Assembly: GCA_032158125.1 (NCBI GenBank)
Contig: JASKOT010000018.1
Coordinates: 248,001-312,000 of the forward strand
Direction of reading: 5' to 3'
DNA length: 64,000 nucleotides
Source: Papiliotrema nemorosa
Lineage: Eukaryota > Basidiomycota > Tremellomycetes > Tremellales > Rhynchogastremaceae
Part shown: positions 1 through 64,000 of the stretch, one piece after another
How the letters are laid out: each line of letters opens with the position of its first letter
Position numbering within the stretch: position 1 is the stretch's first letter
Position numbers and translations under genes: made by a program
Notes under the pieces: generated by a model
Databases searched by the model: none
Seen by the model: the letters and a program-made list of their open reading frames with translations, nothing else
Told to the model about the DNA's origin: nothing

Positions 1-173
1 GTGTTCACTTCTTGAATGTAGAGAAAGAAAAGGGGAACGGTAAGGAGGCATGTTTATATCCATCCCGATCTATATTGTCTACGTCCCTTTGCAGATCCCC
101 TCCTTTTCCATCTATGTTTCTATGCGCGAGTGCAGATGCGACTCGAACGGGGTGTTCATTGCTACTCCTCGAC

Positions 174-1157
174 TTACTGCTTGGAGAAGTACTTTTGCTT
201 GTCCGAGGTATCGATAGTATCGGCACCCTCTTCCCAGCCGGCCGGGCAGACCTCTCCGTGCTCGTCGGTGAATTGGAAGGCCTTGACCACTCGGATGGTC
301 TCTTCGACGGATCGACCGACGGGGAGATCGTGAACGTGGGCAGCTCGGAGAGTACCCTTGGGGTCGATGAAGAAGGTTCCTCGGAGAGCGATACCCTCCT
401 CCTCGATGAGGACACCGTAGGCCTTGGACACGACGTGGTTTCGGTCCGCGAGCTGAAGGGTGAAACGATGAATGAGGTAAGGAAAAGGGGGTGAAGGGCA
501 GCGAGGTGGCGAGGAAATGGAAGTTCCCGGGCAAGGAAGATGGATAGGAATTGGCAAGGGGCGAGGTGTAGGAAAAAAGGAAACACAATGTCAGCTGCGT
601 TCCTGCTTTTTGACGACTTTTGCCAACTCACCAAGGTCAATTTGAGATCAGGTCCAAGTCCACCCTGGTTTCGAGGGGTGTTGGCCCAAGCCAAGTGGGT
701 GAACTCGGAGTCGGTGGAAACTCCAACCACCTCAGTGTTGATTCCCTTGAACTTCTCCAAAGCGGCGTTGAAAGCCAAGATCTCGGTTGGGCAGACGACT
801 AACAGTCAGCGAAGTCTCAGAGAACAAGCGGGTCTTCTCACAGGTGAAGTCCTGTATAGTAGAGTGATAAAGGGAAGGAAGAGATGAGTCAGCTGGGGGG
901 GTTCAGATGGTATTGGGGGAAACAAACCATGGGATAGAAGAACAAGACGACCCTGGATATCAGTTGAAGCACATGTGAGGAGACACAAGCTGGACATACC
1001 ATTTGCCTGCAAAGTCTTTGAGGGAGATTTCCTCAAACACACCGTCTTTGACGGCGGTTCCGGCAAAGACGCTAGAAAGATCAGCGAAAAAGCACGAATA
1101 GATAGGTCCAAGGAGCAGGACACACGGAGCGGGCTTTTGAATGATAGCAGCGGACAT
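174..1157 (-). CDS. TSA1: Typical 2-Cys peroxiredoxin (thioredoxin peroxidase)
   Basis: Reduces hydrogen peroxide and organic peroxides with electrons from thioredoxin, in the cytosol. Five exons join to a protein of about 194 residues, the normal family length. The peroxidatic cysteine lies in FTFVCPTE (about C49) and the resolving cysteine in GEVCPAGW (about C171). The GGLG motif (about 92-95) and a C-terminal YF pair (about 190-191) are both present; in this family they mark enzymes that are easily over-oxidised by peroxide. The first exon is only 32 nt (1126-1157). Several introns interrupt the active-site region: one splits the Trp codon of KWVV and another splits the FTF just before the catalytic Cys. 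The start is the ATG of [11 protein letters not shown], with a TATA-like box about 90 bp upstream. The identification is firm; splice sites were inferred by eye but restore an unbroken family-like sequence. Confidence 0.95.
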
Positions 1158-1244
1158 GGTGCGCAAGAGTGTATGGAAGTGCAGGTGAAAAGGTAGTGGT
1201 CGAATGTCAAGTTTGGAAAAAGTCGGGGAATCACAGTCGACCGT

Positions 1245-1254
1245 CTTTATATAT
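1245..1254 (-). promoter_or_regulatory. TATA-like box of TSA1
   Basis: On the minus strand the sequence reads TATATAAAG, 88-97 bp upstream of the TSA1 start codon, which is a usual distance for a fungal TATA element. The rest of the 1158-1666 gap between TSA1 and the upstream aminopeptidase stop holds no convincing gene. I found no clear stress-response element by eye. Confidence 0.45.
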
Positions 1255-1666
1255 CTTTCTTCGAGGACCCGAGTGGCGCGTCTTTGCCCTTTGTCAACTA
1301 CTCGTAGGTGCAGCGTTTCCACCCATTTCATTCATCCTTTAGGGGCTCGCTCTGATCAGACTACATGTGCGTGCATGAGGTGTAGGAATGGCCTGATCTC
1401 ATACATAGTACATGGGCTAGACTCCATCATTCCAGAGGAAATCATCTACTCGTCCCATGTTGATATTCTTCGCGTATATTCCATTGCGTGCGATAAGCGC
1501 AAAAAAAGTCGCCGACGTGAGCCGACGGTTGACTAGACACCTCCCCCTCTGTGCTCTCTCGGCCGAAAGTCCGATCATCCTCGGAACATGGCATCTCGAC
1601 TCATCTGGCAATGCCAGGCATCATCCCCTCATCCATGCATGTGTTTTTCATAGCAGACAGGATAAC

Positions 1667-4267
1667 TCATGTCCAAGGCCATATCTTCTTCGGTTTGGTC
1701 ACTCGATTCAACCAATCTCTCGCATCCTTATCCTCGTCTTCCTGCAACAACGGCTCGAGGGTTTCTTTGACCGACTTGTTGTGCTCGTTCAGCCATACAA
1801 TCTGATCTTTCCTCATCAGACTCCAGTCCACCATGTTGGTCATGATCGGGACCTGATCTTCAGCCGATATGACAAGGCAGTTACAAAGGACTTCACCTGA
1901 GTCAACCGCTCCCATCCAAGCCATTTGTGACCGCCAAATTCAAACATCGTCTGCGGCGTCAGTGGATCATGTAATAGTGCAGAGTTTCGACCCACATCGA
2001 CGCTCTTGCAGACGTAGACGCTTTCAGTTCGGATCCCATATTCCCCTTCTTTGTAGAAACCCGGCTCGATACTCGTCACATGTCCCGGTTTAAACGACAC
2101 ACCATGTGGGAATATGGGGACTGTGATCAGTTGTGTCCATGGAGGCGCTAGCTTACACTCATGAACCGCCAAGTATGACCCGATCCCGTGACCCAGTCCA
2201 TGGCCATAGTCCAGCCCATCTCTGCAAGATCAGGAACGGGGCTCAGCAAGTGGCATGCGCTACGCACTGGTACAAGGATGCTTTTCCAACCATGACCAAT
2301 TTGTCCGCATCCATACCTCGAGGGAAAGTTGCTGTAGCAGCAGCAATATGGCATTGCAATACTCTCGTATATGTCCGCTTGATCTCGTCTGATGGGTTCT
2401 TGCCGAGGTAGAATGTCCTGGTAGTGTCGATAGTGCCATCGAGGTACTGTCCGCCAGAGTCGCTGTTGACAAGTGAGCAAGGCCTAGGGAGAAGGGTTCA
2501 GAGGTACATCACATATGGTGCATCCGGATCTATCACGCTTTCAGCACCCCGTGCTGGTGCATAATGAGGGAGAGCTGATGATCAGTTCTGCAGAGTGTCC
2601 CTCCGAGCATATTACTCACCTCCATTAGGTCCAGAAGCAGAGATATCGCCATATGCCAAGCCGCTATTATTGAGTATACGTCAATTGCCCAAAACTCACG
2701 CAAAGTTTTCTTCCTGCCGCCTGTATCGTAGCAACACCTGCGCAGCGGCCCATTCTCCAACCGGTCGTTGATCTTTCAGGATCTTCTGCTCCAAAAAGGC
2801 CATCCACCTGACCATCGCCCGACCATCTCGTAAGTAAGCCTTTCGGAAACCTTCAATCTCGGTTGCGTTTTTGACCGCTTTGGCAATGTCGACTGGACAT
2901 GATATGATCTCGATCTCGGCCTGACAGGTTAGCATGACATGGTTCACTCCGTGTGTCTTCTTCAAACTAACCGGTGAGGAAGCCTGTGATATTGCCCAGC
3001 TGCATTCTTTTGGTGCAAAGACTTTGATCGCCTTTTTCTCATTTCCGTCCTTCAGCCGAGTGAACGCCTCCTTGACGTAGCTGCCAACTTCTTCCGCACC
3101 ATACTTTCGTATCTCTACACCGACCTCATCCCAGAGACCCTTGACCTCATCGCCCACCTTGTCCTTGTTGACAAACACGACACAGCTGTCCTTTGTCAAG
3201 ACGAGGTAAGCGTAAGCTACCGGACAATACGGTATGTCCCCCGGACATCTGATGTTTAACAGCCAGGCGATTGCTGGGAGAGTCGGCAGGATGTAGATCC
3301 ATTCTCGACGCGGTGAGCGTTTATCGAGTTCCGCCCGGATTCTAGCTAATTTAGAGGCGGAAGATTCGCCGGCGAAGTTAAGAGGATGAGGCACGATGGG
3401 ATCGAAGGAACGGGGAGGGCAAGATCGAATTTTATCGATGAGGTTTTCTTGCAGTGGCACCACTTTCGTTGAGGATGAGTCCAGACGGGTATGGATGGAT
3501 CGTGCGATATCTACAGGTTAGATGGCCCAAGCACGACGTTGGATACAGGACTCACTCAGAGCGATGAGCTTAGGATCGATACCTATTCTTGCACCATCTT
3601 CGAGCTCCTAGAGTCAGCCATGCGGACAAATACAGCCTTACATCGACAACCGCATCTATCCATCCTCCGACCACATCATCTTTCCCCGAACCGCCTTTAG
3701 CTCCTACACGTCGGACCTCCCAACCTTTCGGGACTTGCTTTCCCGCCTGAATCCAGTACCTCGAGTCGACAAAGAGCAACGCGGGAGCGTCGTTAGATGC
3801 AGGGATGAGAGCTGTGCCTGCTGAACCGGTAAAGCCTGATATCCAAGATCGTCTTTCGTCTGACGGCCCAATTTCCTCCGACTATAGGGTTAGCCTACAC
3901 TCCCAAGATGTCGAGTCCACTTGCTTGATGTTCGTCCTCACTTGGCACCACACTACAATATCAGCCATCACTAAGCTTGAGCACGTCAGACTCACTACCA
4001 ATCGACCTTTGCATCTTGGATCTTGACCTTGATATCTCTCAATCGCTGTTCAAGCTCATCGCTCTGTTCCTTCTCCGCAATTTCTGGGACCCGGCCCTTC
4101 GCTTGACCATGAGTAGAGAGATCGCTTCTCTCGATATGGTCTAGGATATCATCTTGAGCAATGGCGCTGTCGCTGAGACACCCCATCATGGCTGTCGATA
4201 TGTCGCTGTAAATAGTCGCATGAACCAGGTGGCTGCTGAACAGCGCAACAACACTGCCATCGGCCAT
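1667..4267 (-). CDS. Xaa-Pro aminopeptidase (M24B, aminopeptidase P)
   Basis: Removes an N-terminal residue that precedes proline; a cytosolic di-metal (usually manganese) peptidase. The C-terminal pita-bread domain carries all five metal ligands in order: the two Asp of DSGGQYLDGTIDTTRT (about 2410-2455), the His of GLGHGIG (about 2180-2200), the Glu of SIEPGFY and the Glu of GIRTESV (about 2000-2070). The N-terminal creatinase domains include VVPSEDEHQ and SWISGFTGSAGTALI (about 3780-3960). The protein ends in a typical C-terminal segment with the stop at 1667. At least six short introns interrupt it. The start is uncertain: the ATG at 4265-4267 (MADGS) is used here, but an in-frame ATG at 4187-4189 (MMGCLSD) would also precede the first conserved block. 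Family assignment is firm. Confidence 0.92.
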
Positions 4268-4723
4268 GACCGAGAGATCACGTGATATGTGTGCGGTATG
4301 TTTTCGGATCCGAGAGTGGCGAAAATCATCAACGTCACTGCTATGCACCCTGGAAAAATCCAAAAAGCGCTCCACCCAGACCTGACCTTTTTCTCATCGA
4401 CGACGAGGACCTCTCCTGGACGGGGACAAGCGAAGTCACTGCGCAAGGTCACAGTCGAATGGATGACACGTGTGCATGGCCGAGCGTCCGGAGGGTCAAG
4501 ATGCAGGGTTCTATGGGAACTGAGTTGGAGCGGCATATTCCACCCCGCTTCTCATCTACGTCTAACCGTCATAGACTAGTGACGTCGATCCCTCGAGACT
4601 TTTGGAAGTCTACACCGCTTCAGACAGGATGAGGGAAAAAAACGTCGGCCTGACCTATATATAAGTCATCCAGACCATCGAGTTCGTCGCCACACTTTTA
4701 ACTAATTACGCTCATCTCTCACC
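4268..4723. promoter_or_regulatory. Divergent intergenic region with TATA box for the secreted glycoprotein gene
   Basis: This 456-bp gap separates the aminopeptidase (minus) from the secreted glycoprotein (plus). On the plus strand TATATATAAG at 4655-4664 lies 60 bp before the start codon at 4724, consistent with a TATA box for a strongly regulated surface or secreted protein. Overlapping open frames on both strands at 4282-4632 show no recognisable domain, and I treat them as chance. Confidence 0.45.
4655..4664 (+). promoter_or_regulatory. TATA box of the secreted glycoprotein gene
   Basis: TATATATAAG lies 60 bp upstream of the start codon at 4724. Its position and strand fit the core promoter of the downstream gene. 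Confidence 0.5.
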
Positions 4724-5781
4724 ATGTTCAAGACCGTCGCAGCTGCATCTCTATTGGCCACTACCGCTCTGGCACAAGTGTCTTCACCTCTTGAAGTCGC
4801 TCAGATCGCGCTCAACTTGTAAGCCCATCGACTTGCGCCTAGACGGTAGCTCATATCCAGCCTATCACCCACCTGTCAGCAGACTGTTCTCTCACTGGTC
4901 AACTCGTCCAGTCCAGTCTATCAATGTCTTCAGATCGACTCTCTCCTCCCCGCGTTGACCACCAACGGATCCATCATCCCTCCAGTCGACGACTACCTCT
5001 CTTCGTTGTGTTACAACTCTCCCTGTAACTCTACCCTCATCAACCAAACTGCCAATGCCGTCGTGCAAGGTTGTTCTTCCGACTTTGCAAGTATCGGTAT
5101 CGACAACCAAACCGTTTCTTCCATCTTTGGACTATACCCCTTGGCGCGAGACGTGGTCTGTTTGAAGAACAACCAAACGGAGTTCTTGTCAAACGCCACT
5201 ATCCCGCTCAACTCTACGTCGTACAACTCGACCAACGGTACCTTCTGCTTGACAGAGTTTGCGACCAACATCACCGGATACCTCGATGTCAATCTTACCA
5301 ACTCTTACGTCGACACTCTCCTCTTGGGCGGCAACTACTCTGCGATCAAGCTCTTGAGGCTATCCCACCTACCGCCTTGTGCTCAGACTGCATCTTTGCA
5401 GCCGTCAACTTGATCGAGGAGCAATATCCCAAGGCTGGTGACTTGGTAGTCAACCGAACGACCAACACCACCATCAACGGATACTTGAACCAGACATGTC
5501 AAGCTACGGGTTTAAACGTCACTTCTGGCTTCCTTCCCGAGGGAATCAACGAGGTCGCCAAGAACGGTACCAACTCAACGACAATCTACCCTTCCTTCAC
5601 CTCCATCCCAGCTGTCTTGAACGGTACTGCTCAGTCCACCTCTGCCATTAGTGCCACCGCATCCTCGGCCCTTTCTACCGCTGCACAAGTCACCTCTGCC
5701 GCTTCTGCTGCTACGAGCGCCGCCTCCCAAGCCTTGGTCGGACGAATGGCGGAGAAGAAGCGATGGATCGGTCAACAATAG
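4724..5781 (+). CDS. Secreted N-glycosylated cysteine-containing protein, frame broken near 5355
   Basis: A signal peptide (MFKTVAAASLLATTALAQ) is followed by one intron starting at 4819. The mature part is rich in Asn-Thr-Ser with scattered Cys (LCYNSPCNST, LCSDCIF). I count 19 N-glycosylation sequons, then an Ala/Ser-rich tail (about 5640-5745) ending in a short basic segment with no hydrophobic GPI signal. It resembles secreted fungal proteins of unknown function with paired cysteines; no enzyme motif is visible. The frame from the signal peptide runs to a stop at 5411-5413, while the frame that holds ALCSDCIF and continues to the stop at 5779-5781 is offset. The two would join naturally with one extra base near 5351-5360. 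A 50-nt intron beginning GTCGAC at 5310 would also restore frame but has a poor donor. So this is either a sequence error, a real frameshift or an unusual intron. Confidence 0.75.
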
Positions 5782-6080
5782 ATCGTGACAGGGAGCAAGA
5801 AGCAGTCAATATCGACTTGACAAACCATAGATAAAATACATGGATCATGTCCGAATGGTAGCCATAGCAAAACATGTAGCTTATAATCAGCATAGATGCA
5901 ATAACAGCTATGCTTGTTAGCTTGGCACGCTTTCTGTCGAGGGTCAAGGCTTATTCTATACCACTTCGAATTGGTATGCAGATGAATCCCCGAAACATAC
6001 CCATGTTACCCATGGCTATACTCATCATCGTGTTCATACATGTCATTATAGCAATACAGTCAAACCCCAGCATCACCTTA
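5782..6080. other. Convergent gap, secreted glycoprotein / DnaJ gene
   Basis: 299 bp between two stop codons, AT-rich, and likely made of the two 3' UTRs. I see no gene. Confidence 0.5.
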
Positions 6081-7166
6081 CTAAGTCTTGCTCTTCTTAC
6101 CCTTCTTCCCTTCATCCTTCTTACCAAACATTTTGGCCTGAAGAGCTTCAAACGCAGCATCGTCCATCTCCCCCGGATCATCCTGTAGTTAGTATACAGC
6201 ATAAATCTCTACTCCACCGCTGACTCACCCTCGCGTCGCTCTTTCGCTTCTTTCCTCCCGCTTTCCGTCTCGCCTTTTCTTCCTCCTCAATCTTGGCATA
6301 CTTCTCCGCCAGCGCATCCAACCCTCTGGACCTATCTTTCTGCCTCTGCAGAATCAAAGCTTGCAGCCCGCTCTCTCCAGAATCCCCCTCGGAAACATTC
6401 TTCCCTTTATCTCCCTGCCTCTTGCCCTTCTTCCCAGTGCCATAAAACTCATCCCATACTCCCAGCTCTTTGGCAGCTTCTTCAGCCTCTTTAGCCTGTT
6501 TCGACGCTGCTTTCCCCCGTTTTGCCTTGGCAGAATTATCGGTAGATGTATTCGTCCACTTTTTCGTCTTTTGCAATGTACCAGAGGAGATGATTCGGTT
6601 GATAGTCTCCACCAAGCGATCTTCGTCTTCGTGTGTGGCATGAGGGATGTGTTCCAGGATGAGCGGTAAAGAACCTTTACATTCCTCGTATGCCTTGATC
6701 AGATCTTCCTCCTCGTCTTTTGAGCCTGGATATCAGTACATGATCCTCTCAACCATCGAGATTCCCAATCACCCTGGTACTTTGCTTTATCATCATCCAA
6801 AGCCTTCCTGTCTATCCTCGTGAAGAGCGTCTCAAAGTACTTATCCCAACCCATCTCCTCTGCATCGGCAAAAGCACTCTCTGCAGTCTTCCCCGTCGCA
6901 TCGTACGTCTTTCTCCGCTTCTCGTCAGATAATACGGCGTACGCGAAGCCAATCTTTTGGAACTGCTTCGCCGCTTCCGCTCTGGCTTCTTCAGATTTGG
7001 ACGAATGTTTGTCGGGGTGGTGAATGAGCGCCAGGCGACGATACGCTTTCTTGATCTCTTCTGGTCTGGCGGAAGGCTGGACAGAGAGGGTGGTATATAA
7101 TATATCGTCCGTTTCGGCTTCTGATTCGGTGAAGAATTGGTGTAGTGGGTCTGCTGTATCGTCCAT
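6081..7166 (-). CDS. J-domain co-chaperone, DNAJC9 type
   Basis: A Hsp70 co-chaperone; human DNAJC9 also binds histones H3-H4 in the nucleus, and that role here is inferred from family only. The N-terminal J domain spans about residues 20-90 and carries HPD in LIHHPDKH, with a canonical helix IV region (YDATGKT). Downstream is the DNAJC9-like block DKYFETLFTRI. After it come acidic and lysine-rich helical segments with coiled-coil character, then a basic tail (GKKGKKSKT). The start is the ATG of MDDTADPLHQFF, just before the J domain. The stop is in a short last exon at 6081. At least two short introns are present. The gene is head-to-head with the cyclophilin gene, with 201 bp between the start codons. 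Confidence 0.85.
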
Positions 7167-7367
7167 AATGTTTCGACGGTCGCTGGCAGAGTAGAGTCCA
7201 AAGTCGGAAGAGGTGACATGAAATCAATCCACTACGCGACGCGACGGTGGCGAACGAGTGGCAAAAAATTGCCACTTTGGGTAATTTGGCTTCCGCCCCC
7301 TCCACGTCTCAGTGGTCCACCACACCTCACTCCTTTCCTTTCCACCACCTATTGGACACCACTCAAG
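7167..7367. promoter_or_regulatory. Bidirectional promoter, DnaJ protein / cyclophilin
   Basis: Only 201 bp separate the divergent start codons of two protein-folding genes, so they must share promoter sequence. Co-regulation, for example by heat or folding stress, is a plausible inference. I did not find a perfect heat-shock element (alternating GAA/TTC) by eye. Confidence 0.5.
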
Positions 7368-8829
7368 ATGGCTCGAAACATCTTGTACCTCTGCATCGCC
7401 GTTCTGGTAGCCATCTTGGCCTTCTTCGCTCCCCAGGCGGAAGCTTCCAAGGGGCCAGTCATCACTCACAAGGTGAATCATCGCCCTGGCAGCTCCACCT
7501 CGCCTGGGATATCACGCTGATGGAGTAGGTCTACTTTGATATCGAACATGGAGGTAAACCCCTCGGACGAGTCGTCATGGGTCTTTACGGAAAGTGAGCT
7601 ATCTGAAACATCGGTCTGGGATGAGCTCACACATAGAACTGTACCCAAGACTGTAGAAAACTTCCGAGCACTCTGTACCGGTGAGACTGCCGATGGAGAG
7701 AAGCTCGGATTCGGATACGAGGGATCTTCTTTCCACCGAATCATCAAGAACTTCATGTGAGTGACGACAACCTCACAGTCTCGAAAGGAGGCCGTCGAAG
7801 GATCTGCCGAGGTGTTTAGGGTTGTGACTGACGACCAGGGCCCAAGGTGGAGACTTTACCAATGGTGACGGGACTGGTGGAAAGTCCATCTACGGCAACA
7901 AGGTCAGCTCACGGTCTTTTCACATCAATCACAGCTGAACAGATCAGTTTGCCGATGAAAACTTCAAGTTGAGACACACTGGACCCGGTGTCCTTTGTCG
8001 GTTTGAACCTTCCCAAAGTCGGAGTAAGCTGACTTGCAGCCATGGCTAATGCTGGACGAGACACCAACGGATCTCAAGTAAGCCAACGCGAAGGAGCGCT
8101 TGTGCTTGTACTGATGGGTAGTTCTTCATCTGCACCGTCAAGACTGCCTGGTTGGACGGCAAGCACGTGAGCAGGACAACCTGGGAGCTAGACGTTCGCT
8201 GATTCCAGGTCGTTTTCGGCAATGTCATCGAGGGCATGGATGTTGTCTACGCCATGGAGAATGTCGAAAAGGGACGATCCGACCGACCCAAGGAGCCGGT
8301 CACTATTGTCAAGTCTGGAGAGGTAAGCTCTGGCCTCGATTTCATGCGCAGAGCTGACTCGTGTAGCTTCCCGTCGAGCTCGAGGTTGATGATGAAGGCA
8401 ACCAGGTACCTCTTCGTCTTGAGCTCTAATCACCTTTCCACCCAAAATCAAAGAGACTATTCAGTCGTACGCCCGACCCCTCATTTTCTCTACCCTCCCA
8501 AAAAAAGAAAAGCACAATCTGAAGCATGCATTATTTCCTTCCTACTCAACACATATCATTCCCTCTTACAGCCCGACTCTACCGGTGACAACGACCTCCC
8601 TGCGACCACTATTGACCTTCCATCCGAAACGGAAGACGAGTTGCTCTCGCAAGAAGAGCTCGATATGGACTACAAGACCATTTCGAATCCGTTCAAGTAT
8701 GCCGCATTCTTTGGTGCTTTTGTAATCCTGCCTGTGGGATTGTACGTGTATTTCTATCGAGGCGGCAAGGAGAATGTAAAGCGTTGGAGGTCGAGGTTTG
8801 GGTATGAAAAGGTGGCGGAAAAGGTATAA
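7368..8829 (+). CDS. Membrane-anchored secretory-pathway cyclophilin (peptidyl-prolyl isomerase)
   Basis: Catalyses cis-trans isomerisation of peptidyl-prolyl bonds in the secretory pathway, probably the ER. An N-terminal signal segment ([20 protein letters not shown]) precedes a complete cyclophilin B-like domain. The catalytic and cyclosporin-binding residues are present: [30 protein letters not shown] and [12 protein letters not shown]. After the domain comes an acidic linker ([15 protein letters not shown]) and a transmembrane helix ([19 protein letters not shown]) with a short basic tail. The enzyme is therefore lumenal and tethered at its C-terminus. There are about seven introns; the last, about 8407-8572, is long for this window. 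No ER-retrieval HDEL is present, which fits membrane anchoring instead. The start at 7368 is the first ATG of the signal peptide. Confidence 0.93.
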
Positions 8830-9340
8830 GCCTGCATCACTAGATCCGAAGGAGGGGTATTGCCGAAACATTGGTGGATACATGCCGGATGCGGTTTCTC
8901 GGCCGTTAGAAGGGGGGTTGTCACCCACTTCCCACCCCTACTCCCCTCCTGGCATGCATCCCCCCTCTGGATGGGTCAACCCATGCATCCATTACCAACA
9001 GAGACCACGAGAGCATCTCAATAATTAATCAGCATCCCACACACTTCCCACTCGTTTATAATCCCCTGGCTACTCAAGTGACCAAAATAAACCCCCACCT
9101 TGCCATCCAGTCATCATCAGCTACGAGTGTCGCAAAGTGAAGACTTGTTTGGCCTTACTCATCGCTTGCGCAACCCTTGGTCAACCTACAGCCACGAGGA
9201 GCTCGTCAGGGCACCCACCAGCTCGGTCTCCGATCGACTCGAGAAAATCATTCAGCATTCCCATATAGCTCATATAAGCTCTGCACAAAGAAAAGAAGCC
9301 CGGATCGGATTTTGTTTACTCTCGTCATCCCAAAGTCATC
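8830..9340. other. Intergenic region upstream of the MFS transporter
   Basis: This 511-bp tandem gap holds C-rich stretches around 8920-8970 and CT/A-rich sequence near 9040-9100. It probably contains the 3' end of the cyclophilin transcript and the promoter and leader of the transporter. I see no supported gene; the open frames at 9100-9431 overlap the transporter start in other frames. Confidence 0.5.
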
Positions 9341-11974
9341 ATGGCGTACAATCCGCTCGAACTTGGGAAACCACTCGATGAGAATGTTCAATCGACCAGC
9401 GTCCCATCTCAAACTTCAAACTCGTCTGTGACGGACAACACTACACCTTCCCACCCTCAGCCTGAGTCCCACGATGGTTCCGCCCCACCTAGGTTGGCTC
9501 ACACTAGAACGGCACCTACCACTATCCCCATTGCACCCGTAGCACACCAGGTGGACGGTACTCATCCCCCCGGTTCACACGCAAACAACCACGAATCGCT
9601 CACCGAGAGCGAAGGCTCTCCTACTCCCACTCTTCACACCGAAGCGCCCGCGACTGCTGGAGGACTCCACGGTCAGCCGATGCCTGGGAGCAAGGCTGCC
9701 AACGGGGATCTAGATGAGAAAGACCACCAAGCTGCCGGTGCGGGGGGGAAGACTGGTCCTGAGATTGCAGCTCTGGCAAGGAAAGAATTAGGCATTGATA
9801 CGACTTCCCATGAAAACGACACGTTTGACGAAAAGGCCGCATACAAGGGCCCACCTTCGCCTTCAGCGACGAAAAATCCCCAGAGGATCGATAGGACAGC
9901 ATCGGGTACGGCGATCCCTCGAGGAACGCACGCGACGGGTGAGGCAGTACAGGGTTTGGGAATGGTTCCGATCACGAGAAAGACATCGCAGCCTCCCGGA
10001 GTGGGTATTTTCGGAGGTGTAGCTCCGTCTGGGATTGATGCCGAGGAAGGTTTGGCCCCTGTACGGAGTCATGAAGAGGAAGAAGAACGGGAGATCTTGC
10101 GGAAAGCCAAGGGACCTGATCCGTTTGCGGTCAAGTTTGAAGAAGGAGAAAAGACCAATCCAAAGGTGTGTACCCTCGTGTCCGATCATCTGTTTCATTC
10201 ATTCTTTTCATGTGTCTATTTGCCTGAAAACACACTCATTCCCGGACCCTTACACTTTGTGTTCTCGCTCGTTCCTTGCTGATCCCTAGAACTGGTCTGT
10301 CGGCTATCGGTGGTATCTCACCGGAATCGCCGGTCTCCTCGTGCTCAACTCGACATTCGCCTCGTCCTCACCTTCCGGCATTGTCCGTGAATTGATCGCC
10401 TATTTCGGTTTCTCACAAGAGGTCGCCATTCTCGCCATCTCCCTCTTTGTCGCTGGATACTGTATTGGTCCTCTCCTCTGGGGTCCCCTTTCAGAGGTAT
10501 ACGGACGACGACCATTGTTCATCGGTACTTTTATCGTCTACACCGGGTTCCAAGTCGGATGCGCCTTGTCGAAGAATGTTGCGTCCATCTTGATCTTCCG
10601 ATTCTTGGGAGGATGCTTTGCCGCGGCACCATTGACAAACTCGGGCGCGCTATTGGCGGATATCTGGGATGTGGACCATCGTGGACAAGCGATGAGTATT
10701 TTCTCTCTGGCACCTTTTGCAGGTCCTTCCATCGGACCTATCGTAGCGGGTTACATCTCTGTCACCGGCACCGTAAGTATTCTACTGCAATGAGAGCGAT
10801 AATGCCGCTGATATACCTAGGATTGGCGATGGGTCTTTTGGATCTTGACGATCTTTGCTGGAGTGTGCTTGGCAATCATCGTCGTTACGGTCCCCGAAAC
10901 GTACACCCCTATCTTACTGGTGAAAAAGGCAAAGAAGATGAGAAAGGAAACCGGAGACGAGCGATACTACGCCCCTCGTATGTTCACATCCCTCTATACT
11001 TTCTGTGCCGTGACTTGATGCTGATTTTTCAGTCGAAAAAGCAAGCACCTCTTTCAAGGATAGACTCAACACCATCCTCTTCAAACCCTTCATCATGCTC
11101 GCCCTTGAACCCATGTTGATGGCCGTCACTCTTTACATGTCTTTTGTGTACGGTGTCGTCTACCTCCTTTTCGAAGCCTACCCATTCGTTTTCGAGCAGA
11201 ATCACGGGTTCAATGCTGGAGAAAACGGTCTGGCCTTCCTTGGATTTTTCTCCGGTGGCGCGCTGGCGGTGGTGTTTTTCATGACCATCATCGAGCCACG
11301 ATACCTCCGTCATGTCAAGAAAGTCGCACCCGACATGCCTAAACCTGAAAAACGATTGGAATTGTGTATCGTCTCGGGATGGTGTTTGGTCATTGCGATG
11401 TTTTGGTTTGGATGGACGTCGTATTCGTCTATCCACTGGATCAGCCCTGTCCTCGCTGGTGGACTCATCGGAGTAGGAGTATTAGGTGAGTCTCACCTGC
11501 CTTTTCATCCCTACCCTTCACTCGTCTCAAGCTCTCCGAGACCAGACTCCACGCACAATCATTTTGCCACTCTACACCCCCCCCCCCCCCCCCCGTCCCC
11601 TCACTCCTCCCCTTCTCCCTTCGTTCCTCTTCCACATGCTGATGACCTCTACCAGGAATGTTCGTTTCCTGCTTCAACTATATAATAGATGTCTATCTGT
11701 GGGCTGCCGCCTCTGCTCTAGCAGGGACGACGGTCGTGCGATCTCTCTTTGGAGGTGAGTCGCCTTCTTTTCTTCCTTGACATGAAATAAGCTAAGATTT
11801 ACAGCGGCTTTCCCTCTTTTTGCCACCCAAATGTACGACAAACTAGGCACACAATGGGCAAGCAGTCTTCTGGGCTTCATCGCTTTGCTCTTGGCGCCTA
11901 TCCCCATCTTGTTGACCATCTACGGACCGGCGCTCAGGAAGAGGAGTAAATATTCCCCCAACAAGACCAACTAG
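9341..11974 (+). CDS. MFS drug/polyamine:H+ antiporter (DHA1 family)
   Basis: A plasma-membrane type exporter of the 12-TM DHA1 class (Tpo1/Flr1-like); the substrate cannot be read from sequence. The hydrophilic N-terminus of about 260 residues is rich in Pro, Ser, Thr and His and ends in NPKNWS, the usual entry to TM1. Motif A reads GPLSEVYGRRP after TM2. The TM4-5 signature (LADIWDVDHRGQAMSIF, then LAPFAGPSIGPIVAGY) is typical of this group. The second half starts around 11080 (KPFIMLALEPMLM) and TM12 ends near 11930, followed by a short basic tail. At least five introns occur. One, about 11486-11655, contains an uninterrupted run of 18 C. Each splice joins consecutive transporter segments, so the gene appears intact. 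Confidence 0.92.
11577..11594 (+). repeat. Homopolymer (C)18 inside an MFS-gene intron
   Basis: Eighteen consecutive C lie inside the intron that follows GGLIGVGVLG of the transporter. The tract sits in the pyrimidine-rich part of the intron, well before the 3' splice site (about 11655). Length polymorphism or assembly error is likely here. Confidence 0.9.
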
Positions 11975-12497
11975 GGGTCTCCTCCAAACGCCATGTAGCC
12001 TAATTATAATTCATCTGCGAGATTTGCTCTGATTGCCATGTCTCTATAGTGTTATAGCGAAGAAATCTGTCATGCATCCATGCTGATCTATGCGCCTCGA
12101 CCCACGGATGCTATGTGTGTTTCAGATTTTCTACCCCTTGTTGTTTTGTTTTGCCACCCAACCCATGTCGAATTCACTCTGCATCACTGATCATCGCTTC
12201 ATCCGATTCATTATTCATCAAGAGGTCACTCTGTGGCTGGCCGAGCGAGAGAGGGATTGGGAAGAGTCTCAGCAGACCCAATCACTGAGACGATACTGGA
12301 GGGCGCCTCGCGGTGGACCATCCCACCACCTACAGCCTACGAGGACTGCACCTCCACCTTTCCTCTCCCTATTCACTCTCTCTTCCCTGCTCGACGCCAC
12401 TGCTCGTGGTATTTGAATACATTCCCACCTCACCTCATTTTCCTTATATTCCTCAACAGGACTTGAAACTCATTGTTCCGCACCCACAATCCTAGCC
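11975..12497. other. Intergenic region, MFS transporter to RING-like gene
   Basis: This 523-bp tandem gap contains the transporter 3' end (AT-rich around 11998-12060) and a CT-rich leader before 12498. Open frames at 12090-12495 show no domain and are not supported as genes. Confidence 0.5.
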
Positions 12498-14362
12498 ATG
12501 TCTTCTCGTGACTCCTTTGCTTCCCCCACTCCACCACCTCGCGGCCGAATCCACCCAACTGGCCTCGCCCTTCCTCGACCTCCCGTATCGCACTCCTCTC
12601 CTATTGGCCTGATCGAGTCATCTTCTCCAGGTCCCAGTCGGGTAAATCGCAATCGCAATCCCGCAGAGCCGATCGATATGACCCTCGACGACAGCGACGA
12701 TGAGCCTATCGTGGTCTCGTCCCGAGTTGCGCCCGCTCGACGTACACAGGTCGAACCAGGCGCAGGCGCGGTTACAGGAACAGGAGCAGATACAACGGGG
12801 ATGTTTCATCGCAGGAGACAGGATAGATCTAGACCGAACGGAAGTTCCACTCAGCGCAGAGACAGGAGAGTAGGCAGTGAAGAAGCGCGAGAACACATTC
12901 AAGGTGAGTCAGCTTAATCGTCGTGGATGACTCTGCTTACTGCCGCTCTTCCCTTCACACACTCAACACTCGAACATCCAAATCAATGACGACTTTCACG
13001 TGTTCTCTCCTTGGTTCATCTTCCACTCTTCTACATCGCCATATCTTGTATCCATGTGCAGCGGCCGATCGAGCCCTAGCTAGAGCAGCAGAACGGGCAA
13101 GAGCCCTAGTAGATGACGATTTCGAAAACGGTGGAGACGCACATGCCAGGCGCAGGGACCGTGGACTTCAAGACTTGCCACGGCCAGCATTGGCAGAACG
13201 GCCGGAACGGCCAGCAATAGGCTTCGGAGGAGCAGTGCAGAGACGTGGTGATCAACAAGTTCGATATCTGCCTGCTCCGAGGAGAGAGCTTCCTCGACCT
13301 TCTCGCCAATATAGACGACTCGCGTTTGGTATCCACTCTGATGGTGACGATGACGATGATGATGATGATTACATCCCGCCTGATGAGCATGACATGGACG
13401 AAGGAAGGCACGAAGCCCTCGCTGCGGGTGTACAACGCCGAGCTGCTGCTGCGGCTCAACCGCAACCCCCTATACACCCGAACCGACGCGTAAATGTCCC
13501 AATGGACAACGCTGCAGCACCTCGACGAGGGCTCCCTTCGGCAATCCAAGAGCGACAAGATCGCCTCCGGGAGATGGATGGAATACTCTTCGGCGGGTAT
13601 GATGCAGAGGATTTGGAAGGTCGACCTCGAATAGAAGGTGTCGCTCCAATCAGGGGACTTGGTGGGGGATTTGGAGGTTTGTTTGGACGTCTCGGACGAA
13701 TGTTGCCTCGATTTCACGATGGTGAGGATTTCGCCGAGGCCATGGGATTACGATTCGATGTGGGCGGAGCGGCAGCTGGACCTGGACCTGGACGAAATGC
13801 CGAACAGGATCTGGAAACGAAATTGAGCCAGATACAATGTCCCAAATCGCCTGAACCGCTCAAAGGGTTCGAGGCATCTTTCGACCTGGAAGCTTCGGTA
13901 CCCATAGTGATCGACGCAGAAGATGATTCGCCTCCTAGAGAGGTGTACTTTGAATGTCCCATGTGTCTGGACCCCTTGCGTGTGTCTTCTGGATACAGGT
14001 CGGCCCAAGATCGAGTATGGGTTTTGCGGTGTGGACACATGATCGACCAGAAATGCCTGCATAAACTCGCTACGCCGACTACACCGGAACAGATCAAGAA
14101 TGTCATCAACTGGTCGGGCGATCTGGGATATTTACCCATTCTAGGAGGAGACGAGCCTCCCCCACCGGCAAAGAAGAAACGAAAGACTACGAAAAAGAGC
14201 AATGGACCGGTCATCCACGTGTGGAAGTGTCCCGTGGAGGGATGCGGGGTACTTCACACGAGTCAAAAGAAGGAACTGAATCCGGGCGAGGAGGATCTAG
14301 ATGGGGATGGAGCGAGGTGGGTGCAGACGGAGGACGGAGGAGCCATTGCGGCGTTCATGTAA
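12498..14362 (+). CDS. RING-like zinc-binding protein, putative E3 ubiquitin ligase
   Basis: Two exons are joined across an intron of about 157 nt (about 12905-13061; junction reads IQ-AADRA). The N-terminal 250 residues are disordered (Ser/Pro/Arg-rich, SUMO-like acidic patch DDSDDEP) and hold an eight-Asp run. A Gly/Arg-rich stretch GLGGGFGGLFGRLGRMLP precedes a C-terminal RING-like module. That module reads CPMCLDPLR, then CGHMIDQKCLHKL, an insert with a KKKRKTTKK nuclear-type basic patch, and WKCPVEGCGVLH. The Cys and His spacing fits a RING with a long loop between the second and third ligand pairs. E3 ligase activity is inferred from the fold. I do not recognise a named orthologue. The stop at 14362 follows GGAIAAFM directly. 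Confidence 0.75.
13341..13372 (+). repeat. GAT/GAC trinucleotide run encoding poly-Asp
   Basis: An imperfect GAT/GAC repeat inside the RING-like gene encodes eight consecutive Asp in a disordered region. It is a coding microsatellite and likely to vary in length between strains. Confidence 0.8.
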
Positions 14363-14696
14363 GTTACTTTGACGACCATTACGAGTATTGTATTCCATCT
14401 TCCCTTTGAGATTGACGATCTTCCCGACGATCATGTTCTCAGTGTATCGCGTACCCACCTGATGAATCCATGATGACCTGTATGCATGGCCTGGACAATG
14501 TATGCTGTAGGGTGACTCTATATATCCAAAGCGATGACGTCGTTCCTTCGGGTTGAAAAAGTGCACATGTCAACCCAGCTACTACTCACTGAACACTGGA
14601 CATTGGTCAAGACGTCTCGAGCATCTCTATCCCATTGGGAATCTCGAGCACGGGTCAAGAGGTCAAGAGACGAGCCCGCAGAACACGTTCACCAAA
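14363..14696. other. Intergenic region, RING-like gene to NADH dehydrogenase
   Basis: This 334-bp tandem gap carries presumably the 3' UTR of the RING-like gene and the promoter and leader of the dehydrogenase. The dehydrogenase frame stays open upstream to 14553, but the first ATG placed right before a mitochondrial-type presequence is at 14697. Confidence 0.5.
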
Positions 14697-17318
14697 ATGA
14701 TGCGTTCGCTGCGAGTGTCACCTATCGCGAGCCGACCATCTATCCTAGGAACAAGATCGACACTCTCACCCATCCGACAGCTGACCACATCGACCAAAAC
14801 CCCTCGATCTACTAGACAGTCCAGCTTCACCCCGTCTAGACTACCACAGCACTTGCCCACCGCTCATCCACTGGCGCTCGGTCAGTCTAGACGGTATTTT
14901 GCGGACAAATTCCGATCGCAATTACGTTCTTATGCGACGTTCGATTTCCCATCTTCCTCGTTTACCCATCGACATCCCGTCATCTCTGTCTGTGCTCGAC
15001 TCGTTCTTTCGTCAGTACTTGGAGTGACAGTCTTGATAGGGGTCATTCTGCTCCATGATGCGTTTACATATTCTGAACGACACGTCGACAGGGTCCCTGC
15101 GAACCCTCTGTCTCTGCACCCCAGGACTGGAGGAAAGAAGAATTTGCCGATAGTGGAGGTAAATCTGGATGAAGAAGAGGACGATGTGATGAGAGCGATG
15201 AAGGATAAGCCCAGATTGGTTATTATCGGTGGTGGATGGGGGGTAAGCTCCTTTGGACTCGACACGCTGGGAGCCGAGCTGATGATCAGGCTGTGGCTCT
15301 ATTGCAGAGTCTTCCGACTGAACAATACAATGTCACCCTGATTTCACCCCAGACCTACTTTGCCTTCACCCCATTACTCCCCTCTGCATGTGTTGGAACA
15401 GTAGAGGCGAGATCATTGGTTGAGCCATTGAGAAAGCTCATCGCAAGAGTGAGGGGTCATTATGTCATGGGATCAGCGGTAGATCTCGACATGGCAGAAC
15501 GACTCGTCGAAGTGGAAGTCCCGGGTGATCAGGGGGAAGGCACAAAACGAGCTTACGTTCCTTGTAAGCAGTATTTGTGGCTGGTGTCAGGTATTATGCT
15601 AACCGCTCAGACGATCGACTGGTCGTCGCGGTGGGAAGCACATCGAATGATCATGGTGTCAAAGGTCTGGAGCACTGTTTCCAACTCAAGACTGTTCCAG
15701 ATGCTCAAGCTATCAGGAGAAGAATCATGAGTGCGTAAACGTATTACCGCATCGAAGCAAGCTGATCATCTAGCGAATCTCGAACTTGCCTCGCTGCCGA
15801 CTACAAGTCCTGAAGACCGGAAACGACTCTTGTCTTTCGTCGTCTGTGGAGGTGGACCGACCGGTGTCGAGTTTGCAGCAGAATTGGCAGATATGATGGC
15901 TGAGGATGTCTTGAAATACGTCAGTATATGTTCACCTCGGCGCATTGACACCGCTAACATGATAGTACCCCAAGATCCTCGAGAGCGAAGTCTCCATCTC
16001 AGTCGTTCAGAGTCGAGACCATATTCTCAACACGTACTCTGAAAAAATCTCTCAGTACGCAGAAAAGCGATTCGCCCGAAACGATGTAGACATCATTGTC
16101 AATGCTCGGTAAGGCTCCTTCTTTCCCTGAAGATGTCAAGCTGATGGATGAAGAGTGCAAGAGGTGACACCCGAGAAGGTTATTTTGACCATCAAGGACT
16201 CCAAGGACAAGGAGGCCAAACCAAAGACGGTCGAGATTCCCTCTGGCTTCACCTTGTGGAGCACAGGTATCGGTCAGCAGCGCTCTTTTCTCATTTAGCA
16301 TTCAGCTGATGGCGGTAGCTATGCAGCCATTTACAAAGCGATTGGTCGACATTCTGCCTAACCAGTTCCACTCGAAGGCTGTACAGGTCGATGGGTTCTT
16401 GCGGGTAAAGGGAGCGCCAAAGGGTACCGTGTATGCTATCGGAGACGCTTCGACAGTGAGTAGTGCCCGTGAGAGCGAGCGAGGTGCTTTTCTGATAATA
16501 GATACATAGCGATATGCTTGCGCATCTGCTGGAGCTTTGGGACCAGTACGACACGGACAAGGACGATAACATGTGAGATCACCGTACAGATGATAGGTCT
16601 CTCTGCTTATGTCCAGCTCTTACGACGAATGGCAAAAAATGGCAACAGACATGAAGAAGAGATACCCACTCGCTTCGAAATACTTGGGCAAAGTCAGGAC
16701 AATCTTTGACGAATTTGATAAGGACAAGGATGACAAATTGAGCTTGAACGAGTGTGCGTCCATGTTCGAGTCGTTGAGCAAAAAAGTCACCTCTTTGCCT
16801 GCTGTAAGTCTGCACAAGCTAAAAGACGGGATCGCGCTGACTCGTCAGACCGCCCAAGTCGCATCGCAACAAGGAAAGTACCTTGGAAAGATGTTTGGTC
16901 GATTGGCCAAGCAGTCTGCTACACTCAAGGCGAATGATATCCCTCAACTAGACGACGAGGCGTACTGGGAGCCTTTCAACTACTTCCATCTGGGTTCTTT
17001 GGCTTATATCGGAAACTCGTACGTCTCGGTACACCTCTCGGATCCAGCTGATGGCGCCAGTGCTGTGTTCGACTATGACGGATTCTCACTAGCCGGAGGT
17101 CTGTTGGCCATGTACGCATGGCGATCGTGAGTACTCTCGGAAGTGTATGTGACGGCTTGCTGATGAGCCTAGTATCTACTGGTCGGAGCAAACGTCGATG
17201 AGGACTCGGGCATTGTTGATGATTGACTGGATTAAACGAGGTATCTTTGGACGAGACTTGTCCAAGGTAAGTTGCCACGGTGTGCTTAGGGTTCAGGTGG
17301 TTGACGCTGCAGTTCTAA
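14697..17318 (+). CDS. External alternative NADH:ubiquinone oxidoreductase with EF-hand insert
   Basis: A single-subunit type II NADH dehydrogenase of the mitochondrial inner membrane that feeds NADH electrons to ubiquinone without pumping protons. The N-terminal 65 residues are rich in Arg, Ser and Thr and poor in acidic residues, as in a mitochondrial presequence. A hydrophobic segment ([19 protein letters not shown]) follows. The FAD-binding Rossmann motif is [14 protein letters not shown], spliced across about 15243-15307. The NADH-binding motif is [17 protein letters not shown]. Between IGDAST and the C-terminal membrane-binding part lie two EF-hand-like loops ([12 protein letters not shown] and [12 protein letters not shown]). 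This arrangement matches the calcium-responsive NDE1 type of Neurospora and points to an enzyme facing the intermembrane space. About ten introns interrupt it. The last join gives GRDLSKF and a stop at 17316-17318. The start could be either of the adjacent ATGs at 14697 or 14700. Confidence 0.93.
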
Positions 17319-18034
17319 ACGGAGCACGATATATAGATAGCTGTTTGGGATGTCAAGTTGGGGAATGTAGAAGAGAGAAGCAAGAAGTAACGAATGGATG
17401 CAAACATACGCGAGAACCTCGCCTCGACGCTGTTTCTGTTACTATCGCCCTCCTCTTTGCCTCGGTATACAAGCACCACTTGGATCACAAGTCCTGTCTC
17501 GTCCTCGCGATTCCACAGGACCTCTATGACCTACTGCATATGGATCGGCTGGCTCGGTTCATAGCCCCGGACGGACGGATCACATGGAGCCGGCAGATCC
17601 AGATTTCCCCTTGATCCACTCTCTCGGAAGGGATCGAAAGCATGGCTCACCCCCAAAATACACACAGGACATGCTGACGGTGACTTGGAAACAAAACACA
17701 CCCTGGAGGTGCCTTTGATTGATACAGATGCTCACACTCATCCCCTGGCAGAACCCCCGTGATGGTGTTTCAAGGATCGGATTGCAAGATCACTCCCGCC
17801 TTCTTCTCCTTTCTTCTTCACTCGACCCTCTCTGCGGAAATGCCGCATGGTGCTCAGCACCTCACTGACGTCGATATCCAGATGGGCTACTGACTGCCTT
17901 TATCCTGTCGAGGAGAGTATCACATACATAACCCAAAGATTCTCATTCGGTCACTGTATCCCCTCGAATCTGACCACGTTCTTTACACTCGTCGCTCCTT
18001 TTCACCTTGTATCTGTTGATAGGCATCTCTGATC
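17319..18034. other. Intergenic region upstream of the DUF1996 gene
   Basis: The 716-bp tandem gap shows no supported gene. Plus-strand open frame continues from the dehydrogenase to 17614 but only as a read-through of its last intron. Pyrimidine-rich sequence around 17800-17830 and 17980-18010 suits a promoter and leader for the DUF1996 gene. Confidence 0.5.
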
Positions 18035-19878
18035 ATGCTGGACATGCTGACTTTTCTCGCTTGGATGGGCACGGCCGTCCTGGTGAAAGCGCAGTACCCC
18101 TACTTCTCCATGTGAGCCCGACCGTCCTCTGCGCACCAATTTCCCGCAAAATTGCTGATGAGATAGTGGTCATCACCCATTGATGCGAACTCGACTGGAT
18201 CCTATCATCAGTCCTGGAAAGGTCTCGGGCCATGTGCACAATGTCGCTGGGTCTAGCGCATTCACCGCGGATATGGACTTTACCTCGGCCAATGCTGCCG
18301 ATGTGAGTGGACTCAACGCACGGTCTATGGTGGGTAGTGTCCTGATGGACAGTGCACAACGTCACGAATCCAAGCGGATATGTCTGGGTGAGTCTGATTC
18401 AGGGCTGTATGTATGACTGTTGATGGCTTATCATACAGATACTGGGCACCGCAAATGTTCTAGTGAGCGAAGAACCAGGGCCTAGCGGGTCGAATGGCTA
18501 AAGCGACCGTAGTAAGTACAAGAATGGGACATACTTCCCGATCCAGGGTGATGGGCTGGTCATGTACTGGTGAGTGAACCTCCCTGTGTCGAGGTTGACA
18601 GATAGGAAGTTCCCCGAGATTGACGAGGAATACGCCGTGGTACCGGACGACTTTAGGATGTTGGGTGGGAATATCACTCGGGATTTCTACGACGAATCGA
18701 TCCCTTCCCACGCCGCTGTCTCGTTTGAATGTGTAGGCGACGGATTTGATAGTGAGCACATCTCTCTCTTCGTCTCCCCCCTATCATTGCCAGCGCCGGC
18801 GATTCTTCCTTGGCTAATCCTACCAGTCAAAACACCTTGGATCCTTAATGATCGTGAATGTCCTTGGATTCGACCTCAGATCTACTTTCCCTCGTGCTGG
18901 AACGGCAAAGATGCCTATCTCCCCAACAATGAACATGTCGCATACCCCTTGGATAGGTTTGAAGGTGGGGCATGTCCCGAGGGATTCGTGCACATTCCCA
19001 ACTTGTTCATGGAGGCCTATTACAAGGTCAAAGGTCGGTCTGCGTCTTTGATCATGTGAGCCTTGCGTGGTACTAACGCAGTCAGAGAACGTACCGGACT
19101 ATGTGTGGTATCCTGGCTGTCTCGTTCTGTGAGTTCATATTGACCTTATGTGTGTTCCACACTGTAACTCATGCCCAGGGCAAACGGAGACAACCATGGA
19201 TTCTCGTACCATTCCGACTGGCTCAACGGTTGGCCCAAAGGGATGTTGGTCGATGCGCACAGCCAATGTAATTTGAATGGTGCACCGGAAGGATGTTCCA
19301 TTTTTGAAGCTTCGAGAGACGTGGACAAGGCTTACGCCTGTACTTCAACTGGCGAAGTCATCAATGAGGTGTGACCGGTCATTCTTCCGTGACGACTTTG
19401 GTTGACTCGATAGCGGATCGGTCTCAGTGGGCCGCTGGATCGTTTACCCGGTAACAATCCAGAATTCAACTCATCAAGAGAGAGTCCAAACCACGAGAAG
19501 ACGGTCTCGACTACTTTCGTGGATACCGCTCAGATTGTCAACATACCCGCAGATAACAAGGGTTCATGCACCGCCGTCACCTGTACCGATTACGATGGAC
19601 CTTCCGGAGGGGCTGACCCGGTGGACGATGCTTCCGATGGCGATATGACGTCGGCATCCCCCTCTAGTGGACAGGGCATGCCCACTAGCTCGACGCGACA
19701 AGTCATGGGAATGCAATCGGCTTCATCGAGTAGTGCTGCGATCTCTAGCCTCGCAGCGAATAACATGCTGACCAATGGAGGAGGCGATGCGATGACCACG
19801 GTGACCAAGACGGTCACCAATCATACCTGCCCGACCAGGATGTCCAAGCGATCCAAACGGCGAATGTCGTCGCATTGA
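18035..19878 (+). CDS. Secreted DUF1996-domain protein
   Basis: A signal peptide (MLDMLTFLAWMGTAVLVKAQ) is followed by a full DUF1996 domain, a fungal extracellular domain of unknown activity. Visible landmarks in order are RLDPIISPGKVSGHVHNVAG, NAADCTTSRIQADMSGYWAPQMF, KYKNGTYFPIQGDGLVMYW, DRECPWIRPQIYFPSCWNG, PEGFVHIPNLFMEAYY and NGDNHGFSYHSDWLNGW. The gene has about nine short introns, two of them (about 18306-18352 and 18388-18440) inside the conserved CTTSRIQ-YWAPQ stretch, so simple open frames miss half the protein. After the domain comes a disordered Ser/Thr/Met tail of about 150 residues ending in a basic cluster (MSKRSKRRMSSH). Conserved His, Asp and Trp suggest a catalytic or ligand-binding site, but none is proven in this family. 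The role is inferred to be at the cell wall or outside the cell. Confidence 0.88.
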
Positions 19879-22540
19879 TCGTGATTCAGGTTAGCTTACA
19901 GTGGACTCTACGATCGGTTCTCCTATGCATTGATTGCATCGTTATGAGAGATCTACTCTTTCAGGACATGATATACAGCCACCTTTCGTACTTGAAGACG
20001 GTGATTGACATGCCGAACTCCCTGTGGTGGCTGTGATCCGGGCCTATGGGACTGATATCTACCCGCCTACTCGGAAAAGCCGTAACCTAGAAGTCTATAG
20101 CAGCCCAACGTCACTTTTGTCATTTGCTGACCGGACGACATTACATTTTTAGCGTTGGAATTGAGGGACCGAGATGTCTCAGGTGCTTTCAGAAGGGCCA
20201 AAAAAAAAAAACTAAATGAAGGCTAGTGCGTGGTCAAACGGCAACTCTGAAGGACTGGATTGCCAAGGATTACCTCGTAGCTTGATTCTTGCCACATCCG
20301 GCGACCGTGAGCTCAGGTTTATTACTCTGTAACCAACCAGATGATGGTCGTGGGCATCTCGATTCCAGGACGTGCATCCCACCGTCCTCAAACGGAACAC
20401 TGATGCACGGGGGCCAGCTGGTGAGACTTCCGGCAATGACAATGATCAGAGATTCACCGATGGGTACTCGAGGCACCCATCGGCGATCTGCCGTTACTCT
20501 CATGAATGGCCGGACATCCAGGCAGAACGCCCTCAGAAGTTTGTCCTGGTAACGGGGGTAAATGAGGAGTGGTATGACAGAGGTAATCAAATCATCGATA
20601 TGGTTCTGGGACTGGAATCGTGGTTCCATGTTCAGGATAATGATCATGGCAGTCTTGTGACTCGTCGGCAACTTTCTCTCATGGCCTCACCGTCGCATCA
20701 TGGGAACCATTCATCCCTCCATCGTGACGATCAGGTCAAGGAGCTCGATCTGGTCCGGGACATGGCGGCGAAATGTCAGACAAAAGCCAGTGTGATCGTC
20801 CGGTTTATCAAGCACCTAGCGGTAATTCCCCTTGCGAGTTAGGACAAAACTGCAAGTGTATACGTTAGATCAAGATCGTAAATCTCTCACGTCACTACGG
20901 CAAAGCCGGTGGAAGAGCCCGGTTCCCACCTCCCGAGCCGTAAGCCGTCAGCCGTAAGCTGCCCACGTCCTGGCCGCTGGCTTTGCAGTGGCGGGTTCGG
21001 TTGTGTAGGATTTAAGATTTTGAGTGTAGAGTGTAAAAGCCTCAGGGACGAGAAAGACTATAAGCTCTGGATTTCAAAGCGTGAGCATGAACCGATTCGT
21101 TCCCGGTGTAAACAAAGAGAGGGAGGTACCACCATCCACTCACCTCCTCTACCAGAGCTTGCTCCCGACCGGCCGAGCCTTTTGCCCCACCGAGGTAGCA
21201 GGGGAAAAGAGGCAGACTAGTGCTAGCTATGCAGATAGTCTTTGCGCGAGCGAGTGCATAGGCCCCCGTGGACCATCTCGCTGGGAATCATCGACATAAG
21301 CTGCTCATTCACTCCAACCGTCTGTGCGCTAGTCGTACTTGTATTCCAAAGGGATCCCCCCTTTCTCATCTGTAAAGGATCGACATATAATACACACATC
21401 TAACCCCCACACATCTTGTTCTCCTCCTCTTGTTGCGCATTTGTAGACATAGACAGAGACATCGACTGTAGAATCTGTACCGTTGAACCAACCTCTATCA
21501 GCATAATCGACCCATATTTCAGACAACCATAGAAACGTTCACCTCTTTATCCTTCTCCATCGCCTCTCCTCCTCTCCGGATCTCAACTGCACTCCTACGT
21601 ATCTCTCGCTGTCCAACAGGCCAGGTGCCGTCTTCCGCGGGGGTGAATCCTACCAATCGACCAGCCATCTTCATCTTTCGACGCCGAATACCCGCCATCC
21701 CACGGGCTACCTCATTTTACCCACCCAACGCCCACCTCTCGTATCTGCCAGCTCTAGAAGGCACGCCTGGGACATAGCCCGTCCCACAGGCAGTTCAGAG
21801 CTCCCACTGCCTGCCTTTGCTTTGGGTGACGATCACAAGTGAGTAGCTTGATCGCTATGGAGGAGACAAGTTGGCTCATCTGAAGGCCTTTCGTGCTGTC
21901 ACCACCCGACCTCTAGCCTCGTCACCTGAGAGAAGGTTAAAAGTGTGTGACGAAGACGTAGGTTGTGCAGTGGATGGCTGTTGTCCAAGGGTCCGAGACC
22001 ATTTTTGCTATAGCTCGGTGAGTGACCCCCGACCCCCTTCCAACAACATGAGATCGAGGTTTTCATGATTCCTATCATTCTTTCCATACATCCCACACCC
22101 TTGACTTGTCCAAACTCTCACGGCTGAGCCGTCTGATCTCCTCCAATCTTGCCGCCTGGTCAGCGTCGCGACTGACTTTTGCCAGCCTTGCTCGATAGGC
22201 ACCGTATAATATCAACAATAAAAATCAGCATCCAACTCGATCCTCGGATCTTATAATTCCTCTATCTTGTGTATAATCGCCCAGCGGGCACCTACACTAC
22301 CAGCCTAGCCGCTGGCGATCGGTGATCTTTGGTATTTGCTCGTCGCTGGATCGACAGCACTTACCGCCTCCCCCTCGCTCGGTTTTTCAGACCAGCACCT
22401 TTCAGCCTCGCCGACGATCCGCACTAAAGAGAGACTCGGCTCGTCGGTACTAGCTCAGACATTGAGCCGACCTCCTCTCCCTCCACGCTCGTCAGACGCC
22501 GCCTCTCCTGCCCATCCTCCTCGAAGGAAGATCGTCAACA
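19879..22540. other. Long gene-poor interval before the WetA-like gene
   Basis: This is the longest stretch without a supported gene (2.66 kb). It includes a run of 12 A at 20200-20211, mixed sequence with two opposing open frames (20270-20671 minus, 20372-20842 plus) lacking any domain, and a short direct repeat of GCCGTAAGC near 20938-20957. From about 21540 to 22540 the plus strand is markedly C/T-rich with many CTC and TCTC blocks. That composition is typical of long 5' leaders of fungal regulatory genes. Several ATGs precede the start at 22541, so upstream open frames could control translation. A non-coding RNA or an unrecognised small gene cannot be excluded. Confidence 0.45.
20200..20211 (+). 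repeat. Homopolymer (A)12
   Basis: Twelve consecutive A lie in the gene-poor interval. No coding context is visible. Confidence 0.85.
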
Positions 22541-25079
22541 ATGGCTTCATTTTTCGAACCAGACTCGTACCTCCTCGATCCTACTTCATACGATGAACTA
22601 CCCTCCTCTTTCCTCTCCTTTTCCTCCTTTGCCGATTTCAGACCTTCCTCTCCATTCAACCTATCGTCATGGGACTACGGGAACTCTAAATCAACACAAC
22701 CACGTCAACTCGATTCCAAACTTATCGCTCCCTCTCTTCAAAAGACAAAGTCGGAGACGTCTAATCTTTCAACGACATCTTCACCCTCTGATCCTTTCGA
22801 GATAATAGAAGCGGCGTTCGAGCCATTGACACCGGGACCAGGAGAGATCGGAATCTTCCACACACCGGAAGCCAAGTCAAGGGTACCCTCCTCATCGTTC
22901 TCTACCCTCGCCTCTACTGCCACAGCATCCTCGTCGAGTGACCCTACTCGACAGTCCTCTTCTCACTCTTATCGTTCGTCAAGCTCGTCCGAGTACGACG
23001 ACCCTCTCACCCCTGCTCTCACAAGCCGTTCCTCTGTCGAATCGTTTGCCTCGACATCGACGATTCATCCAGGGATCGCCCACAAGGTGACGACTCAACC
23101 GTACTCTTGGGACGAAGCTTCTTCGAGCTTGGGAGGATCCAGCCACTACTCGGGACCGACTTTCCAACAAGTCCATCGTACTACGTCAAACCCCACCCTT
23201 GCCTCCACTCGGCCCAGAGTACCCCGACCCATCGCATCCATGCCAGCTCTCAAAGAAGAAGATCCTACGGCAGCCACGCCCTCGGCGTGGTTTGACGGGA
23301 CTGAACAGCTGGCAGATTTTGTCAACACCTTCGACTTTGCCAATTTGAACGGATCCGCATCTCAGCAATCTCTATCGGGATTGCAAGAGGGTGCGTCGAG
23401 CCTTCAAGGCTTGGACGATGTGTTGGTGGATGATTTCGATTGGGTGTTTGGGGATTACGGCTTGGGAATGGCAGATATCCCTCCGGAAAGTACAATCTTT
23501 GCCGCATTCCAACAACAGGACAATCAACAGGCCTCGACCGGTACTGTTGAAGCTAAAGCTCCTGTTGCAACGGATGGCATCGCGGATTTCTCCTATGTCA
23601 ACGATAAAGGTGTCTCCGCTTCTTCATACACACAAACTCAACCTATTCCTTATCAGCAACCGCAACAATTACAGCATGGTCTGTTGGCTCATCAACAAGA
23701 TCAGCAGTGGTTGCCCACGCCAACTGTGCAGGAGGCGGTAACTTTTCCGACATATGACTATTCTTCCATCGCCAACCTGCCGAGCTTCACGATTGATCCC
23801 ATGACTATCATGGCGCCCAACGACATGCAAAGCATGGACGAACCCTCGAGGCCCTCCAGTGCACCGGGATACAACAATGCAGGAGAGGTCTCCACGGGTA
23901 TGTTGAGCGTACCACCTGGTCAGATGATGCGAAGGTGAGTGTTGTTCGTCTCTTTGCGTATGGAGTCCTGACCCAGATAGTGTCTCGTCGGATGGTTTGA
24001 TACCTCAACGACATGCTGCACCACGAGATCTGTTCTCATATGCTCCTCAGCAAATACCCGTCGGACCACCAGCCCCTCAACCTCTTTACACGACCGAGCC
24101 ATCTCCTTCTTACAACACTTCCTTCCCTCGATCCATGCCTTTGACCCCGGCGCACACTCGACGAGCATCAATGACTGGCTTGACTGTTCAGATACAGCCG
24201 CCTTCATACTCGACCTATGTGCCGTCACCGTTACCTCCTACCCCGCAATCAGCGACATTCGGCGATGTGGCAAGCTTCCAACAACAACAGCAACAAGCGC
24301 ACCAATTTTTGCAGCAACCGGCTGGAGCTGTGGGGATGACCCGAGCGGGAACTCAACCTCTACCTCAGACACGTCGGATGTCGGGGTCCGAACCGTCCAC
24401 CTCGCTGCCCAACAAGCACAAAATGCCGGCTCATCTCGTTCGGGCTCAGGCTATCGTCCAGGCCCAAGAAGCCCACGCCGAGGCTGAGAGGCAGGCTTAC
24501 CGACGCAAAGCAGCTGCTGCTCGAGTACCGATGTCGCAAGCGAGCGTCATGCAGCCTCAAGTTGCCCGACCTCAGCAGACTATCATGGGTTGGGAGGGTC
24601 CATCTGCGCAGACTACCAACCTACCGGTGTTGACGACAACTCCACTCGTCACTATACAACCTCCCCAGGCAGTCTACCACGTTCAAGGCGGACCTTCGCA
24701 CCGAGTGCACCCTCCACCGGATACTCGACCCGCTTCCAGCATCGCAACTACCTCTCGACCCATGGCCAAACTACCTACTTCCCCTGCCAAGCGGAAAGTC
24801 TCGGCGTCGCCAAACAAGCGATCTACAGCTGGCAAGAAACGACAGGCACAGCCTATGCAGCCTGGCGGTTTCTCATGGGGCGAAACGACGTTTATCAACT
24901 TTACAGCGGACGATGCTGAAAAGTTGTTGACGGGCGTCGCACCAAGTGGCTCTCAGGGTAAACGAAAGAGGGAAGAGGAGGCTGCTGCTGCCGCGGTGGC
25001 ACAGGGTGGTATGGTGGGTATGATGCAAGGAGTGGAGATGGATCGGGAGAGGAGTAAGAGGAGTAGAAGTGGGGAGTAG
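22541..25079 (+). CDS. Low-complexity nuclear protein with WetA-like C-terminal motif
   Basis: Two exons are joined across a short intron after QMMRR (about 23936-23980), giving a protein of about 800 residues. Most of it is Ser/Pro/Gln/Thr-rich and disordered, with Gln tracts (QQQQQQAHQFLQQP) typical of transcription regulators. Two blocks stand out. One is acidic-aromatic, DDVLVDDFDWVFGDYGLG, near 23410-23465, possibly an activation segment. The other is C-terminal, GETTFINFTADDAEKLLTGV followed by APSGSQGKRKRE, near 24875-24975, next to basic clusters (AKRKVSASPNKR and KKR). The block NFT..D..KLLTGVAPSGS with adjacent basic residues recalls the conserved C-terminal motif of fungal WetA conidiation regulators; that link rests on memory and needs a profile search. 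The start is the first ATG of the frame, after a very long pyrimidine-rich leader. Confidence 0.65.
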
Positions 25080-25244
25080 GAAGAATGTCATTTATCGTCG
25101 TCAAGAGGAAAGTGTGAAGTATAGCTGTTTGTAGATTACGTCTATATGTATCCCTGTCGGACAGTGCTATCCTCGGGCGTTTCTCATCTCCTCGGAAGGT
25201 CTTTGAGGCCTGGTGTGATTTCTACGAGTTTGCAAAGCTTCCGA

Positions 25245-25913
25245 CTACAGGTACATTCCATCGCTTTCATTGCTTTCCCTTGAGCCTTCCGTTTGACTTT
25301 CCGCCGTTTCGGAAGGCACATCAAGTCGATTCTGGTTTTGTGTCGTTCCATTGTGATGTCGCAAGGACGTATTATCGCTCCCCGCTTGTGTTGCCGTATG
25401 TGCTTGGCCAGGACTTGGATCGTTGTTCAATCCATAATGCTTCATCCCTCCCTCTCCCACTTTATTCATCAAAGCGACTTTGATCAACCCTATCCTTTCT
25501 TTCTGACTAGCGCTGGAAAGTCAGCCCTAATTTCACCACCTCACAGTGAATCGATGCATGTGTGACGTGGAGTGAGATACTGAGAGGGATGAGATTTACG
25601 AGACGTACATGACTTCGTCGTTCTCTTCTCGGGCTTTACCAATCTCCCCATCTTCATCTCCTTCTGGATCTTCCTTCAGATAGCTAAGCAGCTCATCTTG
25701 TGTCCTTTGTAGATGCGCTATAGAATTCTCCAGCCTTGATATCTCTATTTCACATCAGTGTCTGTTACGCACAGTACAAAGGCTAGCCGAGAACTGGGAA
25801 GGAAGGCAATGTGGTGAACACTGACCAGCTACGAGAACGCTGATTTCGAGCTGCATTGCTTGTTCCAACGTGAACGGTTGCGCATGTCGAGGGTTAAAGT
25901 CTACAGGAGGCAT
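25245..25913 (-). CDS. TMA17: Tma17/ADC17-like proteasome assembly chaperone
   Basis: A small helical protein pieced together from three exons, the first starting at MPPVDFNPRHAQPF and the last ending at 25245. The core EISRLENSIAHLQRTQDELL resembles the yeast Tma17 segment with ENSI.HLQRS, followed by an acidic stretch (KEDPEGDEDGEIG) and REENDEVIASQKERI. In yeast Tma17 helps assemble the proteasome base by pairing Rpt6 and Rpt3. The C-terminal 75 residues (after MNKVGEGGMKHYGL) are Asn/Ser/Gln-rich and look disordered. Splicing joins LVAE-ISRLEN and DEV-IASQKE, both in phase. The minus-strand open frame runs farther upstream to 26048 but has no ATG there, so the MPPV start is preferred. It is convergent with the WetA-like gene (166 bp apart). 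Confidence 0.65.
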
Positions 25914-26179
25914 GCTGGGTGTGAGTTTTGGTTGATGTGCAAGGTCAAGCAGAGACAGGGGTTCTGAATCGAGGACAACCTCCACTTCATGGTGATCTTC
26001 TGTATCTCGGTCAGAGTGTGGCACTGAGGTCACGGGTAAAGCTCTCAAGCAATGCCATCATGTAGGCATGTAGGATTGAAAGAGGCTATCCTACATCGTC
26101 AAGGTAATCAGTCAATGCGTGAACAGTGTAATTACATATAGCCTTCAGGGCTGAATCGTAACTCTAGACGAGGGTCGCC

Positions 26180-27276
<1,097 letters not shown>

Positions 27277-27829
27277 CCTGTCCGCTCGATAGAATGTTCG
27301 AGAGCAGTGAAGTAGACAAGAAGAGTGCCGGAAAGAGAAAAAGGTAAGGAAAGGGGGGACAGGGAGGAAGGAAGAGGAAGGGGGAAGAGGTGACTGGACT
27401 GGTACCGGTCGAGTGGCGGAAAAACTCACAGCAAAGGCGAAGAGGTCTGTGCGTTTGGGGGGAGCGGGGGTGGGGGGTGACACGCTGCTTCCTTCATATG
27501 AGCACTTGTATCTGCGATCTTCAGCATGGGGTCCAGAGGCGCTTTGCCCACCACAAGCATGGGGAGGCAACATGGCGAGCTCAGTGAGTACGGTGTTGCA
27601 CTGAAAAGAGCTCCGCTGAAACCGGCAGAATTACGTCGATCATTTCCCCGGGGTAAAAGTCAGTCACGACGATCTCGTCTCGTCGACGTTGATCTCATCA
27701 TCCCTTTCTCCCCAACCTCCCTTGGAGACATTCACACTCATGCAGCGGTGATACACAACGAGTCTGATTCCAATCCGAGCCGCTCTTCGTGTCGAGACCG
27801 AGTTCAACTTGACACGGCACACGACCGCA
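27277..27829. promoter_or_regulatory. Divergent promoter region, CFIm25 / PAF-acetylhydrolase
   Basis: The 553-bp divergent gap includes a purine-rich plus-strand tract (GGAAGAGG repeats, about 27320-27400). That tract is a CT-rich leader for CFIm25 on the minus strand. I see no other gene; open frames at 27390-27604 lack any domain. Confidence 0.5.
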
Positions 27830-29320
27830 ATGCCCTTGTCACCCATCTTCTCTGGTTGGCTGCCTGGAGCTACTCCTGGGCCTGTCAAGGAGATCGGCTA
27901 CGCATACTTTCGCTCAAATCCACTGGTACCATTTAATACCCCATCTCCGAGGCTATCAACCACAGGAGATCCTGCGCTCAAAGTGCAAGAGGCGGGATAT
28001 GCCTTGTTCTATCCTTGCGATCCAGCTACCGGGAGCGGTAAATCAACAACCTGGTTCCCTGAGCCAGTTGGCGAGATGGTCCGAGGCTATGAGCGATTTT
28101 TAGGGAAGAAGGGATTCAATTGGCTCTGTGAGGTCCCTCAGATGTCTCATGCATCGTGCCAGAGAGCTAACGATTTAGTTCAAGGGTTGAGACTCATCAT
28201 CGGACGCTTGAAAATCCCCTGTTACCCCAACGCGTCCCTCGCACCGAAAGACAGCAAATACCCCCTCATCATCTTCTCGCACGGCCTTGCTGGCACACGT
28301 CATACCTACACCCAATATTGCTCTGCTCTCGCTTCTAGAGGCTATGTCGTCCTCGCTCTCGAACATCGAGATGGGTCGGCCCCAGCTGTACTTCTACCTT
28401 CCAAACCCGCTTCGATAGGCAGCGATGAAAGCGGAAAGAGCGAGAAGAAGAAGGAACCGAAGCAGAGGGTGCTATCATACACCAAAAAGGACGAGATTGA
28501 ATGGCAAGGAGGGGAGGCTGGAACATTGGAAAAGTTTAGGACATTGCAATTGGAGATGAGGGTCAGGGAAGTGTACGAGGCGTATCACTCATTCAGTCGA
28601 TGGGTCAAGGGTGATCTATCGGGTTTCGACATTGAGCACTCGGAAAAGGTCAAGATGGGCGAGTTCCAATCCTCCTTTGAGAACAAGGTCGATTTCGAGA
28701 AGATCGACCTGATCGGACACTCGTTTGGTGCCGGGACGGTGGTGAGGCATTCCGCCAATCAAGCGTGTAAACCGCTGATCAATCAGCTTCACCTCTTGGG
28801 ACAGCCTGTTCCTGATTCTGCATACTCCATGTTGCCTGTGCAACGTGCGATTGCTCTAGATCCCTGGGTCGAACCGATTCCTAAACCCACAGAGTCGACG
28901 CCTTCTCCCTCGCAAGATCAGCCACCTGTTCTCATCATAAACTCGCCTGGATTTACGGTCTGGGATAGTCACTTTCACCGACTCTTGGACATGACAAAGA
29001 GGATCAATGGATCGCTAGTCACCATAATCGGTATCAATCGTATGTGTTCATCTTCTCCGATACTCATAAGCTCGACTCTAATACCAGATCAATCCTTCTC
29101 TGACTTCCCTTTGCTCTCCCCTTCTTCACCTTCTACGGCGCTGGGCTACCTACATACCATTCACGAACTTTCCAGCTCATTCCTGGAGGGAGCATTTGCT
29201 GAGAACAACACGATCAAAGACTTGCAGCCTGATGGAGGAGATTTCGCTCGTGGAAGTGACGGTAAGATGGACGGAGCCAACGGAAGTGTCGTCCTGCATT
29301 TTCTGGGGAAGCAGACTTAG
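27830..29320 (+). CDS. Platelet-activating-factor acetylhydrolase family lipase
   Basis: An alpha/beta hydrolase that removes short or oxidised acyl chains from phospholipids. The nucleophile elbow is GHSFGAGT (about 28720-28742, catalytic Ser). The Asp lies in ALDPWVEPIP (about 28855) and the His in GINHQSFSDFPLL, which appears only after splicing an intron of about 48 nt (about 29040-29087). The oxyanion region reads FSHGLAGTRHTY. A 51-nt in-frame intron after NWL (about 28128-28178) is likely: removing it gives NWLFQGLRLIIGRLKIPCYP, the conserved entry to the domain. A Lys/Glu-rich insert (about 28420-28520) separates the core strands. No signal peptide or N-myristoylation Gly is visible, so it is probably intracellular. 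The start is MPLSPIFSGW at 27830; an in-frame ATG 21 nt upstream is possible. Confidence 0.9.
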   Translation: MPLSPIFSGWLPGATPGPVKEIGYAYFRSNPLVPFNTPSPRLSTTGDPALKVQEAGYALFYPCDPATGSGKSTTWFPEPVGEMVRGYERFLGKKGFNWLCEVPQMSHASCQRANDLVQGLRLIIGRLKIPCYPNASLAPKDSKYPLIIFSHGLAGTRHTYTQYCSALASRGYVVLALEHRDGSAPAVLLPSKPASIGSDESGKSEKKKEPKQRVLSYTKKDEIEWQGGEAGTLEKFRTLQLEMRVREVYEAYHSFSRWVKGDLSGFDIEHSEKVKMGEFQSSFENKVDFEKIDLIGHSFGAGTVVRHSANQACKPLINQLHLLGQPVPDSAYSMLPVQRAIALDPWVEPIPKPTESTPSPSQDQPPVLIINSPGFTVWDSHFHRLLDMTKRINGSLVTIIGINRMCSSSPILISSTLIPDQSFSDFPLLSPSSPSTALGYLHTIHELSSSFLEGAFAENNTIKDLQPDGGDFARGSDGKMDGANGSVVLHFLGKQT

Positions 29321-29489
29321 CACCAGATCTCGCCCGTCAACGCATCGTCATAGATCATACAGATGTCTAGATTGTCCCGCGATTCCTCGCTGCCTTGTTG
29401 TACAGCATCTGTAGCATGATATGCACGTTCATATACATCTTTCGTTATCTAGTCATTGAATTGCACGCCCTCAGCTGATAACTCTCATG

Positions 29490-31090
29490 TCATCGAGCCA
29501 TTGCTCCTGGTCCTTCTCGCCATATCAGCCCAGGTCTAGCCCTCGTCACCTTGTCGCCGTTTCCAAACCTCCCTTGACCCGGTCGACCGGAATCGCCTCG
29601 AGGTGGAAGTGCACCGTCTCGCCCATATCGACCGGGACCAAGAGGCGGTTGATCCCTTCCGAATCGTCCCATGTCACCATTCCTTCCTGGAGCTACACCT
29701 TGCCCCGGTCGACTCCTCATTGAACCTGGACCCATTGGCGCATTTGGCGGTGCTCTGCCCATGATAGCATTTGCGCCGCTGAGCGCCGGTCCTCTTCGGT
29801 CGCCAAACCCAGCCTGTCCAGAGGGCATCCTTGCTGCGCCTGGCAAAGCTGGAGGTCCTCTTTGACCATTTGCGCTCGCCATACCACCCTCTAGCCTGAA
29901 GTCCCAATCGCCTCCTTCCCCCTTTTCTATCCTCAAAGAGAGCTTTTGCCTCTCATTCGACCATGCAATCTCCTCCTTCTGAACTAGCTCAAACACCTTT
30001 TCATCCGGGATGAATTCGACGTGCAATTCTGATCCTGTATCTTCTGGCCATTTGACATTTTCTATCCTCTCTACGACTTCCAATGCTTCTTCTACTGAAG
30101 GGTACGTGGCGTATGCGTGATCTTTGATTCCAGACAGCCAGAGACCAGGTGTGTCTTCCGATTGGAAAGGAGCTCTTGGGGAAGGAAGGATGCCTTCTTG
30201 CATGGGCAGGGAAGGGTCGATGTAGTCGTATAGCGTAGACAGGAGAAGTGGGCGGCGGAGATTCGTAATGTATATAGTCGAGGTGGGAGGGTGGAGCAGA
30301 TGGGATAGAGAACGAGGAAGGGGTGTATTATAGGTCTTTGCTGGACGCGCTCGTTTGGAAGGACCAGGCGAAGAGGATTTTCCGTCATCTCGTGGTCGTT
30401 TCGATGAATGGCCAGCATAGTCATCGGCGTCTCCTGGCTGTGCTGCAGAGGGCAAAGGGGGAGTCTGAACACCATTGCTTGGCTCAACCTCCACTCCCAT
30501 CTTCTCGTCCTTCCGATCTGTAGAAGCGGCTCTGGATCGCTGAGCGGAAGGAGGTGCAGGCGAGATGGCTCGCGGCGGCGAGGGAGTGGGCGGTAGCTTC
30601 TCCTTGATCTCTTCTCTTGTCACCAGCTCTGCGACTACCTCATCCAAGACTGCCGGTTGAGTCACTTCTGTTTTAGCGTTCTCGACCTCTTCCTCCAGCT
30701 TTTCATGTATCTCCTCTGCAGTCTCTGCTGCACCTTCCACCATCGCATGACCGACTCCTTCTTCCTTCGCTAGAGACTCTATCGGAGCATCATTCTTCTT
30801 GCCTGATTGTTTTGTTGAGTCCTCTTGAGCTGCTACGATATCCTTCGGAGGCAAAGCTTCCGCCTGAATTGAATCTGATGGCGGAGCGAGCTCGGTTCCT
30901 CCGCCCAATTGGAGATCTTGAGCTTTGTTGAGTCGGTCCGCGAGCTGCTGCATCAGTATTCGTATATGCGGAAACCCGTTGCACTCGCCTCTTTCTTCAA
31001 ACCTGTAGTCTCAAGACCCCGTTTTGAGAGCTCGTCTTTGAGTTCTGCCACTTTGAGCGACTTGACGTCGACGATATCGTACTCTGGCAT
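29490..31090 (-). CDS. Acinus-like RNA-binding protein (SAP + RRM)
   Basis: Nuclear RNA-binding protein of the Acinus type, which in animals belongs to the exon-junction/ASAP complex. Exon 1 encodes an N-terminal SAP motif, VKSLKVAELKDELSKRGLET, that continues into exon 2 as GLKKEQLADRLNKAQDL. A long acidic disordered middle (Glu/Ala/Pro-rich) leads to the Acinus-type RRM: STIYITNLRRPLLLSTLYDY, DHAYATYPSVEEALEVVERI and HVEFIPDEK (about 29990-30280). The C-terminus is Gly/Arg/Pro-rich (RGG-like) and ends in LIWREGPGAMAR. Only a GC-AG intron (30948-30988, 41 nt) joins the two SAP halves in frame; no GT donor does. The start is ATG at 31088-31090. It is convergent with the PAF-acetylhydrolase gene and divergent from the WW gene. 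Confidence 0.85.
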
Positions 31091-31363
31091 GTCCTCTTGT
31101 CCGGCTCAGTTGCTGAGGTACGAATCAATGTCCATCAAGGTCCTAGGTGAGGATGTGCGGGTTGCATGACGTGGCATAACAAGGTGAGACCATCGGCGAT
31201 GACCGGTTCTGCGGATTCGCCACCCGCTCGTTGATAAGATATGACGTCGCCAATCGATGAATCCCCCCTCCTCGCGCCCTTGTCAGCCATATATAGAGGA
31301 TGGACCTCGTTCGATCCCCTTCATCTTGTTCAGAAGTCACAGACTGACAGCAACGAAGGTACA
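31091..31363. promoter_or_regulatory. Bidirectional promoter, Acinus-like / WW gene, with plus-strand TATA
   Basis: A 273-bp divergent gap. On the plus strand TATATAGA at 31289-31296 lies about 68 bp before the WW-gene start at 31364, and a C-rich block (about 31262-31280) precedes it. A plus-strand ATG at 31241 opens a frame in step with the WW gene. It lies upstream of the TATA box, so the start at 31364 is preferred. Confidence 0.45.
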
Positions 31364-32487
31364 ATGCCGACAGACAAACCTCCAGCTTATGATTCCGCCA
31401 TCGGACAAGGTGACGGTCGGCCGAATGTAAATGTCACCACGCCCTCCGGGGAGGTGCGATCGGCGAACGAGATGCCGACCGGGGGCAACCTCGAGCGATC
31501 GAAGACCAACGACACGATATCCAGTTATGAGAGTGATACTTTTTCTCCTGCAGGAGTTGATAAAGAGGCCATTCATGAAATGGATGATGAACAACGTGAT
31601 TTGCCTGAAGGATGGGTGAGATGCTTTGATCCCAAGACGGAGCATCATTTCTACGTCGAAGAGGCCACCAAGCGAGCTATCTGGATGTAAGGGATATCAA
31701 TGGGAAGGAGGATCTTCACTGATCCCAGTCACCCGTACGATGACCCTCAATTCTTGAACAGTCTACCGAAAGACCACCCGGCCCACCCGGACTCGAAAGA
31801 GGCTCAAGCTGTGCGGAAACACAGTCAGGATGAAGAGTACGCTAGGAAGCTTCAAGAAGAGGAGTACCAGAGAAACGGCCAACAAAGCAGGACCGATCAC
31901 TCCACTTCGGGTTCGGGTCACAATAACAGAAACTGGCTCCAGAGGAAGAAGGATAAGTTGATCGGCACCAAGGAGGAGCGAAAACAGGCGAGAGAGGAGA
32001 AGCGAAGACAGAAGGAGGAACAACGTCGTCGTATCCAGGTGAGATGACTGTATTCTTTCCTATATAGGCAAGTGTAATTAACCAACAGGCGGCCGAGGCG
32101 GAGTATGTCAGGCGAAGACGAGAACTCATCGAGAAGCAGCTCAACGACCCGAATATCCGTAAGCTTGCTCGGGTCTGAGGACGCATGCGCCAAACCTAAT
32201 TGCAGGGCGATACTATGCCTCGGATCCATATGGCTACGCTCCACCTCCGATGGCATTCTCCCGTGCAGGTGGTTTGTATTCGTCGCCGTATGGTTACGGC
32301 TACGGCGGAGGATACGGTCGGCGAGGTTACGGTTATGGCTACGGAGGGTACGGTGGCATGGGAATGGGTCTTCCTCTACTGGGAGGTCTTGGAGGTGGTC
32401 TTTTACTCGGCAGTGCGCTAGGTGAGTCTCCATTGCCTGCGTAGAGTGACCTTGAACTGATGATCAGGCGGAGGTTTCGGCTGTTAG
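31364..32487 (+). CDS. WW-domain protein with Gly/Tyr-rich tail
   Basis: The WW domain (about residues 72-105) reads LPEGWVRCFDPKTEHHFYVE and then RAIWIHPYDDP, where a 42-nt intron (about 31688-31729) joins W-I-H-P. It is followed by a long charged helical region (EEYARKLQEEEYQRN, then KEERKQAREEKRRQKEEQRRR). That helix probably forms a coiled coil. The tail (about 32270-32487) is a Gly/Tyr repeat, YGYGGGYGRRGYGYGYGGYGG, that ends in a hydrophobic Gly/Leu segment and GGGFGC. The layout, WW domain first and Gly/Tyr-rich end, recalls yeast Wwm1, a metacaspase-interacting protein; this is a resemblance, not proof. The start has a TATA box at a suitable distance. Five short introns are inferred. 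Confidence 0.8.
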
Positions 32488-32800
32488 GCCATGGTGCCAT
32501 GAGATGGCGCTGGGTGTCGAAGGTTCCAATCTGCCATGTGCTGTAGCTTTGAGTGTTCCGATGAGATGTATCTTTGCGAAGCACGGTATGCAGGATTGCT
32601 CACACCGGAATTGATGGTACTAGCGATAACTTTCGGCTCAGCGCTCCTGACGCGAATTGTCGAGCACGATGGTGCAGGTAGATCTGAAACTGGGATTGCA
32701 TCCGACACTTATATTCAACTCCTCTCCTGCTCATACTCCGGACCTCTATCTGCAGTGTATGCTGCTGCATGCAGCACAGTAGGCGAGCGATCAGCTTGAG
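32488..32800. other. Intergenic region, WW gene to HbrB gene
   Basis: A 313-bp tandem gap holding the 3' end of the WW gene and the HbrB promoter. A plus-strand open frame at 32536-32799 has no domain and ends immediately before the HbrB start. Confidence 0.45.
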
Positions 32801-34826
32801 ATGTCGTTCAGGCCATCCAGAAATCCGCCCTCGACGCTCTCCATCCGCCCACCATCCCCCAACATTGGCGCTCCCAGCTTGACCACGCCGACAGGTCTCT
32901 TCCCATCCAACAACCCCAACATCCTCGCATCACCCCGCCGAGCGCCTCTGCCTCCCTCTCCGACCAATTCAACGCATTCAGTCGGCGTACCATGGCTAAG
33001 CGACCGCAGTCGAAGCAATAGTCTGGACGTTCCCAAGGGCAATAGGGATCAACCTCCGCCTGTACCTAGCAAAGGAGCATCTACCGACAAAAGGCTACCT
33101 TTGCCTCCTGGAGCAGGGGGTTCAACCAGTCCTCATCGCCATGCGAAAGGGTCTTTTGCTGGGGCATATGATAACAAGCTGGTATGTCGCTCTTGACTTG
33201 TTGAGACACCAAGACTAAACATGCAGGTCTCGTCTACGTTATCACATCTTCCTCCTCTTCCACCGCTCTCACCGACACCCACTGGGACGTCAAATCTCTC
33301 TCACTCTACTTCTCAGCTCGCGTCCAACCAGCTATCGTCTGTGCCCCTCTTGAAGACACCCTCGGGTTCTTCACAAATATCAGGATTATCCTCAACTTCC
33401 AGTCGCCCTTCGTTCGCTCATCCTACTTCCTCCGGTATAGTCGTCCTTCCGAACGGTACAGCCCTTTCCACCAACACTGAGGACCGACATGGTAGACCAG
33501 AGCGTCACGATCTCAGTGTGGGCGTGGGAAGGAGCATCATCGAGACGATGGCGCATAGTAGCCCATCATCTCCATGGAGCTTGTTGACGGTACATGTGCT
33601 GCCGCTGTTCGCGGGTAGCGCACTTAAAACCCCCATAGAAGATCTCAAGTGAGTGCAAAACCTCCAAATCCCTTTCTATCGCTGAAAGCTGACTACTCAG
33701 TCATCTATGCCACTCACACATTATCGCTACATCTCAGCGAGCTCAGCCGTCCCGAATCGTCGCCTTGCTCTCCTCGGACTTTCGCGAGTTTGTCGCGAGC
33801 GGGATGCTCACGCTCAAGTCAAAGTTTGAGACTTTGGAGGAAGACAAAATTCTCAGTCGAGCAGCTAGCGTGTGGACCTTTTTCTGGGGACAAGTCTTGC
33901 CGGTGAGTTCAGCTTTCTCTGCTCAGCTGATGACGCAGTACCTAGAAGGTGTCTTCCTCCCCTTCAGCCAGATTCGTGATCTACCAGTGACCTCTTCTTC
34001 CTACGGCTCATCAACGACTTGGTCATCTTCACCCATTCCTGTCAGGCACATCTTGCTATCCGGCTTCCTACTCCATATCTTACTGCCCCTTCTTCCTCGA
34101 CTCATTCCTCTGTATTCCGGCCCGACTGCGTCGTCTGCAATCCCGCCAACGACGACGGACCTGCAACGAATACTGCAAATGAGTCTTGTCCTCTCGACAC
34201 AAGCGCGATTTTCATCCTTCTTGCCGGGACACGAGCGACGTGACGAGGAGATCCGCCTGAACGTGGATAACCTCGGGAAGACTGTACGATGGAGAATCCA
34301 GCGAGGAGCCGAGTCTGCTCCTTCACCCGACAAGCGAACTGAAGCTGTACCTCCCAAGCGAATGAGTTTGCAACGCAACATGTCCATGAACAACGGTCGA
34401 TACAGGCGGAAAGGCTGGAGAGCTTCTTCAAACTTTGGTCAAACTTGGGGAATGCCACCGGAAGGTACGGCACCTACGGTCAGCCGCCAACAGTCTGATA
34501 TGTCTGCACAAGTTCCGGAACAAAGATGGGGAAGACCAAGAGTCGATGATGACGAGGATGATGATGTGACGCCTGGACAGAGTCTAGCTTATCCACGTAA
34601 CACGGTACGGGATGATGGGTACACGGCACCATCGACCTTCGCGAGTACAGCAGGCGACAGTACGTTCACCGGAGGCGCAAGTACGATTCGGGCTGCGGAT
34701 AGTGTCAACACGGCCTACGATTTGTCCCAAAAGACACCCCAGGCGGATACGTACGCAAGGCGCCCAACTCGAGCGGGAAGTGATGTGAGCAGTGACCTCA
34801 CGCCCGTCGCCCCGGCGAGGCGTTGA
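32801..34826 (+). CDS. HbrB-domain protein, TORC2 subunit (Bit61/PRR5 type)
   Basis: A likely accessory subunit of TOR complex 2, as known for yeast Bit61 and animal PRR5/Protor. The N-terminal 260 residues are Ser/Pro/Leu-rich and disordered. The HbrB domain begins at SSPWSLLTVHVLPLFAGSAL (about 33560) and continues with IEDLNHLCHSH, LSSDFREFVASGMLTLKSKF, ASVWTFFWGQVLPYLEGVFL, PFSQIRDL and VRHILLSGFLLHILLPLLPR. The C-terminal 200 residues are again disordered, with Arg-rich (MNNGRYRRKGWRASS) and acidic (DDDEDDDVTPGQS) patches that could be phosphorylated. At least three introns split the domain (about 33190-33226, 33650-33702 and 33904-33947). The stop is at 34824-34826. Confidence 0.88.
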
Positions 34827-34934
34827 AGGAAGCTCATGTGAGAAAGAAGATGATCACGATAGGTTGTATATTACTCGTATTACATGCCCATGAAGCACTG
34901 TGTGTTATGTACAAGGGCTACATTCACTCTGTGT

Positions 34935-35879
34935 CTATTCGTCATTTTCAGGTTGTTCCTCCTCCAGGAGGCGTATCAGTCGGACGTGTATCTCTGTCGT
35001 CTCGTCGCCTCTTAGGACATCCGACAAGAAGCGGGTCTCGACCTGCATTTGGATCTGAATCGTGAGCTGTGGTCATATATAAGTTCGTGGAGTTCAAGGA
35101 ACGAACCATCTCCAAAGCGCCTCGCATGACACCACACAAGACATTGCTAAACCACAATCCACCCTCTTTGGCGTCTCTCGGTAACTCTGCAAACTCTGCT
35201 AACGGATTCTCGTCGAGGACCAAGATGAATTCTGATGGTTGCGGCAATGATGAGGGTTGTGTAGTGGAGGGCGGAGGGAAAGAAACGGTAGGAGTGATAT
35301 TTAAGAACGTCTTGAATGCGACCTAAACAAGTCAGCGCGCCATCATGCTGTACCACAGAATCGATTAGATAGCCCTGCTTGATATGCTGCGCACGTACTT
35401 TTGAGATGACCTCGGCTGTTTCTGCGAATGTTGAACATCGCTGTAATCCCGTCCTAGCTAGGAAATCCTCAATCAACCTCGTCCCCATGCTGTACCCCCT
35501 GCCCATCAGCATTCGCCGCGAGTTCAGTCAAGGCTAAGGATTTACATCTTCTCTAGCTGTCTGTTGACTTCCGCATAATCCTCGTAGTCCTACTTATCAG
35601 CGGGTTGCGAACATGAAACCGGCTCACCTTGATGAGCTGAACAACCAAAGCTCCGTATGTCAAAGTGAACAGTTCTGCATTCTGCATCATGAGTCCACAT
35701 AGAGCCTTTGATTTCCTGATTGTGCTCACAACTTTATCTGTCCTCTTCCACACATCCTCCTAAGTTCATCAGCATTGCTTCGTCTGGTTAGAGGTTGAAA
35801 TGGGAATTGAGTCAGAGTCGGGATACGCGGACGATCGACCTACTCCTATCGCTTTGTATTGCTTCGCTCCGGTCGACAT
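34935..35879 (-). CDS. BET3: TRAPP complex subunit Bet3 (TRAPPC3)
   Basis: Core subunit of the TRAPP tethering and Ypt1/Rab1 exchange complexes that act between ER and Golgi. Spliced landmarks are [93 protein letters not shown] and [20 protein letters not shown]. The Cys of LQRC matches the conserved acylated Cys of Bet3. The final exon is recovered only by splicing GALEM to IQMQVET across about 50 nt; without it the frame drifts into an unrelated tail. Five or six short introns are present. The start is [14 protein letters not shown] at 35877-35879. It is convergent with the HbrB gene (108 bp). Confidence 0.93.
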
Positions 35880-36110
35880 GATGCTGTAATTCGCGACTTC
35901 TTTGTGCCGAATGAACCGTGAAGATGGATGGACAACGGTACAAGTAGATCAAGACAGCAGCAGTCTCACCGGGCAGCGCGTCGTTAGAGTGTGGCAGTGT
36001 GATTCAGGTCACCCAGTACGGTGGATAAAAGAAGATGAGGATTATGTTTTGCACATCGGCAGAACAGTATCAGGTCCGGGGAGAAGGTACATGGGAGCTA
36101 CTCATTGGAC

Positions 36111-37076
36111 CTACACAAAAAGATCGGGATGGCAGCCCACACACGATCGGCACTCGGTGCAAGTGGGATCATAATCCACCTCATTCTCCGCATCACCATC
36201 GACTTCAAGCTTGTCCTCCCTCAAGGCTTTTCCGTCGGCATCTTGACCCACCTCCCACGAGGCGACAGGAGTGAGCAATCCAGGTCCGAAAGAATTGAGC
36301 AATCTCGATTGAGCCTTTCTGCTTCTGCTTTGAGGAGTCTTGCTGATTCCGCTTCTGACGAGGGTATCGTCTGCAGATCCAGATCGGGACCTGTCATTCT
36401 GCCTTAACGTCCCTCTCCACTTCCTTCCCACATACTGCATTCTTGCTCCGCTTGAGCTCGACAGAGTTGAAGATTGTTGGGAAATGTGCACGTCTACATA
36501 TTCGGTAGGTGCCCGAATCCATGGGCGGCTCACCCTTTGCATGGAATCCGTATGCTGCTCCCACACGATACATGACGTTGTGTTCGACCCCGCCACATCC
36601 TCCAAGCGAAGACTTGGGGCGTTTCCATCTCTCAGACCATGTGAGTCGCTCAAGATGGAGTACACAGTGGCAGCGTGTCCCTTCTGCTGTTCTTCTTGCG
36701 CTAGAAGAGGAAGAGACCAGGTGTGCTGTGCGCTCTCGACAAACTCCCGATATGTTTTTGATTGTGTCAAAGTCTCAAGGATTGACCGTCTAGCCCATGC
36801 GACTGTTTCACTAAGACATGCTTGGCATGTCGTATCGCCTACAGGAGGAATGTGGCAAATGTCGAGGGTGTAACGACCCAGCTTTGCCCCATCTGGGAGA
36901 GCCTGAATGCCTCGAGGGATGATAGTAATGCTCATCGTGGTCGCATTGTCCCGACCGTCCTCGTCGATTCTTTCGAGACGACCTGAGTCGTTGGTTTCAA
37001 AGTTGCTTTCAGATGTCATCGTGCCGGTTTTGCGATTCGTGCTGACTTCAAGACCAGGTTGAAGCTCATAATCCAT
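36111..37076 (-). CDS. Tandem-array paralogue P1, unknown family
   Basis: I do not recognise this gene. From the ATG at 37076 it encodes about 321 residues without an intron. It shares with its four minus-strand neighbours a diverged core: a strand followed by Pro (MSITIIPRG, the counterpart of WVLVMP in P3), a Leu-rich helix (LSETVAWARRSILETLTQSK), a second helix (KGHAATVYSILSD), a hydrophobic strand at the place of the shared LV-AHP motif (SCIVWEQH) and a last strand (YVDVHIS). It is the most divergent member. The C-terminal third is Arg/Ser-rich, then acidic (VDGDAENEVDYD), and ends in four cysteines spaced CxxCxxCxxC (CTECRSCVGC), absent from the other copies. An in-frame ATG at 37148 lies inside a TATATATGG box, so 37076 is the likelier start. 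No signal peptide is visible. Confidence 0.65.
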   Translation of the reverse strand: MDYELQPGLEVSTNRKTGTMTSESNFETNDSGRLERIDEDGRDNATTMSITIIPRGIQALPDGAKLGRYTLDICHIPPVGDTTCQACLSETVAWARRSILETLTQSKTYREFVESAQHTWSLPLLAQEEQQKGHAATVYSILSDSHGLRDGNAPSLRLEDVAGSNTTSCIVWEQHTDSMQRVSRPWIRAPTEYVDVHISQQSSTLSSSSGARMQYVGRKWRGTLRQNDRSRSGSADDTLVRSGISKTPQSRSRKAQSRLLNSFGPGLLTPVASWEVGQDADGKALREDKLEVDGDAENEVDYDPTCTECRSCVGCHPDLFV

Positions 37077-37635
37077 GCTGTGTTTCCTCTGAATGAAATG
37101 TGAGCAGGGAGTGGCGAAGAGGGAGAAGACAACCTGCCAGGCTACCATATATACAATTCATACATGTCACAGAGGACGGGCTTCCAGATGAGGCGTTGTC
37201 GCAGGTTATCACGTGGGGAATCAGCTCAAAGGACATGCCTGGCGTGGGGTTTCCAATCGCTCATCAATTCAAGCCCCGAAGATGACGCGGGCCAGTAAGG
37301 ACAATGGGACAAAGTTGAGGCGTCTCAAGTACATGGGAATGGTGTCTCGACCATTGGAAGTCTACGTATGCCGGTATCAAGACTGATTCGAAAGAAGTCG
37401 GCGTATCGTACCTCATAGACGGCGGAAAGCTGTGAGCAGCTTCGAGCTCTGCCCCGTTTCATCCTCTCAATGCTGCATCATTATCTACCTGTGGCCCATT
37501 AACATCACCGATTCCCGTACTGTCACTTCGCCTTTGCTCCCCTTCCATGGAGCCCAAGAGTTGTACTTTCTTCTTTCAGCCTCAAAGTCGACCGGAAGAA
37601 ATACTTGTCCATTTTTGCCTGCATTGCCGATTCAC
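37077..37635. other. Intergenic region, P2 stop to P1 start
   Basis: This 559-bp tandem gap carries the P1 promoter near its left end. A plus-strand open frame at 37432-37704 overlaps the P2 end and has no domain. I see no RNA gene or repeat in it. Confidence 0.45.
37147..37155 (-). promoter_or_regulatory. TATA-like box of paralogue P1
   Basis: The minus strand reads TATATATGG about 71-79 bp upstream of the P1 start codon. The ATG inside it is in frame with P1 but would be too early to be transcribed if this box positions initiation. Confidence 0.4.
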
Positions 37636-38526
37636 TCAGAATCCGACATCGAGCCTCGAATCGCCGTGAATGATGCAGTCCCCCGCCTCAAAAGCAACGG
37701 ATGACTCGGACACGTATATGACGGAGACGGGAGATCTGCCCGTTGCCTGAGCTTGCCCCCATGCATCTTCTGCTTGCTCTGGCGCATCGTAGTACTCGTT
37801 TTCGCTCCACATTGACGGAGTGTGGGTAAACCTGGTCAGGGGGGAGGTCTCAATCGAATGCGAGGGGGCTAGACTCCAGCCTTCAGGCATTTGCTCGCTT
37901 TCAGCTGGACCGGCTTCTGCTGCTGTGATTTCAGTTGCCCCCGTTCCGACTGCTTCGGTTGTTGAAAGATGAGGATATGGGATGCCGACCACTATGGTGC
38001 GCCATTGACTAGGAACGGACACTCCAGGCCCTAGAGAGGCGCGGAGTGAATCCAGAGCGTTCCGATGAGCCAACATAAGCCTGTTCACTTGGGTTCTGTC
38101 CTCTGAAGACTTCTTTAGGTCGTGAAGGGCGGAAGCCATGGACATGATGTGGTGATAATTCCAGGCGTCCGCACTTCCCAATTCTCTATCACCCTCGAAT
38201 GTCGAGCCTACTCGCGCTCCCCTCATGTGCTCCTGATTGAAGACTGATGGGTGGCACAAGGCTGAATAGATTGTATTCTTGACTGTCTTCAGGTCACTGT
38301 TCTGGATGCCGTTAGTGGCCGTGGAACCAACCCGGTACTGCACTGCGGCATTACTGGTGTCGGCATCATAGCAACATCTCTCAGGTACCACGATTATGTG
38401 AGCTTGAGGAGATCCTTTCCAGATTACATGATCTGTCTCGCTGTCAGTCAAGTCTGTGAGCAGATCATTTCGAGCCTCCGCGCGGAAGGGGGCATCCCAA
38501 GGCATTTCAGCAAGACAACGTACCAT
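37636..38526 (-). CDS. Tandem-array paralogue P2, unknown family
   Basis: I do not recognise this gene. From MVRCLAEMPWDAPF at 38526 (ATG in an ACCATGG context) it encodes about 296 residues; the frame is open farther upstream to 38778, but that part looks like leader. Shared core features are the strand-Pro HIIVVPERCCYDAD, the helix LKTVKNTIYSALCHPSV, a turn HMRGARVGSTFEGDRELG, the helix WNYHHIMSMASALHDL, the strand-helix NRLMLAHRNALDSLRASLG and the strand WRTIVVGIPYP. LMLAH aligns with LVLAHP of P3 and LVVAHP of P4. The C-terminal part is acidic and Ala/Glu/Thr-rich. There is no signal peptide, transmembrane helix or catalytic motif that I can name. A shared core-promoter-like element lies about 150 bp upstream. 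Confidence 0.7.
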   Translation of the reverse strand: MVRCLAEMPWDAPFRAEARNDLLTDLTDSETDHVIWKGSPQAHIIVVPERCCYDADTSNAAVQYRVGSTATNGIQNSDLKTVKNTIYSALCHPSVFNQEHMRGARVGSTFEGDRELGSADAWNYHHIMSMASALHDLKKSSEDRTQVNRLMLAHRNALDSLRASLGPGVSVPSQWRTIVVGIPYPHLSTTEAVGTGATEITAAEAGPAESEQMPEGWSLAPSHSIETSPLTRFTHTPSMWSENEYYDAPEQAEDAWGQAQATGRSPVSVIYVSESSVAFEAGDCIIHGDSRLDVGF

Positions 38527-39469
38527 GGTGGCTTTCAGTGGCCGGCACGTAAGGGTAAGCTGAGGTCTCAGACGACTTGGGGTGTTTGGTAGACTTGGGC
38601 ATGTGTAAGAATCAGTGTGCTGTAAGTGTTCAGCTAGAGGGAAAGACGTCTTTAAGAGTATGACTAGCGGAAAGGTCAAGCTTCTTATACTCTGTCGGGG
38701 AAGGGCGAAGGGGGATTTGTGAACTGCAGATAATTTCTCCGAGCATCCAGGCCCCGCCTCAGCTAATTCACATACCACCTTTGACTGAGCTTGGAGAAGT
38801 TGTTGTGATGCTTCAGTTGTGAGAGATTGACCTCCTCAAAGGATGGGCCAGGAGCCTGTCGTGTACCCCTCCCTCAGTTCCTCCTCAGGAGGTCTGTCGG
38901 AGTTCCATAGTCTCGCAGGCACAGGGCTCCGTCATGGGAAGGGCAAGTAGGTGAACGACGGGTGACTGACCCACGAATACATGCTTCGAGGGGACACCCG
39001 CTTCCAAGATAAGTCGATCGAAGAGAGTCGACGAGCATTCGTGTCGTTGAGCTTTCCTGCATTGGGATGGCCTCAGCTTTGGGGTTTCTGACCATTTTTC
39101 CGGGCCCTGAGCCGTTCCGGACAGGACATACTGAAGACATCGTTGTAGACCTGACAAGGATAGGCACACGTTGGTCGGTAGTGGGTTGAATCATTGTGGA
39201 TGGTCACATGTCGAAGGCGAGAAGCAGCCCGCTGGCTCAAAGCTGGTCCAAACAAGCATCTGAATCAATGCGCGGTCATGTGAAGACGAGTTTCGAATGT
39301 ATGCATCATAGCCTGCCTCCTCAAAACGGGGCATGAAGAGCAAAGCAACGGACTCCTACAGTATTCTCCCCGTCTTCCGCTGAATCCCACAGCACCACCA
39401 GCCGTATCTGATCGCCGTGCATACTTCCCCAAGCCAAGAGATTCACCTTCGTCGCCATCGTTGTCAGGT
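38527..39469. other. Intergenic region, P3 stop to P2 start
   Basis: A 943-bp tandem gap. Its left part holds the P2 promoter. The right part (38874-39255) has three overlapping minus-strand open frames of 60-106 codons that do not match the array core. They may be chance or the worn remains of another copy; I cannot tell by eye. Confidence 0.4.
38674..38695 (-). promoter_or_regulatory. Shared core-promoter-like element upstream of P2
   Basis: On the plus strand GGTCAAGCTTCTTATACTCT at 38674-38693 closely matches GGTCAAGCTACTTGTACTGT at 40455-40474 upstream of P3. On the gene strand it reads as a TATAAG-type box followed by AGCTTGACC, about 150 bp before the P2 start codon. The conserved sequence suggests duplicated promoters. 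Confidence 0.5.
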
Positions 39470-40378
39470 TCAGGCGGACTCAGCGTCCGAAAGACTGTCT
39501 TGGAACTGGGTGGCGCCTTTCTGAGGTACTTGCGTGATGGGAGGGCGTCCAGTGGCGCTCTGCCAACTATTCCATGCAGCCTCGAATCTGAGACCATTTC
39601 GCGGGCTCAGCTGACTGCGACCCCTTGAGGCCGGAGTCAGTGAGGCGGTAGCTGCCCACAGCTCGTCGAACGACTGTCCCTCGCCCGCAAAGGTAGTCTC
39701 ACTTCCCTCAGCAGAGGGAGTCTTTTCGATTCGACCGTGCGAGGCAGGAACATTAATCTGCAGCAGACACAGCTCGCTTGGATCCAGGTCTGTATCGGTC
39801 AGACCCAGATACCTCTTCACTGCGTATATAGACGACGGATGAGCCAGGACAAGGCTCTCCAGTCCTGGCATGTGTTTGAGAGACCCCACAATCAGTCTCA
39901 TGTGGTCTGCCCTCCAAATGTCCAATTGCTCGCTACTCATTTCACCGCCGTTTCGTATGCTCGACATATTCTCACTCTCAAGCATAAGTGGATGGTTGAA
40001 ACCCCGATGAATCCAATCTGCGACCGACTTCCATGCTTGATCTTGTGAGTCCTTGATTCTGGGATTCACACCGCCAAGAACATATTCCACGCTTTGTGGC
40101 CGACCGTCGGAATCGTAAACGGGGCCAATGGGCATGACGAGCACCCAGGTTTTGTCCTCACGTGCGGGCCCAGACGTCCTTACGGGCTGTATGTGAAACG
40201 ATTGGTCTGCGAGTCAGAAACGTTAAGGTCAATTGTACTGTCTAGATGTTCCCTCGGGGAGAGGCCATCATCCAACGACGTGACATTGGGACGACATACC
40301 GTATCGTCTTGCAGTCGCAGCCCGTGGCCACCCAGAAGTAGTGGGCTCAGACGTGAAGTATCGTGAAGCGTCAGACAT
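39470..40378 (-). CDS. Tandem-array paralogue P3, unknown family
   Basis: I do not recognise this gene. Two exons are joined by a 93-nt intron (40207-40299, phase 1) and give about 271 residues starting MSDASRYFTSEPTTSG. Core order: basic-aromatic lead-in (YDQSFHIQPVRTSGPARED), strand WVLVMPIGPVYDSDG, helix AWKSVADWIHRGFNHPLML, turn MSSIRNGGEMSSEQLDIWRA, helix DHMRLIVGSLKHM, strand ESLVLAHP, helix AVKRYLGL and strand LLQINVP. P4 matches nearly every element, including the phase-1 intron and IRNG. The Ser/Thr/Arg-rich C-terminus is disordered. No signal peptide, transmembrane segment or known catalytic motif is visible, so the protein is probably intracellular. Confidence 0.75.
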
Positions 40379-40838
40379 CAGTGCAATTAACAACGGAAAA
40401 TGGAGGGGAGGACAGGATCAAGAAAAAGAGGGGTGTGCTGAATTCGAGAGGAGCGGTCAAGCTACTTGTACTGTACTGTACATACCATGTCGGAATAGGG
40501 CAGGCGAGAAGCCCTGACCGGACCTCGTGATGTCTCCAAGTTTTCATGGCCGCCCCGACATTTTATTATCCAATCCTTTGTAAATAAGGCGTCTCAACAT
40601 CCGGGAAAACGTTTTGAGCTTTGAAGGCCGTGGGACTGTTTCACAGATAGTATGAGGACGACGTCAAAGGATGAGGAGGAACAGGTCTCATCGACCTGAC
40701 CCTTCAGCTCCCCCTCATCGTGTAACCCTCTGGGAGGCGCAATTGACTCTCAGCGGTAGGCCGATGCAATGCATCACATAATGTGTCTACGAAATATCTG
40801 CAAGGGGGTCCATGCATGGTCATCGAGGTTTCCATCTC
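40379..40838. other. Intergenic region, P4 stop to P3 start
   Basis: A 460-bp tandem gap that carries the P3 promoter elements at its left end. The remainder is mixed sequence with an AT-rich patch (about 40560-40590). I see no gene. Confidence 0.45.
40455..40480 (-). promoter_or_regulatory. Shared promoter elements upstream of P3
   Basis: The block 40455-40476 matches the P2 upstream element (GGTCAAGCTnCTTnTACT). Overlapping it, TACTGTACTGTA at 40469-40480 is the reverse complement of a 12-mer at 42118-42129 upstream of P4. The elements lie 77-102 bp before the P3 start codon. Confidence 0.5.
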
Positions 40839-41970
40839 TCATTGATCATCGCGGTATCGTGCAGGGAGCTGGCGAGTGCGCTTGGGGCGTCCCGGTTGTC
40901 TCTCCGCAATCCTGACCATAGACTGCTCCAGTAGTGTTTCATCTTCCGTTACAGGATTGTACCCGTCCATATTGTCGGCAACGTCTGGGTTCCCTTGCAG
41001 CACCAGATCGTCACTCAACTCAGGTGTGCCCAATATGACCTGAAAAGCTTCACACGCTCCCTCGGGTGGTTCAAGCAATGGAAGACTGGATACCACAGAG
41101 CGTTTGCATATCTCCAACCCTTGAAGTTCCTCTGTTCCGAGTCGCATTACCCGATCGGCCTGGCTGATATCAATTTCTTGCATCTCCACCTGCGTGTCGC
41201 CACTACCTGCCGCCACATTACTCCCAGACTGTGGCCGTTCCGACATCGATTTCGTGCAAGTTCCTATCGTGGCATGGACACCATTCTGGGCGCTATGTTG
41301 CTTCTCGACCAAGGGGAAGGAGGATCCAATGCTGAAATCAATCCTCTTGAACGGCGGTGTGGAGTTCGCGAAACCCAGCATTCTCCTTGCCTCGTCGTAT
41401 GCCCATGGGTGGGCTACCACAAGGTTTTCCACTCCTTCGACTTGATCCGGCTCACTTCTTTGCAACATATCAAGTACCGTGGACAAAGTCATAACATGAC
41501 TGAGCCGAAAAAAATCCAAATCTTCATTGTCTCCGTCGGTGAACTTGCCGTTTCGTATTTCCAGCAGAGATTGAGATTTCTGCGTAATTGGGTCAGACAA
41601 GGCCCGCGTGATGATGGCAGTCACGGCCGCGTTGTCAGAACTTTGTTTCTTCTGGAAGCCTGTGAGATCCCCGACCAGATAAATCATGGTACGCTCTCCC
41701 GTCCTAGGGTTGTATGCAGGACGGTAGGGCATGACAATGATCCTCTCATCTTGTGAAGCCGAACCCATTGGTCGTATAGCGGCGCCCACCCAGAACGCGT
41801 GTCCTTGGAGTGGTCAGTCTTCATGGACGGTATCAATGAGGTGGAGACCAAGAGAAGTTGTGGAAGCACTCACCAAACAACCTGGAGTGATAAGTTGAAC
41901 GGGGTGCTGAGTGGAGTGCAGATGTCTCGAAATCTCCTTTCTGGAAGATCGATGTCGAAGATGGGGACAT
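40839..41970 (-). CDS. Tandem-array paralogue P4, unknown family
   Basis: I do not recognise this gene. It is the largest copy, about 353 residues in two exons with a 70-nt phase-1 intron (41804-41873), the same phase and relative place as in P3. It starts MSPSSTSIFQKGDFETSALH. Core order: lead-in HAFWVGAAIRPMGSASQDER, strand IIVMPYRPAYNPRTG, helix AVTAIITRALSDPITQ, turn LLEIRNGKFTDGDNEDLDFF, helix LSHVMTLSTVLDMLQRS, strand ENLVVAHPWAYDEARRMLGF and strand FKRIDFSIGSSFP. The C-terminus is acidic-polar and ends in a basic patch (GRPKRTRQLPARYRDDQ) that might act as a nuclear signal. The exon join restores the FWVG lead-in, which supports the gene model. Confidence 0.75.
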
Positions 41971-42117
41971 GCTGAAGTAGAGAAAGTCTGGATGTACATA
42001 CGAGAGCTGAGGGGTCAAGGGAAACGTAAGGTAAACCTGGACCTTCACGGTTGACACAGGACCCCCCGAAGAGCAGAGGACCAAAGTCCGACTGCATCTG
42101 GCGTGAAAAGAGGTGTA

Positions 42118-42129
42118 TACAGTACAGTA
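42118..42129 (+). promoter_or_regulatory. TACAGTACAGTA element upstream of P4
   Basis: This exact 12-mer recurs, inverted, at 40469-40480 upstream of P3. It lies about 150 bp before the P4 start codon within a TGTATACA context that may double as a TATA-like box. Confidence 0.4.
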
Positions 42130-42264
42130 TCATCGTCCCCCTCAAGGAGGTGTTGCACTTAGATATGAAAGGATATCATCTCACGAAGTGCGTATCATAC
42201 GCCCCGCGATACAATAGCGATTACACACCACATGCATCATCCGAAACTACCAAGACAAGTGCCT

Positions 42265-42975
42265 CTAGGCAGACTGGTCAGCCTCCAAACGCGTGCCCAT
42301 GGAAGAGACCAAGATAAGGGCCGCTTCAACCACATCTCTAGGCGCATTCCCGACTTCAGCCCCCTCAAATCCATCTGTATCGGGGTGAGAAGTGACTTCT
42401 CCGTCCCCGACGTTGCCAATCGTACACCCACATACCCTGGTATCGCTCTTCCTGCATTTGCTTGCTATAGTGTGCCAAACGTACGGGTTGACAAACCTCA
42501 CGCTCTTGATGACTGTATCGCCCAGACCTTCGTTGCGGATGTACTGATGCAATGCTTTGTTCAAAAGTATAGTACGTGACTCTGTCGACCTTCGTACCCC
42601 TTCGTCTGAGCCGCACTCGATGTTCGGTACATCACTTGACGAACGATTGGCCATTGTCTGGTGCAAAGTGTCGGACCTGAAGAACGCGTGAAGACTCGAA
42701 CGAACCTTGTCCACAGCTTCTCTTGCCGTGTGTGAAGAGTCGAGCAAGAGAGGGACGACACTGTGATGTAAAGTCTCGACCGCGTCGCCATTCTCGTCCG
42801 TATCGTGTCCCCATGCTTGTGGAACGACTAGGGCCCCGAAGCCGTGGTCTTTTGGTAAATTCAAAAAGTTGAAAACGGCTTGATGATCAACAGTACACCA
42901 CTCGCAATCTTGCAAAGCTGTGTCAATCGAGGCGTCCTTGTTAGTGTCTTCATCAACTTGCATTATTGCCGACAT
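42265..42975 (-). CDS. Tandem-array paralogue P5, unknown family
   Basis: I do not recognise this gene. A single open frame of 236 residues starts MSAIMQVDEDTNKD. It keeps the core order in worn form: strand GALVVPQAWGHDTDENGD, helix AREAVDKVRSSLHAFF, turn SSDVPNIECGSDEGVRRST, helix RTILLNKALHQYI, strand-helix KSVRFVNPYVWHTIASKC and strand VCGCTIGNV. The AHP signature is replaced by VNP. Unlike P3 and P4 no intron is needed near the N-terminus. A TATATA sequence lies only about 8-15 bp upstream of the chosen start codon, which is unusually close, so the true start may be the internal ATG of MQVDED or the box may be unrelated. The neighbouring promoter shares GAGCTGAGGGG with P4. Confidence 0.65.
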   Translation of the reverse strand: MSAIMQVDEDTNKDASIDTALQDCEWCTVDHQAVFNFLNLPKDHGFGALVVPQAWGHDTDENGDAVETLHHSVVPLLLDSSHTAREAVDKVRSSLHAFFRSDTLHQTMANRSSSDVPNIECGSDEGVRRSTESRTILLNKALHQYIRNEGLGDTVIKSVRFVNPYVWHTIASKCRKSDTRVCGCTIGNVGDGEVTSHPDTDGFEGAEVGNAPRDVVEAALILVSSMGTRLEADQSA

Positions 42976-43274
42976 CTTTGAGTATATATCGTCAATCTGA
43001 AAGAAGAGGATGACCGGGACATATCCTGAAGGCTGCCTATATCTGAGCTGATCACATCTGAGCTGAGGGGCCAGAAGCCAGGTTGACTTTCGGACACCGC
43101 GAGGAGCTTTGGGACAAGGGATGGTGTCGAGACGCGTGAGACAATTGAGTGGTCAGCAAAGGTGCAGGCTCAAACCCAGAAGAGACATAGGCGGGGTTCC
43201 CTGCATCGCGATACAAAGAGGCACATCACATACAAGCCGTATCGACAGATGTACGCATACACTCCAACCGAGAT

Positions 43275-46200
43275 CTACGCCACTCGACCGGCCTTTGCTC
43301 CGCCAAAGAAACTCTTCAAACCTTTTCGGCTCTTTACACTCCGCGAATCATCCCCCAGCTGACCTCTTCTCGGGGGCCACAAGTCTGATTGCCCAAAGCT
43401 ACCCACTGATCCGCCTGCGGACGGTTGAGCATACATTGACTGGGCGAGACGAGGCGATTGTTGTCTTGCTCGAGTGGGTCGGTCTCCTAGCGGATCGAAG
43501 GAGGCTCGAGATTGATCATACCCTGCATTGGGATACGATCCTCGAGGAGAATCCGCCAGAGGTGGATATCGAGGCGAGTTGAATGCGCTGTTTGGTTTCG
43601 ACCCAGAGTAGGGCAGTCTATCATTTGGGAATGCAGCCTGGAACGAGTCTGGCGAATTGGCCGCCGCATTTTGGTCCTGACCAGAAGGAGGTAAAGGTGG
43701 CAGATTCTTATGTCGGTTTGGCGACGCTGAACCTTTCCCAAACGTGCCTCCATGAGGGATGTTGTTTGGCGGAGGTGGAAAGAAGGCATTTGCACCATTC
43801 GCCAGGGGCGGAGGAGTCTCCACGGTTGGCATAAGCAGGCTCGAGTTGGAAAATGTCGAAGTCGTCTTGTTGTGTGGCCGGAAGGCGTGTGGCGGAAAAC
43901 TTCCCTGTCCATGTCGCGGCATGCCGGCAATCTCTCCGTCATAAGCGTGCACTCGATTGCCGGACAGCATCTCCATGCCCGAAGTGCGTCTTTCTGGATC
44001 GACCTCCCGCCCCGAGGCATAGCTTTCCCGTCGATATCTGGAGCTCGTGGGTGACGCAGATTGGCTTCCACCTGAAGACGAACCAGCTTGAGGGGCAGAA
44101 ACGGAACGCATGCCGTACGGTAGATGAGCAGATCCCCGAGGCACAGAGTTGTCTTCTGTCAACATTGAAGATGTCGATCCGCTGCGATTTCGATTCTGAT
44201 CCTTTCGACCATCTGCAAGATATGCCATGTTCGGAGGCGGAGCTAACGGTCCCGTCGATTCGGCTCGAACATCCGGTCTCGGCTCCACATCTAAACGTGA
44301 CGACTGAGAAGATCGAGATGCCTTGGAAGACTCTTTCTTGTGCCCTTTGCCCTTCATCTTGCTCAGGAAACCTTTGAAGCCTTTCTTCTTTTCTGGTTGA
44401 CTGTCCTCACGCGAGTCTTGCGAATCGTCTTTCACCATGATCTGAGACAGCCGAGATGCGCTGATGGAGTTGCTGAGGGCCCTGGGTCTGTCTCTTGTCT
44501 CGCCATTGACGGACATTTGTGAGTCTCTGCCGAAGAACGACGGTCGAGTAGGGGATGCGAGCGATACAGCCCGAGGTTGAGCATGAACAAAGTTTGACGA
44601 AGTTCGGTTTTGGCGATCAGAATCAAGGCCGAGGCTGGATGATCAGTGGTGTCATAATGATGATCGTTAGACTTACTGCATATCCATCATGCTGCCACTG
44701 CCACCTGCACTTCCGCCAAAGAAGCTAGTGACACTTCCGCCCCATCTGCCAAGCAAGCTTTTTCTGACTCCATGCCCATCACTGCTGCCCTTTCCACCCG
44801 CAGCTCCAGCGCGGACAGCGAAGGAGAATGGCCGCAAACCACTTTCGGCGGGAGAGATCGGCGGCCAAGCTTCTTCATCTGTATCAGCCCAGATGTCTGT
44901 TCTGCCACTCCGATCGAGCGTCTTGGTACTGTTGACGCTCCTCCGCCTCGGGTCCCGCACTTGCGTGTTGATTGAAATGGGTGATCGCTGGGCTGGCATG
45001 GGTTCGCGATCTGGATAGAAATGGGTGGTAGGTCGACTAGCAGCTGGCGAAGCTTGGACCAATCGAGGTTGACCAATGTTTGCCAAATCAGCAGGCGACG
45101 AGGGACTTTGTCGGACGGTCGAAGGGGGTTGAGCTTGAATACCGAGTCGAGGCTCCTCCAAAGCGTTTCGCATCTGCTCGCTGAGCTCTCTTGCGTGTTT
45201 CTGTCCCCATGCGACCGAGCTGGTCCGCGGTCCAGCAATAATGCTCTGACGATCTGCCGATAACACGGCTCCGCTGCCAGGCACTTCTCCTGGTTCCGGA
45301 TACTTTCCGGTTCTCTGAGCTTCCGCCCGTATCTCGCGGACAAGAATTGCCTGGTGGTACAGGTAGGTGTCCATGTTCTTGGCTCGCAACGCTGAAGCCG
45401 ACGGGAACTGCACGTCAGGAGGCTTCTACTCAGAGGACCACAGCTGACTTACCTTCTTCATGACGGCCTTGATTCCGTCCTCTGTCAAAGGTCCACCTCG
45501 ACAGCCTCTGAAACCCCTTGGCAGACCCTCGCCAGAATTGCCTTCCTCCCACTTGAATCCTCTCCAGCCAATCTCATGGGCGACTCTCCAGTCGATCTGC
45601 CTTCTCCTGGCTTTCCGTTGCTCCCTCCGCCCTGTCCTTGCTGCAATCCTTCGCCTCGCTTCCAGATCATCGAGAGAATGATTTGTAGAGGGAAGACTAG
45701 AATCCTCGTCATCACTCTCTGTCGAGTGGTCCAATGAAGGGATGGAGCTTGACAAGGTCGAGTCGCAACCGATAGATCTCATTAATTCCTCTTCCCTCGA
45801 TCGAAGATCTTCCCAAGCTATATCACTCTTCCTCCCCCACACTCCTTCACCAGAAACGACAACATCCGCCAGGTCCCTATCCCGCATCATGCACTCGATG
45901 CACACTTCTTCCTGCACTGGTTGCCTTCGAGGCGTCGCACCGGTCTGGGGTGGTCTACCCAATCCAACGTTGGACGGACCCGCTCCGTTGAGGTTTCGAG
46001 GAAGGATAGATGGTGAGGCAGAAGGGTATGGCCCAGCATCTGCCAGACCTCCAACGACGGGTATGGATGATGCAGATTTGGTTGGCATATGGCGAGATCC
46101 GGGCTGGGCTGCGGCAGTGACGACGGGGAGATCGGGAGATTTCAGTGGAACTTCATATCGCGCCGCCATGCGAGGTGACGGATGGGGGGGTTGAGAAGTG

Positions 46201-47522
46201 GGGTTCACCAAAGGGTATGAGGACGATCGGGCTTGTTGGGATTGTGCAGAATTCTCGACGAGGGTAGGGGGCCTAGGTAGATCTGCAGAGACCGGAGAGG
46301 CCATCACAGTTGTCGGTCTAGCCGATGTGGGCGCTGGGAGGACAAGGGGAGGAGGAGCCGTCGCTCGATTGGAAGGTGGGCGTGGAAGGGATCGTTTGGG
46401 CGTAGGAGAGTTTGGCGAGAGGTTCTTCAGATCGTTTGTGGATGCCTTCTTCTCGAGACGGTGTGGACTGGTGGGGAGTTGAGTCACAGGCGTTGACACC
46501 CTTGGTTCAGGCATGATCACCGACCCCAGCTCAACCTGGCGTGATGTTGAGGCTGCATCCAAGCGTAACGCGTTTGACGACTCCAGTTGAGCCTGCTGAA
46601 TATCTCCGCTCGTCTCCTTCTCCTTTTCCCCATGCTGAGACTCTGAATCCGTATCGAGGATCTGAGTTGCACGACCCGAGGTGACCCGTTGTGAAGCCGG
46701 GCTTGCCTGGACGACCAATCTCCTCCGTGCCATACTGGGTGAATCGCGTACGGTAAACCCCTCGTCAGGTGTGATCGGCGGAGGCGTCATCGTTCGCGGG
46801 ATATGTATAGACAGCGATCCGGATCGCTTCTCTGCATCTCCGCTGACAGCGGCTTCCATTGGTGAACGAGCGCGACTGTGTGTCGACGAGATGGAGGAGG
46901 AAGATTTTGCTGTATAGGATCGGTTCGACATGCTAGATGGGACAGGCAACGAGGGGACGGTTGATATAGACCTCGAGGCCGAGGCTGCACCGCCAGCCGG
47001 GGACAGCGGGGAGAAGGGGGAGATGGGGGACAAGGAGGGTAAGGGAGGGAGAGATATCATGGGTGGAGGTAGAGAAGGCGGATTTAACCTCTTGTTTTGC
47101 GTCGGTGAATACGATCCCGACGAAGATGGAGAAGGCAAGATGGACGTGTCTGACACCGCTGTGGTAGCTCGACGCGTTTTCGGCGACGAGGAGATATTAT
47201 TGTATGAGTGTTGTGGTTGTTGTTGTTGTTGCTGATGGTTCAGGGAAGATGGATGTCGGTCTGGCTGTGCAAGTGTAACATGTCGAGTCGGGATGGTCGT
47301 GGACAAACGCGTCGGAAAATACTCCTTGTTTGTGGGATGCGACGAGGAAGACGAGAGCGAGCACGAGGAAGATGGCAACGGAGGGAGTGATTCGGGTAAG
47401 AGACCTTTGAAAGAGCCCAGATGGACAGAAGGGTATGAAAGGGTGGGTCGACGGGTGATGGGATCGGATCTTGTCGATGGCGGTGGTGGTGGTGATGATG
47501 ATGATGAGGGAGGGTTGACCAT
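43275..47522 (-). CDS. Very long disordered conserved fungal protein of unknown function
   Basis: Three exons are joined across introns at about 45414-45456 (KAVMKK-FPSASAL) and 44633-44675 (MMDM-HLGLDSD). They give one protein of about 1,350-1,400 residues. The N-terminal 500 residues are Ser/Pro-rich with a Gln run (47209-47234). A conserved central block begins EEVCIECMMRDRDLADVVV, with VWGRKSDIAWEDLRSREEEL, then a basic helix (RREQRKARRRQIDWRVAHEI) and RGGPLTEDGIKAVMKK, followed by YLYHQAILVREIRAEAQR. This ECMMRD block recurs in otherwise disordered proteins of many fungi and has no assigned function that I know. The C-terminus contains a Lys-rich KKKGFKGFLSKMKGKGHKKE and ends KSRKGLKSFFGGAKAGRVA. 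The two similar SFFGG segments (about 44705 and 43300) may be membrane- or partner-binding repeats. A scaffold role at the cell cortex is only a guess. Confidence 0.75.
47209..47234 (-). repeat. Coding CAA/CAG microsatellite (poly-Gln)
   Basis: A TTG/CTG-type trinucleotide run on the plus strand encodes a short poly-Gln stretch (HQQQQQQPQH) in the N-terminal disordered part of the long fungal protein. Confidence 0.75.
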
Positions 47523-48128
47523 GGTGACTACCGACCTTGGTTGGTATGTCCTACTCGAGTAATGACGCGGTGGACCAGTCCTTGTCCTTGTCCTCCCCTT
47601 GCCCTTGCTTGGTTCTCCTGCTTCTTCTTCTTCTGCTGCTGCGAGACTCTGGAGTGGTGGTCGATGGGGTGGTGTTGTCTCAGCCGATTAAAGTCAAAAA
47701 ACACACTCGTGGTCGATTCCAACACCTTTGGAAAGGGCCTGGACCGTTGAACTATATCCACCACCTGGAACACTCTCTCTCCCTTGCAGCTGGGGGCCTA
47801 GAGCCAATGGGGCAGTGGTGGTAGTGGTGTCAATAATGGCAGCAGAGTAGAACCGCACGAAGATGTCCATGCATGTACCCACCTCGATCCTGCCGTTCTG
47901 TGTCCCCCCCCCCTCTCAGGGCACCGCCTCGTGATATTCTTTGCTCTTCCTGGTCGTCACCCTACCCCCCCGCATCGCACATCCCCTCTTGCACGCCTCC
48001 CTTCTGGTCTCTGCGCAGGAGCATCATGCATATATGCATCTACCAATAGACCTCGATGAAACGGTCCAAGTCGCAATTTTAGCAATTTCGGGATGGATAG
48101 TCCGTATGCATGCACCTCGACTCTAATC
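47523..48128. other. Intergenic region with probable long leader, including (C)10
   Basis: A 606-bp tandem gap upstream of the long disordered protein. On the minus strand it is rich in A/G, with AAGAAG blocks near 47615-47640. A run of ten C at 47904-47913 lies on the plus strand. A plus-strand frame at 47537-47824 encodes a poly-Leu stretch from CTT/CTG repeats and is not a credible protein. Confidence 0.45.
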
Positions 48129-50409
48129 TTACCAAATCCCGTCTTCTGTCTGTGCCAGTGCAGCTCCGAAATCATGCAGTAGCAAATCATCGCTGCCCAT
48201 CCCACCTCCTCCGGTCGTGTCAAACAGACTCTCCAGGGGGACTTCACTACTCGTAGGTAGAGTAAGACTACCACTCCCTGCGTGCGCTCTGTCCCATCTT
48301 GCAGACATGGGTACCCTCAGTGGTCCAGACAGACCAGTCCCGTACATTCCACTGGTGGGCGAGGGGTAATCCAGCAGGAAGTTATGAGACGCGGTGGAAT
48401 CGACCATGCTCGGACCGAAACCCATCATGGGTGCTGCGGCCGTTGCCATCTGCATCGCACCGAATGACCCGACTCCAGCTGCGGTAGGTGAAAAAGGGAG
48501 AGCTTGGTCAAAGGTGTAAAAGTCGGACGCAGGGGGAGGTCGGATCGACATGGTAGGTGGTTGAGGGTACATGTATTGCCCTCCTCCCTCGTCTAGTGGG
48601 TAAGCCCCGATCCGCACCGATCATCGTATCGTCACAGCGACTCACCTTGAGGATAGGCATAAGTCTGCTGTACAGGTACTTGACCTTGTCCGATCGACAC
48701 ACCGAATCCCCATTCATAACTATCGGTCGCATCGCCGTAATACGTCTCCAACTCGGACATGTAAGGCATATCACCCTGCGGAACCTCATACGCCAATTCC
48801 CCACCCGCCGATCTGAACGGCATCGAATCCACCTCTGATGAGTTGGCTCGGGAGAAACTAGCCTCGGACCAATCCACAGAAGGGGTGGATTGATGTCTTG
48901 CTTGAGCCCTCAACGCTCTCAAAGCGCCTTTGGACAGCTCATTGGCGCCAGACACGGGGGACCTGTGACTCAGCACACCTCGCCTTGTGCTCAAGTAGCG
49001 ACTCGACTCACTTCTTCTTCTTGGGACCGGGAGTGGCACCTTCTCGTCGGATCTTATCCTTGATCTCAGCCTCGAGCTCTGATCCCGTCTTGCCCTTCAT
49101 CAACAATTGCGCTACCGAATTGCACTTTTCCTCTTCTGCATCGTCTTTTCGTACTCGACGACGGACGACATTGGTCCGGCGATAGACGGGTTGGTATCGA
49201 TACCCAGGATATCTAATGTGTCAGCACGTCAAATCAGTGTCAATTATGAGCTCACTTTCTCATGTGTTCTTCCTTTTCAATCCTGGCCAATTCGTTGAAG
49301 CGGGCTTTTTGCTCGGCATCGGCCTGTAGTCAGCCACCTGTAAATCAAGACACTACTCGATTATGTCGAGGTGCCCATCAGACCGTCATAAGTCGAGATG
49401 TCAAGTGATCAGGTCACTCACCTCGGACCACATTTTAGCCACAATGACTGAAACGTTCTGATGTCTCATTTCCACACTGGGAGGAATCAACTTTGAATCC
49501 ACCACATGTTTTCTAAACAGGATAAAGGCGTTTCGGGGTCTAGGTATATGTTCCGGATGTTGCTACTGCTCAGCCGACTTTCCAACTTGGTTCTCGCTGA
49601 ACAAGAGTGCTCACCTTTCTCGCGTGGCTGACCTTCTTCTTGGATTCCGAAGAAGAAGCCTTCTTGGGCGATCGACGGGGTTTGGCAGTGAGGGCTTTGT
49701 CTTCATCCTCCATCTCTGGAACAGCCACTTCTACTCCTCCCTCCCCCTCGGACCCCGCACTCGCTTCCGTATCCGCTGGCACCTCCCCTGTCAACTCGTT
49801 TATGCCACTTTGCGTGGACACCCCTTCGGCCTTCTCTCTAGGCTCGAATAACCTCGGGTCGATGATCAAACCCCTGGGGGAGATACCACTATCATGGTGT
49901 CCATTATCTACACTCGGTACGGGCAATCCGGGGTAAGCGTATGCCTGATCTGAGCCAAACTCGGGATCAATCTCCGGATCAGAAGGGTCCGAAGCGTACG
50001 TATCCACAGTGGACCATCCGGACCTCGACATGGCTGAGGCGTTGGAGTCGATAGAGCCGACAGAAGAGATGGATCGGTGGGATCTGAATGTAGCGCCAAG
50101 ATGCCCATTTTCGGGTGCGAAGATCGTCTCATCGTGAGGGACGGCGCCTGGAGCTGGAGCTAGTCTTTGCTCAATGTGGGTTGGTATCGGAATGGGGTTT
50201 GGATTCGGGTGAGAGTACGAGTTGGTTGCCGGGTGTGTTGGGTATGCTCCCAAGTGAAGGTGCGACGGAGTTGGAGGTACAACATGGAAGAAATCTTGAT
50301 CTCGTCAGCTCGCCCAATGTGGTGTTGACACAGAGAGGAGAGAATGGGACTCACCATCTTCGATTCGTTCGGGCGAATCAGCAGGGGAAGTAGGAACCGT
50401 CCAGCGCAT
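48129..50409 (-). CDS. HMG-box (MATA/SOX type) transcription factor
   Basis: A DNA-binding regulator. The N-terminal 260 residues are disordered (Ser/Pro/Asn-rich, then acidic) and begin MRWTVPTSPADSPERIEDFF across the first intron. A basic stretch (AKPRRSPKKASSSESKKKVS) precedes the HMG box: EHIPRPRNAFILFRKHVVDS, then SVEMRHQNVSVIVAKMW, and after an intron (about 49325-49420) DAEQKARFNELARIEKEEHM. The box is followed by YPGYRYQPVYRRT and further basic residues, the usual end of MATA-type boxes. The C-terminal half is Gly/Ser/Met/Tyr-rich and acidic, typical of an activation region. Fungal relatives control mating, filamentation or stress genes; which role applies here cannot be read. The stop is at 48129. 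Confidence 0.88.
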
Positions 50410-51127
50410 CTTGTTTTTTCTTTCCTCTCTTTTTACTCTGGTGTATGGAGGTGAGGATCGTTATCGATATGGATTATGCTCTTTTGTCGCTATTCACTCT
50501 TTTGTCGAGATATGGCTTCAATGCGCACAATATCCTTTACAACTGTGGAATCAAACGATGAGTAGTCAGCGGGCTGTAGAGAAAGACAAAGGAAAGAGAG
50601 GTGGGAGAAGATCACCACAGCCTTATATCTCTCGGCCAATGCTATGTCCTTCCGCACCACCTGCCAGGACACCCTACGACCTGCAAGGGGCATCGAAAGA
50701 CCAGACTTGTCAGACCTCGTTTCATACCACTTCAAATCGCCGTAAGCGGAACAAAGGGACGTTTGATCTACGTGAATCCGGTAAGTAGGGGTCAAGGAGC
50801 CGAAATGTGAAGGGGAAGGTATACCTTGCATCGGATCGTCCAAGTCAGTATAGGGTCACACCAAGAAAGGACAATCCAATACCGAGCGAGTCGTAAGGTA
50901 AAGAGTGGCAGCTTTCGGACAAGAGTCCTTTGGCTAGTCCGACGGGCAATCCTTTGTCTCCGATTGGGGGAAACGCCAAAGGACCCAGAATTCACACGCC
51001 TTCCTTTTGAGGGCGCCGTGAACCTGCAAGCGGTGCGCCAGATCAGCGGGCAAGGTATCAGCGCTAGTAAACATCATCAGTGTTTTTCCTGTCACTGCGA
51101 TGGTCTGCATGCATGGCAGCATATCCA
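50410..51127. other. Intergenic region, BRO1 stop to HMG-box gene start
   Basis: A 718-bp tandem gap that should hold the HMG-gene promoter and leader and the BRO1 3' UTR. A CT-rich plus-strand run near 50412-50440 lies right upstream of the HMG start codon. Several open frames of 60-135 codons on both strands show no domain, and I do not call them genes. Confidence 0.45.
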
Positions 51128-54100
51128 CTACCGATACCCATACTGCTGGCCATACGAGTATTGACCCCCTTGTCCAGGTTGATTCTGCTGTGAAGGGGGA
51201 GGATGTGACGGATAACCACCGTAAGGCTGTTGAGGTGGATTGGGCGGTTGATAAGTTTGCTGAGTATGTGGTGCAGGAGATTGATACGTTTGCGAAGGGT
51301 AGGCTGACTGTGGTGGTGGGGCGTATGCAGGGTAAGAATTCTGTGGTGGCGGAGAAGTCTGCGTCGGAGGCGGGGGATAATACGATGAAGAGCTTTGCCG
51401 AGGAGGGGGAGGAGGGTAGGGTGATGAGCTCTGCCCGTAACTCGTCTGGGCGGTCTGTGAAGGGGGAGGTGAAGTGGGGTAGCTGTATCCCGAAGCCGGT
51501 CTTGTAGTTGGGGGAGTCGGATAGGGGTTCGAGGGAGGTTGGAGTATTGATGATGAGTAAGGGTTTGAAGAAGGCTGGGAAGGCGGGGCCGGATACCCGT
51601 ATGATCCTTGTCTGTGCTGCGGTTGCTGTGAAGAGGGAGAAGGAGCAGTCGAGAAGGCAGACGGGATCGAAGAGAGGGTCGAAAAGTCGTATGGCGAAGG
51701 CGAGGTCGGCTTTTGAGCAGGAGGCGGGGGAGGAAATGACGGAGTAGAAGGATGAGGTGGTGGTGGCGGCAGTCCGGGCGTCGACGAGTAAGGCTTTGGT
51801 GGTTGAGGCGGGGCAGGTGAGGCGTATCGATCCGTGCCCAGAGACATCCCCGCTAGCTGGGATTCCAGTCCACGAGCACCTGCTCCAGAAGAAGACAACG
51901 GTGGGGGCGAAGTGGAAGAAATCCGTTGTCTCGTCTCGATCTCACTGACCATCCTGCTCCTCTCGTTTTCCCGATTCTTCACCCATCCTCGGACCTCCCG
52001 ACTCAAATCTTGCAAAACAACACTCATACTTTCGTAAAATGACAAACCCTTCCCGGCTCCCGCGTTGATCTCGTTCCAGCCTTCTCCAGCGTGTTCGAGC
52101 CTCTTTTCCCATTCGCGTACCCGCTTTTGTCGCTCTTTCGCTCCTTTCTGACGTTCCTTGATCCCCTTGCCCTTTTCCACCTGTCGAGCGAGCATCTCCA
52201 GCTCTTGCAGAATCGATTGCGAGGCTTGCACGGCGGAAGCCAGTCGACCTTGGAAGGGTCGGAACTTTTCCAGTTCAGAAGCGAACAGTTGCGGCTCGAC
52301 ATGTTGCGATCTTCGGTTGAGCAGGAGCAGATTTGACACGTCGTCATTTTGGATCTATCCCGTCAGCAAGCCCATACTCTCGCTAATGTCCACTGACCTT
52401 ATCCTTGAGATCCTTCAACACCTCGTCTCGCTCTCGTCTGATCTTGCCCAATCTGTCGAGTTTTTCTTGCGCCTCTCCGATAGCCTTCTCCAGCTCTTCC
52501 TTTTCTCTCACATCCAGCCCATTCTTTGTCGCGCCGACATCATCATCCAGATCCAACAGACTGACTCCGGGCTGAACTCGAGGAGCCTGCTTGCCCGCTG
52601 CGACTTGTTGAGCTATTTGTTTGATCGCACTCTCCCCTTGTGCCAAAACGCCGATATCAGCCTGAATATCCCGCCAGAGGTCTTTCAAGTTATTGTCCGA
52701 CGAGGCTGCAGCAGACAATGAACCGAGGTTGGAGGAAATGTTCGACCTATAATGGCTCGTTTGCGGTCCGGAAGGGGATTGCGTGAATTGAGGGGTGTAT
52801 TTGGCCTGTCCCATGAGCTCTCACCACATTGTGAACACTCGCAAGAGCTCACCCTCATTCGTTCACACTCTCTGCTTTCGGTATCGAGCAGCCCGCTCAA
52901 CTCTCTCAATTCTCGCTCGCACTTTTCGCGCTCAGTGTCCAAACTTCGAACGAGATTCGCCACGCTCCCGCCTCTCTGCACATCTTCCGCAAGACGGCGC
53001 AGACTACCACTAACTTCCGTCTCAGCCTCGCCATCTTCATCCTCATCCGCCAACTTCTTCCACACACTGACGATCCCTGGGAATCCCAAATGCTCGAGAC
53101 CGGCACGAATCTCCCCCTCGCTCATGTCCACCCTCTCCACCTCTCCTCTGACCAGCTTGGCCTTTTCTTCCGAGTAGACCGACGCAGATTCGTGCACTGC
53201 GAGGGGGACAAGTTTGATGAAGATATCCGGTCCGATGAGTTTGGACACTTCGGTGTTTTGGTATACCTCTTGTATCGTGATCGGTGCAGCCGTTGGAAGC
53301 TTCTCTATGGCCGGTAGCGCCGCTTCGGAGGGGAGGATATCATGATAGATCAGATCGTTATCCTTCACTGCTTGATCTTTCGCCTCTTGACACAAGGTAG
53401 CGTGAGCTTTGGTAATCTCCACCAGACTTGTAGCTGTGTCATGGGGTAAAGTCGGTGTTGCCGCTGCGTAAAACGTATAGTTGAAGTTCGAAGCTTGTCG
53501 ACTGGCATCTTGAGCCGCCGTATCGGCCTGTTTGAGCCTAACCAGCGCAGCTCCATGTTTCCCACTCGCCGCATCGGCCGTCGCGCGGTAATACTGCGCC
53601 ATGGAGAGATACAATTTCGCCTTGATCTGTAAGACGTATAACCAATTCCTGTCGAATACACCTTTCCCTTGAAACTCTTTCATCTCCTCCACTAGAGAGT
53701 TGTACATTCCCGCTGCGGAATTGGCCGATCGGCAGACCAACGCTGGAGCCTTTTTCTCCTCGATGAGCTTTTCCGTGAACACCTCTGTGGCTTGAGCCAT
53801 CAAAATACCGATGAGAAGGTGTACCACTTCTCGACTGAGATCGGTAGACGGGGCATGGAGGAAATTGTCGTTGATATACGTAAGCATACCGGCCGACGCT
53901 CGGAGGTTGAAATAAGCCCTTTTGACGCCTTCTGGATCGGCACGTGAGGTCGCAGAGGCGATGGCTGATAGGACAGAGGAGAGGAGGTGGATGATGGACG
54001 CTTTCTCGAAAGCCAGCGAAGTCTGAGTGGTCGGTTTGAGCGTAAACGCATCGTTCCTAAAGGTCAGCTAGAATCGTGAAACAAAGAAGCACAGCTAGCC

Positions 54101-54424
54101 AGATGAAGGGTATTTTGACCTCTGAGAAACGCAGCTCGAGCAGTTCAAGCTGTCCGAAGTACTTGTATAGCAGATCTCGTGCTGTACCATCAGCCTGATC
54201 CCACATGCCAATGGAGAATGTCCCATTGCCAACTCACCCGTCTGGTCACTTCCTGCTCCTTTCACGGCATCTTGCCTGACCCTCGTCAACACGCTACATT
54301 CCTCAGAGTATCGGTTCGGGTCTTCTCCATAAGACTGAGCAATGATGCTCCTCATTGGCGTCGACCAGTCTACATCGCTCGTCGTTTTCTTCGGCAGGGA
54401 GATGAGCGGGGATTGGAATGACAT
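51128..54424 (-). CDS. BRO1: BRO1-domain ESCRT-associated protein (ALIX family)
   Basis: Acts at endosomes with ESCRT-III in sorting cargo to multivesicular bodies. The BRO1 domain starts [20 protein letters not shown] and [18 protein letters not shown] and runs through [15 protein letters not shown] and [14 protein letters not shown] to about residue 390. The coiled-coil V domain follows ([42 protein letters not shown]). The last 250 residues are a Pro/Gln/Ser/Tyr-rich tail with PSSNPYSSS and PYPPPPPR repeats, ending [13 protein letters not shown]. The tail fits BRO1 better than the pH-sensing relative Rim20, though the two are hard to separate. Several short introns lie at the 5' end (54065-54240) and between domains (about 52355-52400). 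The start is ATG at 54422-54424. Confidence 0.93.
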
Positions 54425-54740
54425 GGTGAATGAAGGGAAGTCCGGTTGATCAACGGTATAAAGGTGATATAACCAGTAACCTTCGTCGTCGATCCGGATC
54501 CAAAATCAATCTGCCTCGTTGTTGCAGGCAGTGAGGTCGGGAGGAGCTGTTGACTAGGCAGGGATGATCAAGATGGTTGAAGAGTGGTACCCCTCGTAGT
54601 TCGGCGTCATGAGCTGGACCCTCGGGCCAATTCAGCCGGGGGGGGGGGGGCTTATCAATCGGAGATCACCGCCACGTCATGAAATTCAGAGATCACCTAG
54701 ACTATGTTCAAGCATCTCGGCATGATCACCATACACGACC
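54425..54740. promoter_or_regulatory. Divergent promoter, BRO1 / HYPK-like gene, with (G)13
   Basis: The 316-bp divergent gap contains thirteen consecutive G at 54638-54650, about 90 bp before the HYPK-like start. The tract might exclude nucleosomes or could fold as part of a G-rich structure; alone it is not a G-quadruplex motif. I see no other gene here. Confidence 0.5.
54638..54650 (+). repeat. Homopolymer (G)13
   Basis: Thirteen consecutive G lie in the BRO1/HYPK-like divergent promoter. Confidence 0.9.
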
Positions 54741-55244
54741 ATGTCAGGGGTAGCATCAAGCTCGTCAGGTCGAATACCACAGGGAGAGGTCATTGTAGAT
54801 GTGAGTTCCTTACGCACCAAGATGGAAGCAGAACTGACAGATAGTACGCAGACGGAGGATCATATATAAAAAGTGCATCTTCCCTCATGGTCGCGCGACG
54901 CAGCTAATCCACTAGACAAGCTGGAAGAATCCGTTTTGGAGATTGAAAAGAGGAGAATAACAAAGGAAGAAGGGAGAAAGGCCCAAGCTGCGATGCAAGC
55001 TCTCGAAGTCAAGGATAAAGCTGCAGGACCGGGTATAAAGTCGGAAGATGTGGATTTCATCGTATGTGTCTCGGTTAACAACGACAGCGGCAGTGCTCAT
55101 GTACAGATTCATCAGATGAGCTGCACGAGGACAGAAGCGGAGGACGCGTTGAAAACTTCCGGAGGTGATTTGATCAAAGCCCTCTTACAAATGGTCAAAC
55201 CTGCCAAAAGAGCGAGATCGGTTGATGGAGGTGCGCAGGCTTGA
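54741..55244 (+). CDS. HYPK-like UBA protein, putative NatA regulator
   Basis: A small protein of about 115 residues in four exons. Relatives of human HYPK bind and inhibit the NatA N-terminal acetyltransferase at the ribosome. Splicing gives MSGVASSSSGRIPQGEVIVD and YADGGSYIKN, then KLEESVLEIEKRRITKEEGR, a helix that in HYPK blocks the NatA active site. The C-terminal UBA-like domain reads SEDVDFIIHQMSCTRTEAED and LKTSGGDLIKALLQMVKP. The second exon is only about 40 nt, and the intron after it (about 54871-54913) starts GTGCAT, so simple open frames lose the N-terminus. The Lys/Arg-rich end (KPAKRARSVDGG) is lineage-specific. It is divergent from BRO1 and convergent with LSC1. Confidence 0.8.
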
Positions 55245-55392
55245 ACCTGAACTAGATTTGTAGAAGGACACACAATGTGAAGATCTCATGATACACAAGT
55301 TTCATTTGTCGGACATTTCATGCTTGGCAAAAGGGAAAACCCCGCAAGAAAGCGATACATGCTTTAACTTTTCATCCCATCTTGCACTTCCC

Positions 55393-56710
55393 CTAAGCCT
55401 TTCCAATAGCCTTCATAGCCTTGAGCATCAAATCACCAATCTGTGCTGGACTCTCGGCAATGTGAGCTCCAGCCGCAGTCAATGCCTTGACCTTGTCGCT
55501 AGCTGCGCCCTTTCCACCCGAAATGATGGCACCTGCGTGACCCATTCGTCGACCTGGAGGAGCCGTTCGACCAGCGATGAAAGCGACAATGGGTTTGTTG
55601 TCCTTGTTGTATTGCTGAATGTACTCTGCGGCATCTTCCTCCATGGATCCACCAATCTCACCGATGAGGACAATACCCTCAGTCTTGGGGTCGGAAAGGA
55701 GGACTTTGACAACGTCAATGTGTTGAGTACCGGGGAATGGGTCACCTCCGATACCGACAGTGAGGGATTGTCCCAGTCCAGCAAGGGTGGTTTGGCTTAA
55801 AGGTCAGCCCGTACTGCCTATTCGGCCAAGTGTTGACTCACTTGACAGCCTCGTATGTCAATCTGGACAGGTGAGCGTTTTGCATGGAGAAAAAGGACTG
55901 TACTCACGTTCCGGATCGCGATACGATACCTGCCCATCAGCTCCATACCTTTCCCCTGTAAAAGTCCCACGTACCAATTTTTCCTTGTTGGAAAATGTGA
56001 CCTGGCATGATACCCATTTTACAAGTCTCGGCAATGATACCAGGGCAGTTTCCGCCGATCATCCTCGACTTGTTTTGCGATTTCAAAGCGTTGTACACCC
56101 TGATCTGATCCCTCTGCGGAATACCCTCGGTGATAGTGACAATGAGTTTGATCTCATTCTCGATAGCTTCGATGATAGCATCGGCGGCACCTGCTGGAGG
56201 GACGTAGATGACTGATGCGTCGGGTTTGGCGTGTTTGACAGCATCAGCGACGGAACCGTATACTGGTCGGCCGAGATGTTCAGTTCCAGCTTTCTGGCAA
56301 AGTGAGCGGGAGCCAAAGTGTCTGAGGCGTAGATGATCCCACCTTCGGGTTGGTACCACCGATCATGTTTGTTCCAAAATCGATGGCCTGTTGAGCGTGG
56401 AAAGTACCCTTCAAATGAGTTTCAACCGTACAACGAGGTAGAATGGGTCGCCCGACGTACAGTCTTTCCAGTGAAACCCTGAACGAGAACTCGAGTGTCC
56501 TTGTCTGACGCATCAGCTAGATCCAACATTTAGATTCCGCAACTGACTGATGAGGATGTTGTGGATGGTGTCTTCATATCCAGCGCTTCTTGAGACGCTT
56601 GTGGAGAACGCCCTGGCGGATCCTGCACCCGTGAGCTCAAACTCGTTTACCTTGCGAAAGGGAAACCAACGGGCAGCACCAGTCGCGCATCTAAGAGATG
56701 TTCGGATCAT
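55393..56710 (-). CDS. LSC1: Succinyl-CoA ligase alpha subunit, mitochondrial
   Basis: TCA-cycle enzyme that converts succinyl-CoA to succinate with formation of ATP or GTP in the matrix; works with the beta subunit LSC2. An Arg/Ser-rich presequence ([20 protein letters not shown]) precedes the CoA-binding domain ([12 protein letters not shown], then [20 protein letters not shown]). Further landmarks are [40 protein letters not shown] and [11 protein letters not shown]. The phosphorylated His sits in [13 protein letters not shown] (about 55515-55550). Six or so introns are present; the one after HNILI uses the donor GTCAGT. A TGA-free reading requires splicing at 56410-56465 (GKT-GTFHAQQ). 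The start is ATG at 56710 and the stop is in AIGKA. Confidence 0.95.
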
Positions 56711-57114
56711 GATCTGACTGTCAGTCCCTCCCTTGCAGTAAATCGTCACCTGTACCCACTGAGAATGAGAGGATGGGGTATAGTTGCAGAGAGTAGTCGA
56801 CCGTTGACTTTGGTGGAAATGACGGAAACAGACCCCTCCCCCTACACCCAGGCGGGTCAAGCCGATTTTTACGCCCGATTAGTCCCGCCCAGAGTCACGT
56901 GACTCACCACCCTCTCCCCCGACGCGTCCAAGGCAAAGTCATCCGCGACTGTACATGAGGTATACTCTACATCCAGGCGAGCAACTCATCAAGGGGGCAG
57001 GTACGAAGGACACGAGAGAACTCGAATCATTTGGAAAAGCGTGAACAAGCTGTTTTGCTCGCGCCCGACCCGGGAATACCTCCGCCGGGCCCAGATCTCA
57101 CCTCCTGATCCGCA
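56711..57114. promoter_or_regulatory. Divergent promoter, LSC1 / PSF1
   Basis: A 404-bp divergent gap between the LSC1 and PSF1 start codons. It contains an ACGCGT core (MluI-cell-cycle-box-like) at about 56922-56927, which in fungi often marks G1/S-regulated replication genes. That would fit PSF1, but one six-base match is weak evidence. Confidence 0.45.
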
Positions 57115-57777
57115 ATGTACGGCGACCTCGCCCTCCAACTCGTGACCGCCTCTCATCGCTCCACGCTCGCTACGACCCCTCAACTCCCTCTACCGAAATA
57201 CGCTCTCCCTCTAATCCTCTCTATATGTCTTGAGACACGTCAATTAGGTCAATCCATCTCTGCCTCGGCGGAACAACACGGCCAAGTCTCATTATCCCAA
57301 GATCGAGCGCTAGTGTGCAATCTCACGGTTCAACATCTTTCCGCTCGACGGAATAAACGGTGCCTTTTGGCTTATCTCGCAATTCGGGTAGGAGGGATCA
57401 AGGAGAGATGGTGGGATGCCGGTGGTGGTTTGGCGTATCTTCTAAGCACACCCGCTACGACTAGCTCGACAACGGGGGGAGATGGGGATACCCCTGATTT
57501 ACGGAGTGCACTCTCGCCTCAGGAGTTGGACTTTTTAAGGGGATATAACAACTTGCTGTTAGACTACAAGTCGGATTTTTTGGACGTTCTCGACCTTTCG
57601 GCGGGAATAGACAAACCCCCGGGAGAGTTTATGGTGGATGTAAGAGTGGTCAAAGATGCCGGAGAGGTGGTCTTGGAGGGTGGAGAGAGGATAGATTTCA
57701 GAAAGGGGGAGAGGTTCCGCTTAGCTCGGTCTCAAGTGGAGCGGTTGATCGTGCAGGGGTTCCTGGAAGAGGTGTAG
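57115..57777 (+). CDS. PSF1: GINS complex subunit Psf1
   Basis: Subunit of the GINS tetramer, part of the CMG replicative helicase. This is an intronless open frame of 220 residues, the family's usual length. It starts MYGDLALQLVTASHRS, the conserved Psf1 N-terminus. The A-domain signature ARRNKRCLLAYLAIRVGGIK and RWWDAGG follows, then the linker helix LSPQELDFLRGYNNLLLDYK. The C-terminal B domain ends RSQVERLIVQGFLEEV, typical of the family. A short Ser/Thr/Gly insert (about residues 110-125) is lineage-specific. It is nearly back-to-back with the arginyl-tRNA synthetase gene (86 bp between stops). Confidence 0.93.
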   Translation: MYGDLALQLVTASHRSTLATTPQLPLPKYALPLILSICLETRQLGQSISASAEQHGQVSLSQDRALVCNLTVQHLSARRNKRCLLAYLAIRVGGIKERWWDAGGGLAYLLSTPATTSSTTGGDGDTPDLRSALSPQELDFLRGYNNLLLDYKSDFLDVLDLSAGIDKPPGEFMVDVRVVKDAGEVVLEGGERIDFRKGERFRLARSQVERLIVQGFLEEV

Positions 57778-57863
57778 TGGACATTGCGGTTGTCCAGTTG
57801 TATCGATTATAACGACTGTATATGCGTTGCATGCCATGACGATACGTCTCATTATTGCACCCT

Positions 57864-60079
57864 CTACATATGCTCGATCGGAGTAAGCGACAACAGCCTC
57901 ATGGCGGAGGCCAAGACCTCTCGAGTTTGAACAAACAAGAACAACCTCGCTTGAGCTATCTCTTCCGGCGCACCACTGACCTTGATCGTCTCCCATGCGG
58001 AACCGATCAAGTGAGAAATCTTGAAGCACCAAGTGACAATACCAGAAGGTTCGGATTGTTGGAACGAGTTTTTGACGACGACGGGGTACATGGCCAGAGT
58101 GTAGAGGATTTCGTGGATTTTTGGGTGGTTCAAAATGGAAACGTCAATCTCGTCGACAGAGTTGGGGATGACGACGTTGGGGTTTTTCCTCTGGACAGAG
58201 CAGAGTCGGACGTGAGAGTATTGGATGAACGGTCCGAAATCTCCCTCGAAAGTCGTACATCGCTTCATGTCAAAGTTGTAGTCGTTGATTCTGACCTATT
58301 AGCCAAAAAGCCTGTGTACGACACGAGACTCACCGCTTGCCCATCAGATCCTGGATCTTGACCGCGGTAGTACCGATGATCTGACTTGTCGTCTCTGGGT
58401 CTTCGACTGAGGCGTACTTTGCCTCGTTGCTCTTCATCTGCTCGTGCATCGTCTCCTTTGCCTCATCGAGGATATCGTCCAGGAAGACGACTGTACCCTT
58501 TCGAGTGGACATTCCGTGAACAAGACCTACAGATCAGCTCTTTTCACATGGACATTGTACGTTACATACCGAAAGAGATGTGCTCGAGTTTGCCGGCGGC
58601 GGGCTCGCCCATGAGTTCCACAGTCTTGAACAGTTGTCGGAAATGTAATGATTGAGCAGCTTGAACGACGTAAATGTGCTTGTCAAACTTGTATTTCTCC
58701 CACTTGTCGTGCAATCCACCAAGATCTCGGGTCAGGTAGATTGTTGTGCCGTCTGACATGTCAGCGATCCCTTCCCAGCTTTGCATGACGACTCACCGGC
58801 TTTCCTGATGATCGCTTTGTCCATTTTGAACTTGACCAGATCCACCAGCAATGCTCCTCGGTCCTCACATGTCAATTTCTTCTCCTCGCAAATGTCGATG
58901 GCCCGTTGCATGGATTCTGGCTTGACTTGAGATTCACCCCAGTACACGTCGAAATCAATGTTGAGTCGCTTATACGTCTCTTTCAGCTTCTCTATGGATA
59001 GATCTCGGAATCGAGCCCATTGAGCGATAGCTTTCGGCTCGCCTGTGGGTCAGCGACTGTCATTAGTCTCAGAAGCCATCTCACCATCCTCCATGTCCTT
59101 GAAAACTCGCTTCGCAGTCGCGTGAATGGTCGATTCGGCGTCGGCGATCTCTCCATTGTTGAATCGTTCCGTCTCGGCAGCTCGTTCTTGGTTGATCTTG
59201 ACGTAGACCTGGAAGAGATGTTGAATAGGATCTTTGACGAGCTCCTCTTCGCTACCATATCGGTCAAAACCGACCGACAGGAGACCTATAAGTCAATCAA
59301 CACGATACCAAACGCAAGAGTCGACGCACCATATTGCGTTCCCCAATCACCGAGGTAGTTTAATCGAGTGACCTTCCATCCTTGAGCCTCATGCAGGTTT
59401 GAAATGCAAGCACCAATGATGGTACTCCTGAGATGTCCAGCATGGAAAGGTTTGGCAATGTTGGGGGAAGAAAAGTCGATAAGCATGTGTTTGCCCTTTC
59501 CAGCGTCGGAAGTTCCATATGCTGCAGTTTTGGATTCTGGGTTCTCTCGAGCGTTCTGGCTCATCGTTTGGATCATTCGGAGCATGTGGTATGCGAATCC
59601 CTCTTTGCTGTTTGGTCAGACAAGATCCGGTCCCATTCAAGATTGCTCACTTCAATTGGAACATGAGGAAAGCGCCCTCTTGGGCGACTTCACCAACCAG
59701 AGCTGAGGGTTTGAACTGATCATCAGTGTCTGAAGCAAATCATGAGCAAATCACGAACAGCATCAAGGACTTTCTTGGCCGCCTCATCAGGCTTGCCTTT
59801 TACGAAACGGGGGATAGCGACAGCAAGATCTGCGCCCTTCTTTCCTATTTCTATCAGCTCTGTGAATCCTATACCAGTGCAGTGTGTCTCACCAGTGTCA
59901 ACCCCGATAAAGACCTTCTCCAGGTCCAGGCCCCAAGCTTCACTGACCAACTTGGCAACTACCAACCTGGCTGAATCGAGGACGTTTCGCTCGGGGTTGG
60001 CCGAGGGGACAGAGGGGAGATCTCCCAGTGCGTATTGCTCTTTGACAGGAGCGGGCGCGGTCGACGATGAGCCCGACAT
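57864..60079 (-). CDS. Arginyl-tRNA synthetase (class I)
   Basis: Charges tRNA-Arg. The N-terminal additional domain spans about residues 20-130 ([20 protein letters not shown]). The class I HIGH motif appears as [17 protein letters not shown], followed by [12 protein letters not shown]. The KMSKS-like motif appears as [14 protein letters not shown]. The anticodon-binding domain ends the protein ([20 protein letters not shown], then SLTPIEHM). About seven short introns are present. The ATG start at 60079 ([15 protein letters not shown]) gives the cytosolic form. The same frame stays open upstream to 60427 and encodes a basic, Ser/Arg/Leu-rich stretch just before this ATG (KASIITPFRSLAPLRALSRP) that looks like a mitochondrial presequence but has no nearby ATG. 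One gene may therefore serve both compartments. Confidence 0.93.
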
Positions 60080-60528
60080 GTTTCGGTATGATATCGCAGG
60101 GCGTTGAATGTAGGTAGGTTGATAAAGGAGGATAGGTCGAGATAGAGCTCGAAGTGGAGCTAGAGATCTGAAAGGCGTGATGATGGATGCCTTTAGGATC
60201 GGATCAGATGATCTGGCTGTCCGCGCTGTTGTATACGAGTCCTTGTGGTAGGTATCAGTGCTGAGGATCTCTGTATGGGCAGTACAGATGGTGCAGAATG
60301 GGTGAGTCGGAAGTTGAAAATCCCAGGGAAAGCACCGTGGGAAAGTGGCGAGTGCCCCTTTTATCTTCCGTCGGAAGCAGAGATAAGCGGTGGCAAAGTC
60401 ACTCGATCTCCTCCGAGACTCCATCATTCACCACTGGTTATACTCCTCCTTGAATCGACATCCACCATCCTCAGCGCACGCACAGGAGCTCTCATTCCTC
60501 TTCAAATCACTCTAGTTAGCCCATATAT
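60080..60528. promoter_or_regulatory. Divergent promoter, arginyl-tRNA synthetase / Ufo1-like gene
   Basis: A 449-bp divergent gap. Its left 120 bp probably encode the possible non-AUG mitochondrial extension of the synthetase. On the minus strand GATAAAAGG near 60358-60366 could act as a TATA element for the synthetase, which would place transcription downstream of the only in-frame upstream ATG at 60427. Confidence 0.45.
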
Positions 60529-63409
60529 ATGCCCAGAGTCCACACAATCGAGACCACTCCAGCAAATACCCCAACAAAAATCATCGATTCGGAAACACAA
60601 TTACCTATCCAACATGACGACCACGAAGACCTTTTGGACATTGCAACACCTTCGTCTATCCTCAATGATAGACCTGGGAAGCGGAGTGGACTGCAAGGTG
60701 GAAAGAGGATGAAGTGGAAGAACAAGTCGAAAGTCAAACAACCCAGTGGAGGGATATGGTGTGTGCATCTTGAGACTCACACGTGCTCGTGCTAATGGTA
60801 GTCATATCCTTGCTTTACCCGAGGATGTACTCCGAGTCTTACTCGGTCGAATGCCTCCCAGGAGCCTTAATCTTCTCGCTCAGACTTGTGCGGGACTAAG
60901 AGAGATCATGGAGGATGAGTCGATTTGGAGGGATTGTTACGTCAATCGATTCATGGGAAGCGTCCGGATCGACGAGGTGAAGCAGGATATGAAGGTTCTG
61001 GTTCAAGGATGTCTAGGGTCCGTCAGAGGGTGGAAAAAGGAAGCATTGGGTCGAGAGGCTATGCTTGAGTAAGCGGCACTGGTCATAATCATCAAGGATC
61101 AATTCTGATCATTAGGCGCTGGACAACATCGAAAGCGGCTTCAAACACCCACCACCCCTCTGTTGGTCTCATCCACTCGCTCTCACTGTCATATCCCGTA
61201 TCGAATCCGACACCCCGAGGTATAGTGGGCAAGACCCACAATACGGTCGGTCAGGCGGATCTGACGGCAGACATGGACCCCGGCGAGAGCTCTTCACCGG
61301 CCAAAATGACCGCCAGGCAAAAGTATGATGCCCGCATAGCCGCGACGACGAGACCTCCGCCGGCAGTCTACAGCGCTGGTCTTGGCCCGGGAGCCATAGT
61401 CAAGAGCGATCCGATCAGTGGGAAAGTCTCGAAGGGATTCTGGGGGGCCGGCAGGGATGGTCAGTCTTCCGCAATCGCTGCGATGTTCCGCTGACATAAT
61501 AGCCAACTTCCATATTCATCCACAGATGAACCTTTCAGATCCCCCCACGACTGTCTCATTTGCCGATAGGGAACAGACCTACGCCCTATGGGGAAAACTC
61601 GATGGCTCCATTGTCCACACTGCGCTGGAAATGAAACACCCTTCGGCAGCCGGTAGCAGAGCACAGTCAGTCAGCACGTCGTGTGCTCCATCCTACAGGC
61701 ATTCTGGAGAGGTCCTTGCTATAACATCTTCGAAAGGGCAAAGTGGAGGCTTGCGCTTCGCATCGGGCGGGTCCGATGGACTCGTCAAGTTTTGGGAGTT
61801 TACACCTGCTCCGCCCAAATCCGCCAGAAAGGCTGGTGGACTCGGTAACGAAGCGAGCATAGCTTGCACATTCGCTTCTGACCCAGTGGAGCCGATGGAG
61901 CATCGTTCAGACGACATCAAGCGGAGACGAACCGGAGCTCCCGATCCGATTTTATTGGTTCAATGCGACGGCGACGCTGGAGTTATTTGCGCCGTTACTG
62001 AGGATGGCGATCTCAAGGTTTGGTGGGATATCCAGGGTAGCCGCCAGGAAGCCAGGCTGGACATCGGTTCCACGGACGACTTTGGACCTGTCAAAAGCCT
62101 CGAGATGGAGGTGCTTCGAGGAGACGAGATGCGCATCAGCGTACTGGTCATGCACTATCGAGCTGCCTCCTTCGAGCGTTACGATATACTCGTCAAGCCG
62201 GACGGAGATTATGATACTGCTCAACGCTCATACATCACTCCTCTCAAAAGTCCTTTGACGGCCATCAGACCTCTTTTACATCCCACTCCTCCGATTTCAA
62301 CGAAAAATCGACAAGCTCGGCCGAGCCTGTTGGCACCGATCCTTGACGATGACAGCGATGCGGCCAGTGACCGGTCATCTCCTGTCCTTTCTCCACAGCC
62401 GGAAACTGAGCCCGTGGCGCCGATCAGCGAATTTGGCAAGTTTATTGTGGCTGGAGATGCGGATGGCTCAGCGTGGATATGGGGGTGGGATTCGGATGGC
62501 GCGGAAGTGACGCCCATCAGAGGCTGGTCGGCCACTGATCGTAAGATCACAGCTGTGGAGTATCACTGTGGTCTCGTCGCCATTGGCAGGTGAGTCGACG
62601 ACTGTGGGGACGATTCTCGCTCATGGCAAGCTGCGACACCTATATCAAGATATACGATCCCCTTCCTTCCATTCCTGAACTATTGAAATCTTTCCGTGTT
62701 CACCATCTTTCCCCTGCCGATATAACGATTGCAGAATCAGACGATTTCATGGCGGGCTTTTACACGATCAACCAGATTATACTGGAGAATGATTTGGTTG
62801 TCGCGTCGGTCGGGCGAAAAGTGTTTGCCTGGAAAGCGGGTGTAGGGAAGAAAGGTTACGCCAAGGGTGATGTCAAGCGTGGCCGTGTGCTGGCCCATCG
62901 TAGCTTGCGTACTTTGGGTGAGCAGAAGAATATACATTACTCGAGGGTTAGCTGATTGGCCAGACATGCGGTCATTGCACGAGGATGTGGTGGACGTCAA
63001 GCGTGAAGCCAAGGCTAGAGAGGAGGAAGAGGCGCAGTCTGAATCTCGATCTGAACGACAACAATGGGAAATGATGGAAGAGATGGGGCTGGATGCGGAT
63101 GCGGCATTGCAGTACGCCATGATGTTGTCGATGGAGGTGCAGGGTGATCTCCAACAGCCAACCAACGGAAAAGACTCTTTACAGACGAGCAGAGATACTC
63201 AACGGACAATATACAATGATGAGGAGTATCATAATGAAGAGGAGACGTATCTGGATGAATCGTGGGCTGAAGAGAGGAGGTTTGGGGACGATCAAGTGGA
63301 TGAGGCTGTGCGAGCAGTAGAGGAGTTTAGACGGAGAGAAGAAGAGGAAATGCGGGATGCGTTGGAACAGATCCGTCTGGCTGAAGAGAGGGAAAGAGCG
63401 GGCAAGTAG
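60529..63409 (+). CDS. F-box/WD40 protein with C-terminal UIM (Ufo1-like)
   Basis: Likely substrate receptor of an SCF ubiquitin ligase. Exons join to about 830 residues. A basic disordered N-terminus precedes an F-box (HILALPEDVLRVLLGRMPPR, SLNLLAQTCAGLREI). WD40-type repeats follow: ASGGSDGLVKFWEF, AVTEDGDLKVWW, VAGDADGSAWIWGWD and CDTYIKIYDP. The C-terminus contains a UIM-like helix, DADAALQYAMMLSMEVQG (about 63090-63145), and a second acidic helix, EEEEMRDALEQIRLAEERE. F-box plus WD40 plus UIM is the layout of yeast Ufo1, whose UIMs control its own turnover; orthology is inferred. Five introns were resolved: about 60763-60801, 61071-61115, 61459-61502, 62591-62630 and 62920-62963. The start is MPRVHTIETTPAN. 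Confidence 0.85.
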
Positions 63410-63620
63410 AACCGAATGTAGGCTCACGGAAGATGGTTCCATGTTTGCCATGATCTTGCAAAGATATACTGCATATGTCCAGAGAATGCTGTCGGTAGGA
63501 AATGGATTCCGATGGACTGATAAGATTACATCGAGACCGGTCATGGCCGGCTCGCCGAAACATGTTTCCTCTCAACCCCTTGGCATTCATGTCGTCCATC
63601 AACCCATCTCTCGCAAGATC

Positions 63621-64000
63621 ATGGCATCGTTCGAGTCGATCGCAGCACCGGCTCCTACCTGGGTATGGGCAGGAACATTCGCGATACCATACCTGATCGC
63701 GTATCTCGTTCATTTCCCTGGGACCCGACTGATCCGCCTGGGCCTTTTCCCACTCGGCGTGGTATGTGCGGGATGGCTAGTGATGACTATACATCTCACC
63801 GTTGAGCCTCGTAAGTTTCGCAAGGGCCATGAATGTTCTGGCCGATGGAACCATTTACTAAATCTCAGTGCTCGGCTTGGCCATTCTCGAAACAGCTGTA
63901 AGTGGAGAGCGAAGACTTGGTTTGGATAGGTCAAAGCTGATCAAGTCCAGTTGAAATGGGTACCTCCAACTCATGGCTACCTATGAGGCCTCATCCGCTG
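63621..64000 (+). CDS. Membrane protein, 5' part only (cut by window end)
   Basis: The ATG at 63621 opens MASFESIAAPAPTWVWAGTF, then hydrophobic helices (AIPYLIAYLVHFPG, FPLGVVCAGWLVMTIHLTV). Two short introns follow (about 63811-63869 and 63900-63951), joining VEP-LLGLAILETA and LKWVPPTHG. The pattern of several N-terminal transmembrane helices recalls basidiomycete wax-synthase-like (MBOAT-related) acyltransferases, but too little is present to decide. The frame meets a stop close to the window edge unless another intron starts there. An in-frame ATG at 63544 is a possible earlier start. Confidence 0.5.

Follow-up and report, generated by a model that had tools for sequence, protein, structure and literature searches.

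Lineage-specific, or orphan, gene families of fungi are the closest described counterparts of the locus reported here. Homology detection failure often accounts for lineage-specific genes (PMC7660931). In Neurospora crassa, most of the lineage-specific genes counted adjoin telomeres and cluster with HET-domain genes (PMC10684091). Our locus holds a run of five minus-strand genes, A to E, of which B, C and D are likewise without detected outside relatives or a recognised domain and, beyond these traits of orphan families, are also tandem copies. Unlike those N. crassa orphan genes, the B/C/D array is flanked on its low-coordinate side by genes for HbrB and a TRAPP component, and the end of the window (the whole 64,000-nucleotide stretch that was analysed) lies about 50 kb from the end of its contig. 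The Pfam scan of 25 proteins or exon frames from the window detected no HET domain, and a HET search of the genome returned 0 matches, a search that gave no match in the control genomes either.

Position of the array and gene models

The window corresponds to C18:248001-312000, on a contig of 362,500 bases in a genome of 19,186,542 bases and 68 contigs. The first-pass annotation had described five consecutive genes, P1 to P5, which we lettered A to E by rising coordinate; that P1 to P5 also run by rising coordinate was deduced from the intron said to be shared by P3 and P4, a statement consistent with the genes at 39470 and 40839. Inspection of the open frames bore out the five long minus-strand frames, and no Pfam family scored above its cut-off for any of the five proteins, in agreement with the earlier statement that no domain could be named in them. 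The earlier statement that they lack transmembrane helices also agrees with our hydropathy profiles, in which the maximum 19-residue mean was 0.94-1.36. The features are as follows.

36111-37076, minus strand: gene A (P1), single open frame; family membership unsupported
37636-38602, minus strand: gene B (P2), exon 1 38602-38524, predicted phase-1 intron 38523-38433, exon 2 38432-37636; 291 aa
38433-38523, minus strand: phase-1 intron predicted in gene B from sequence (GTACGT...CAG), in which CTGAC starts 15 nt before the end
38603-39469, minus strand: spacer between B and C, possible decayed copy by eye; not significant
39470-40378, minus strand: gene C (P3), exon 1 40378-40300, predicted phase-1 intron 40299-40207, exon 2 40206-39470; 271 aa
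40839-41970, minus strand: gene D (P4), exon 1 41970-41874, predicted phase-1 intron 41873-41804, exon 2 41803-40839; 353 aa
42265-42975, minus strand: gene E (P5), single open frame, 236 aa; possible distant fourth member

The frame of gene A is already open from ATG 37148; we take ATG 37076 to be the likelier start because ATG 37148 sits inside a TATATATGG stretch. The frame of gene B is open far upstream of the core, masking its exon structure. A phase-1 intron is predicted at the homologous place in all of B, C and D, with junctions at D-HVIWKG in B, G-HAFWVG in D and D-QSFHIQ in C, and CTGAC begins 11-15 nt from the intron end in each of the three genes. A shared phase-1 intron had previously been noted for P3 and P4; the shared site holds, and the limitation to two genes falls away because gene B has it too (38523-38433). 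This common predicted intron site is evidence for the common descent of B, C and D that is separate from their protein core.

The low-coordinate flank of the array carries the HbrB gene (Pfam E 1e-11) and the gene for the TRAPP component (PF04051, E 1.5e-5; its 25.2 bits fall short of the cut-off of 27), and on the other flank the gene at 43275-44516 has no Pfam match. The description of the cluster as lying between housekeeping genes is borne out on one side only. Elsewhere in the window, a BRO1/ALIX-type gene occupies 51131-53887 on the minus strand, in two long frames with a BRO1 domain and a V domain, and a platelet-activating factor acetylhydrolase-like gene (Pfam E 4.2e-37) lies at 27809-29317 on the plus strand.

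Common origin and constraint of genes B, C and D

Pairwise identity among B, C and D was 22-31%, and their local alignment scores, 117-151 with B spliced and 115-141 with B unspliced, were reached by 0 of 400 shuffles for any of the three pairs, whichever form of B was used. Protein searches within the genome also linked B, C and D, with E values of 3.6e-9 to 4.4e-4; when C served as the query, D was listed and B was not. We count three members of the family as certain, with perhaps a fourth. What survives of the undescribed intracellular family in tandem that had been proposed is three genes and possibly one more, rather than five copies, the by-eye alignment over five neighbours having overstated the family. 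With BLASTP at E 1e-4, we compared the 491 open frames that reach 120 aa in a 264-kb sample, made up of C18:1-200000 and the window; nowhere else in it did three homologous frames lie within 8 kb, and two other pairs were found. At C18:141025-144680, neighbouring open frames 18 bp apart share 25% identity over 200 aa and may represent a diverged tandem pair or an internal repeat. At C18:113008-122709, two open frames 6.8 kb apart have several short, repeat-like stretches that are 31-41% identical.

Between the cores of B, C and D, nucleotide identity at codon positions 1, 2 and 3 was 0.38-0.42, 0.50-0.58 and 0.26-0.35, respectively, in a comparison of within-family pairs that is distinct from a test of positive selection. 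Third positions lie near chance level, so the duplications are old, as had been suspected, and second positions are kept, so the core is constrained. Amino-acid identity was 0.25-0.31 in the core and 0.16-0.21 in the tails. The proposal that this is a fast-diverging conflict or recognition cluster gained no positive support, second positions of the core being held at the level given above; such a role is possible, and these sequences point to constraint rather than to fast change. Gene D ends in a basic tail, PGRPKRTRQLPARYRDDQ, containing PGRPKR, a type of match that none of the other four genes gave, and the motif resembles an AT-hook, a nuclear signal or a transposon-type basic motif.

Our preferred reading, to which we assign a probability of roughly 45%, is that B, C and D are old tandem duplicates encoding a lineage-restricted, soluble, non-enzymatic binding or adaptor domain with divergent tails. 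A single gene with one phase-1 intron near its start would have given rise to B, C and D through old tandem duplication. Each product would begin with a short N-terminal segment, followed by a core some 140 residues long that is held under purifying constraint; the C-terminal tail, conserved less well, is probably disordered. The core would most likely serve inside the cell in binding or as an adaptor, with no enzymatic activity, and the tails would set the roles of the copies apart; the basic PGRPKR tail of gene D hints at nuclear or DNA contact, and gene E could represent a fourth copy of much greater age. The combination of no membrane segments, a constrained core and looser tails fits a soluble binding module.

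Outside relatives and fold of the core

Searches of the genome itself (19.2 Mb) with all five proteins, using a tool that scores only the best candidates and reads exon by exon, had no match beyond the cluster with an E value below 0.0767. The first-pass annotation had suggested a profile search; run with the B/C/D profile against 5.8 billion proteins, it reduced 6406 candidates to two proteins, the window's own D and B, with C absent, and the query with gene E reduced 286 candidates to gene E itself. This search, which needs shared five-residue words and returned two of the three known members, found no relative of B/C/D or of E in the 5.8 billion proteins outside the window's own record. A control search of the same database with HbrB returned 66 proteins, one of them its own, with matches that include Tremellales sp. 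Uapishka_1, Kockovaella imperatae, Cutaneotrichosporon, Trichosporon and Naganishia, indicating that related fungi are present in the database. The named matches also make a tremellomycete source likely for this DNA, whose introns and gene content are those of a fungus. Sequence searches of Pfam, NCBIfam and PDB returned nothing above cut-off.

These results bear on the most probable of the alternatives, namely that B, C and D belong to a wider known fungal family with a conventional function that was missed through homology detection failure. Lineage-specific genes are often explained in this way (PMC7660931), and a search dependent on shared five-residue words was applied to copies only 22-31% identical; against this, the profile search of 5.8 billion proteins, tremellomycete records included, found no such family, and neither did the Pfam and PDB sequence searches. 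We consider this explanation unlikely.

Two AlphaFold models of the core, both built on the same three sequences (B, C and D), are of moderate confidence (mean pLDDT 69-70) and agree on a predicted order of two strands, a run of helices and a strand-helix-strand unit. Structural searches with the core models gave no confident match, and RNase H-like folds recurred weakly: core elements are weakly similar to those of RNase HII and the Prp8 RNase H-like domain, in low-scoring hits. Catalysis by RNase H relies on Asp or Glu residues placed within the first strand and following a later one. The invariant polar residues of B, C and D are R84, E92, D95, H101 and H122 (numbered by the first alignment row); the acidic pair, E92 and D95, lies on model helix 91-109, and H122 follows a strand. 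The RNase H catalytic carboxylates are missing among the invariant alignment columns of B/C/D, and the five invariant residues could be an unrecognised active site. Matches to RNase HII and RNase H occur elsewhere in the genome.

The weak structural likeness raises the reading of the core as an RNase H-like domain without catalytic activity, comparable to that of Prp8 and retained for nucleic-acid or protein binding. No structural score was significant and the positions of the catalytic carboxylates are unconserved in the core, in contrast to the RNase H-like fold. We regard this reading as doubtful, second among the alternatives. Less probable again is a tremellomycete-restricted family whose core would be either an unrecognised dead RNase H-like domain or a new alpha/beta fold, carrying the invariant Arg/Glu/Asp/His/His set in three or four tandem copies that bind nucleic acid or protein.

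Genes A and E and the extent of the family

Membership of the two outer genes was judged by several comparisons with B, C and D. The seven pairs involving A or E scored 31-45, values reached by 12 to 342 of 400 shuffles with B spliced and, at the same range of scores, by 13 to 344 with B unspliced. Against an HMM of B/C/D, gene E scored -1.7 bits, with 341 of 1000 shuffles as good (-1.8 bits and 377 of 1000 with B spliced), and gene A scored -2.1 bits, with 560 of 1000 as good (-2.2 bits and 610 of 1000 with B spliced). Of the 951 window open frames with 40 or more codons to which the HMM was applied, the best apart from its sources overlapped gene A out of register, at E 0.28, and hhalign probabilities against B/C/D were 0.20% for E and 0.27% for A.

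The 140-column core was also aligned end to end under three gap settings. Its null set, taken from 200 kb of the contig plus the remaining window sequence, consisted of 139 open frames, genes or not, each at least 200 codons long and represented by its first 300 residues. At the stiffest gaps, left-out family members scored 99.5-120.5, and the null maxima ran from -7.0 to 2.5. Gene E scored -13.0 at this setting, matched or passed by 1 of the 139 frames and 0 of 200 shuffles, and at the softer settings by 3 and 4 frames, with 1 of 200 shuffles each; the traced alignment looks right only over the first two strands and the first helix. Gene A was matched or passed by 47, 61 and 28 of the 139 frames; the corresponding counts among 200 shuffles were 86, 113 and 75.

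A frameshift-tolerant DNA scan provided 16 strand scores from eight stretches, three of which include B, C or D themselves, for comparison with 562 null chunk strands. The score of the coding strand of gene E was reached by 29% of null chunk strands, that of the B-C spacer by 4.1% and that of the gene A stretch by 0.9%. This last signal was rejected as evidence of membership, lying as it does in a frame other than that of gene A, whose own frame scores 15.7, under the null mean of 20.0. Within the spacer (38603-39469, minus strand), two frames hold colinear fragments whose order recalls that of the core by eye, a likeness that is not significant; the spacer may be a decayed copy of the family.

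The claim of five tandem paralogues holds for B, C and D, on the shuffles and the shared intron, and does not extend to A, which fails all tests, or beyond a distant relationship at best to E. Judged from the sequences, gene E may be a distant member, a weak suggestion arising from one end-to-end core test that it passes while failing the others, and gene A, its membership unsupported, is best treated as an unrelated neighbour. That all five genes form one array diverged past sequence recognition, with a recognition or conflict role, is the least probable of the explanations: the same strand, the adjacency, a similar order of elements by eye and the core test of gene E (1 of 139 open frames as good) speak for it, and against it, neither A nor E passes the pairwise, HMM or hhalign tests, the core test fails for A, whose one nominal signal makes the reading less likely by being out of frame, the shared intron is not seen in A or E, both frames being open throughout, and the traced alignment of E convinces only for the first two strands and the first helix.

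Under the preferred reading of B, C and D as old tandem duplicates of a soluble binding or adaptor domain, the locus adds one undescribed, apparently lineage-restricted family that is otherwise ordinary in kind. The gene models are corrected, the predicted intron site independently backs the common origin of the three copies, and the few invariant residues listed above offer targets for tests. If the core proved to have a new fold, or that of a dead nuclease, the family would be of moderate interest for structural and fungal biologists.
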